A stretch of DNA of 38,883 nt from Candidatus Nomurabacteria bacterium (lineage in GTDB: Bacteria; Patescibacteriota; Minisyncoccia; Phycocordibacterales; UBA9973). The stretch covers positions 151,830 through 190,712 of the forward strand of contig JAHFNT010000002.1 in assembly GCA_023267195.1 (NCBI GenBank), in the 5' to 3' direction. Positions 1 to 38,883 of the stretch are shown here, one piece after another. Each line of letters begins with the position of its first letter. Position 1 is the first letter of the stretch. The notes beneath the pieces were generated by a model that saw only the letters and a program-made list of their open reading frames with translations, was not told the origin of the DNA and searched no databases. The position numbers and the translations under genes were made by a program.

Positions 1-826
1 GAAAAATGTTCTTGTCGTCTATTTGACCATGCATATACTTTTTACCTTCTGGTGTTTCTAAAACACTACCAGGAATTCCAAACATCGTTAATGAGTAAGA
101 AAGATCGTCGCCACGTTTCGGGCCTTTTTCAAAAAATTTCCTTGTTTGGTTGGTATTAGCAAAATGTCTCCTTTTTTCGTCTTCTTCACCAACAGCTAAG
201 GAATTATTAGCGGATGATAGCCTGCGCTCTATGATTTGTAACGTCTCCTTGTCTTTCTCGGGCGTTTGCCGTATATCTTTATGGGTTATTAATTGTTCAA
301 GAATAGCTAAAAATTTTTTTCTAGAATCTTCATCTCCAATAAATTCCTGTTGTGCTTGGTTAGTGGCAACATTTGGATAATTTAATTTATCCCATGGAGA
401 TAATCCATCTTTTACTCCCTTATTTCTATCGGTATATCTATCTGTTAAATTTCCAAAAAAACGGGCAATGTATTCTTGCTCAGATTCTTCTGGAAATGGC
501 TCTAATACAACCAAGGATTCATTCTGTTGAGACGGCTGTCTTTCTAACTCTGTTTTCTTCCTTTGTAAATCTTCAATCCTACTTTTATTTAATTCAACAG
601 AAGGAATATCTATAATTTCTCCTTCTAAACCAAGTGTGTGTCTAATTTCATTTACTCTAAATGTAGTACCGGAAATAATTTTTTCTTGGATTTTTATCGC
701 GGTATCTGTTTTATTTAACTCATCTTCAGTACTTTTTTCAGCAGTAATATTGTCATCGACAGAAATTTCTTCAGGTTCAACCCCTGTTTCGGGGTGTTTT
801 ATTTCTATTTTGGGTGATTCATTCAT
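1..826 (-). CDS. hypothetical protein, 3' end truncated by window edge (MNESPKIEIKHPETGVEPEEISVDDN...)
   Basis: Read by hand: ATG at 824-826 on the minus strand and no stop codon down to position 2 (about 275 codons). Missing from the ORF track because it runs off the window. The overlapping plus-strand ORFs look non-coding. Confidence 0.8.
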   Translation of the reverse strand, partial: MNESPKIEIKHPETGVEPEEISVDDNITAEKSTEDELNKTDTAIKIQEKIISGTTFRVNEIRHTLGLEGEIIDIPSVELNKSRIEDLQRKKTELERQPSQQNESLVVLEPFPEESEQEYIARFFGNLTDRYTDRNKGVKDGLSPWDKLNYPNVATNQAQQEFIGDEDSRKKFLAILEQLITHKDIRQTPEKDKETLQIIERRLSSANNSLAVGEEDEKRRHFANTNQTRKFFEKGPKRGDDLSYSLTMFGIPGSVLETPEGKKYMHGQIDDKNIF

Positions 827-841
827 TAAAATTATTATACC

Positions 842-875
842 AAAAACACCCAGCTTGCGCGAGGTGTTTTTGTTT
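842..875. terminator. hairpin AAAACACC...GGTGTTTT with T-rich flank; candidate terminator between 16S and the downstream CDS
   Basis: Inverted repeat caaaaacacc-cagcttgcgcga-ggtgtttttg. The T-tract is stronger on the plus strand (TTTTTGTTTTTTT) and shorter on the minus strand. Confidence 0.5.
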
Positions 876-1047
876 TTTTGCTGTACTTTGTTTTGTTTCG
901 TTCTTTGTTTAACTTTTTTATTTTGTATGTCTATTCCACACTTGTCATTAAGTTTTAAGTTCTTGCAAACTATTGCGCGCTCAATTGAGGCGTGCAATAC
1001 CGACTCACATGGGCCGACCTTCATCCGAAGGCCGGACCCGTTTTTCA

Positions 1048-2592
<1,545 letters not shown>

Positions 2593-2809
2593 AAAAGTTA
2601 ATTAGAACGAAACAAAACAAAAAACAGCAAATTTTTTGCCTGCCCCGCCGATTGTAGGCGGGGTTTACTTGTTCCTAGCTCTTGGAATTCAAAAAAATAA
2701 ACAAGCTTGCACTTGTTCTCAAAAATTCATTCTGTTTTCAAAGAAGGGTTACTTGTCCGCCTGTGGCGGAAATTAAAACGTCATCCCACTAAAGGAAAGG
2801 CGTAGGGAG

Positions 2810-2838
2810 AGTATATACTAAGAGAAATTCATTGTCAA
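2810..2838 (-). promoter_or_regulatory. 16S rRNA promoter (TTGACA-17-TATACT)
   Basis: Minus strand: TTGACA (2838-2833), 17-bp spacer, TATACT (2815-2810), upstream of the 16S. Confidence 0.75.
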
Positions 2839-2841
2839 CAA

Positions 2842-3288
2842 TTAACGAGGGCTAGAATATGGTGGTAAATCAATGGCCATACGTAAATTTTGTTCTAATT
2901 CTGATCTATTAAAATCGTGATTGCCCCCTGAACCTTCATAAAAAGCAGGGGTAAAAATCTCTGCGGCAAATTCATTATTATTTAAATCGTTTCTAATTAA
3001 AATTACCACTTTCACTGAAGCACCGTCTTTTCTCTGTGCCTTTAAATATCTGATAGGCTCCAGCATTTTTTGGCCGAGTGGTGTATCTTTCTCTCTTAAA
3101 TAGTACCTCAAATCTACATTCCGAATTTTTGACATCTCATTAGGGGTTAAAGCCAGCGCCTCAACTGAATTAACCATTTCATAACCCAACTTCTTAGACA
3201 TATCTTGCAATAAAAGTTCACGTTCTTGAAAAGCTTTTTCTTCCTGTTTTTCTATTATTAAATTTTCTTCAGGCGTATTAAATTTCAT
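2842..3288 (-). CDS. hypothetical protein
   Basis: 148-aa ORF; TACAAT exactly 6 nt upstream of ATG. Confidence 0.75.
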   Translation of the reverse strand: MKFNTPEENLIIEKQEEKAFQERELLLQDMSKKLGYEMVNSVEALALTPNEMSKIRNVDLRYYLREKDTPLGQKMLEPIRYLKAQRKDGASVKVVILIRNDLNNNEFAAEIFTPAFYEGSGGNHDFNRSELEQNLRMAIDLPPYSSPR

Positions 3289-3356
3289 TCCTTAATTGTA
3301 TATCAAGTCTTAACTTTTGCAAGGTAAGACCCATTTTGTATGCTAAAATGAAACAT

Positions 3357-3998
3357 ATGGCAACCAAATTAATCTACTTCGTCAGACATGGGGAAACTGT
3401 TTTGAACGCGGAACATATCAGGCAAGGGGCTGAAGGCCATCTTACAGAAAAAGGCAAGGCGCAAGCGTTAGCCACTGCTAAAAGATTCCCAAAGGAAAAG
3501 GGGCGTCCGCAAATTATTATTTCAAGCCCATTCGAACGTACTAAAGAGACAGCGGAAATCATTGGCAAAGAACTCGGGTTAAAAATAAAATATTCTGATC
3601 TTTTGAAAGAAAGGAAAAATCCTAGCGAGGTCATCGGCCACTGGGGCGGAGAATTGGGAGTGAAGCAAATTATTGATCGCATAGACAATAGCTACCACGC
3701 GGATGATTTGCGAATATCAGATGAAGAAAATTTTACTGATCTCAAGGAAAGGGCGAAAAAGTTATTGGCCTTCATTAGCCACAGATGGGAAAAAAGGATC
3801 ATCATGGTCACGCATGGAATCTTTTTGAAAATGGTAATCTCTTATATGCTTTACGGCGATCAACTCACCGCTTCAGAGTACAACAACTTGAGTTACTTCA
3901 ACCCTATAGACAATGCCAGTATGGCCATCTGTTCCTACACTCATCGCTGGTTTAAAAAAGATGAGTGGAAACTGCTAGTCTGGAACGACCTAGCGTAA
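3357..3998 (+). CDS. histidine phosphatase family protein (phosphoglycerate mutase-like)
   Basis: LIYFVRHGETVLN RHG motif and ...VTHGIFLKM; internal ATG at 3357 preferred over 3336. Confidence 0.9.
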   Translation: MATKLIYFVRHGETVLNAEHIRQGAEGHLTEKGKAQALATAKRFPKEKGRPQIIISSPFERTKETAEIIGKELGLKIKYSDLLKERKNPSEVIGHWGGELGVKQIIDRIDNSYHADDLRISDEENFTDLKERAKKLLAFISHRWEKRIIMVTHGIFLKMVISYMLYGDQLTASEYNNLSYFNPIDNASMAICSYTHRWFKKDEWKLLVWNDLA

Positions 3999-4001
3999 AA
4001 T

Positions 4002-4331
4002 TTAGAATTTAAAATATGAGGCAAAACTTCCGACCAAGGGAAGTTCTTTTTCTTTCTTCTGGACTACATTTATGATGCCGATAATAGCGAGTACAGCGAC
4101 TGCTAAATTTATCAACCTCATTAAAGACCAAAGCCCCCACACCATCATGGGCATCAGGACCCAAAGAACAACTTGGATAACTAACAGCACAAGCCCCTGC
4201 TTGATATGGAATTTTACAAAAGGATCATCTTTGGCGACAAGATAAGAAACGATAACAAGCGGCCCTAGATACGCCAAAACACCCATTAAAGTATTTGTTT
4301 GATTGGTTGTATTTTTATTTTCTCCATCCAT
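4002..4331 (-). CDS. DUF4870-like small membrane protein
   Basis: LAYLGPLVIVSYLVAKDDPFVKFHIKQGLVLLVI pattern with several TM segments. Confidence 0.7.
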   Translation of the reverse strand: MDGENKNTTNQTNTLMGVLAYLGPLVIVSYLVAKDDPFVKFHIKQGLVLLVIQVVLWVLMPMMVWGLWSLMRLINLAVAVLAIIGIINVVQKKEKELPLVGSFASYFKF

Positions 4332-4388
4332 AAAATTTAAAAAATATTAAATTAATAATCGCACTGCCCCATTATAGCACCTAGCCGC

Positions 4389-4664
4389 TTATATTACTAT
4401 TTTAAAACCACCAGATTCCCCGGATGGCTCTAGCCATTTCACGTCAACCTTTTCCACCACGGCATGATCTGGACCGTATTTGCACCATTCAATCATTGAA
4501 TTTAAATCTCTGTCCGCACCTTCGGCAACGATTTGCACTGTTCCGTCCGGTTCGTTTCTAACCCAGCCAGACAAATGAAGCTCCTCCCCTTTTGCTCGAG
4601 TGGAATCCCGAAAAAATACACCCTGCACTTTGCCATAAATTTTTAACTCCACGCGCTTTCGCAT
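4389..4664 (-). CDS. acylphosphatase
   Basis: VELKIYGKVQGVFFRDSTRAKGEELHLSGWVRNEPDGTVQIVAEG; start trimmed to MRKRVELK. Confidence 0.92.
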   Translation of the reverse strand: MRKRVELKIYGKVQGVFFRDSTRAKGEELHLSGWVRNEPDGTVQIVAEGADRDLNSMIEWCKYGPDHAVVEKVDVKWLEPSGESGGFKIVI

Positions 4665-4668
4665 ATTT

Positions 4669-5070
4669 TTAACCAACAACTTGCGCGCAGTGCGCGCAAC
4701 GCTTGGCACTAATGGGAATATCACTCAAACATTCCGAACACTTCTTCTCGGTTGGATCGGCCGGCGGTTCCTTGCGCGAACGAGAGACAAGCAAATTGAC
4801 AGGTTTGACGATGAAAAAGAATATGGCCGCGGCAACTAAGATGAAAGAAATCAGCGCATTTAAAAAATGACCGTACATAAACTTGCTGCCATTTAAAACA
4901 AACGAAAGCCCGCTAAAGTCCGGCACCTTGGCAATAGCAGAAATAAAAGGAGTGAGCAGGTCCGACACTAGTGCTGTCACCACGCTCCCAAACGCCGCCC
5001 CGATGACAACCCCAACCGCCAGATCCACCACATTCCCTCGAAGCAAAAATTGTTTGAATTCTTTTAACAT
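4669..5070 (-). CDS. mscL: large-conductance mechanosensitive channel with C-terminal zinc-ribbon (CxxC...CxxC)
   Basis: MLKEFKQFLLRGNVVDLAVGVVIGAAFGSVVTALVSDLLTP; C-terminal CSEC...CAHC. TATAAT 6 nt upstream of ATG 5070. Confidence 0.93.
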   Translation of the reverse strand: MLKEFKQFLLRGNVVDLAVGVVIGAAFGSVVTALVSDLLTPFISAIAKVPDFSGLSFVLNGSKFMYGHFLNALISFILVAAAIFFFIVKPVNLLVSRSRKEPPADPTEKKCSECLSDIPISAKRCAHCAQVVG

Positions 5071-5165
5071 GAAGATATTATAGCACTTTTTTAAAACCAA
5101 ATTTCAATGGCAAAATTAAACTCCGCTCTGTCTTTGAAACAAATTCTACCCCCACCCACCAAAAA

Positions 5166-5195
5166 CCCAAAAGCACCCAGATGGGTGCTTTTGGG
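5166..5195 (-). terminator. rho-independent terminator
   Basis: Perfect inverted repeat CCCAAAAGCACCCA-GA-TGGGTGCTTTTGGG followed by TTTTT on the minus strand. Confidence 0.85.
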
Positions 5196-5202
5196 AAGAA
5201 AG

Positions 5203-5262
5203 CTACTTTTTTGCTTTCTTTGGTTTCTTTTTTTCTTTTCTGTGTCCGTCTCCTTTTGCCAT
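5203..5262 (-). CDS. 19-aa Lys-rich microprotein MAKGDGHRKEKKKPKKAKK
   Basis: Complete ATG..TAG micro-ORF read by hand, between the SWIB gene and a strong terminator; resembles the micro-ORF at 26522-26587. Confidence 0.65.
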   Translation of the reverse strand: MAKGDGHRKEKKKPKKAKK

Positions 5263-5284
5263 AAAATCTTTATTAAATTAATAA

Positions 5285-5542
5285 TTAAGATAGATGCGCT
5301 GAGACAAGCTTGGTCATTTCGAACATATTGACCACTGCTTTGCCGCCGAATACTTTCTTTAGCTTCTCATCGGCGTTGATATTGCGCTTGTTCTTCGGGT
5401 CTTGCAGATTGTTCTTTTTAATATACACCCACAAGGCTTTGACGACCTCGGAGCGAGGCATCGGCCCCTTGCCTACTATCTCGGAGAGTTCAGCGCTCAC
5501 GTTCATCGGCTTCATAAATGCGGAACCTTTTTTGTCTACCAT
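5285..5542 (-). CDS. SWIB/MDM2 domain protein
   Basis: LSEIVGKGPMPRSEVVKALWVYIKKNNLQDPKNKRNINADEKLKKVFGGKAVVNMFEMTKLVSAHL. Confidence 0.92.
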   Translation of the reverse strand: MVDKKGSAFMKPMNVSAELSEIVGKGPMPRSEVVKALWVYIKKNNLQDPKNKRNINADEKLKKVFGGKAVVNMFEMTKLVSAHLS

Positions 5543-5562
5543 CGGATTTATTCTTGTTAACC

Positions 5563-5611
5563 CTTCGACTCCCTTCGACGATGCTCAGGGCAAGTCGCTC
5601 AGGGCAAGCTA
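5563..5611. repeat. REP-like CCCTTCGAC...GCTCAGGGCAAG element
   Basis: CCCTTCGACTCCCTTCGACGATGCTCAGGGCAAGTCGCTCAGGGCAAG: internal repeats of CCTTCGAC and GCTCAGGGCAAG. Confidence 0.6.
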
Positions 5612-5658
5612 TTAATGACTTGATTATAGCACACCAGAGAATTTTTAACGAGAGAGGT

Positions 5659-5925
5659 TTATTCTACTACAAGCAACTTGCTCAGATGATGATGTCCATT
5701 CACAATACGAATTTTGCTGGTGCGAACTTTAAAATATCCCGCGATAAGTTCGAGCACGCGAGTGTTTGCCAAGTTACGTTCAGCTTTCTCACGCACGGAA
5801 ACCTCAAAATGATCTTCATTTATTTTATGAATTTTCTCTTTTTTTACCCCAGCTGTAACTTTTACGTGAATATAGGTAGCCAATTTATGCTTGCGGACTA
5901 TCCACAGAAAGTTTCTTGACGGCAA
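5659..5925 (-). CDS. DUF167 (YggU) family protein
   Basis: IHVKVTAGVKKEKIHKINEDHFEVSVREKAERNLANTRVLELIAGYFKVRTSKIRIVNGHHHLSKLLVV. Confidence 0.8.
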   Translation of the reverse strand: MPSRNFLWIVRKHKLATYIHVKVTAGVKKEKIHKINEDHFEVSVREKAERNLANTRVLELIAGYFKVRTSKIRIVNGHHHLSKLLVVE

Positions 5926-6253
5926 ATAAAGGAACTAGAACAACTAATGCGTAATTCACCCAATAAATTACAGAGCTAAACATTCCCGGAGCAAATTTTT
6001 GACTGACTAAATAATCTAAAATAATTCCAACAACCGCAAAAATTAAACCGTATTGCAAGGCAACACCATAGCTCTCTGGGGCAAGTTTCTTGGCGGCCAA
6101 ATAAACTACTACCAAACTAATAACCATAACAATCACGTCGAGAGTCGTGGAAAGATCTCCTGATGGAGCGCCATACGCCACAAAAATAGAAACAACTACA
6201 AACATAATTATCCAAATCAAAACCCCGAACCCTATTGTTTTTTTCCAATTCAT
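5885..6253 (-). CDS. small integral membrane protein, unknown function
   Basis: Four hydrophobic segments; 122 aa. Confidence 0.7.
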   Translation of the reverse strand: MNWKKTIGFGVLIWIIMFVVVSIFVAYGAPSGDLSTTLDVIVMVISLVVVYLAAKKLAPESYGVALQYGLIFAVVGIILDYLVSQKFAPGMFSSVIYWVNYALVVLVPLFAVKKLSVDSPQA

Positions 6254-6322
6254 AAATTTTATTAGTTAGTCCCGATTTGGCATCGGGGTTTATAATATGT
6301 TTATTATACCATAAACGAAGTA

Positions 6323-6349
6323 GCCGGCGAGCCCTGAGGGCTCGCCGGC
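6323..6349. repeat. GC-rich perfect hairpin GCCGGCGAGCCctgaGGGCTCGCCGGC
   Basis: 11-bp perfect inverted repeat with 4-nt loop, directly downstream of the minus-strand ORF ending at 6364. Confidence 0.8.
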
Positions 6350-6363
6350 ACGCGGGGGAGGTG

Positions 6364-6570
6364 TCAATCACGCTGCCGTGCCCTCTCTGCCTTTCGCAGT
6401 TCGAGTGCGTTGGCCAACGCGATCTTGCTCGTCGAGCCGACACCGATGACAGCCCTGTTGGGGTTGTCGATTGATATTGGAATCATCACCTGACTCTCTC
6501 CCCTATCTGTTGTGGCTTTGAGCCAGGTCAGACCGTCGAGAGGGTCGAGGTTCTCCTTGACTTTGCTCAT
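6364..6570 (-). CDS. hypothetical GC-rich small protein
   Basis: 68-aa ORF preceded by AGGAGG-9 nt-ATG; local GC clearly higher than its surroundings. Confidence 0.6.
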   Translation of the reverse strand: MSKVKENLDPLDGLTWLKATTDRGESQVMIPISIDNPNRAVIGVGSTSKIALANALELRKAERARQRD

Positions 6571-6621
6571 GTGCTATATCCTCCTAAACTGGATTATGCC
6601 AGTTTATTTTAAAAATACAAA

Positions 6622-7617
6622 TTATTTTTCAGAAAGGGTGTATCTGTCCAAAATAGCTTCGAACATAAGTGGTGCCACAATGGTCGCGTCTGACTCAATG
6701 ACGAACATCGGGGTTTCTTTGGTAAGTTTATCCCAAGTAATCTTTTCATTCGGAGTCGCGCCAGAATAAGAACCGTAGGAAGTGGTACTGTCAGAGATCT
6801 GGCAAAAATATCCCCACGGTCGCACCGGCTTTTTCAAATCATATTTTATTGAAGGCACCACGCATATCGGAAAATCTCCGGAAATTCCTCCGCCAATCTG
6901 GAAAAAACCGAGACCTGGACCATTTTTTGAGAGTTCAGTATATTGATCATAAAGATACATCATATATTCCACGCCTGTTTTCATCACACTCGGCTTCACC
7001 TCCCCCGCCTTACAGTAGCCAGCAAAAATATTACCAAGCGTTGAATCTTCCCAGCCCGGCACCACTATCGGCAAGTTTTTCTTGGCAGCTTCGAGTAGCC
7101 AGCAATGTTCTGGATTGCCTTCGTACTTGCCTTGGAGCTCGTCGGAAAGAAGTATTTGATAAAAATATTCATGCGGAAAAAAACGGGCGCCGTTTTTTTC
7201 CGCCTCTTTCCACCTTTTTAAAATAATCGGCTCTACGACGCGGAAAGCTTCTTCTTCAGGAATAGAAGTATCTGTTACCCGCCTCTCGCCTCTGTTTAAA
7301 ATTGCTTCATCGTCTTCTTTGGTAAAATATCGGTAATCCGGATAATCTTTATAACTATTATGCGCGACTAACCGGAAAACAGATTCTTCCAGATTCGCAC
7401 CAGTGCAAGATATTGCGTGAATTTTATTTTCTTTGATCATTGAAGCGAGCGTAATACCCATCTGCGCCGAGGACATCGCGCCACCCATCGCGAGCAACAT
7501 CTTGCCATCTTCGTCTAAATGTTTCTTGAAAGCGAGCGTAGCATCTTTCATCGCCCGCGCGTTAAAATTGTGAAATAATTTTTGAAACAAATCTAAAACC
7601 GATATTTCTTTTTTCAT
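6622..7617 (-). CDS. deoxyhypusine synthase family protein
   Basis: MKKEISVLDLFQKLF...MGGAMSSAQMGITLASMI...QIGGGISGDFPICVVPSI...SYSGATPNEKITWDKLTKE. TATAAT 6 nt from ATG 7617. Confidence 0.88.
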   Translation of the reverse strand: MKKEISVLDLFQKLFHNFNARAMKDATLAFKKHLDEDGKMLLAMGGAMSSAQMGITLASMIKENKIHAISCTGANLEESVFRLVAHNSYKDYPDYRYFTKEDDEAILNRGERRVTDTSIPEEEAFRVVEPIILKRWKEAEKNGARFFPHEYFYQILLSDELQGKYEGNPEHCWLLEAAKKNLPIVVPGWEDSTLGNIFAGYCKAGEVKPSVMKTGVEYMMYLYDQYTELSKNGPGLGFFQIGGGISGDFPICVVPSIKYDLKKPVRPWGYFCQISDSTTSYGSYSGATPNEKITWDKLTKETPMFVIESDATIVAPLMFEAILDRYTLSEK

Positions 7618-7658
7618 ATTCGCATTATACAAAATTTATTATAAAAAATGCAAGAAAA

Positions 7659-10370
7659 TTATAATGCGGGAGCTGGGTCAACAACGGGTTCTGGCAAAAT
7701 AATTATCTCGGGTGTAGGTTCTGGGACCGGAGTAACTTCTGGTGCTGGTGCTGGAATAGATTCTGGTGTTACTTCGAGTGTTGGCTCAGTTATTGGGTCT
7801 GGAGTTGGAACTGGATCTGGAGTAGGGGCAGGAGTTGGTATTGAAGCAGGAGAAGTACTTGAATTTATAAGCAATGCATCTAACTGAGATTTGGTAATAC
7901 ACGTCTTTGCACCAGAATCATCAGATACACAAAGGGATTTCGTATCGACTTCTCCGGTGAAAATTTTCGCTACCCCATTACCTGCATCTGCCAGCCACGT
8001 ACCAATAACAGTTTTAACATTTTTAAAGAAAGCAATCATGAAAGATTCTGAAGCGGAATTCTCAAGTGGAGTGATTGTCCCAGAAATAGCTTCAAGATTT
8101 AAATTCATATCTTGGATGGATTTCACAATCAGTGGAGTCACTTTGGAATAATCTACCATCCAAGGTGTTTTGCCTAAAACCAATGGGTCTGTCCCATTAT
8201 CTCCATTGGTAGTAACAGCCCCTGGAAAGATTTGATTCAAATCTTGCGCGATAAAACCTGTCATCTTTTGCTTGTTTGGATCACTAATGAAAGTAAAGTC
8301 TTCCACATCTATTTTCAATAAATCAGAGAGCCCGTAAGCAGTGGGTGTGATATTGTCCTTAATGCGCCTATCTGAAGAAAGATTGTAAGCAACAGTAGCA
8401 GCTGCATTTTGAGAAATACTACCAATAACCGTGGTATCTGGTCTTTGGAAAGTGATCAATTCTGAAGCTGCCACTCCAGTATCGTTCCCAGCTAAAACAA
8501 GGAGTCCATTGTTTTGACTTATACCACCGAGGGTATTTTCTACTCTAGCAGTGTGAGTGCCTGTAGTGGGGGTACCTGTAACATGAAAAATGTTCGCGGG
8601 CGAGCCACCAACACCGACTTTTCCACCACCTGAATTTAAAACAACATCTTTACTACTTAATAATCCACCACACCCTGGCCCTGCTTGATGTTTTGCATTT
8701 ATTGCAAGATTTCCATTTACATCAACTGTAAACGTGCTGTAAGTACAAGTACCAGAGTTACTATAGTTAAGTTTTAGTTGTGGATTTCCACTTCCATCTA
8801 CTATGTCTAATTTTGCGGCAGGTGTAGTCGTTCCGAGACCAACATCTCCTGTATCATCCACATTTATTCTCCTATTCCCGTCACCATCTGCAATGATAAT
8901 ATTATTGGAAAGATTTGCCGCAAGCCCAACTACATTGGCACCAATAATAGTATTACTTACACCCGTAATAATTCCTCCCCCTGAATCATAACCAATGGCA
9001 GTATTATTGTTTATATTATTTGGAGTCGCTGTACCATCACCCGCTCCTACCCCAGTCGCAGTAAATACTTCTCCTACGGTATTAGCCGCTGCGCCAATTA
9101 AAGTAAAATCTGTCGAACCGACTGAGGCGATAGTGTAACTAGTCCCGATGTTAAAAGCTCCCGCTGTTTGAGTAGTACCAAGATCATAAAGAGCGCGCAT
9201 CCCACTTGCAGTATTTTTATCACCATCTTTATTAGAATAAAGAGCTGTATATCCAAAGGCAGCGTTATCTATACCAGATATATTTAAATGATTTGCTTGA
9301 TAGCCAACTGCCGTATTACTACTTCCTGTAGTTGTAAAATAAAGTGGCTGAGTTCCAACTGCGACGTTGCCTGTTCCTGAAATATTTGAATAAAGAGCCT
9401 GAGAACCAAACCCGGTATTGTTGTTAGCTGTCAAATTATTCATTAAAACTTGATATCCTACCCCAGTATTTCCTGTACCGTCAGTATTTGAAAGAAGCGT
9501 TTGTGTTCCTACAGCAGTATTCCCTGTTCCCAAAAGATTTGCAGTTAGAGTTTGATAGCCAATTGCGGTATTGCTACTAGTAGAAACACTATTTAATAAT
9601 GCTTGGTAGCCTAGAGCGGTATTGTTTGAACCAGTAGTATTTAAATATAAAGCTTGATAACCTATACCCGTATTAGCCACCCCTTCTGTATTACTGTAAA
9701 GTGCTCGATAGCCATTGGCCACATTGTAGCTACCTAAGGTATTAGCCAACAAAGTTCCAGCACCAATAGTAGTATTGTAACTTCCTTGTGCCCCCGTGCT
9801 TCCCGTCATCGTAAAGTTACCAGAATTGATACCAATAAAAGTATTATTTCCATCGGTGCCAGTTAGAGCAAAATTGTGGATAAATTTTGCCCCCGTACCA
9901 TCGGCAACGATTATGGTATTGGAAAGATTAGTTGGCAATCCCGTTACATTGGCGCCAAGGATAGTATTATTGCTGCCAGTAGTAATGCCAAGTCCAGAAT
10001 TATAACCAAGAACTGTATTATCACTTCCTGTTGTATTGTTGTATAAAGACTGATAACCATTTACTGTATTACGAGAACCTGTAGTGTTGGATCGAAAAGA
10101 CTGATAACCACTCGCCGTATTTCGAACACCGGTCATCGTTGTATTACCTGCTTCTTTACCGAAAAAATAATTAAAGAGATCTACTTGAGAAGAAAAAGGA
10201 ACCAAAACATCACAATTGGCACTTGATTGCGAACATTCTGGATTAAATGTTTCTCCTGGATCATAAAATTGACCATCCCAAACAGCAAAAACTGTTCGGG
10301 CGGAATACAGCAGAGTAAAAAGGGAAACAAATAATACTATTGGTGTGATTTTATTAAAATAAAATTTCAT
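7659..10370 (-). CDS. large secreted repeat protein (NTAxGYxALxxNxTGxxN repeats) with S74 intramolecular chaperone domain and Pro-rich C-terminal tail
   Basis: Signal peptide MKFYFNKITPIVLFVSLFTLLYSARTVFA; many head-like repeats; SSDRRIKDNITPTAYGLSDLLKIDVEDFTF (S74 signature); PTPAPTPDPVPTP tail. TATAAT 6 nt from ATG 10370. Confidence 0.88.
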   Translation of the reverse strand: MKFYFNKITPIVLFVSLFTLLYSARTVFAVWDGQFYDPGETFNPECSQSSANCDVLVPFSSQVDLFNYFFGKEAGNTTMTGVRNTASGYQSFRSNTTGSRNTVNGYQSLYNNTTGSDNTVLGYNSGLGITTGSNNTILGANVTGLPTNLSNTIIVADGTGAKFIHNFALTGTDGNNTFIGINSGNFTMTGSTGAQGSYNTTIGAGTLLANTLGSYNVANGYRALYSNTEGVANTGIGYQALYLNTTGSNNTALGYQALLNSVSTSSNTAIGYQTLTANLLGTGNTAVGTQTLLSNTDGTGNTGVGYQVLMNNLTANNNTGFGSQALYSNISGTGNVAVGTQPLYFTTTGSSNTAVGYQANHLNISGIDNAAFGYTALYSNKDGDKNTASGMRALYDLGTTQTAGAFNIGTSYTIASVGSTDFTLIGAAANTVGEVFTATGVGAGDGTATPNNINNNTAIGYDSGGGIITGVSNTIIGANVVGLAANLSNNIIIADGDGNRRINVDDTGDVGLGTTTPAAKLDIVDGSGNPQLKLNYSNSGTCTYSTFTVDVNGNLAINAKHQAGPGCGGLLSSKDVVLNSGGGKVGVGGSPANIFHVTGTPTTGTHTARVENTLGGISQNNGLLVLAGNDTGVAASELITFQRPDTTVIGSISQNAAATVAYNLSSDRRIKDNITPTAYGLSDLLKIDVEDFTFISDPNKQKMTGFIAQDLNQIFPGAVTTNGDNGTDPLVLGKTPWMVDYSKVTPLIVKSIQDMNLNLEAISGTITPLENSASESFMIAFFKNVKTVIGTWLADAGNGVAKIFTGEVDTKSLCVSDDSGAKTCITKSQLDALLINSSTSPASIPTPAPTPDPVPTPDPITEPTLEVTPESIPAPAPEVTPVPEPTPEIIILPEPVVDPAPAL

Positions 10371-10436
10371 TTTTCTATTATATTTACTTATTAAGTATAT
10401 CACAAAAAGGTAGGGATTTATGCTTTTTCCCCACTA

Positions 10437-12008
10437 CTAAACTATTTTGCTCCCTGTCATTTCTTTCGGTTGTTTAATGCCAAGAAGATTTAAAATTGTT
10501 GGAGCTACATCGATTAGCGAGCCCGCAGGATTCTGTTGATATAAATTATCTAAGTTCTTTTCGCTTGGCTCTTTAAATTGTTCACTCACAAACACAATGG
10601 GCACGTTGGCGGTGGAGTGTTGGGTATCTGCTTTCCCAGTAGCTGGGTCCAGTAATTCTTCCGCATTTCCATGATCCGCTGTAATAATAATGGCTGTTTT
10701 TAAAAGATTCGTTCCTTTGACTATTTTTTCCAAAGATTTATCTACTACATTCAACGCTTTTTCGATAGCCGGAATATTTCCAGCGTGAGCCACCATGTCA
10801 CTATTGGCAAAATTAACCACCGTCAAAATATATGGTTTACGAATAGAATTTAAAACATTTTCAGTGATTTGTGGAGCAGACATTTCCGGATGCTCCAAAT
10901 AACCTTTACCGATCAGAACTCTCGAATGCGCGATCAACCTATCTTCCCCTTTATATGGGGCAAGTTTGCCTCCATTGAAAAAGTTTGTGACATGAGCTTC
11001 TTTTTCTCCCTCGGCGATGCGAATTTGTTTGTGTCCTTCTTTGCCTATAATCTCACCTAAAGTATTTGAAAGAACATCTGGCGGGTAAGCGACTAATACT
11101 TTAAAACTATCATCATAATTGGTCATCGTCGCAACTTCCAAATTTTTTAAAATATTTCCCCGATCAAATTCTTTAAAATCTTTAAAAATAAACGGCGCAA
11201 CAATTTGCCTCATACGATCATTTCTAAAATTAAAAAAGATAATTCCATCACCATCTTCTATTTTTATACCTTTTCCTTCTTCATCTACCAAAGAAGCAGG
11301 TACAATATCTGGATCAAATACTTTATCTTTATAAGATGCTTTTACATAATCTTCGGCTACTTTATATTTTTCTCCAATGTTCCGCACCATCACATCCCAA
11401 GCTTTTTTAACCAAAGGCCAATTCTTCACTCGATCCATCGCGAAATTACGTCCACCAATAGAAACTACCTTAGCTTTAGATTTTTCAAGAGCTTCTTTGA
11501 TTTTTTCCAAACTTTTGATCCCTTCTTCCGGCCCGCTATCTTCTCCATCAGTCAACATGTGCACATAAACAGAAGGAAAATTATTTTCAGCAAAAAAATT
11601 TAAAAGTCCTATCAGATGATCTTCGTGCGAATGTATTCCTCCCGGACTCACGCAGCCGATCAGGTGCACTTTGGAACTATTCTTTTTGGCGTGCTCTAAA
11701 ACTTTTAAAAAAGCTTCATTTTTGAAAAATTTTCTATCTTTAATTTCAGAATTTATTCGCGCTAGACTTTGTACGACCACACGGCCGGTACCCATCGCAC
11801 CATGTCCAACTTCACTATTGCCATAAATTCCCCATTCCAGTCCCACCACCAATCCAGCAGCGACCAAACTGTAAGACCGATAAGATGAAATTAAACTATC
11901 TAAAAAAGGCATATTTTTAGCGGTAATAGGATTCCCTGGACCCCTAGGCGCTAAACCAAAACCATCCAGAACTATCAGTATAACTTTATAAATATCATAT
12001 TTTTTCAT
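10437..12008 (-). CDS. gpmI: 2,3-bisphosphoglycerate-independent phosphoglycerate mutase
   Basis: VLIVLDGFGLAPRGPGNPI...GNSEVGHGAMGTGRVV...GCVSPGGIHSHEDHL...ITADHGNAEELLD. Confidence 0.95.
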   Translation of the reverse strand: MKKYDIYKVILIVLDGFGLAPRGPGNPITAKNMPFLDSLISSYRSYSLVAAGLVVGLEWGIYGNSEVGHGAMGTGRVVVQSLARINSEIKDRKFFKNEAFLKVLEHAKKNSSKVHLIGCVSPGGIHSHEDHLIGLLNFFAENNFPSVYVHMLTDGEDSGPEEGIKSLEKIKEALEKSKAKVVSIGGRNFAMDRVKNWPLVKKAWDVMVRNIGEKYKVAEDYVKASYKDKVFDPDIVPASLVDEEGKGIKIEDGDGIIFFNFRNDRMRQIVAPFIFKDFKEFDRGNILKNLEVATMTNYDDSFKVLVAYPPDVLSNTLGEIIGKEGHKQIRIAEGEKEAHVTNFFNGGKLAPYKGEDRLIAHSRVLIGKGYLEHPEMSAPQITENVLNSIRKPYILTVVNFANSDMVAHAGNIPAIEKALNVVDKSLEKIVKGTNLLKTAIIITADHGNAEELLDPATGKADTQHSTANVPIVFVSEQFKEPSEKNLDNLYQQNPAGSLIDVAPTILNLLGIKQPKEMTGSKIV

Positions 12009-12019
12009 AATAAATACTT

Positions 12020-13696
12020 TTATATTTTTATTTCTTTACTGATCCATCCCTTGTTGGTAAATACAGGTATTTCTTCGGTTCTCGTTGGCAAAATATGCGC
12101 AGGTGTGTAAGCTTTTAAAACATAACCGCCTTTTTTGGTAAGCAAAAAATAGCGGCCTTTATCATCAGAAACGGTAAAGTTTACTCGATCTCCACTTGGA
12201 TTGTGCAAAGCCACAAAACCGAAAGGAATAGCCTCGGAGGTTATTTTATCTTTGGTCAAACCGAAGGGTTTTAACTTAAATCCAGTACTTCTAATGATGG
12301 AAGTTAAAACTATAATTCCCAAAATGATAAAATTATTTTTGTTTGGATTCACTACAACACTGGCAATACCCAAAACTGATCCAATTGCAAATAAAAAATT
12401 GGCAATATCTGCCAGCGCATTGTTGAGCTGCACTGAAACAATTCCAAAATAAAAATTGTGTGAGATAGATTTTTCTCTGGGGTCCATCGGCAGATCAAAG
12501 TTTGTTAAAGCACTTGTTATATTGACTTGCCCCCCTTTGTAAATATTTGGATACAGTTCTTGTTCAATTTGAGTAGGTATTTCTTTAGAAGGAAAATCGT
12601 ACTTAGTTCTAAAAGCTTTTAGCTCTATAGGTTCTTTGGCCAAATCATCTGCGAGCAGGAAACCATATCGGCCATTTTCATCAGCGATAACAGTTTGCAA
12701 TTTTCTAGAATATTTATTTAAAATTTCCACTCGCGCAAAAGGAATCGGTCTTTTAGTAACGGAATCGTAAACAGTACCCCAAGGTTTAGGAGTTTTTCTG
12801 ATTCCCAAAATTTGCATTAAAGCAATAAAAAGATAGAAAAGATAGTTTAAAAATGGCAAACCAGACAGAAAAGCAGGCAACAACACGAAAGTTGAAACAG
12901 CCACTGGAATAGCCACAGAAACTTGTTCTATTTTTTTTACATTTGGATTGTTTACAGAACCCTGAATAGAAGTAAATACTTTTTCTATATTATTACCAAT
13001 AATTGAAATAATGATAGGTAATATTCTAGTTTCTTCACTACTTCCTCCACCGCCACTAGGAGGGGTTGTCCCACCTCCACCACCGACGGGAGGAAGAACT
13101 CCACCACCGCCACCACCTGGAGGGGTTGTCCCACCTCCACCACCGACGGGAGGAAGAACTCCACCACCGCCACCACCTGGAGGGGCTCCGCCACTTCCAC
13201 TACGAATACTTGCTGGTCTCCAGTCGGTTTTTACTTTATAGTCTGCAACAGCACAAGAATTTGTATTAATACAATTAAAACTAATAACACTGCTGTCAGA
13301 CAGAATTGTGGCATAACCTAAAAATTCTCCACTTGAATTTATAGTAACACCACTAAAATTAATCCAACCTATATTTTTCCCCCAAGCTGAGCCAGCAAGT
13401 ATTCCCTCTCCGTTGTTTGTAACCCCCGAGACAACCGGCCTCAGATTTATCCAGCCGTATTGAACACTCCAAAAATTCCCAGTAACCGCTGTATCAGTGA
13501 CCCGAACATTGCAATTATCACAACCAAAATTTAGCCAGCCGGTGCGTTCTCCCCAAGCTTCTTTATATGTAGAATCGATTGTCCCAATCGTTTCTGATGC
13601 AGAAACTAAATTATTAAGAGAAAAAAATAAAGATAAAACCGCAAAAAACAATAAACCTAAAGAGGGTAATTTTATTCTAAAAATTTTTTGCAACAT
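12020..13696 (-). CDS. membrane-anchored surface protein with WINF motifs, Gly/Pro-rich linker and two carboxypeptidase-regulatory-like domains
   Basis: GWLNFGCDN, YGWINLRP and GWINFSG motifs; GGGGTTPPGGGG linker; TM pairs; two PWGTVYDSVTKRPIPFARVEIL-type domains; start trimmed to MLQKIFRIK. Confidence 0.8.
   Translation of the reverse strand: MLQKIFRIKLPSLGLLFFAVLSLFFSLNNLVSASETIGTIDSTYKEAWGERTGWLNFGCDNCNVRVTDTAVTGNFWSVQYGWINLRPVVSGVTNNGEGILAGSAWGKNIGWINFSGVTINSSGEFLGYATILSDSSVISFNCINTNSCAVADYKVKTDWRPASIRSGSGGAPPGGGGGGVLPPVGGGGGTTPPGGGGGGVLPPVGGGGGTTPPSGGGGSSEETRILPIIISIIGNNIEKVFTSIQGSVNNPNVKKIEQVSVAIPVAVSTFVLLPAFLSGLPFLNYLFYLFIALMQILGIRKTPKPWGTVYDSVTKRPIPFARVEILNKYSRKLQTVIADENGRYGFLLADDLAKEPIELKAFRTKYDFPSKEIPTQIEQELYPNIYKGGQVNITSALTNFDLPMDPREKSISHNFYFGIVSVQLNNALADIANFLFAIGSVLGIASVVVNPNKNNFIILGIIVLTSIIRSTGFKLKPFGLTKDKITSEAIPFGFVALHNPSGDRVNFTVSDDKGRYFLLTKKGGYVLKAYTPAHILPTRTEEIPVFTNKGWISKEIKI
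13059..13184. repeat. 60-bp in-frame tandem repeat (two perfect copies plus partial) coding Gly/Pro linker
   Basis: Lines 13081 and 13141 are identical over about 55 bases; unit translates to GGVLPPVGGGGGTTPPGGGG. Confidence 0.95.
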
Positions 13697-13821
13697 TTCA
13701 TCTATTGTATCAATATTATTCTTGTTATAAAAGAAAGGATGGGGATAAAAAATTTGCATGTATAGTGCTATAACATTGCACACAAATTGCTTTTTGTTTT
13801 AAAATATGCGATAATGGTCTT

Positions 13822-14058
13822 ATGAATTTAGTAGCCCGAATTCTGCCTTATGCGCAGATTATCCTTTCGGTAATATTAGTAACAACCGTTTTGCTTCAGC
13901 AGTCTGCTGCAGGTTTGGGTGGGGCTTTAGGAAGCGGTGACACTCAATCTTTCCATCACACCCGCCGGGGCTTTGAAAAGTTCCTTTTCTATTTGTCTGT
14001 GGTATGCGCCATTCTTTTTGCTTTATTTGCGTTTTTGTCTATAATTATAAAAGCGTAA
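13822..14058 (+). CDS. secG: preprotein translocase subunit SecG
   Basis: ILSVILVTTVLLQQSAAGLGGALGSGDTQSFHHTRRGFEKFLF; TTGCTT-17-GATAAT-6-ATG. Confidence 0.93.
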   Translation: MNLVARILPYAQIILSVILVTTVLLQQSAAGLGGALGSGDTQSFHHTRRGFEKFLFYLSVVCAILFALFAFLSIIIKA

Positions 14059-14115
14059 GTATATAGAGTGTATAGAAAGTTTTTGCTCGAAGTAATTTAT
14101 TTCAGTATTTCTTAT

Positions 14116-15882
14116 ATGGAAAAATTTTATAGTTGGATACGCCAGTCGAAAATTGCCGGCAAATTGTCCAAAAAAGATGAAATCAACTTGGCTTTGAATT
14201 CTTTTTCAAAAAAAGAATGGGCTGTTTTTGTTATATTTACAACAATACTCTTGATAAGCACACTTTTGATGTTGGAAAGCATAAACAAATCACTCTTGGT
14301 GAGCATACCGCTCCGCGGGGGATCCACTTCCATAGGGGTTGTTGGCACTCCACGTTTTGTGAATCCAGTACTGGCTAATTCCCCCGCAGATTTAGACATG
14401 ATAGCGCTTGTTTATTCAGGCCTAATGAGGAAAAATCCTGATGGGGTGCTTTTTCCAGACCTAGCAGAAAAATATGAGATGTCAAAAGATGCTTTAGTTT
14501 ATACTTTCACTTTAAAAGATAAAATATTTTTCCACGACGGAAAACCAGTCACCGCCGATGATGTTATTTTTACTATCAACAAAGCGAAGGATTCAGTGAT
14601 CAAAAGTCCTCATGGTGTCCACTGGGAAGGTGTGAACGCTATCAAATTGGACGAAAAAACAATTCAATTCACCCTCAAACAACCTTATCCCTCGTTTCTG
14701 GAAAATGCGACTTTGGGAATTATTCCAGAATCCATTTGGGGCGACTCTCCCATAGAGCTAAACAACGCGAATATTTCCCCTGTAGGTTCAGGACCGTATA
14801 TGGTTGAAAATATCACAAAAGAACCTTCGGGAGTTATAAATTCCTATGAATTGGTAGCGTTTAAAAAATTCATATTGGGGGAACCGTACATAAAAAGTCT
14901 CAGTGTGCATTTTTATTCTAACGAAGAGGATCTAATCAGTGCCCTTGAAAATAAAGAAGTTGACCAAGTAAGCTCTATTACACCACTCAATGCAGATATC
15001 TTAAAAGAAAGAAACTATATGGTAGAATCCTCAATACTTCCACGAGTGTTCGGACTTTTCTTTAATCAAAACCAAAATCAGCTTTTTACAAACAAATCCA
15101 TAACTAAAGCGATAGACCAGGCTATAGATAAAAACAAAATAGTGCGCGAGGTGTTATTTGGATATGGCGCAGCTATTGATGACCCAATACCCCCCAACAT
15201 GATTGAATATCAAAAATTATCTAGCAAGGCAAGCACGTCTAGAGACGGGGTACTGAAGAGCGTGGAAACACTTCTAGCTAAAGATGGTTGGTCAAAAGGT
15301 GAAGACGGATTCTTGCAAAAAACTATAGTAGATAAAAATAAAAAGAAAACCACCACCAAGCTTGAGTTTTCTATCTCAACCGGCAATGCCGCAGAATTAG
15401 TAAAAACTGCTGAAATAATAAAGCAGGATTTAGAAAAAATAGGAATGAAAGTAGACGTTAAAACATTCGAGGTTGGCAACTTAAATCAAAGCGTAATACG
15501 CCCGCGCAAGTATGATGCCCTCCTTTTCGGCCAAATCATCAACTATGAATCAGATCTTTTCGCTTTTTGGCATTCCTCTCAAAGGAAAGATCCGGGGCTT
15601 AATGTCGCCATCTATACTAATGCGAAAGTGGATAAAATTTTGGAAGATGCATTTACCACTATCAATAAGCAGGAAAGAATAAGAAAGTACGCCCAATTTG
15701 AAGAAGAAATAAGGAAGGACATGCCAGCTGTTTTCCTATATAGCCCTAATTTCATATATGTAGTTCCGAAAAATCTAAAAGGTTTCTATATTAATCACAT
15801 TATTTTACCATCGGATCGTTTCTCAAATATATATTCATGGTATACCGAAACACAAAATGTTTGGAAAATATTTTCTAAGTAA
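14116..15882 (+). CDS. ABC transporter substrate-binding protein, family 5 (peptide-binding type), membrane anchored
   Basis: GTPRFVNPVLANSPADLDMIALVYSGLMRKNPDGVLFPDLAEKYEMSKDALVYTFTLKDKIFFHDGKPVTADDV. Confidence 0.92.
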   Translation: MEKFYSWIRQSKIAGKLSKKDEINLALNSFSKKEWAVFVIFTTILLISTLLMLESINKSLLVSIPLRGGSTSIGVVGTPRFVNPVLANSPADLDMIALVYSGLMRKNPDGVLFPDLAEKYEMSKDALVYTFTLKDKIFFHDGKPVTADDVIFTINKAKDSVIKSPHGVHWEGVNAIKLDEKTIQFTLKQPYPSFLENATLGIIPESIWGDSPIELNNANISPVGSGPYMVENITKEPSGVINSYELVAFKKFILGEPYIKSLSVHFYSNEEDLISALENKEVDQVSSITPLNADILKERNYMVESSILPRVFGLFFNQNQNQLFTNKSITKAIDQAIDKNKIVREVLFGYGAAIDDPIPPNMIEYQKLSSKASTSRDGVLKSVETLLAKDGWSKGEDGFLQKTIVDKNKKKTTTKLEFSISTGNAAELVKTAEIIKQDLEKIGMKVDVKTFEVGNLNQSVIRPRKYDALLFGQIINYESDLFAFWHSSQRKDPGLNVAIYTNAKVDKILEDAFTTINKQERIRKYAQFEEEIRKDMPAVFLYSPNFIYVVPKNLKGFYINHIILPSDRFSNIYSWYTETQNVWKIFSK

Positions 15883-15901
15883 AAAATAAATTTAAAAAAA
15901 T

Positions 15902-17872
15902 ATGACAAAAAAAACAAGACTATCATTCTCTTCACTCAGTATTGAGAATGAAAAGCCTAATCAAGAAGAAAATAAAACAACCTATCATTCTACTGTAGCA
16001 GGAGGACACCATAAAGACCATGGGACTTCTGTTGGCCACAGACCCTTGGGCGATACCTACAAAAAAAGATCCTCCAAAAGCTCTACCTATCAATATGCCC
16101 ACAAAGGCCACGGTCAATCTAAAGGATCCAATAGTTACAGCGCTAAAAACAACCAAAAGAAAAGTGAAATTGAATATAAAATTCCGCCTGTTTCTGCGGG
16201 AACAATTCGGATTGTTCCATTAGGAGGAGTGGAAGAAGTGGGAAGAAATATGATTGTGGTGGAATCAGAAGATGACATGATTATTTTAGATATAGGATTT
16301 CACTTCATAGACGAAGATGAAGCGATGGGAGCTGATTTTACACTGCCAAATTTCAAATATGTTGAGGAAAGAAAAAACAAAGTGCGTGCAGTTGTTATAA
16401 CGCACGGGCATCTAGACCATATCGGTGGAATACCTTACATCATCGATCGCATAGGCAATCCGCCCATCTATGGCCAATTCCTTACAACCCTTATGATAAA
16501 AAAGCGACAAGAGGAATTTGTGGGAAATAAACCCCTGGATCTTCGTGTGGTAGATAAAGATACAAAAATAAAATTTAATCAACTTTCCCTAGGATTTTTC
16601 CCTGTGTTTCATTCAATCCCTGACTCAATGGGAGCTATTATTGGCACACAATATGGAAATATACTTGTATCAGGCGATATGAAACTTGAACATGAAAAAG
16701 GCAAACCCACAGCGAAAGAACAGAAAAAATGGGAAGACTTGGGAAAGGGTAAAACATTGTTGCTCATTGCTGACTCGACAAACGCTGAAGTTCCTGGATT
16801 TTCTATTGAAGAGAGGGAGGTTCAGAAAAACATAGAAGAAATAATTAGAACAGTCAAAGGCAGACTCATTATCGGCACTTTTGCTTCTCAATTCGACCGT
16901 ATGATTAAAATAGTTGAAATCTGCGAACGTTTTAATAAAAAAATTGTAATCGAAGGCAGAAGCATGAAAAACAATATTGAGATAGCGAAACTCGCCAACA
17001 TGCTCAAACCGAAAGAAAACACCTTTATCACTTCACAAGAAATAGATAACTACCCTCCTGACAAAATAGTAATTATCGCTACCGGTGCCCAGGGTGAGGA
17101 GCATGCAGCGCTCATGCGTATCGCTACGGGTAGAGATAAAAATATCAAGTTTAGTTCTAAGGATACTGTCCTCTTATCTTCTTCGGTTATTCCGGGAAAC
17201 GAAGTGAACATACAAAAACTAAAAGATAATTTATACAGACATGATTTGAGACTTATTCACTATGGAATGTCTGAAGTTCACTCAGGCGGTCATGCCAGAC
17301 AAGAAGATTTGGTGTGGATCAATAAAACGGTCAATCCTAAATTCTTCATGCCTGGATATGGAAATCACTCGATGCTACGCATTCATGCTCAGATAATAAA
17401 TGAAAGAAATAATTTTCCGAAAGAAAATATCGTCGTACCAGACAATGGAATGATTGTAGAAATTGTAGACAAAGGGAGCAAGATAACCATACGAAAAGAA
17501 AAAGCTCCTTCTAGCATGATGGTAGTCGACGGACTTACTATCGGTAATGTACAGGATGTTGTTGTTCGTGATCGAGTGATGCTTGCTCAAGATGGAATGT
17601 TTGTAATCATAGCACTCGTAGATCAGAAAACTGGAAAATTGAAGAAGTCCCCGGATTTGATTTCTCGTGGATTCGTGTACCTGAAGGAAAACCAGGAACT
17701 TCTACGCCAAGTAAGGGTTATGATCAAGAAAAGCGTGGAAGACGCTACTCTGAAAAACAACACAGTGGATTTCGATTATATTAAGCAAGGTTTAGGAGAG
17801 AATATATCAAAATTCCTGTATCAAAAAACTGCCAAGAGACCGCTCGTGATACCTGTCATATTAAGCGTATAA
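15902..17872 (+). CDS. rnj: ribonuclease J with N-terminal low-complexity extension
   Basis: IRIVPLGGVEEVGRNMIVVE...VVITHGHLDHIGGIPYII...MSEVHSGGHARQED...FMPGYGNHSMLRIHA. Confidence 0.95.
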   Translation: MTKKTRLSFSSLSIENEKPNQEENKTTYHSTVAGGHHKDHGTSVGHRPLGDTYKKRSSKSSTYQYAHKGHGQSKGSNSYSAKNNQKKSEIEYKIPPVSAGTIRIVPLGGVEEVGRNMIVVESEDDMIILDIGFHFIDEDEAMGADFTLPNFKYVEERKNKVRAVVITHGHLDHIGGIPYIIDRIGNPPIYGQFLTTLMIKKRQEEFVGNKPLDLRVVDKDTKIKFNQLSLGFFPVFHSIPDSMGAIIGTQYGNILVSGDMKLEHEKGKPTAKEQKKWEDLGKGKTLLLIADSTNAEVPGFSIEEREVQKNIEEIIRTVKGRLIIGTFASQFDRMIKIVEICERFNKKIVIEGRSMKNNIEIAKLANMLKPKENTFITSQEIDNYPPDKIVIIATGAQGEEHAALMRIATGRDKNIKFSSKDTVLLSSSVIPGNEVNIQKLKDNLYRHDLRLIHYGMSEVHSGGHARQEDLVWINKTVNPKFFMPGYGNHSMLRIHAQIINERNNFPKENIVVPDNGMIVEIVDKGSKITIRKEKAPSSMMVVDGLTIGNVQDVVVRDRVMLAQDGMFVIIALVDQKTGKLKKSPDLISRGFVYLKENQELLRQVRVMIKKSVEDATLKNNTVDFDYIKQGLGENISKFLYQKTAKRPLVIPVILSV

Positions 17873-17885
17873 AATAATATAAAAC

Positions 17886-19046
17886 ATGTTTAGAGCAAAC
17901 CCAAAATTAAAAAACGTTTTTATCCTGGGTTTTCTTCTCTCTCTTCATTTAGCTTTTACTTCTTATGTAAATTCTAGCTATCTTTCCACTTTTTTTGCAG
18001 AAAAAAATGTCAGTTTAATATATATATTGGGTTCTATCACTTCCGTATTACTGCTCTCCCTCATACCTAGAACATTAAAGAGGACAGGTGAATATAAATT
18101 TCTGCTCTGGTCTTCCATGTCGAGCACCACCTCGCTTCTGTTGTTATCTTTGCTTAAAACTTCATTTGGGATTATTCCGGTTTTTGTTTTTTATTTTGCT
18201 TTGAATAACCTGATTATCTTTGCTTTAGATGAACTGCTTGAAATATATTCTAAAAACTCTTCTACTGGAAGCTTGCGCGGATTATATCTAACGGTGGTCA
18301 ATCTGGCCTGGGTAATATCGCAAACTCTTTCCGGGAGAGTTTTATCGGAATTTTCCTTCTCTATTGTTTACCTAATTGCTTTTATCATAATGGTTATTTT
18401 CTTCCTTGTCGCATTTTTCAAATTAAAAAATACAGCAGATCCAAAATATGACAATGCGGTGGCCTGGCAGTCTTTTAAGAAATTTTTCACAAATAAAAAT
18501 TTAGCGCGGGCCTATAAAATTAATTTTCTTCTGCAGTTTTTCTATGCTTGGATGGTTATCTATACTCCAATTTATTTGTATTCGCACTTAGGGTTTGACT
18601 GGAAAGAAATCGGTGTCATTTTCACTGTGATGCTCTTACCATTTGTGCTAATACAATTTCCTCTAGGTAAATATTCAGACAAAATTGGGGAAAGAAAAAT
18701 GCTGATGTTTGGTTTCTTGACCGCCTCTTTTGCAACTTTGACACTTTTCTTCATAAACACACGTGAAGTTTGGATTTGGGCTTTGGTACTTTTCTTTACT
18801 AGAATCGGCGCGGCAATTATAGAAGTTATGAGTGATGTTTATTTTTTCAAACACATAGAACGTGAAAACGACGAGTTTATCAGCATATACCGAAACACGG
18901 GACCATTTTCCTATATTCTTGCTCCACTGGTAGCTTTCATTACTTTTGGATTTTTACCAAACTTTAGCTTCATTTTCCTCATCCTGGGTGCATTTATGCT
19001 TTACGGAATATATCTTTCTTCGACAATAAAAAAGAGCGATGCATAA
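17886..19046 (+). CDS. MFS transporter
   Basis: 12-TM pattern with internal PLGKYSDKIGERKML motif. Confidence 0.85.
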   Translation: MFRANPKLKNVFILGFLLSLHLAFTSYVNSSYLSTFFAEKNVSLIYILGSITSVLLLSLIPRTLKRTGEYKFLLWSSMSSTTSLLLLSLLKTSFGIIPVFVFYFALNNLIIFALDELLEIYSKNSSTGSLRGLYLTVVNLAWVISQTLSGRVLSEFSFSIVYLIAFIIMVIFFLVAFFKLKNTADPKYDNAVAWQSFKKFFTNKNLARAYKINFLLQFFYAWMVIYTPIYLYSHLGFDWKEIGVIFTVMLLPFVLIQFPLGKYSDKIGERKMLMFGFLTASFATLTLFFINTREVWIWALVLFFTRIGAAIIEVMSDVYFFKHIERENDEFISIYRNTGPFSYILAPLVAFITFGFLPNFSFIFLILGAFMLYGIYLSSTIKKSDA

Positions 19047-19068
19047 AAGAATACCACAAAAGTAGCAA

Positions 19069-20373
19069 TTAATTATCTTTGGCGGCTTCTAGAGTTACAG
19101 GTATAGTTTTCTCTGTCCCTTTATGTAGAATTTTTAGACTGACTACTTGCCCAATTTTTTTCTCGCGAATGATAGAAGAAAGGCTGGTCTTTTCCTCCAA
19201 TTTAACCCCGTCGATTTCCAAAATGATATCATTCTCGACAATACCGGCCTTATCAGCCGGACTTCCGGGAATAACCGCCAGCTCGCTTTCCGTAGCTCCC
19301 GCTTTCACTAACACCCCATAATCTACCGTTAAATTATTTTTATCTTTCATTTCGGCATTGATAGCGACGTAACGTATTCCCAAATATGGCCGAACGATTT
19401 TACCAGTAGATTTCACTGATTCAACTACACTCTTCACGCTATTAATGGGTAAAGCAAAACCAATGCTTTGCGAACCCTGCGCAACTGCCACATTTACACC
19501 AATCACTTCCCCTCTCAAGTTTAAGAGAGGCCCGCCAGAATTCCCTGGGTTAATGGCTGCATCTGTTTGAATCACATGATCTAAAGTCTCTGATTTGCCG
19601 GAATTATCCCCCGCGGTTATAGAGCGAGAAAGTCCGGAAACTACTCCAACCGAAACTGTATTCCTGTATTCTGCCAAGGCGTTCCCGATTGCGATGACAC
19701 TTTGCCCCACCTGTAGTTTATCTGAATCGCCCAATGTCAGATAAGTGAAACCAGAACCTTCAATTTTAATCAGAGCAATATCTAAAATCGGATCACGCGC
19801 CACGACTTTGGCTGCATGTTTCTTGCCATCGTTAGTGAAAACGGTATATTCCGCGTTTTTTTGATCAACTACATGTTTATTGGTCACAATCAATCCATCA
19901 CTTGATACGAAAAATCCAGACCCACCTCCAATTTCTTTTTTTTCTGTACCATTTTGACGATACTGCGGAATACTAAAATTAAAACCGGGAAATAAATCCC
20001 CAAATGGATTTGTCTGTAAATTCGGGTCAATATAAGTTTCGTATTTGGGAACTTCCTGCGAAATAATAATTGAAACGACGGCGGGATTGGTCTTTTTCAC
20101 CGTATCAATAACAAAAGAATCTTGCGAAAAAATTGATTGTTTTTCAACAACTTTTTCAGCGACTCCTTTAGCATCTCTGCCTAAATCATCCTGCGCATCT
20201 TGCAAATATTCTTTGGCGAAATATCCAAACACGCTTGCCCGGTAATGCCAAACTAATCCCAAACCAAGGGCCAAAATCAAAACGACTGACAACAAACTAA
20301 CAAAAAAGGTCAACCAAAAATTCTTGTTGAGAAAAATTCTATTAATGAATTTTGTAATTTTTGTTTCCTGCAT
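19069..20373 (-). CDS. HtrA/DegP-type trypsin-like serine protease with PDZ domain
   Basis: GGGSGFFVSSDGLIVTNKHVV...DPILDIALIKIEG...QTDAAINPGNSGGPLLNLRGEVIGVN; C-terminal PDZ. Confidence 0.95.
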   Translation of the reverse strand: MQETKITKFINRIFLNKNFWLTFFVSLLSVVLILALGLGLVWHYRASVFGYFAKEYLQDAQDDLGRDAKGVAEKVVEKQSIFSQDSFVIDTVKKTNPAVVSIIISQEVPKYETYIDPNLQTNPFGDLFPGFNFSIPQYRQNGTEKKEIGGGSGFFVSSDGLIVTNKHVVDQKNAEYTVFTNDGKKHAAKVVARDPILDIALIKIEGSGFTYLTLGDSDKLQVGQSVIAIGNALAEYRNTVSVGVVSGLSRSITAGDNSGKSETLDHVIQTDAAINPGNSGGPLLNLRGEVIGVNVAVAQGSQSIGFALPINSVKSVVESVKSTGKIVRPYLGIRYVAINAEMKDKNNLTVDYGVLVKAGATESELAVIPGSPADKAGIVENDIILEIDGVKLEEKTSLSSIIREKKIGQVVSLKILHKGTEKTIPVTLEAAKDN

Positions 20374-20387
20374 ATTTTTTATTATAT

Positions 20388-20846
20388 TTATCTTGTTATT
20401 TTAAGCAAACTATTTTTATAAATTTTTTCTTTATATGGACGCATCCTAACTATTTTTACCGAAAGACCCTTACTTTTTAGATCTCTTTTTAAATTTTTCA
20501 CATAAGCTTTTTGGTCATAACCTAAAGCTATGATATCTGGACGTATTTTTATAATATGTGGAATATGATTCTTCACTCCAGATAAAATTACCTTATCAGC
20601 CAGCCTGCACTTTTCAACCAAAAACACTCTTTCTTGCTCGTTTTTACTTGGGTATTCACCTTTTATTCTGAAAACATTTCTATCTCTAGCTATTGAAACA
20701 ATTAAAAATGAATTTTTGATGAAGTTTTTCGCCTGCTTAAAAAAATTAATATGCCCCTTGTGCAAGCCATCAAAGGTTCCAAAGACCATTATTCTTGTCC
20801 GCCCCCCTAGTATTGTTTTTTTACTATCCACAGATTTCTTTGACAT
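20388..20846 (-). CDS. cytidylyltransferase-like nucleotidyltransferase (FAD synthetase/glycerol-3-P cytidylyltransferase type)
   Basis: RIMVFGTFDGLHKGHINFFKQAKNF (HxGH) and DIIALGYDQK. Confidence 0.88.
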   Translation of the reverse strand: MSKKSVDSKKTILGGRTRIMVFGTFDGLHKGHINFFKQAKNFIKNSFLIVSIARDRNVFRIKGEYPSKNEQERVFLVEKCRLADKVILSGVKNHIPHIIKIRPDIIALGYDQKAYVKNLKRDLKSKGLSVKIVRMRPYKEKIYKNSLLKITR

Positions 20847-20884
20847 AATCTACTAAGTAATTATATACTAGATGTGTTCGTTTA

Positions 20885-21000
20885 AAAATAAAGGAAGCCT
20901 TTGGGGAAACTGGTTTGATTCCAGTACAGTGCCGCTACGGTAAGTCCCGAACACCATCAGGTGTAGGGAACAAGTCCGAATACCAATCGCTTTATGATTA
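20885..21000 (+). ncRNA. cobalamin riboswitch aptamer
   Basis: GGGGAAACTGGTTTGATTCCAGTACAGTGCCGCTACGGTAAGTCCCGA...AAGTCCGAATACC matches the B12-box architecture (GGTgaaAaTCC...GCCGCTACTGT...AGTCaGgAtACC). Confidence 0.9.
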
Positions 21001-21044
21001 GTCCCGAGCAGGAATTACTTCTTAGTTTATTTTGAAGGACCCCA

Positions 21045-21070
21045 AATTCTGCCCGAGCAGGATTTTTTTT
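21045..21070 (+). terminator. riboswitch expression-platform terminator AATTCTGC-CCGA-GCAGGATT-TTTTTT
   Basis: 8-bp stem with one T-G pair followed directly by a U-tract, 6 nt before the ATG at 21076. Confidence 0.75.
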
Positions 21071-21075
21071 ATTTT

Positions 21076-21504
21076 ATGGCCAAAAAGAAAAGGGTAATAA
21101 TCGTATTTTTAATTTTAGCAAGCCTTTTAGGATTATTTTTTTATGCTTCGGAAAATACTTCTAAAAATCCACCTCTGCCCGACTCCCTCACCACTCAAAA
21201 AGAAAAAGTAAAAGCACCTCAATTCACCAAAACAATCTTGGAGGTAAACGGTGAAAAATACGATACGGAAATTACTGATAATTCAAGTGTTTATGATTTT
21301 ATGAATAAACTTCAGGAGGAGAAAAAAATAAATTTCACTAGCAAAACTTATACCGGAATGGGTAAACTGATTGTTGCAATAAATGGCATAAGAAGCGGCA
21401 ATGAGAGAACTTGGATTTATTATGTGAACGGCATTGAAGCGCAAGTCGGCGTTTCAAATTATAAAATAAAATCTGGAGATATTATCTCTTGGAAATATGA
21501 ATAA
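21076..21504 (+). CDS. DUF4430 (transcobalamin-like C-terminal domain) lipoprotein/membrane-anchored protein
   Basis: N-terminal TM then KTILEVNGEKYDTEITDNSSVYDFMNKLQEEK...ERTWIYYVNGIEAQVGVSNYKIKSGDIISWKY. Confidence 0.88.
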   Translation: MAKKKRVIIVFLILASLLGLFFYASENTSKNPPLPDSLTTQKEKVKAPQFTKTILEVNGEKYDTEITDNSSVYDFMNKLQEEKKINFTSKTYTGMGKLIVAINGIRSGNERTWIYYVNGIEAQVGVSNYKIKSGDIISWKYE

Positions 21505-23332
21505 AATTATTAAAATAATATTGTTAGGGGTATTTTTCTTAGCTAGTGGAAGCTTGGCATTGGCGGCTGACGTAAATTTAACAATCCGTGATAGAGCAAA
21601 TATTGTATTTTCTGGTACTGTTTCATTGCCAACTAGCATAACGAGCTTAAACGATATTGATACAACCCCGCACGCAGTAGATCCGAGTAGTGTATTAGCC
21701 ACTGTGGGGAGCGCCGATGAGACAAGCGGGAATTTTAATATTTCCAACCTAACATATTTCAGCTCCTTCAACTCCCTTTATTTAAAATGCATCACTTATT
21801 CTAGCGGAGAAAAGTGCGATGATTGGCAATATGTAGTCAATGGTTCGTACCCCCAAACAGGGATGGACCAAAATATATTAGCTGGCGGGGAAAATATTTA
21901 TGTATATTTTGGCCCGCAAAATAGAGTTCAATTAAGTTCCAATAATATAAATCAAAATGGCACACTAGTGGTGACAGCCCAAAAATATGATTATGAAAAC
22001 AATGCTTGGATTACCCGAACCGGAGTAACGATAGGTCTCACACAGTCAGATCCACTCAATCCATTTTTGCCAACAGAAATACAAACTTTGGCGGTAGATG
22101 ACAATGGACAAGCCAGCTTCTCGTCAATCCCTGCTGGTTCTTACGATGTTGGAGTGAGGGAAGATTTTTATTTTCCAAACCAAAAATTAACCGTCGTGGC
22201 ACCATCCATGAACGTATCGGGAGCTGGTAGTGGAAATTCTTCTTCAGGTTCAAATTCTCAAGAACAAGCAAATAAAAGCGAACCGAGTCCGATAGCTGAG
22301 ACAAAAAAGATATTTGATCTTGAAAAAGCCTTTGATTTTATAGCTGCGCAACAAAAAGAAGACGGGTCTTTCGGTGAAGATTTATACACTGATTGGGTCG
22401 CGTTGGCTCTGGCTTCTGGAAACTCTCAAGAACAAGTTATAAAATTAGTTAAATATTTTGGAAAATCTAAGTTAGAAAATCCGCAGTTAACTGATTACGA
22501 AAGACGCGCGATGGCCCTCATGTCGCTCGGACTCAACCCATACAACACCAATGGTGAAAATTATATAGAAAAAATAACTGCTGGTTTTGATGGAGAGCAA
22601 TTCGGAGATGCGCATGAATACAATGATGATGTGTTTGCTTTGATCGTTCTTTTAAATGCCGGCTATTCTGATGAGGAAGAAATAATCAAGAAAAGTACTT
22701 CTTTTATACTGGGAGCACAAAGCGAAAATGGTTCTTGGAGCGAAAGCGTAGATATGACCGGCGCTGTAATGGAATCGTTAGCAAAATTTAATCAAAATGA
22801 GCAAGTCAAAAACGCTCTCTTGAAAGCAAAAGATTTTCTAAAACAAAAACAGAACAACGATGGTGGGTGGGGTAATGCTTCATCGACTGCCTGGGCAATA
22901 GAAGGCATACTTGCAATGAACGAAAAGCCGGAGGACTGGAAAAAGGGAGAGGATATGTCATTTGATTATTTGGCTACGCTGCAAGATATTGATGGTGGAA
23001 TAAAAAATTTACAGGCAGACAAGGAAGATGGTAATTTGCAAAACAAAATTTGGGAAACTGCCTATGTTGCTTCCGCTTTATCAGGAAAAACTTGGGGTCA
23101 AATAATGCAAAAATTTGAAAAACCAGCGGAGGGTTTAAACCTGCCTACTAAGGAAGTTAGTCCAGTAAAACAAATCAGTAAAAAAAGTGCTAAAAAAATA
23201 TCTACCTTGGCTCAAACCGCCACAGCCATAAATGCAATTACCCCCTCCTCTAATTTAACCCCAAAAAACCTAGAAATTCTACCCAGAAAAAGCTGGTTTG
23301 CAAGATTGCTAGAAAGCATCTTTGGATTCTAG
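21497..23332 (+). CDS. secreted transcobalamin-like protein: DUF4430 domain plus prenyltransferase-like alpha/alpha repeats
   Basis: Signal peptide; WQYVVNGSYPQTGMDQNILAGGENIYVYFG; AFDFIAAQQKEDGSFGEDLYTDWVALAL...FILGAQSENGSWSESVDMTGAVMESL...FLKQKQNNDGGWGNASSTAWAIEGIL repeats; overlaps the preceding gene by 8 nt. Confidence 0.87.
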   Translation: MNKIIKIILLGVFFLASGSLALAADVNLTIRDRANIVFSGTVSLPTSITSLNDIDTTPHAVDPSSVLATVGSADETSGNFNISNLTYFSSFNSLYLKCITYSSGEKCDDWQYVVNGSYPQTGMDQNILAGGENIYVYFGPQNRVQLSSNNINQNGTLVVTAQKYDYENNAWITRTGVTIGLTQSDPLNPFLPTEIQTLAVDDNGQASFSSIPAGSYDVGVREDFYFPNQKLTVVAPSMNVSGAGSGNSSSGSNSQEQANKSEPSPIAETKKIFDLEKAFDFIAAQQKEDGSFGEDLYTDWVALALASGNSQEQVIKLVKYFGKSKLENPQLTDYERRAMALMSLGLNPYNTNGENYIEKITAGFDGEQFGDAHEYNDDVFALIVLLNAGYSDEEEIIKKSTSFILGAQSENGSWSESVDMTGAVMESLAKFNQNEQVKNALLKAKDFLKQKQNNDGGWGNASSTAWAIEGILAMNEKPEDWKKGEDMSFDYLATLQDIDGGIKNLQADKEDGNLQNKIWETAYVASALSGKTWGQIMQKFEKPAEGLNLPTKEVSPVKQISKKSAKKISTLAQTATAINAITPSSNLTPKNLEILPRKSWFARLLESIFGF

Positions 23333-23336
23333 AAAA

Positions 23337-23945
23337 TTATTTATTCCATTCCACTATCTTCCCCGCCTTGATTTCTATTTTATCAGCCTTCCGGAGTTTT
23401 TGAAGGTAAGATTTTGGCAAAATATTATAATGTTTTATTTTATCCAGTTCTTCATCTATCCCCCACAAATCACCTTCCAAAATCACCCAGTCTTTCTCAA
23501 AAGTATTTAAGTTTAGCAACCCGGAATATTGCCTCAAAGTTTTCTTGCCATTATCTAAAAAATATTCATGAAAATAAGACATAGCCAGCTCACGAATATT
23601 TCTATAGATTGGTTCGCGATATCGCAAAACCGCATGATTCGTTTTAGATAGCGCACCCCAAAATTTCCCGACTTTGAATGGAGTAATTACATGGTCATAG
23701 TCCCCTTTTTCTGCTTTCAAGTGCATCAAATATGGCGTAAAACCGTGCAGGGAAAGCACAAACGCCCCCAGAAGCGCCCCCTCCATACAGTGTGCCCTTC
23801 GCGCCCTGAAGGTAAAAAGTGGTGATTTTAGGGTTTCTCCATCTTTCTCAAAATTAAACTTTAAACCATTCAAAAAATCCTGCACCTTGGCAGGAGTATT
23901 AAGTTTTTTTATTAAAACTATTTCTTGTTTGGTAAAATTTTGCAT
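23337..23945 (-). CDS. conserved hypothetical, possible transglutaminase/cysteine-protease-like fold
   Basis: RARRAHCMEGALLGAFVLSLHG and DYDHVITPFKVGKFWGALSKTNHAVLRYREPIYRNIRELAMSYFHEYF. Confidence 0.65.
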   Translation of the reverse strand: MQNFTKQEIVLIKKLNTPAKVQDFLNGLKFNFEKDGETLKSPLFTFRARRAHCMEGALLGAFVLSLHGFTPYLMHLKAEKGDYDHVITPFKVGKFWGALSKTNHAVLRYREPIYRNIRELAMSYFHEYFLDNGKKTLRQYSGLLNLNTFEKDWVILEGDLWGIDEELDKIKHYNILPKSYLQKLRKADKIEIKAGKIVEWNK

Positions 23946-23950
23946 TTATT

Positions 23951-23978
23951 TATTCTCCTATTCGCGCGAATTAGAGAT
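23951..23978. repeat. 28-bp palindrome-cored repeat copy A
   Basis: TATTCTCCTATTCGCGCGAATTAGAGAT. Confidence 0.9.
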
Positions 23979-23981
23979 ATA

Positions 23982-24965
23982 TTAGTTACTTAAATTAAAC
24001 TCACTAATAATTTTATTATTTCTTTTTATCAACAACCTTAATCGCCCCTCCGGTATTGATACATTGGCCTCAGACCAATATCGATATAAAGTTAGCATTA
24101 AATCCATCATTCCCCGTCGCAATATCATATACGGTAATAATTCTTTTTCAAGTGGAGATAATGGTAAAAAATTTTCAAATATTACTAAAATAAGATTGTA
24201 TCTTTCTCTGTCAAACTCCTCCGTCCACCAAGGCATCGTAAACCAATAACAAAACTCTCCTAAATCATATACTATCGGCTCGTAGGCAATGCCAAAATCA
24301 ATAATTCCAACATTTTTACCATCCATGAATATAGCGTTCATTTCATTCAAATCCCCGTGGATAAGAAATTTTGGAAGTTTTTCAAAATCAAATAATTTAC
24401 TGTATAAAAGATCTATAGTTTTTATTATTGAGTTTTTTATTTCATCAGAAGTAGGAAGTTGTATGACTTTTGGTTTAAGCACACCGTAACAATATTTAAT
24501 ATCAGACCCCAATATATATTTGTCACTTTTATTTTTAACAAAATCTGGAACTTTGTAATCTTTTAAGGCAATAAGCATTTTTGCAAAATTAGAAACAAGA
24601 GAAATCATTTCTTCTTTACTCCATTCTTCCATGGTTTGTTCTTTCGTATGTCCTTCAATAAATTCATAAAGAATAAAATCGTCTTCAATATAATTGCCAT
24701 TTTCTGTTTTATAAATTTTCGGAACAGGTACACCCTTTTTTCTTAAATATTCATGTAAATGCGCCAACATTTCAAACTGTGGGATATTTTCTTTGTTTTT
24801 AATATATTTCAATAAATAATTACCGCTAGTAGCAGTAATTTTATAATTTATATCCACATCTCCTTTTATTTGTTGATGCTCCTCCTTAATATCTCCTAAA
24901 TTATATTTTGAAAAAGCAGTAAAAACTATTTGAAAATCTAATTCCTGTTTCAAAGTTGACGCCAT
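23982..24965 (-). CDS. aminoglycoside phosphotransferase/homoserine kinase-like protein
   Basis: PKFLIHGDLNEMNAIFMDGKNVGIIDFGIAYEPIVYDLGEFCYW (Brenner HGDLNxxN and DFG motifs). Confidence 0.88.
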   Translation of the reverse strand: MASTLKQELDFQIVFTAFSKYNLGDIKEEHQQIKGDVDINYKITATSGNYLLKYIKNKENIPQFEMLAHLHEYLRKKGVPVPKIYKTENGNYIEDDFILYEFIEGHTKEQTMEEWSKEEMISLVSNFAKMLIALKDYKVPDFVKNKSDKYILGSDIKYCYGVLKPKVIQLPTSDEIKNSIIKTIDLLYSKLFDFEKLPKFLIHGDLNEMNAIFMDGKNVGIIDFGIAYEPIVYDLGEFCYWFTMPWWTEEFDRERYNLILVIFENFLPLSPLEKELLPYMILRRGMMDLMLTLYRYWSEANVSIPEGRLRLLIKRNNKIISEFNLSN

Positions 24966-24970
24966 GAGTT

Positions 24971-24998
24971 TATTCGCTTATTCGCGCGAATTAAAGAT
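24971..24998. repeat. 28-bp palindrome-cored repeat copy B
   Basis: TATTCGCTTATTCGCGCGAATTAAAGAT. Confidence 0.9.
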
Positions 24999-25264
24999 TA
25001 GAGAATTGATAATAATTTAATTGCTAGAGGATGAGAACTTTTTGGTATAAAATATAGCACATTGAGACTAAACTGTTCTTTTTCTACTATATCTGCACTA
25101 GAAAGAATCTTTAAATGTTTTGATGTTGCTTTAAAAGATAATTTGATCGATTCTGCAATCTCTCCCACAGACGCAGCACTAACACGTTTTAGGTATTTTA
25201 AAATTGCAATCCTACGTTTGTTGGCAAGCGCTTTTAAAACTTTTTCAAGTTCTTTCTCGTTCAT
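24998..25264 (-). CDS. ArsR-family winged-helix transcriptional regulator
   Basis: LEKVLKALANKRRIAILKYLKRVSAASVGEIAESIKLSFKATSKHLKILSSADIVEKEQF. Confidence 0.9.
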   Translation of the reverse strand: MNEKELEKVLKALANKRRIAILKYLKRVSAASVGEIAESIKLSFKATSKHLKILSSADIVEKEQFSLNVLYFIPKSSHPLAIKLLSIL

Positions 25265-25297
25265 ATTTTAAGTATACCAAAAATTTTATAACACTAC

Positions 25298-25325
25298 TAT
25301 TCTCCTATTCGCGCGAATTAGGGAT
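25298..25325. repeat. 28-bp palindrome-cored repeat copy C
   Basis: TATTCTCCTATTCGCGCGAATTAGGGAT. Confidence 0.9.
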
Positions 25326-25339
25326 ACGAAAGAAAGAAT

Positions 25340-26038
25340 TTATTTTTTTAGATACTGCAATCGAAGTTTTTCTGGGAATCTTTCTATTGCGTAACGAAGC
25401 ATCGTACGGGGCATTTTTGAAATATTAATGTCTAGAAATTTACGTAAGGCTTGCGTGTCTTTTTTACCTGCTTCACGGAGCATCCAGCCAGTAGCTTTAT
25501 GTATCAGATCATGACCATGCGAAAGAAATATTTTGGCAATTTTGAAAGTCCAGTTTAAATCATCATGAAAAATAAAAGCTAAAGTAGAAATGATCGCTAT
25601 CCGCTCTTTCCATAAATTTTTCGATTTAGCTAATTTGAGCAGAATATTTTTGTCGTTTTTATAAAATAAATAATCACCCAATATTCTCGGCGCAGATAAA
25701 TCTACTAAGTCCCAATTGTTTATGTATCTAGTATTTTTTAAGTAAAAATTTGCTATGCTATTTTTTTCTTTTAAGTTTCCTATTTTATATTTGTGAACTA
25801 GTACCAAAACGCCGACTAGACGTACTTCATGCACTTTATTTTTTAATAGTGCTGCTGTGTCTCTTAACGATAAGTCTTTGTATTGTAAAGCAATTTTTCT
25901 AGATAAAGGCACTGTCAGTCCAAAGAACTCATCTCCTTCCCCATATTGTCCTTTCCCTGTTTTAAAAAATCTAGCAAGAAGTTTAGCTCTTTTTAAATCT
26001 TTATGGAGTTCAATTTCTTTCAAAACTTGTTTGATCAT
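25340..26038 (-). CDS. DNA alkylation repair protein (AlkD-like HEAT repeats)
   Basis: FFKTGKGQYGEGDEFFGLTVPLSRKIA...NNWDLVDLSAPRILG...KATGWMLREAGKKD. Confidence 0.93.
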   Translation of the reverse strand: MIKQVLKEIELHKDLKRAKLLARFFKTGKGQYGEGDEFFGLTVPLSRKIALQYKDLSLRDTAALLKNKVHEVRLVGVLVLVHKYKIGNLKEKNSIANFYLKNTRYINNWDLVDLSAPRILGDYLFYKNDKNILLKLAKSKNLWKERIAIISTLAFIFHDDLNWTFKIAKIFLSHGHDLIHKATGWMLREAGKKDTQALRKFLDINISKMPRTMLRYAIERFPEKLRLQYLKK

Positions 26039-26057
26039 TTATCTAGATCGATGGTAG

Positions 26058-26519
26058 TTATTTGTTTGTGTATTCAACCAAAACAGTTGCAGTATTTTCT
26101 GTAACGTCTTTTAGAGAAAAGGTGTAATTTTCTATAGCTAAAGTTTTATTGACCATTGTTCCAACATGTATTTCTTGATTTTTTGAAAGTTTGCCTAAAG
26201 ACACCGTCAAAACCGCAGATAGTTCTCCAGCCCAAATGCACTGCACCCCTTCTGGGCACCTGGAATCATCAATTTTCTTCAAAACAACCTTAAGACCATC
26301 AGAAAAGGTGAACTCATCATTTATCTTAAAAACAACTGGCTTGCCAAATTCTGTTAAACTATCCGCCGGATTTTCTGTGGACTGTTGCGATCCTTGAGTG
26401 GTTGAGTTATCTGCGCCCCCTTCTTCTTTGGTCTGGCTATTTAATTTAAGGAATAAAAAGCCTAAACCTAAAATAAGAACCACGCCCAAAGCACTTAAAA
26501 AAATTTTCTGAGTCTTCAT
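26058..26519 (-). CDS. hypothetical membrane-anchored protein
   Basis: N-terminal TM; DDSRCPEGVQCIWAGELSAVLTV motif. Confidence 0.75.
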   Translation of the reverse strand: MKTQKIFLSALGVVLILGLGFLFLKLNSQTKEEGGADNSTTQGSQQSTENPADSLTEFGKPVVFKINDEFTFSDGLKVVLKKIDDSRCPEGVQCIWAGELSAVLTVSLGKLSKNQEIHVGTMVNKTLAIENYTFSLKDVTENTATVLVEYTNK

Positions 26520-26521
26520 AT

Positions 26522-26587
26522 TTATTTCTTTTTATCTTTCTTCGGTTTTTTCACGTCCTTCCTGTAAGCATTGTTTCCTTTTCCCAT
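26522..26587 (-). CDS. 21-aa Lys-rich microprotein MGKGNNAYRKDVKKPKKDKKK
   Basis: Complete ATG..TAA micro-ORF, 2 nt upstream of the ATG of the next gene; shares an M(A/G)KG-RK(E/D)-KKPKK-KK pattern with 5203-5262. Confidence 0.65.
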   Translation of the reverse strand: MGKGNNAYRKDVKKPKKDKKK

Positions 26588-26616
26588 ATTATTTATTGTT
26601 AAACTAATAACCTATA

Positions 26617-27162
26617 TTATACTTCTTTTTTATAAAAATGGGCCACCGCCAGAAGTGTGAGTAGAGAGAAAAAAGCAGTAAGCGCTAGCATTGGGATAGA
26701 GATGTAACCACCAAATTCAGAAACTAAACGCTGGTAACAAGATATACCGGAGGCATCGCACGGCAAACTTGAATTTTCTCCAAAATAATAGAAAAAATTC
26801 TGATAAACAGAAACAAGAAAGCCTGCGCAAAGTAGCGGTAAGGCGTATCTAATGACCCTTCGGTCCTGATCCCAGAATGCAACTCCAAACATCAGTACTA
26901 AGGGGAACATAAAGACTCTCTGCCACCAGCACAGATAACATGGCAGAAAGTTTATAATTTCGGAATAAACCAAAGGGAAAACTGAGGCCATCAAAGAAAT
27001 TGCAAAACTAATTGGTAGAAAATGTTTATCAATGAAGTCTAAAAATAAATTTCTTTTTGTGTTAAAAAACAACACAACTAAAGCAACCACAGAGAAGACC
27101 TGCAGGGCGATGGCACCAGATCCTAAAAATAAATTCAAGTAATGTACGGTAGTAGTATTCAT
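26617..27162 (-). CDS. disulfide bond formation protein B family
   Basis: FLPCYLCWWQRVFMFPLVLMFG (CxxC) and SSLPCDASGISCYQRLVSEFG. Confidence 0.9.
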   Translation of the reverse strand: MNTTTVHYLNLFLGSGAIALQVFSVVALVVLFFNTKRNLFLDFIDKHFLPISFAISLMASVFPLVYSEIINFLPCYLCWWQRVFMFPLVLMFGVAFWDQDRRVIRYALPLLCAGFLVSVYQNFFYYFGENSSLPCDASGISCYQRLVSEFGGYISIPMLALTAFFSLLTLLAVAHFYKKEV

Positions 27163-27168
27163 GTGAAT

Positions 27169-27561
27169 CTACTTTGGCAAGACGCAAGAAGTTTTCTCGG
27201 CCAATTGCTCAAGCGGAATTTCTCCATTTAAACGAGACCCATCGGCAAACTCCCAAGTCGGATAACCTTCAATTTTTTTATCCTTACAAACTTGCAGCTG
27301 GGCATTTCCATCAGCCGTAGAACACTCTACATAAGGCAGCAATTTTTGAGATGAGCCGAAAAGTTTCTTCTGAGCTTGGCAATGCGGACACCAAAAAGCC
27401 CCGTAAAAAACTGCGCCTTTCTCCTTGAGGCAAACCGCAAACTCATCATATTTGCCAGGACCTGGAGGAGTAGAATTCGATTGTATTAAGACGAGCCCAA
27501 CTGTCCCTAAAATCAAAAGAGCGATTACCGAAACGAAGATTTTTATATTTTTATTTTCCAT
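27169..27561 (-). CDS. membrane-anchored thioredoxin-fold protein with CPHC active site
   Basis: GAVFYGAFWCPHCQAQKKLFGSSQKLLPYVECSTADGNAQLQVCKDKKIEGYPTWEFADG. Confidence 0.9.
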   Translation of the reverse strand: MENKNIKIFVSVIALLILGTVGLVLIQSNSTPPGPGKYDEFAVCLKEKGAVFYGAFWCPHCQAQKKLFGSSQKLLPYVECSTADGNAQLQVCKDKKIEGYPTWEFADGSRLNGEIPLEQLAEKTSCVLPK

Positions 27562-27566
27562 ATTTT

Positions 27567-27944
27567 TCAATTATACAGAAATTTCGGCAGAAAAACAATT
27601 AAACCTACAATGACTGCGACAAATACTGACAAAAGCACTGCCGCAGCGGCTACATCTTTGGTGTCTTTAGCATATGGATGATATTCAGGAGAAGTTAGGT
27701 CTATATCTATTTCAATGGCAGTATTAAATGTCTCAGCCACTAACACAAAACCAATAGCAAACACTAAAGCTATCCATTGCATACCTGAAACATTAAAATA
27801 AAATCCTAAAATTACAACTATCAGAGCTGACAATACGTGAATAAATAAATGGCGAGTTGTTTTTGCCACAATATAAAAGCCACGAAAAGCATTTAGGAAT
27901 TTCTGACTATATTTTACTTCTCTCCAGGCTTTTTTCTCGTCCAT
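27567..27944 (-). CDS. dgkA: diacylglycerol kinase (DgkA/undecaprenol kinase family)
   Basis: KFLNAFRGFYIVAKTTRHLFIHVLSALIVVILGF...VAETFNTAIEIDIDL...AKDTKDVAAAAVLLS. Confidence 0.92.
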   Translation of the reverse strand: MDEKKAWREVKYSQKFLNAFRGFYIVAKTTRHLFIHVLSALIVVILGFYFNVSGMQWIALVFAIGFVLVAETFNTAIEIDIDLTSPEYHPYAKDTKDVAAAAVLLSVFVAVIVGLIVFLPKFLYN

Positions 27945-27945
27945 A

Positions 27946-28356
27946 TTATTCAACCTTCAAAGTACCTTTCATACCCATCGCTCGATGAGTGCCCACAGAG
28001 CAATAATATTCAAAACTGCCAACTTTGTCTGCGGTAAATTCTACCACTTCTGTGTAAGGAGATTTTGCCTGCTTGGTAGCTACCCCATATTCATCAATTA
28101 CAAAATCATGGAAACCATCAACATTGTTAAAAGTTATTTTCACCTTATCCCCTTTTTTAACTGTTATCATAGAAGGTGTAAAAGAAAAATTCTGGCCAGA
28201 AATGGTAAATTCTTTTGCTACCTCTTCATTTATAATCCCAATTTGATCGCTATTGGTTTGTTCGGGCGCTTCCACCTTTTTATTACCAGTGCCCAAAAAC
28301 CAAAATCCTAAAATTACTAAAACCAAAACTATTATCGCTATATATGTGTTTTTCAT
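27946..28356 (-). CDS. cupredoxin-domain protein, membrane anchored
   Basis: FSFTPSMITVKKGDKVKITFNNVDGFHDFVID...FEYYCSVGTHRAMGMKGTLKV (Cys-His-Met type 1 Cu ligands). Confidence 0.9.
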   Translation of the reverse strand: MKNTYIAIIVLVLVILGFWFLGTGNKKVEAPEQTNSDQIGIINEEVAKEFTISGQNFSFTPSMITVKKGDKVKITFNNVDGFHDFVIDEYGVATKQAKSPYTEVVEFTADKVGSFEYYCSVGTHRAMGMKGTLKVE

Positions 28357-28377
28357 ATTATTTTTGTAAATTAACTT

Positions 28378-28608
28378 TTAATGACTCTTGTAAGGTTGGT
28401 CACCGTTAAATTCATTTCTGTCTGGTGTGTCGTCAAATTTTTTACGTAATTCCAAAAATCTTTTTAGTTCTTTTGAATACGGAACACCGCTAGCGTCACA
28501 TCTTTTTTTCTCACCCTCAAAGGACCGCTCCTGCTCAGACGTATAATCAGAATAAGTATTTGGTGTTATTCTTCCATCCAAAAAATCAAAATTTGGTTCA
28601 TGCCCCAT
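28378..28608 (-). CDS. hypothetical protein
   Basis: ORF MGHEPNFDFLDG...; TATAAT 6 nt upstream of ATG 28608. Confidence 0.65.
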   Translation of the reverse strand: MGHEPNFDFLDGRITPNTYSDYTSEQERSFEGEKKRCDASGVPYSKELKRFLELRKKFDDTPDRNEFNGDQPYKSH

Positions 28609-28646
28609 GGGTACATTATAACAATAAACTAAAACCAAACAAGTAT

Positions 28647-29744
28647 CTACTGATACTGTATGTAAATCGGTTTAGGCCTTAATTTTAAAAGGTCTGCTGG
28701 GGCAAACATGCCTGTGCTCGGTGGCCACAAATCATTTTTATAAAAAAGTTTGAAACCGGTAAATTGCACTGGCTCTTTGTAAATGAATTGCTGGTAGGTA
28801 TTTATTTTTTTGGCCTGTTCACCCCAGCCATCCATATTCATTATAAATTGTACTTCCGGTAAAATTTTTATTTGCTTGTAATTGGTAACCATCTTTTGCG
28901 TATAACGATGAATGATGAGAATTTTCGGGGTAAGCTTGTGCTCTTGCACTAAATTTGCTAAATAATCTGATGCAAAATTTATATCAGCCGCATCTAGTGT
29001 GCCGACAACTTTCCCTGGGCGAATCGCACCTTTCATAGAAAATTCCGGATCAATTGCCAAATGTACTTGTGGCATGGCTAAATATTTTGACAACAAAGGA
29101 ATCTCAGTCTCTACATTGGAAAAACCAACTTGAATATCCAGAAAAACAATCGCATTTATTTTTTCCGCCATTTTTATTACTTTATCTATTTCTGCGCTAG
29201 GCATCCGAGTTCTATATTTTCCATCTTCGCCAGCGCTTCCCTGCGCCACCACTGCGATGTAGTGAAGCGCGGGTATTACTGGTGTTTCCGGATCGGCCTC
29301 TTGCCATTTTTTTACCTCAGCTTCTAATTTCTGGAACATCTCAACCTCTGGATATTCTCCAAGCACACCCATCTTGGTAGAATATAAATTGCCATAGTAA
29401 GCTACGATGCGATTAAAAGGCAAAAGCGCTCCATCTTTCGGGTATGTTGTCTTCACTGGCCAAATATTGGGTTGAGATGGTGTAATTGGGACAGGAATCT
29501 CATTACCATCTTTATCTTTCTTGGGGATAATAACCTTGGGTAATGGATTGTTAGCTATCTCATTTAATTTCTTATCATAAGCTACTGTATCAAGAGGAAG
29601 AGGCACCACCTCTTTAATTTTCGACGTATTGGTAGAACCACTTTTACTATAAATTGTCACACTGCCGAAAAATTCTGTAAATAAAAAAAACAGCGAAAAT
29701 GCTGACACAGAAATTATTAAATAAAACAAAATTTTCTTATTCAT
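28647..29744 (-). CDS. hypothetical secreted/lipoprotein, probable TIM-barrel-like
   Basis: N-terminal TM; VAYYGNLYSTKMGVLGEY...PVIPALHYIAVVAQGSAGEDGKYRTRMP. Confidence 0.75.
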   Translation of the reverse strand: MNKKILFYLIISVSAFSLFFLFTEFFGSVTIYSKSGSTNTSKIKEVVPLPLDTVAYDKKLNEIANNPLPKVIIPKKDKDGNEIPVPITPSQPNIWPVKTTYPKDGALLPFNRIVAYYGNLYSTKMGVLGEYPEVEMFQKLEAEVKKWQEADPETPVIPALHYIAVVAQGSAGEDGKYRTRMPSAEIDKVIKMAEKINAIVFLDIQVGFSNVETEIPLLSKYLAMPQVHLAIDPEFSMKGAIRPGKVVGTLDAADINFASDYLANLVQEHKLTPKILIIHRYTQKMVTNYKQIKILPEVQFIMNMDGWGEQAKKINTYQQFIYKEPVQFTGFKLFYKNDLWPPSTGMFAPADLLKLRPKPIYIQYQ

Positions 29745-30790
29745 CGCTTTAAGTTCATAACCTCATCTATAGTACTCCCTTTTTTGTAAATTACTAAATC
29801 ATGCGAACTCTTTTCCCAGGTCTTTTGTACAGCATCTAAAATTCGCCAAGTTTGGAGTACCTCTTCGCTTGAAATAAACAAATCATGATTCCCTTCTATG
29901 GCAGCCTGAATTACTCTCTCATACGCTCGTGGTTCATGCTCGATATCAAAAATCTTTACCCCACCATTCTTATATCTGATTTTTATTTGCGTTAATTTTT
30001 CACTTAGAGCTTTTCCAGTGGAAAGAACGATAGAGACTCCGCGCCATATTGAATCATGTGAAATTACCTTTAGAGAAACAAAAGTTTCCGTCATGCTCTC
30101 TTGATTATTTACTTCCTTCAGATAACCTTCGTATTGCCCTCTTTTCACACACTCATGTTTGGTGATATCGCAAACAATTTCTAGATTCTTCAAGGCTTGA
30201 GCGCGATTTTTGGTTTCAAATGATTGGGCTAAAACTACGGCCGCCATTTCAAGTAAATGACTTTGAACAAAATCTTTTAATGCGCCAGTCTGTTCATAAA
30301 AATTAACCCGACCCTCTATGTCTATCTTTTCACTAGCTAGAATTTCAATACTAGTTATATTTTCTTTCTCCCACTTTTCGGTCACCACCTTTGCTAGGGA
30401 TTGTTTGGCTAAGTAGTGATCTACTCGGTAAATTTGCTCCTCGGAAAAATATTCATCAATATACTTGACCAACTCTTGCGCGGAGTCTAAATTTTTACCG
30501 AAAGGCTTTTCGAGTAATATTTTTATATTTTCCCTGCCAAAATTGTGGCTGATAATTTGAACAGCTTCTGGCACACCCTCTGGGGGAATTGCTAGATGAA
30601 ATATTTTTCCTGCCTTGCCGGCAGATAGGTTATCAACATCTTGTATTAAATTTTTTAAATTTCCGTAATTTTTTCTAGAAATAGGTACAACAACATCATT
30701 GTATTTTAAATTGGTAAGGGCTGGCAATAAGTAACGCTTCGCTAAATCTCCCGAAGCTCCAAAAATTATGTAGGTTGGTTTTTGGCTCAT
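29741..30790 (-). CDS. zwf: glucose-6-phosphate dehydrogenase (short form)
   Basis: YIIFGASGDLAKRYLLPAL; KILLEKPFGKNLDSAQEL; YRVDHYLAKQSL; overlaps its neighbours in a PPP operon. Confidence 0.88.
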   Translation of the reverse strand: MSQKPTYIIFGASGDLAKRYLLPALTNLKYNDVVVPISRKNYGNLKNLIQDVDNLSAGKAGKIFHLAIPPEGVPEAVQIISHNFGRENIKILLEKPFGKNLDSAQELVKYIDEYFSEEQIYRVDHYLAKQSLAKVVTEKWEKENITSIEILASEKIDIEGRVNFYEQTGALKDFVQSHLLEMAAVVLAQSFETKNRAQALKNLEIVCDITKHECVKRGQYEGYLKEVNNQESMTETFVSLKVISHDSIWRGVSIVLSTGKALSEKLTQIKIRYKNGGVKIFDIEHEPRAYERVIQAAIEGNHDLFISSEEVLQTWRILDAVQKTWEKSSHDLVIYKKGSTIDEVMNLKR

Positions 30791-31731
30791 TATTTTGTTT
30801 TGTTTATTTTACCTGCCCCGTAGCTCGCTTTCGGAGATATGGAGTGCCCGCCGAAAGCGTGGCGCATAGCGGATAAAAGTTTGGTGGCAAAATTTACCTT
30901 GCCTTTTTGCGAATCAAGGCGAACAGTAAACGCAGATTGTATAGCTGGCGTTTCTATTTTAAAATCTCGCGCTACTTCTAGAGCCCACCGCGCTTCGCCA
31001 GACTCAGCTACCATGCCCTCTATGCCTTTTAACTCAGAATTTTCTTTTAGAGCATCTCGGGAAAGTTCATTGAGCCAAGAGGTAATTACGCTATGATGCT
31101 GCCAGACCTCTCCGGCGGAATATAAATCAATATTTTTATATGGCCCTTCCTTAAGAAGCCGATAACCTTCGGCAAGCGACTGCATCATCCCATATTCTAT
31201 GGCGTTGTGCGTCATCTTTACAAAGTGCCCTGCTCCGCTTCCGCCAAAAAGAAAAAAAGCGCCTTCGGGGAGAGAAATCGTTTGCAAAATCGGCTCAATT
31301 ATTTTAAACGTTTCCTTGTTCCCGCCCACCATCATAGAAAAACCATTTTGATATCCCCAAATACCGCCACTGGTTCCCACATCCATCAAAATAGATCCAT
31401 TTTTTGAAACTAACTTTGCGCGTTTTTGAGTAAGCCGAAAATCAGAATTACCCCCATCAATTAAAATACTTCTCTGGGGAATCAATTTAAGCCAAATCTC
31501 TAATTCTTGATCTACAACTTCGGCTGGAATCATCAGCCAAATAATCACTTTTTCTTTGCCGAAAAAATCTACCACTTCCCGCCTCTCGTAGGCAGGCGCC
31601 AAACCGAGCTTCTTCATTTCATCAATAGATTCCTTGCTTCTGTTGTACACGACGACCGTATGCCCGCCCTCGTGCAGTTTTCTGGCAATTTGCGCTCCCA
31701 TTTTACCCAAACCAACAATGGCTATTTTCAT
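30790..31731 (-). CDS. gnd: 6-phosphogluconate dehydrogenase (decarboxylating)
   Basis: IAIVGLGKMGAQIARKLHEGGH; LIDGGNSDFRLTQKRA; SGAGHFVKMTHNAIEYGMMQSLAEG. Confidence 0.94.
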   Translation of the reverse strand: MKIAIVGLGKMGAQIARKLHEGGHTVVVYNRSKESIDEMKKLGLAPAYERREVVDFFGKEKVIIWLMIPAEVVDQELEIWLKLIPQRSILIDGGNSDFRLTQKRAKLVSKNGSILMDVGTSGGIWGYQNGFSMMVGGNKETFKIIEPILQTISLPEGAFFLFGGSGAGHFVKMTHNAIEYGMMQSLAEGYRLLKEGPYKNIDLYSAGEVWQHHSVITSWLNELSRDALKENSELKGIEGMVAESGEARWALEVARDFKIETPAIQSAFTVRLDSQKGKVNFATKLLSAMRHAFGGHSISPKASYGAGKINKTK

Positions 31732-32414
31732 ATTATTTTAAAATCAGTAAATATCGTTAATAATGGAACCTTTTTCAAAACTTGTGCCGGCTGTTTTGCA
31801 ATCTCTATATCTTTTTTCAAATCTTCTAATGCGCTCCATTTTTCTTTACCCTGGAGCCAAACAACAGCCTCATCTAATTGCTCAATAACTTTTGGTGTAA
31901 TTGTAATACGCGGAAAAATTGGGGTGTCGTAACCCAAAGCCCAACCCCCCGAACGCACTGCTTCGCTCTCGGGTAATATTCCAGCGGTGTGCCCATCTGC
32001 ACCAACACCAAACAATCCTATTATATACTTATTTTCTCTATTTAATTTTAATTCTTGATCAAGCGCTGCCTGAAATTTTTCAGTTGCGATATTACGATCG
32101 TCGCCAGTCAGAATTGGAATAAATTTTGCTTCGGGCAGATTAAACCCTTTTTCTAAAAGCTGAAAATAATTTGAATTTAAATGATTCACTGGCCCATATC
32201 TTTCATCAGTTAAAGTTATGGTCAAATCATAAGCTGGATTCTCTTCCAAAATTTTCCTTAAAAGGTCGCCTATTTCCACTCCAACTAGAATGGATGAACC
32301 ACCCGTCAAAAACAACAAAACCGGCTTACCTTGCTTAAACTGCTTTAGCATGGCAGCAACTATGAAATCTGCGGCGTCTTGTGGATTTATCGTTGTCTTT
32401 ATAGCAAAACTCAT
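31728..32414 (-). CDS. pgl: 6-phosphogluconolactonase
   Basis: VLLFLTGGSSILVG...LTDERYGPVNHLNSNYFQLLEKG...GLFGVGADGHTAGILPES. Confidence 0.9.
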   Translation of the reverse strand: MSFAIKTTINPQDAADFIVAAMLKQFKQGKPVLLFLTGGSSILVGVEIGDLLRKILEENPAYDLTITLTDERYGPVNHLNSNYFQLLEKGFNLPEAKFIPILTGDDRNIATEKFQAALDQELKLNRENKYIIGLFGVGADGHTAGILPESEAVRSGGWALGYDTPIFPRITITPKVIEQLDEAVVWLQGKEKWSALEDLKKDIEIAKQPAQVLKKVPLLTIFTDFKII

Positions 32415-32515
32415 AGGCAGATATTATAGCAGAGTTTTGGGTTTTAGGCAGAATTGTGCTATAATAGGGTACCTAAAGGTCCTAATTTTACTAGAAATTA
32501 ACTCTCAAAATTAAT

Positions 32516-33718
32516 ATGAAAACATGCAAAAAAATATTAATATTGTGTTTCGTATTTGCGGCAACTTTATTGCTTTTTGCCGATAAAACAAATGCGATGA
32601 GTCTAAATCAAACATCTGTCTCCTTATCCCAAGGTCAAACTTCGACCATCTATGCTTATTATGTTTCAGGGTTTTTATATGTTTCCAGCAATTCAAATTC
32701 TAACGTAGCAACCGTATCAATCAACGCAAATAATATAAATATTTACGGCAACACGGCTGGCAACACTACCGCCACCATTTGTGACAACAACACCAGTAGC
32801 TGTGCCAGCTTGTACATCACTGTAACTGGCGGATATGGCGGTTCATCAAACCTATCACTCAGCCAAACGAATGTTTCCCTATCTATTGGACAGACATCCA
32901 CAATAACTTCTTACAACTATTATAGTGGTTTATATATTTCCAATAATTCCAATCAAGGTGTGGCGACAGCCTCTGTGAGCGGGAATACTATTTCAATTTA
33001 TGGAAGCAGTGCCGGCAATACAACCCTCACTATATGTCAGAGCAGTAATATAAATTATTGTGGAACAGTATATGTTACCGTCAGTGGATATTATGGAGGA
33101 ACGAGCAACATCGGACTCAATATTTCAAACCTTACACTCCCCCTCGGAAGCTCCGCAACCCTGTCATCTTCTAATTATAATTATTCTACCACTTATTACT
33201 ATGGCAACTATCAAACCTTAAATGTTACTAGCAATTCAAACCCAAATATTGCCTCAGCTTCCTATTCTTCCCTGCCGGCAGGATGCACCGGAAACGCCAA
33301 TTACAGCATCACTACCGGACAACCCTGCTATCTGCAAACCTCAAACCCGGGGACTATTATCATTCAAGCACTGTCGGTCGGCTCTACTACAATCGTTTTA
33401 TGCCAAAATAATGCCAATACCTGTAGCACGCTTTATGTTACTGTAACCGGCTATAATAATGTCATTGGCTATAATCCAATCTATACCGGCACGGGAAATG
33501 CTTGTTATTTTGGCGTACTTCTCCGTATAGGCATGACCGGCACCAATGTGTATTGCCTCCAAACACTTCTACGCAATATGGGATACTTGACGAGCACAAA
33601 TGATCTTACCTCAATCTTTGACGCGAACACGCAAAACGCTGTGATGAATTTCCAGCGAGATAATTATCTGTATGTGGACGGCGTGGTAGGTAAAAACACC
33701 AGAGCAAGACTTTTCTAA
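32516..33718 (+). CDS. secreted Ig-like (BIG2-type) repeat protein with C-terminal peptidoglycan-binding domain
   Basis: Repeats LSQTSVSLSxGQTSTI...; C-terminal VYCLQTLLRNMGYL...NTQNAVMNFQRDNYLYVDGVVGKNTRARL. Confidence 0.85.
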   Translation: MKTCKKILILCFVFAATLLLFADKTNAMSLNQTSVSLSQGQTSTIYAYYVSGFLYVSSNSNSNVATVSINANNINIYGNTAGNTTATICDNNTSSCASLYITVTGGYGGSSNLSLSQTNVSLSIGQTSTITSYNYYSGLYISNNSNQGVATASVSGNTISIYGSSAGNTTLTICQSSNINYCGTVYVTVSGYYGGTSNIGLNISNLTLPLGSSATLSSSNYNYSTTYYYGNYQTLNVTSNSNPNIASASYSSLPAGCTGNANYSITTGQPCYLQTSNPGTIIIQALSVGSTTIVLCQNNANTCSTLYVTVTGYNNVIGYNPIYTGTGNACYFGVLLRIGMTGTNVYCLQTLLRNMGYLTSTNDLTSIFDANTQNAVMNFQRDNYLYVDGVVGKNTRARLF

Positions 33719-33724
33719 TATTAA

Positions 33725-34342
33725 CTAAAATCCCAAATCTTCATTGACCAAGATCATAGTCACCTTCCTACCCATCATCGAGCTTTCACCCTTGAAAACA
33801 AGAACTTTGTTTTGCTGAGTTCCCCTTCCATACTTTTTCATAATATGCTCGTTTTCCAAAGGCATAACATGTTCATCCAGCCGTTTAAATGTGTCTGCAA
33901 AAGTTGGAACAATTTTCTTGGTACTAACGACAAAAATAAGATTAGAGGAAGTGAAAACAATGTGCGGCAGTTGGCTACCAGTATTGGAAGCAATCACAAA
34001 TTCACCTGTCTCAGCTAACGCATGCACACTACCTAAATAATAATCAGAAAGCACGCTTTGTTTGCGCAAAACAGCCTGCTTGACTGGATCTTTTTCTGCT
34101 AAGATTGCTTCATGTAAATTATTCCAGTCATGCGCCCCCGACTTTAAGTAATCTACAAAGCCAATTTGCTCAAGTGTAACAGACGATCCATTCATAACCG
34201 AAGCCCCTTTCGGAATTAGTTCTTTTATTTTACGCAGCGCCTCCCCGCCACTTGGCACGAACATCGCTTCGACGTTCCTCGCCTTCAGCGCTTCTATAGT
34301 TTTTTCCACACTCTCTTTGGTTGCCAGTTTATTGTAGTCCAT
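33725..34342 (-). CDS. LUD domain protein (LutC/YkgG-like)
   Basis: ALKARNVEAMFVPSGGEALRKIKELIPKGASVMNGSSVTLEQIGFVDYL. Confidence 0.85.
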   Translation of the reverse strand: MDYNKLATKESVEKTIEALKARNVEAMFVPSGGEALRKIKELIPKGASVMNGSSVTLEQIGFVDYLKSGAHDWNNLHEAILAEKDPVKQAVLRKQSVLSDYYLGSVHALAETGEFVIASNTGSQLPHIVFTSSNLIFVVSTKKIVPTFADTFKRLDEHVMPLENEHIMKKYGRGTQQNKVLVFKGESSMMGRKVTMILVNEDLGF

Positions 34343-34366
34343 AGTAAAAACCATTATAGCACATAA

Positions 34367-35500
34367 CTAAGAATGCAAAATCTTATGAGCAACATATAAA
34401 CCTGTAATAAATGTGTCTTCTAAACCAATGATATTTTCGTCACCGATAAGCCATAAATTTTTACCTTCATGAGCATCCAATAAAACTTTTCCAATATCAT
34501 TATAAACTGGATGCCATTCAACTAGCGCTATTACCTCCCATTTCTTAAACCACTGACTTAAATCAATATCTTTTTTCAATGAGTAAACAAGAAAAGAACT
34601 ATCTTCCTCTTCTGCCATACCCAAAATGGGTGTTGTCTCATACCCAAAAAATTTTACAGAACCAGTTTCATACTCTTTTTTTATCTCCCCCTTAAGGTGA
34701 AAAACATATACATCTTTACCTACATTTATCCTGGATAAACCTATTAGCTGTTGTGCTATTGGGGATGGTGTAGCGATTACTACATTTTGTGCTTTGAGTG
34801 TGCGGCCAGATATGGTCTGAATACTATATAATTTATCTTCTTTTTTTATTGTTGTTACTTCGTCAGTCAAAATTTTATGCTGGAAAGGTTGAGTAAATTT
34901 ATTAATGTCAAAACTAAACTCATATGCACCTACAATCATAAAAAGGCTCATGAGTTGATACTGGAACGCTGTTTCTTCTGATATTTTACTGGTCATTATT
35001 CCATAAAGTAAAGGTTCCATCACTGTTCGCGCAAAATCAACAATTCCATGTTCTGCTACAAGCTCTTCAGCCTTTTGAAAATATAGCTTTCTCAAAATTG
35101 GATCCGATTCAATGGCTTGTTTTTGACCTATTATTTCTGAATTTTTTTGAAACCTTCGATATCTAAAGTAAAAACCAATAGCAAGCGACAGTGATTTTAA
35201 TAATTGCCAAGGATATTTGAAAATAACTTTAAGAATTGGCGTTTTCTTTCCTTCAAAATATAGACAAATTTTTCTTTTATTGAGTTTCCTTTTTCTTTTT
35301 ACATACCGATTCATATGGGCGTAGTTAGATCCTACCCATAATGCTCCATAATTTATTTCTCCATTTGTAGAAGACTTAATGCGCCCGCCAATGTCTTTTG
35401 TAATAAGCAAAAAATCCCCGCTTTTTTCGCTAAGTTCATGAGCGCAAGAAAGACCAGCAATACCACCTCCAACAATTATTGTTTTATAAACTATATTCAC
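34367..35500 (-). CDS. FAD-dependent amine-oxidase/protoporphyrinogen-oxidase-like flavoprotein
   Basis: TIIVGGGIAGLSCAHELSEKSGDFLLITKDIGGRIKSS; GTG start. Confidence 0.85.
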   Translation of the reverse strand: MNIVYKTIIVGGGIAGLSCAHELSEKSGDFLLITKDIGGRIKSSTNGEINYGALWVGSNYAHMNRYVKRKRKLNKRKICLYFEGKKTPILKVIFKYPWQLLKSLSLAIGFYFRYRRFQKNSEIIGQKQAIESDPILRKLYFQKAEELVAEHGIVDFARTVMEPLLYGIMTSKISEETAFQYQLMSLFMIVGAYEFSFDINKFTQPFQHKILTDEVTTIKKEDKLYSIQTISGRTLKAQNVVIATPSPIAQQLIGLSRINVGKDVYVFHLKGEIKKEYETGSVKFFGYETTPILGMAEEEDSSFLVYSLKKDIDLSQWFKKWEVIALVEWHPVYNDIGKVLLDAHEGKNLWLIGDENIIGLEDTFITGLYVAHKILHS

Positions 35501-35508
35501 AAATATTT

Positions 35509-35658
35509 TTATTGTATCATGGAATTTGACCGATCATATCCGAGCTCGATTGCTCGATTGACTGAATTTTTAAAAAAATAAACCCAATGGTCATAATCCT
35601 TGTTCTGATTTCTGGATGCCCAATTGGCTAAAATTTCTTCTGGATTTGCCCATTCCAA
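35509..35658 (-). CDS. possible small ORF or gene remnant (TTG start; LEWANPEEILANWASRNQNKDYDHWVYFFKNSVNRAIELGYDRSNSMIQ)
   Basis: Open frame overlapping neither neighbour; protein-like composition, below the ORF-track length cut-off. Confidence 0.35.
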   Translation of the reverse strand: MEWANPEEILANWASRNQNKDYDHWVYFFKNSVNRAIELGYDRSNSMIQ

Positions 35659-35668
35659 AGTAAATTTT

Positions 35669-36982
35669 TCATATGCTTCGAGACTTTATGATTTTATCAA
35701 ATTCGCTTTCTGGTAAATATTTTTCTCCCACAACTATTTCTCGCAGTGTTTTATTTGTATAGATCGATTTTTTAACAATCTTAGAAACTAAGTCATACCC
35801 AAGACGCGGGACAAGCAGGGTCGCATACGCAGTTGAATTTTCTAAATGAGATTTGCATTTTTCTTTATCGGCCTTTATTCCTTGAATACATAATTTATCA
35901 AACTGCTCTATGACCTCTCCTGTGAGCTTGATTGAATCAATCAATTTCTCTACCACCACCGGTAGCATCACCCCCAATTCCATTTGCGCTCCTTCTACTG
36001 CTCGCTCGATCGATAAATTATTTCCCGAAACTAAATAATATAATTGATTGACGGTCTCCGGCATAACTGGATTCACCTTTCCCGGCATAATCGAAGAGCC
36101 TTTCTGCAATTCTGGCAAAATTATTTCTCCCACCCCGCCCCTCGGACCAGAAGCCATAAATCGCAAATCACTTGCTGTCTTAGACAAATCCACGCACAGA
36201 GCGGTTATCGCCTGAGAAATTATTAAAAAGTCAACTTGCCCGCTGGTCTTACTCATCATATTTTTTGCTTTATAGAACTTTTTACCCGTGATTTTATTTA
36301 ATTGTTTGTAAACCTCCCTTATATACGCCGGGCTGGCATTAATAGAATTGCCAATCGCGGTTCCCCCTAGATTTAAGATTTGGCACAAGCCTTCTGCCAT
36401 TTTTATTTGATATCTATGCCTTTCCAGATTATCCGCCGCCGCTAAAAATTCGGCTCCGAGGGTTGTGGGCACCGCGTCTTGTAGATGAGTACGCGCTAAT
36501 TTATTTATATTTTTAAATTCCTTCGCCTTGGTCTTGAAAGATTGAACAAGAGAAGCTAATTTAGAATCCAAATTTTCAAGTAGGAAAAGTGTGGAAACTT
36601 TTAGGGCAGACGGATTTACGTCGTTGGTGGATTGCCCGCAATTTACGTGATTGTTCGGATGCACTTCAATTTTATTTTTTAGAATCAAAGTCGCCTGATT
36701 CGCAATTAACTCATTTACATTCATATGCGATGCCGTTCCCGCTCCACCCTGGAGACTGGATAAGGGGAATTGCTCCCCTTGTCCACCCTTTAGAATTTCA
36801 TCACAAACTTTTACTATCGCATTTTGCACTTCCTTCTCTAAATTGCCGGCAAGGTAATTGGCGATAGCGGCCGCTTTTTTAATCTGAACCATGGCCAAGA
36901 TAAACTCCATCCTGGTTTTGCTGGTAGAAAAAGGGAAATTTTTTAGAGCCTTTTTTGTTTCTTCGCCGTAGTATATTTTCAT
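35669..36982 (-). CDS. class II fumarase/aspartase superfamily enzyme
   Basis: GAGTASHMNVNELIANQA; VNCGQSTNDVNPSAL; GSSIMPGKVNPVMPE signature. Confidence 0.93.
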   Translation of the reverse strand: MKIYYGEETKKALKNFPFSTSKTRMEFILAMVQIKKAAAIANYLAGNLEKEVQNAIVKVCDEILKGGQGEQFPLSSLQGGAGTASHMNVNELIANQATLILKNKIEVHPNNHVNCGQSTNDVNPSALKVSTLFLLENLDSKLASLVQSFKTKAKEFKNINKLARTHLQDAVPTTLGAEFLAAADNLERHRYQIKMAEGLCQILNLGGTAIGNSINASPAYIREVYKQLNKITGKKFYKAKNMMSKTSGQVDFLIISQAITALCVDLSKTASDLRFMASGPRGGVGEIILPELQKGSSIMPGKVNPVMPETVNQLYYLVSGNNLSIERAVEGAQMELGVMLPVVVEKLIDSIKLTGEVIEQFDKLCIQGIKADKEKCKSHLENSTAYATLLVPRLGYDLVSKIVKKSIYTNKTLREIVVGEKYLPESEFDKIIKSRSI

Positions 36983-36993
36983 AAAATGATTAG

Positions 36994-37356
36994 CTATTTT
37001 TTCTTTAAAATTTTTCTCACATTCGGTTCAAAATAATTTTTACCTTTTACCATTTTATATTGATGATAATCTTTGCTCATGTGAGAGCGATGAACTTCTT
37101 CAAATATTTGATCTATCTTATCCTGCAATCCATGCTCTAAAATTGTGCCGTAAACCGCATACAATATATCCACCAGCTCTTTGGCAATATTTTCCAGATC
37201 GGCCTGCTTGGCACCCAAAAGATATTCTTCAACTTCTTCTTTCATCAGCTGATATCTGAGATTAAATCTATCTTCAGGTATAAGTGAGGGCTTTTGGAGT
37301 ACCGGAACCTTAAACTTTTTATGGAACACCTTGACCAAATGTATCCTTTTTGCCAT
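36994..37356 (-). CDS. MazG-like nucleotide pyrophosphohydrolase
   Basis: RYQLMKEEVEEYLLGAKQADLENIAKELVDILYAVYGTILEHG. TATACT 6 nt from ATG 37356. Confidence 0.8.
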   Translation of the reverse strand: MAKRIHLVKVFHKKFKVPVLQKPSLIPEDRFNLRYQLMKEEVEEYLLGAKQADLENIAKELVDILYAVYGTILEHGLQDKIDQIFEEVHRSHMSKDYHQYKMVKGKNYFEPNVRKILKKK

Positions 37357-37384
37357 ACCGAGAGTATAGCAAATTGGCATTATT

Positions 37385-38188
37385 TTAAAACTTTTTTAAG
37401 ATATCTTTCTTGAAGTGCTTCAGATAAGCAATTAAAATAAAACTGATAATTACCATTAGAAACCAGGAAGTTATTTTTTGAGTGGAAACCACAGCCCAGG
37501 CATGCACTTGATTTGGATACTGCCAAGCGCCGAAATAAGTGGAAATATTTTCCGCTATCCAAATAAAAAAGGCTATCAGCAAAAAAGATAAATTGAGTGG
37601 CAGGGTCCACCTTTTTACCGTTACCGTAAAATAAACTTTTGTTTTCCAAAAGAAAATAAAGACAGCCAGAATTAAAAATATTCGAAAATCATATATGTAA
37701 TGGTTGGTAAAAAAGTTTAAATAAATCAAAAAACAGAGTAAGACGCTTAACAAATAATGATTATAATTTGTCAGTTCTAATTTAAATATCTTCCAGGCCT
37801 GGCTGATGTAGCTTCCGATGGCCGCGTACATAAATCCGCTATAGAGAGGCACGGTGGCTATTTTAAAAAAGGCATCTTCTGGATAGCTCCAAGAACCGAC
37901 ACCCGGGCTGGTTTTATAAAGCTCTAAAACTAAGCCAATTATATGGAATAAAAAAATAACTTTTACTTCATCTTTAGTTTCTAGTTTAGTAAAGTAAAGA
38001 ATAGCCTGTATCGCGATGGCTGCTAAAAAAAGAAAGTCGTACCGAGCCAGGCCCCAAAGTGAAATATGGTTTGAGATGAACAACAGCAGAAAAAATGATC
38101 CGGCAAATATCGCTGCTCGAGCCTGCTTGACGCCAAAAATCAAAAATTCTTTCACTCCAGATTTTATTGAGTTTTTTGTGAAATTCAT
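37385..38188 (-). CDS. DUF817 family membrane protein
   Basis: YDFLFLAAIAIQAILYFTKLETKDEVKVIFLFHIIGLVLELYKTSPGVGSWSYPE...STYFGAWQYPNQVHAWAVVSTQKITSW. Confidence 0.85.
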   Translation of the reverse strand: MNFTKNSIKSGVKEFLIFGVKQARAAIFAGSFFLLLFISNHISLWGLARYDFLFLAAIAIQAILYFTKLETKDEVKVIFLFHIIGLVLELYKTSPGVGSWSYPEDAFFKIATVPLYSGFMYAAIGSYISQAWKIFKLELTNYNHYLLSVLLCFLIYLNFFTNHYIYDFRIFLILAVFIFFWKTKVYFTVTVKRWTLPLNLSFLLIAFFIWIAENISTYFGAWQYPNQVHAWAVVSTQKITSWFLMVIISFILIAYLKHFKKDILKKF

Positions 38189-38201
38189 AACTTAAACTTT
38201 T

Positions 38202-38633
38202 TTAATGAGACAAAAGAGATACATACTCTTTCACTCCCTTGAGCCATCCTCCAGTAAAATAATCCTCGGGTTTAAATGTTTTTGGATTTGCCCAAAACAT
38301 TTCTGTGTGCCTTGGGGAAAGCTTTATCTCCCCACTTTCCCAATTAGCCTGGTAACCAACTGCAAATATTCTAACAGTCGGATTGCCAAGAGCCTGTTCC
38401 ACTCTTTCATGTCTGAAAAATACTACTGGTTTCCCAAGTTCATACTGAAGTTCTGAACCAAGTTCTTCAGTAATTTTTCTAGCAACAATATTTTCTAGTG
38501 GGACTTCAAACTCATCTCTCTGTATTCTTCCTCCAGGCAAATCCCAATCTCCAAAATTGTCCTTCAGAATTAATAGTTGTCCATCCTTTTCCAGAAAAAC
38601 TTTTACTGCAACAAAATATGTATCTTTGTCCAT
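38202..38633 (-). CDS. NUDIX hydrolase
   Basis: GDWDLPGGRIQRDEFEVPLENIVARKITEELG; start at MDKDTYF with TTGAAA-17-TATTAT-6-ATG. Confidence 0.9.
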   Translation of the reverse strand: MDKDTYFVAVKVFLEKDGQLLILKDNFGDWDLPGGRIQRDEFEVPLENIVARKITEELGSELQYELGKPVVFFRHERVEQALGNPTVRIFAVGYQANWESGEIKLSPRHTEMFWANPKTFKPEDYFTGGWLKGVKEYVSLLSH

Positions 38634-38695
38634 AAAAGAATAATACCAAATAAATCCTTTATTTTCAAAACAAAATGTGTTAAATTTGAATAAAT

Positions 38696-38769
38696 TGCGG
38701 GTTCGTCTAATGGTAGGACACATCCCTCTGGAGGATGGTATTGGGGTTCGAGTCCCTGACCCGCAGCCA
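38696..38769 (+). tRNA. tRNA-Gln(CTG), CCA encoded
   Basis: TGCGGGT/ACCCGCA acceptor with G discriminator and CCA; D-arm TCGTCTAATGGTAGGACA as in bacterial tRNA-Gln; CATCC-CTCTGGA-GGATG anticodon arm. Confidence 0.93.
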
Positions 38770-38883
38770 ACTCGTGCGACGCTCAAGACGCGTCAAAATA
38801 ACGATATTTTGATGAAGTAAAGAGCGACCCGTCTAGGACGGAGAAACCGCATAAGTTATCTATTCCGACATAGCATACCTGCT

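Follow-up and report, generated by a model that had tools for sequence, protein, structure and literature searches.

Can an open reading frame (ORF) encoding only 19 amino acids be a gene and, if so, what might its product do? The question is raised by a 38,883-nucleotide stretch of a Candidatus Nomurabacteria contig (here, the window), part of a 648-kb genome assembly, in which the peptide MAKGDGHRKEKKKPKKAKK is encoded at positions 5203 to 5262 on the minus strand (5262→5203). ORFs this short fall under the usual limits of gene callers. Translation confirmed the complete ORF proposed in a sequence-only reading of the window, which had omitted the strand. Nine lysines, one arginine, and one histidine make 11 of the 19 residues basic, rather than the 12 counted in that reading. 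Its bounds are as had been described: the start codon follows the stop codon of a SWIB-domain gene (5285 to 5542, minus strand; Pfam PF02201, E = 9.5e-33) by 22 nt, and 7 nt separate the stop codon from the stem of a Rho-independent terminator (5166 to 5195, minus strand). This stem is the claimed perfect 14-bp palindrome when judged by eye, while the terminator scan gives 13 pairs and a 4-nt loop, followed by TTTTT; the hairpin folds as scanned (z = -3.1). The 22-nt gap (5263 to 5284, minus strand) is A/T rich, with no clear Shine-Dalgarno sequence, and most homologs in the genus have the same kind of region in front of them.

Conservation within the genus indicates that the ORF has been retained. 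The degenerate pattern M-A-K-G-x-K-E-x-K-K-P-K matched 31 of 80 same-genus genomes, with no matches to a reversed control pattern in the same 80, and a profile search raised the number of carriers to 57. We defined the family by the motif M-[AGS]-K-G-x(2-8)-[KR]-[ED]-x-K-K-P-K or, in a stricter form, M-A-K-G-x(2-8)-[KR]-E-x-K-K-P-K-K; the M-[AGS]-K-[GS] start and the [KR]-[ED]-x-K-K-P-K core are both found in the family of MAKGDGHRKEKKKPKKAKK. The peptides of the genus are 17 to 21 amino acids long, with few exceptions and 29 amino acids at most, and fall into DGHR, NNAY, MTHK, NSHP, and DTHQ subtypes. MAKGDGHRKEKKKPKKAKK itself is also present unchanged in a Candidatus Nomurabacteria contig (L110) and nearly identical in a second locus (L119). 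Terminator-like hairpins were found within 90 nt past the stop codon of 34 of 60 genus copies, at a median distance of 9 nt, compared with 0.6 expected. Therefore, the microgene often ends its own transcription unit.

Because the MAKGDGHRKEKKKPKKAKK gene is short, A rich, and lysine heavy, it might instead be a chance ORF held open by low-complexity sequence. The pattern of substitution led us to reject this candidate. In the DGHR-type group, which includes MAKGDGHRKEKKKPKKAKK (18 same-genus genomes), pN/pS was 0.005, and in an NNAY-type group (20 genomes) it was 0.019, values in which pN is biased downward at motif positions because the groups were picked by peptide; positions free of the pattern are likewise nearly fixed inside both groups. 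Thus, synonymous codons replace one another with no change in the peptide, so the codon-level conservation that the sequence-only reading had made its test is present. The synonymous changes fall in G, D, H, R, P, N, Y, and V codons, that is, in codons other than those for lysine as well, and core identity in the two groups is 0.84 to 0.90 versus approximately 0.3 for the 60-nt flanks. Fixed peptides despite third-position changes in 18 and 20 genomes, together with the empty reversed control, make a chance origin extremely improbable. To judge from these sequence comparisons, the MAKGDGHRKEKKKPKKAKK ORF is a genuine conserved protein-coding gene under purifying selection at the protein level.

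The window also contains a second family member, MGKGNNAYRKDVKKPKKDKKK, recovered by profile search and translation (26522 to 26587, minus strand). This 21-amino-acid peptide is of the NNAY type, belongs to the NNAY group analyzed above, and is a paralog of MAKGDGHRKEKKKPKKAKK within one window. Its gene is flanked by a 153-amino-acid ORF and, directly upstream, by a DsbB-like gene (26617 to 27162, minus strand; Pfam DsbB, E = 3.7e-06). The order of DsbB-like gene and then microgene recurs in the genus, and an upstream DsbB-like cluster is found in 17 loci.

Beyond the genus, 86 of 317 genomes of the order (27% of those sampled), representing 53 of 168 genera, carried the family, as did 14 of 237 genomes of the class. 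The family was also found in 28 of 299 genomes of Pseudomonadota (9%, including the genome on which the sample was centered) and in 1 of 145 genomes of Verrucomicrobiota, namely, the center genome of that sample. A phylum-wide pattern restricted to the core was left out of these prevalence figures because its matches lay mostly by chance within longer genes. Patescibacteria, alphaproteobacteria, and betaproteobacteria all have members of the family, and there are scattered loci in Verrucomicrobia, Planctomycetes, Acidobacteria, and Eremiobacterota. Variovorax, Devosia, Nitrosomonas, Rhodobacter, Verrucomicrobia, Planctomycetota, and Saccharibacteria are among the named loci. A search of plasmids returned one hypothetical protein and a search of phages no family member, both searches being limited by low-complexity filtering. 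The recovered proteobacterial members, among them a copy from the betaproteobacterium Aquabacterium olei annotated as a hypothetical protein (WP_170119688.1), share with the patescibacterial form the MAKG N terminus and the [KR]E.[KR]KPK core. Many begin with MAKGQ-x-[KR]-S-N-[KR]-E-x-[KR]-K-P-K, as in alpha- and betaproteobacterial hypothetical proteins of the form MAKGQ(Q/M)RSN(K/R)EAKKPKK…. They are, however, longer (mostly 33 to 53 amino acids), end in a variable tail at the C terminus, and are usually preceded by a clear Shine-Dalgarno sequence, whereas the patescibacterial form stops directly after the core and most of its copies have no obvious Shine-Dalgarno sequence. In three loci (L067, L068, and L163), over the approximately 280 nt ahead of the microgene and the microgene itself, stop codon included, a GIY-YIG-like nuclease frame continues into the microprotein (…NYSNILTSKNMAKGKDSRKEKKKPKKDKKK) with no intervening stop, which may reflect a fusion or read-in.

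Pfam gave no match for eight family members and NCBIfam only one chance match far below the cut-off; these tests used longer members, longer homologs included, and the 19-amino-acid ORF itself falls short of the 20 residues that the tool requires. A sequence search of the PDB found no chain matching the family up to an E value of 10, while a Thx query in the same search easily recovered its own chains. A literature search by motif strings found no paper describing the family, and the motif is not printed in the main text of a paper on small proteins of S. meliloti. Three known ribosomal microproteins invite comparison. Ribosomal protein Thx (bTHX) resembles the family in being very basic and short (approximately 26 amino acids) and in its M-G-K-G-D start, but it lacks the KE.KKPK core, and the family query retrieves no Thx chain. 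Borrelia bS22, a highly basic ribosomal microprotein (61% K/R) that was previously unannotated (PMC10618245), and mycobacterial bL37, a ribosomal microprotein of 24 amino acids (PMC5876184) reported from Actinobacteria only (PMC5876184), are tiny and were long overlooked, like the MAKGDGHRKEKKKPKKAKK family; the family, however, has no sequence similarity to any solved ribosomal chain in the PDB. Judged by sequence, it does not belong to bTHX, bS22, or bL37. We interpret MAKGDGHRKEKKKPKKAKK as a short, Patescibacteria-type member of a widespread and undescribed family of bacterial microproteins.

The gene neighborhoods were considered for hints of function. The SWIB gene and the microgene are probably cotranscribed in this genome, and from this arrangement the sequence-only reading had argued for a nucleic-acid-binding or ribosome-associated peptide. 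A SWIB gene lies within 1.6 kb of the microgene in only 2 of 224 inspected family loci, this genome and G030, where approximately 0.8 kb and another gene separate the two, and most microgene-carrying genomes of the genus have no detectable SWIB match. We therefore rejected a SWIB operon as the functional unit; that argument falls with it, although a role in binding nucleic acid or the ribosome is still our best guess. The SWIB neighbor had also suggested a peptide binding DNA or the nucleoid in the manner of a histone H1 tail. Such a peptide would fit the Lys/Pro-rich composition, the SWIB gene adjoining the microgene here, and the VF530 genes (Pfam title, "DNA-binding protein") that nine Variovorax-type and Verrucomicrobia-type loci (L115, L188, L078, L086, L100, L164, L175, L194, and L241) have no more than approximately 400 bp from the microgene, in two different arrangements. 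It is nevertheless unlikely, given that the SWIB adjacency is not conserved and that unspecific DNA binding needs neither the conserved acidic residue nor the near-fixed M-A-K-G.

A recurrent neighbor in Patescibacteria is a gene for an ABC-F-type ATPase with two ABC domains, whose best NCBIfam match is "ribosomal protection-like ABC-F" at 316 bits, below the cut-off of 380. This proximity was first seen in the loci and then tested on genomes of the order selected solely for the microgene, 55 of which have both genes. The two lie within 700 bp in 9 of these (0.1 expected; 7 of 30 families), within 2.5 kb in 11, and within 10 kb in 19 (1.4 expected; 14 of 30 families), expectations that assume random placement and are weakened by shared ancestry and by the codirectional layout of small genomes. 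All 19 pairs are codirectional, with the microgene upstream in 11 and downstream in 8. The proximity is thus nonrandom in the order. It could reflect a gene order kept from an ancestor, although the microgene occurs on either side.

In some genomes, the microgene lies 76 to 106 nt upstream of the ABC-F gene, and polylysine and KKPKK are able to slow translation. A regulatory leader or arrest peptide, in which translation of the poly-Lys/Pro codons would respond to some condition and regulate the gene that follows, might be arranged in this way. We regard it as very unlikely, since many copies have a terminator of their own and genes of various kinds close behind, the ABC-F gene is often upstream of the microgene instead, and the proteobacterial members carry long variable tails.

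The reading we prefer, to which we assign a probability of roughly 45%, is that the MAKGDGHRKEKKKPKKAKK family consists of basic peptides that bind rRNA or the ribosome. A structurally simple basic microprotein would bind rRNA or the ribosome and, once bound, would act as an accessory subunit or as a helper in assembly or translation, like bTHX, bS22, and bL37. We favor it because the composition, with its extreme basic content and KKPK core, fits, as do the ABC-F neighbors and the ArfB-like RF-1-domain gene that is divergent from the microgene in 16 loci of betaproteobacteria (Comamonadaceae type); bS22 and bL37 provide a precedent. Translation of the microprotein at a useful level, its binding to RNA, and its action on the ribosome are all inferences. 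Given its patchy presence (27% of order genomes and 9% of those of Pseudomonadota), it cannot be counted among the core ribosomal proteins. More specifically, it is conceivable but doubtful that this is a ribosome-associated protein spread over several phyla, with a minimal patescibacterial form of 17 to 21 residues, that works with the ABC-F factor.

Further observations count against ribosome binding: DsbB, DUF5679, and VF530 neighbors in other clades are not translation genes, and the PDB holds no family chain even though the bTHX control works. The neighbors vary by clade, with DsbB/thioredoxin-like genes accompanying the NNAY type and DUF5679 the DGHR type, and by eye the peptide has no signal peptide or hydrophobic stretch. 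Both features would suit a general-purpose basic peptide that has a different partner, such as a membrane, a chaperone, or a polyanion, and no special link to the ribosome; this we consider rather unlikely, as it does not account for the closeness of the ABC-F gene in 19 of 55 genomes of the order. If the microprotein is bound to the ribosome, as we favor, it would fill a gap in the translation machinery of Patescibacteria, which is reduced and poorly known; the ribosomes of CPR bacteria are smaller, and they have about half of the usual biogenesis factors (PMC12641178). Although its shortness puts it beyond the reach of routine annotation, the protein has changed very little within a large group of ultrasmall bacteria, and its longer relatives in culturable Proteobacteria make its function testable there.

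The window has other features of note. Before the SWIB gene, at 5560 to 5625, lies a short stretch rich in repeats (ccttcgac…gctcagggcaag). It has a 76% match at another site of the genome (C1:105467-105532) and is probably a dispersed repeat. A deoxyhypusine synthase-like protein is encoded at 6622 to 7632 on the minus strand (Pfam DS, E = 1.2e-35) of this patescibacterial genome. On the plus strand, a cobalamin riboswitch (20858 to 21005; 34.4 bits, just over the gathering score) precedes a secreted-looking ORF of 142 amino acids and an ORF of 611 amino acids (21076 to 23332), an odd arrangement for a reduced genome.

Follow-up and report, generated by a model that had tools for sequence, protein, structure and literature searches.

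A cobalamin riboswitch and a pair of transcobalamin-like surface proteins point to a probable B12 capture route serving class II ribonucleotide reductase in Nomurabacteria

Main finding

In the genome of a Candidatus Nomurabacteria bacterium (G000; 648 kb, 91% complete), a cobalamin riboswitch precedes two genes for putative surface proteins, P1 and P2, which very probably belong to a riboswitch-repressed B12 capture-and-import route supplying AdoCbl to ribonucleotide reductase. The riboswitch, the protein domains, the gene neighbourhoods, the co-occurrence pattern and the apparent absence of BtuC-type and EcfT-type proteins were read from sequence or from predicted folds. In most of the genus, the sole ribonucleotide reductase found would need AdoCbl, and a regulated surface system seems to be devoted to obtaining it, whereas many sister species without the capture system use a class I, B12-independent reductase. 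The genomic data make a strong genetic case for prokaryotic DUF4430 proteins being B12 carriers.

Riboswitch, promoter and terminator

The analysed window (38,883 nt; C5:151830-190712 of G000) carries, in this order on the + strand, a promoter, the riboswitch, a terminator, P1 and P2. The sigma-70-type promoter (TTGACA-18 nt-TATACT; 20840..20869), with 11 of 12 consensus matches, lies just 5′ of the aptamer, and its TATA element is recognisable at many homologous loci. The cobalamin riboswitch that an earlier note on this DNA had placed before the gene pair was recovered at 20858..21005 (+ strand) as an RF00174 match scoring 34.4 bits, above the gathering score of 31.5 (E 3e-5), and it is the sole match in the genome. 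Since the Rfam match begins inside the promoter, the transcript probably starts at about 20876 and the functional aptamer probably spans about 20877-21014.

Among 100 relatives, RF00174 scored above its cut-off in 24, and the cobalamin riboswitch RNA was present in 38. A covariance model of our own, of whose training set the window copy (125.6 bits) is a member, located the riboswitch 5′ of the P1-P2 pair at 65 of 79 loci. Alignment of 27 copies revealed 13 base pairs with both sides changed and 92% of cells paired; the observed covariation was reached by none of 500 shuffles, and controls in which the helices were slid dropped to 24-55% paired. The closing helix, which is mostly mispaired in the Rfam alignment as the 5′ end runs into the promoter, was placed by hand, so that its pair counts are biased towards the helix. 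The window copy has 8 of 10 of the pairs in this helix. Judged by sequence covariation, the riboswitch match is real and not a chance hit. In three genomes, the same riboswitch is located 5′ of a TraG/Clp-like ATPase operon and not of the capture genes.

Further downstream, a conserved element UCCCGAGCAGGA (21002..21013, + strand), near-invariant in 27 homologues, forms a small hairpin and is likely the antiterminator strand. In the window, it can pair with the 5′ arm AAAUUCUGC (21044-21051) of the intrinsic terminator (21044..21065, + strand; 9-bp stem, U tract, hairpin −8.8 kcal/mol) in a duplex of −7.6 kcal/mol. The other genomes have a hairpin and U tract at the same place, with a different stem sequence in some, and the UCCCGAGCAGGA element is complementary to most of their terminator 5′ arms despite the varied stems. 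This complementarity suggests an OFF switch acting by transcription termination, the direction of which we infer from the pairing. At low intracellular cobalamin, the conserved GAGCAGGA strand would pair with the terminator 5′ arm and permit readthrough; with cobalamin on the aptamer, the GAGCAGGA strand would be withheld, the terminator would form and the operon would be turned off.

The membrane-anchored protein P1

The two genes, P1 (21076..21504, 142 aa) and P2 (21497..23332, 611 aa), both on the + strand, overlap by exactly 8 nt, as previously noted. P1 was confirmed as the short, membrane-anchored DUF4430 protein expected at this position: an N-terminal membrane anchor, which is kept in all 29 of the 29 homologues, is followed by a DUF4430 domain (residues 70-142; 21283..21501, + strand) that matches PF14478 with 51.7 bits against a gathering score of 23.8 (E 1.2e-13). 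The residues F87, Y92, G96, Y116, N118, S127 and W139 of this domain are invariant in the 29 homologues.

The AlphaFold model of P1 (pLDDT 85.7) was compared with the PDB, and the top 19 matches were either transcobalamin, haptocorrin or intrinsic factor, or the R. gnavus protein 3u7z. The model matched transcobalamin 2bb6 with an E-value of 8.7e-8 and the isolated human TC beta domain (5no0) with a TM-score of 0.84 by target length and an rmsd of 1.5 Å over 101 columns; the first unrelated fold was SUMO (E 3.7e-3), two orders of magnitude weaker in E-value. The likeness to transcobalamin is seen by fold comparison only, the P1 profile having found no match in the PDB by sequence. The DUF4430 fold thus matches the transcobalamin beta domain ahead of other PDB folds, as had been anticipated, and the predicted fold of P1 is closest to this domain, which binds B12 in transcobalamin, haptocorrin and intrinsic factor.

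The secreted protein P2

P2 starts with a signal peptide, followed by a divergent DUF4430-like domain (residues 25-140; 21569..21916), a beta-sandwich (residues 141-235; 21917..22201) seen in the AlphaFold model with a weak SpaA match, and an alpha/alpha toroid (residues 275-540; 22319..23116) matching PF13243 (SQHop_cyclase_C) with an E-value of 1.4e-10; the protein ends in an amphipathic, membrane-seeking helix of the WFARLLESIFGF type (23294..23323), all on the + strand. In 7 of 28 homologues, a TM helix takes the place of this helix, which is a probable surface tether, and the beta-sandwich is missing as an alignment gap in about a third of homologues. Of the combination of DUF4430 and toroid described in the earlier note, the toroid and the order of the domains, DUF4430 then toroid, were borne out by the AlphaFold model, while the N-terminal domain stays below the curated cut-off of PF14478 (19.4 bits against a gathering score of 23.8, E 0.0015). 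Its profile matched the beta domain of intrinsic factor with an E-value of 0.1 only, and the AlphaFold model displays a beta-grasp-like pattern; the probable assignment of this domain to the DUF4430 clade is made through the model and the weak profile matches.

The toroid is the most conserved part of P2, with invariant NDD and DW motifs. Its best sequence matches are squalene-hopene cyclases, and its comparison with Cobalamin_bind (PF01122) gave 12.2 bits against a cut-off of 25 (E 0.086). The model has the expected alpha/alpha toroid similar to that of transcobalamin, among others: transcobalamin, squalene-hopene cyclase and TED domains were matched in the PDB about equally, and therefore the toroid alone proves little. 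The toroid fold by itself was accordingly dropped as proof of kinship with transcobalamin, since the TED domains of alpha-2-macroglobulin and the squalene-hopene cyclases were equally good matches.

The closeness of the toroid sequence to squalene-hopene cyclases could mean that P2 is a cyclase- or prenyl-transfer-type enzyme with an indirect link to cobalamin. This is highly improbable, because the toroid is secreted and has only about 270 residues, the same fold occurs in transcobalamin, which appears in the fold search, and three genomes (G023, G043 and G046) keep the riboswitch with a single P2-type beta-domain protein that lacks a toroid. These toroid-less proteins suggest that the beta domain may be the essential part of the capture system. 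In two other genomes, G034 and G038, what was first assumed to be a different partner gene encodes another DUF4430-like protein (at a contig end in G038).

In transcobalamin, the beta domain is the first to bind cobalamin, before the alpha domain closes over the ligand (PMC11107200), an order compatible with P1 as a beta domain held at the membrane and P2 as its beta-toroid partner. P1 and P2, for which we infer cobalamin binding, would remain on the external side of the membrane, P1 as an anchored beta domain of the transcobalamin type and P2 as a second beta domain with a toroid that, like the one in transcobalamin, could enclose the corrinoid.

As regards the source of the captured cobalamin, Patescibacteria are commonly believed to live on or depend on other cells, and a need for B12 would be a concrete and testable form of this dependency. 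As P1 and P2 are both surface proteins, the target of scavenging might be a host cell, through contact-dependent theft, instead of free environmental cobalamin, as the earlier note had also considered. We regard this as unlikely, since the locus bears no sign of contact dependence and the same protein clade occurs in Gram-positive bacteria that are thought to take B12 from the environment (PMC1796856).

Reductase, adenosyltransferase and gene neighbourhoods

The earlier reading of the pair as a B12-capturing surface system gained support from the rest of the genome, in which a search for B12-dependent enzymes found a putative RTPR-type AdoCbl-dependent ribonucleotide reductase accompanied by a PduO-type adenosyltransferase (ATR); in many relatives, these two genes lie directly 5′ of the riboswitch. 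In G000, they are not adjacent to the riboswitch but on a different contig (L151, G000:C7:100000-112000), in an operon transcribed in the order S185 (a six-helix membrane protein), reductase and adenosyltransferase. The reductase matched TIGR02505 with an E-value of 2.9e-84 and 283.6 bits, below the curated cut-off of 340.05, this being the best reductase model in NCBIfam by more than 200 bits, and it is probably a divergent member or a sister group of that family. Its best PDB match is the L. leichmannii enzyme 1l1l (E 2.1e-42); the active-site residues N406, C408, E410 and C419 (1l1l numbering) and the NPCGE motif are kept, and the C-terminal CxxxxC pair is present as CVSGVC. The adenosyltransferase exceeded the curated cut-off of TIGR00636 (130.4 bits against 108.45, E 5.4e-38). 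The sole match to PF02310 (B12-binding) in G000 was rejected as a B12 enzyme because it lies inside the IMP dehydrogenase gene, which leaves the RTPR-type reductase as the only B12 user found. Matches of about 390 bits to TIGR02504 (NrdJ_Z) in relatives were likewise rejected as class II enzymes, the genes concerned being class I NrdA, with NrdB adjacent in the one genome inspected, G007.

The order riboswitch-P1-P2 recurs across the Nomurabacteria-type genus and in other Patescibacteria. S185, RTPR, ATR, riboswitch, P1 and P2 follow each other on one strand at nine of the loci examined, RTPR-ATR-riboswitch-P1-P2 at six further loci, and RTPR-S185-riboswitch-P1-P2 at seven, and these counts include a few duplicate loci from one genome. 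In Magasanik-, Liptonbacteria and others, a DUF6580 gene follows P2, which would place this membrane protein itself under riboswitch control; the two occurrences of DUF6580 in 100 relatives both adjoin P2.

Clustering with an AdoCbl-dependent reductase, an adenosyltransferase and a CbrT-like S-component is what a role in B12 transport predicts. The same repeated clustering, together with the nearness of the P1 fold to the transcobalamin clade, speaks against the view that the riboswitch is real but that P1 and P2 bind another ligand, a polysaccharide or partner cells, as a B12-regulated adhesin or host-contact device. In favour of such a device, other ligands are known or predicted for SLBB domains across the wider superfamily (PMC1796856), P2 has the extra beta-sandwich domain, and in three genomes the riboswitch precedes the ATPase operon described above; overall we consider it improbable.

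Co-occurrence was analysed in 60 genomes of the genus, 48 of them at least 90% complete; in draft genomes, genes may be missed. RTPR was found in 38 of the 40 genomes with P2 and in 10 of the 20 without P2, the other 10 all having class I NrdA-like matches. The association of P2 with RTPR was significant in Fisher tests that ignore shared ancestry (P 1e-4 for 60 genomes, 3e-5 for 48), and the capture system appears to co-occur with the class II rather than the class I enzyme. Seven genomes of the same genus have RTPR with neither P2 nor the riboswitch, implying that other B12 routes exist or that genes were missed.

Proposed import route

A search for BtuCDF found no FecCD/BtuC permease (PF01032) in G000, and PF01032 matched in only 3 of the 60 genomes, with all scores near the cut-off. 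EcfT/CbiQ (PF02361) matched in 0 of the 60 genomes, 49 of which have a completeness of 90% or more and little contamination; positive controls for the search were recovered. S185 was present in 23 of 25 P2-bearing genomes versus 2 of 11 others (G000-G035). For the S185 profile and the DUF6580 profile alike, the best PDB match was 6fnp_A, the CbrT chain in the structure of the B12 transporter ECF-CbrT (PMC5997447); the match was weak for S185 (E 0.0034) and had an E-value of 1.1e-4 for DUF6580. Comparison of the S185 and DUF6580 profiles gave a probability of 89.5% (E 2e-6), and 20 of 26 S185 homologues matched ECF-ribofla_trS, an ECF S-component family. These matches and neighbourhoods suggest B12 transport as the role of DUF6580 and the S185 family.

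With the genome 91% complete and the link between S185 and CbrT weak, a classical ABC or ECF importer might serve the capture device and have been missed, through incompleteness or divergence of the families. We assign this a low probability, in view of the lack of EcfT in 60 of 60 genomes, the 3 near-cut-off FecCD matches and the way in which S185 tracks the capture genes. In the favoured capture-and-import route, P1 and P2 would pass cobalamin to S185, a six-helix S-component-like permease apparently operating without an EcfT module, and the PduO-type adenosyltransferase would produce the AdoCbl needed by the class II, RTPR-type ribonucleotide reductase.

CbrT requires an ECF module, and solitary CbrT gave no growth support (PMC5997447). 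BtuM of Thiobacillus denitrificans, a solitary S-component, mediates B12 uptake in a host without an ECF module (PMC6072759). Because such solitary B12-importing S-components are known, and despite the behaviour of solitary CbrT, we propose by analogy that S185 may work without an ECF module, with lower confidence than for the other parts of the route. The fuller proposal is an ATPase-free importer, in which surface beta domains and the toroid load solitary S185 or DUF6580, and adenosylation and binding to the reductase trap B12 inside; we give it somewhat less than an even chance. If true, it would add a capture-assisted kind of B12 uptake in prokaryotes to those by BtuCDF and ECF-CbrT, and give a function to DUF6580 and the S185 family.

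Comparison with known systems

Bacterial SLBB (DUF4430-type) proteins joined to toroids, with either domain coming first, were reported by Burroughs et al. (2007; PMC1796856). The operons often hold a paralogous second SLBB gene and usually CbiO/CbiQ genes; the authors predicted B12 scavenging, in organisms without key B12 synthesis genes, and transfer of the module to animals. The proteins described here resemble those systems in being secreted or anchored, in the fusion of DUF4430 to a toroid and in the second DUF4430 gene. Unlike those systems, which are mainly Gram-positive with ECF-type CbiO/CbiQ operons, the present ones occur in Patescibacteria in which EcfT is absent, the pair lies behind a riboswitch, and the neighbouring genes are those for class II reductase, for PduO and for a protein resembling S-components. 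The reversal of the domain order relative to the animal proteins, to which the earlier note drew attention, is real, but since both orders were already described in 2007 (PMC1796856), neither it nor the architecture is new. What is new is the Patescibacterial setting, the riboswitch, the coupling to the reductase and the apparently solitary S-component. In the literature covered, which leaves most subscription journals outside, we found no account of a DUF4430-toroid pair in Patescibacteria, of a riboswitch before such a pair or of a link between such a pair and class II reductase, and nothing relevant on cobalamin riboswitches in Patescibacteria, on Nomurabacteria and B12, or on DUF6580.

Animal transcobalamin, haptocorrin and intrinsic factor share the same two folds, with about 13-20% identity in fold alignments; they differ from the bacterial pair, in which the domains stand the other way round and a beta-sandwich and a further beta domain, anchored in the membrane, are added. 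Lactobacillus delbrueckii, which is auxotrophic for B12 and lacks BtuCDF, likewise encodes a class II reductase, an S-component and PduO together, in an nrdJ-cbrS-cbrT-pduO cluster (PMC5997447). That cluster corresponds to the present arrangement minus the capture proteins; here transcobalamin-like proteins are added and EcfT was not found. S185 differs from BtuM in that its PDB match is CbrT and not BtuM, the homologues of which have been described from Gram-negative bacteria. Finally, surface-exposed B12 capture is also a feature of the BtuG-type lipoproteins of gut Bacteroides (PMC6143338), where BtuG is part of an outer-membrane transport system.

Cobalamin riboswitches ahead of other genes

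In three genomes lacking P2, the secreted protein with DUF4430, beta-sandwich and alpha/alpha toroid domains, the cobalamin riboswitch is located directly 5′ of a conserved four-gene operon (loci L083 in G057, L071 in G033 and L089 in G090). At all three loci, the operon encodes a long, acidic protein that is probably disordered, a 553-aa AAA+ protein of ClpB-like type, one small protein, and a 426-aa TrwB/TraG-like ATPase. Matches to this ATPase at 73–100% identity were found only in these 3 of the 100 genomes, and the remaining listed matches are paralogues at 38–45%. The riboswitch-operon ATPase is a separate paralogue, and the four genes form a predicted B12-controlled, transfer-type ATPase operon.

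A reduced arrangement was observed in L068 (G023), L075 (G043) and L084 (G046), where the riboswitch is followed by a single toroid-less beta-domain protein of 249–288 aa. A further DUF4430-like protein, carrying an SRRRF (twin-arginine-like) N-terminus, lies downstream of the same riboswitch in L065 (G034; 173–760) and at the contig end of L064 (G038). In the G019 riboswitch (L094, 3190–3425; L224, 2856–3091), the variable hairpin is enlarged by roughly 100 inserted nt, which split the covariance-model match in two.

Neighbouring genes

DUF6580 (PF20221), a family without assigned function, adjoins P2 homologues in L093, L099, L230, L253, L277, L283 and L285–L288. The sole PDB match in its profile search was CbrT, the S-component of the B12 transporter ECF-CbrT (6fnp_A), which makes DUF6580 a candidate B12 S-component.

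Within the window, an HtrA-like trypsin/PDZ protease gene (19069–20373, − strand) lies upstream of the riboswitch-P1-P2 locus, P1 being the membrane-anchored DUF4430 protein, and is a conserved neighbour in many relatives. The window also holds a family-5 solute-binding protein gene (14068–15882, + strand; SBP_bac_5, E = 1.5e-67) and a full-length 16S rRNA gene (1048–2595, − strand).

Record JAMPXW010000002.1 (L218), deposited as 'Burkholderiales bacterium', agrees with the Patescibacterial contig G027:C2 in both length and match position; its organism name appears to be wrong.

Follow-up and report, generated by a model that had tools for sequence, protein, structure and literature searches.

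Among the cobalamin riboswitches described so far, the one upstream of metE in Priestia megaterium, whose repressing logic was established by mutagenesis, is the closest in layout to the locus considered here (PMC10653944). The two have in common a kissing contact between L5 and L13, which for our locus is predicted from complementarity, and the use of the 3' side of P13 as an antiterminator against the 5' arm of a terminator. Two further systems share some of its elements. In env8HyCbl, as quoted in PMC10653944, L13 of the kissing loop carries a bulge. The ppe2 riboswitch of Mycobacterium tuberculosis combines a fused P1-P3 arm, a truncated P6 extension and an L5-L13 kissing loop, and acts on translation initiation via a uORF (PMC11260477).

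The whole stretch of DNA analysed here, in the following called the window, is 38,883 nucleotides long and comes from an apparently uncultured, CPR-like lineage in which gene regulation is little known. Altogether, we consider it very probable that the window holds a repressing, transcription-terminating cobalamin riboswitch upstream of a putative B12-capture operon, thus a regulatory circuit that can be read and tested. The features on which the following analysis is built are these:

1048-2595, minus strand: 16S rRNA gene, with a 3' end that has no anti-Shine-Dalgarno sequence
20840-20869, plus strand: sigma-70-type promoter, TTGACA-18-TATACT, 11 of 12 matches and the best of the region; transcript start expected near 20876
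20858-21005, plus strand: cobalamin riboswitch aptamer (limits of the Rfam match; RF00174, 34.4 bits, gathering threshold 31.5)
20930-20934, plus strand: L5 loop UGCCG, closed by P5 AG/CU (20928-20929 with 20935-20936; Rfam alignment)
20970-20984, plus strand: B12-box region ACAAGUCCGAAUACC (Rfam alignment), kept in relatives
21002-21013, plus strand: P13-L13 hairpin UCC(CGAGCA)GGA, with L13 at 21005-21010; it encloses the left repeat copy, 21003-21013
21005-21055, plus strand: predicted antiterminator, 21008-21013 with 21047-21052 plus 21005-21006 with 21054-21055 (P=0.98)
21018-21037, plus strand: middle stem-loop CUUC...GAAG of the predicted fold, within the antiterminator; analogous hairpins of relatives differ in sequence
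21044-21070, plus strand: intrinsic terminator, a 9-bp stem (21044-21065) and U8 (21063-21070), including the right repeat copy, 21052-21062
21076-21504, plus strand: first regulated gene, a 142-aa secreted or anchored DUF4430 protein resembling the transcobalamin beta domain (Pfam PF14478, E 1.2e-13)
21497-23332, plus strand: second gene, overlapping the first, 611 aa, with an alpha/alpha toroid at 270-539 (Pfam SQHop_cyclase_C; structure model)

The aptamer is the single RF00174 match (E 1.2e-7) in this 648-kb genome (648,148 bases, 7 contigs). Its conserved core, consisting of P4, P5-L5, P6 and the B12 box, is present in the Rfam alignment and recurs in 60 family loci, while agreement with the Rfam model is poor for the outer P1/P2 pairs. 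In relatives, the P5 flank shows a change from A-U to U-A. As to class (IIa versus I/IIb), the short P6 extension would suggest a class II cobalamin riboswitch. As for distribution, a cobalamin riboswitch occurs in 60 of the 147 genomes of the family and more sparsely outside it, in 31 of 397 genomes drawn from the order and 34 of 383 drawn from the class, with some overlap with the family in these draws. TTGACA with a -10-like hexamer precedes 31 of 60 family loci, and the end of the -10 element mostly lies 59-63 nt upstream of L5. Several relatives (among L003, L013, L021, L030 and L034) carry an extra hairpin in the P4 loop, and L048 has an insertion of about 100 nt in the P6 extension. Two riboswitch matches on one contig were seen in the class members G729 (G729:C127:15-484), G864 (G864:C7) and G713 (G713:C2); those of G729 lie about 130 nt apart and are a possible tandem.

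A first-pass annotation of this DNA had pointed to an 11-nt direct repeat, CCCGAGCAGGA, and both copies lie in the leader where it placed them, at 21003-21013 and 21052-21062. It had also assigned the right copy to a terminator with a T8 run, 6 nt before the ATG. The hairpin, AAATTCTGC-CCGA-GCAGGATTT (21044-21065, 9 bp, -8.2 kcal/mol), and the T8 run at 21063-21070 were recovered, with the right copy forming the loop and the 3' arm; the spacing had to be corrected, since the ATG stands at 21076 and thus 5 nt after the run. The 11-nt repeat itself was considered as the conserved unit and rejected, because among the tabulated terminators full identity between the copies is found only in the window and in L041. 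Full identity is therefore incidental: conservation holds for the left element and for a terminator 5' arm able to pair with it. Competition of the left element with the terminator 3' arm for one middle strand accounts for the direct repeat. A terminator loop in the role of L13 was likewise discarded: CGGCA, the complement of L5, is found there in some relatives, such as L011, L018, L021 and L030, and is absent in many loci, the window included.

A P13-L13 hairpin is expected in cobalamin riboswitches at just this position after the aptamer, and the left repeat copy with its preceding U forms one. The motif CGA(A)GCN follows the aptamer without exception in the 83 loci in which a pattern located the core (CGAGCA in 74, CGAAGCA in 4, CGAGCU in 4 and CGAGCC in 1). 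The stem around it varies: it is UCC/GGA in the family and elsewhere, for instance, GCCU/AGGC, CCCU/AGGG, UUUCUU/AAGAAA, CUUC/GAAG or CGUUCUU/AGGAACG. Over 25 distinct hairpins, 81% of P13 cells are paired; shuffling gives 62.6% and sliding the register 31-60%. Double-sided changes number 29, compared with 11.7 in shuffles, none of 500 shuffles reaching as high. L068 and some class loci with CGAGCU in L13 fit poorly. In the window, L13 CG(A)GCA and L5 UGCCG can form five pairs with one A bulged out (-2.8 kcal/mol). As both loops are nearly invariant, the predicted kissing contact is supported by complementarity and by what is known of this riboswitch family rather than by covariation. The window P13 has only 3 bp, and folds computed without constraints hardly ever contain it.

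L13 and the 3' side of P13 can also pair with the terminator 5' arm (21047-21055). In detail, the left GCAGGA(AUU) pairs with the AATTCTGC arm in two ways, with a G.U pair, which is favoured, or with a bulged G. When a nascent transcript ending at 21056 was folded, the antiterminator reached P=0.98, extended across an A.C mismatch by C21005-G21055 and G21006-C21054; with P13 and L13 held closed, its probability fell to 0. In-silico mutation gave the matching result: changing the left GCAG lowered the antiterminator to 0.04 and changing the right arm alone to 0.02, while changing both restored it to 0.99. Folding the leader and mutating the left repeat were among the checks that the first-pass annotation had proposed for its idea that the left copy pre-empts the terminator, and the competition it expected is indeed predicted, in agreement with the comparison of the 83 loci. 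The left copy is thus a predicted antiterminator arm, as claimed; what the annotation had missed is its role as P13-L13 and its kissing partner L5, which would make the choice dependent on the ligand.

The comparison with relatives adds weight at this point. Their terminator arms differ from one another (AAUUCUGC, ACUCCUCUCGG, GCCCUUGCUC, CCCUUGCUU, CUCUUGCU, GAGCUUCUGCUUCGG and others), yet they are complementary to L13 and the P13 3' side. Paired in silico with 54 different terminator arms of the riboswitches, the left 11-mer gave a median duplex energy of -9.65 kcal/mol, compared with -5.0 kcal/mol for 184 controls (p 9e-16, where p-values overstate independence because the loci are related), and none of 300 shuffles of the left element matched the real duplex energy. 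The controls were other terminators of the same loci, pooled over loci, with the riboswitch terminators of relatives masked. A first control per locus had given a weak median, with 10% of control arms as good, because relatives' riboswitch terminators were unmasked and a single locus is a weak test. For the window alone about 11% of control arms pair equally well, so that its single-locus energy is not decisive. Of 65 loci folded as nascent RNA, about 95% had the antiterminator above P=0.9, compared with 25% for control arms and 38% for shuffled left elements, and the predicted antiterminator used the loop bases of L13 in 62 of the 65.

Conserved parts, a covarying P13, a recurrent complementarity and competing predicted folds are thus at hand, and from these we infer cobalamin binding, the L5-L13 contact and the direction of control. 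Because the layout is of the P. megaterium metE type, the best reading is that the switch is OFF when the ligand is bound and ON when it is free. During RNA synthesis the aptamer would form first. With cobalamin bound, L5 (UGCCG) would kiss L13 (CG-A-GCA, five pairs with the A bulged), and this would stabilise the short P13 of the left repeat and hide GCAGGA. The arm at 21044-21052 would then be free to pair with 21057-21065, and with the terminator formed RNA polymerase would stop at U8, upstream of the DUF4430 gene. If cobalamin is lacking, a P13 of three pairs would be too weak, and L13 with the P13 3' side would turn to the terminator 5' arm (UGCC(C)G, which resembles L5), pre-empting the terminator so that the operon is transcribed.

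Control at the level of transcription would agree with the ribosomes of this organism. The 3' end of the window 16S rRNA, GUGGAAUAAUUCAAUUUG, is without CCUCC and ends in GGAAUAAUUCAAUUUG, compared with GGAUCACCUCCU in other bacteria. An anti-Shine-Dalgarno sequence was absent from all 29 family 16S ends read, the window included, which have the same or nearly the same sequence. In the class, it was absent from 27 of 28 ends (window and one congener included), G539 keeping GGAUCACCUCCUUU, in a sample that is biased because these ends are the best matches to the window 16S. Shine-Dalgarno-like motifs precede 3 of 29 window genes, which is the background level (0.106 per random 18-mer). A translational switch that sequesters or masks a Shine-Dalgarno sequence was rejected on these two grounds, and a transcriptional platform makes sense with such a 16S rRNA, as the first-pass annotation had argued from a genome that appears unable to use Shine-Dalgarno sequestration. 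A published survey of organisms without the anti-Shine-Dalgarno sequence lists Bacteroidetes, Mycoplasma and Carsonella as the chief groups and nowhere uses the word 'candidate' (PMC6107228). The literature searched, with subscription papers outside its scope, gave no match for anti-Shine-Dalgarno together with Patescibacteria and only a loose match for cobalamin riboswitch together with CPR.

Some further observations concern the 16S genes themselves. GGAAUAAUUCAAUUUG is a conserved replacement kept by the family (window 1048-1095, minus strand; L112-L140, L142-L171). The 16S match of many relatives breaks into pieces near query position 222, roughly 0.7-1 kb apart (e.g. G128:C1:670730-671941), which suggests that the gene holds an intron or another intervening sequence; in class members there is an additional break near position 62.

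Even so, the hairpin could act mainly on translation, by blocking ribosome entry 10 nt upstream of the AUG, in which case the U-run would only be an AU-rich start region. We regard this as unlikely, if the most serious of the alternatives. A ribosome without an anti-Shine-Dalgarno relies on an unstructured start region, and the window stem does end 10 nt upstream of the AUG, within the ribosome footprint. Against this, a U-run follows the hairpin in nearly all family loci, and the distance to the start codon ranges from 4 to well over 60 nt; measured from the terminator to the ATG it is mostly 4-40 nt, in several loci 60-150, and this variability points to termination. A hairpin so near the AUG may hinder translation as well, and the effects on termination and translation may add up.

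Across the family, terminator and antiterminator are nearly isoenergetic (median difference 1.3 kcal/mol). In the window there is a gap of 4.7-7 kcal/mol in favour of the finished terminator, which means that the choice has to be made during RNA synthesis; the switch could be leaky or constitutively terminating unless kinetics decide. That the terminator is essentially constitutive, as a decayed or leaky switch whose repeat no longer regulates in this strain, draws its support from this gap; it appears improbable to us, as all elements are intact and conserved, the antiterminator dominates before the 3' arm emerges (P=0.98) and L108 has kept its layout intact at a comparable imbalance (6.4). 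Still less credible is the opposite direction of control, in which cobalamin promotes readthrough, for which cobT of A. halodurans is a precedent (PMC10653944): in cobT, P13 shares a strand with the terminator, whereas in the window P13 (21002-21013) and the terminator (21044-21065) use different segments and can coexist, as in a repressing layout. Finally, a chance repeat in an unregulated leader, suggested by the rarity of the full 11-nt match in relatives (window and L041), is refuted by the comparative data: the left element is kept across the 83 loci, and terminators of dissimilar sequence are complementary to it. Any non-simple 11-mer repeat arose in 68 of 20,000 shuffles of the leader with dinucleotides kept (0.34%).

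Returning to the repressing switch, the genes behind it point to a B12-controlled operon with transcobalamin-like domains. A weak similarity links the 142-aa DUF4430 protein to the C-terminal region of transcobalamin (2bb6, E 0.021), and DUF4430 is the C-terminal domain in vertebrate transcobalamins (PMC4350170). In the case of the 611-aa protein, the model (pTM 0.50, with weak linker regions, so that the toroid alone was used) superposes on intrinsic factor-cobalamin, 2pmv, with Z 20.8 and an rmsd of 3.1 over 236 residues; squalene-hopene cyclases score higher, with Z 24. The alpha/alpha toroid fold is common to many unrelated enzymes. Toroid and DUF4430-like beta domain are encoded by adjacent genes in the window and form one protein in the class relatives L090 and L093, 3' of the riboswitch and in the transcobalamin order, toroid then DUF4430. 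Additionally, the genome encodes a ribonucleotide reductase akin to those of the RTPR family, which depend on adenosylcobalamin (E 2.9e-84, short of the curated cut-off). With these transcobalamin-like domains and this RTPR-like gene, B12 capture would be a coherent role for the operon.

Other relatives differ behind the terminator. In L002, L010, L019 and L034 the first gene is a different one (249-298 aa), the terminator GACTCCTCTCGGTAGGAGTT is near-identical in all four, and DUF4430 lay just under the Pfam cut-off in the two of these first genes that were scanned. The first open frame past the terminator is long (466-692 aa) in L013, L026 and L033, and a Pfam scan of the L013 and L033 proteins gave no match. 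Elsewhere in the window, a 60-bp tandem repeat (13059-13175) lies inside an open frame at 12020-13783 on the minus strand.

Compared with known systems, the window has the features of a metE-type platform, namely a P13 3' side complementary to the terminator 5' arm and a terminator with a U-run. The kissing pairs differ: in P. megaterium metE they are CCG with CGG, whereas those predicted for the window are UGCCG with CG(A)GCA, one A being bulged. Unlike in metE, the L13 loop bases themselves take part in the predicted antiterminator (62 of 65 loci), and the window aptamer is shorter, with P1 and P3 apparently fused. A short P6 extension is found in env8HyCbl as in the window, and the bulge in L13 is a second likeness; env8HyCbl masks a ribosome-binding site, whereas the window platform would be transcriptional. 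The likeness to M. tuberculosis ppe2 covers the apparently fused P1-P3 arm, the truncated P6 extension and the predicted kissing loop, and ends at the control of translation initiation via a uORF (PMC11260477). A lineage-wide variant could be proposed, in which a near-invariant L13 CGAGCA is exchanged directly between L5 and a terminator arm resembling L5, the use of the same nucleotides makes kissing and antitermination mutually exclusive, and control has stayed transcriptional because the anti-Shine-Dalgarno was lost; we judge this idea plausible, if slightly more likely wrong than right. With an invariant L13 and drifting terminators, the P. megaterium model becomes testable over dozens of natural variants, and since the ribosomes are without an anti-Shine-Dalgarno, such leaders suit the question of whether loss of Shine-Dalgarno initiation pushes riboswitches to transcriptional control. 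The window riboswitch adds a well-conserved case to a known mechanism, from a lineage whose ribosomes are without the anti-Shine-Dalgarno.
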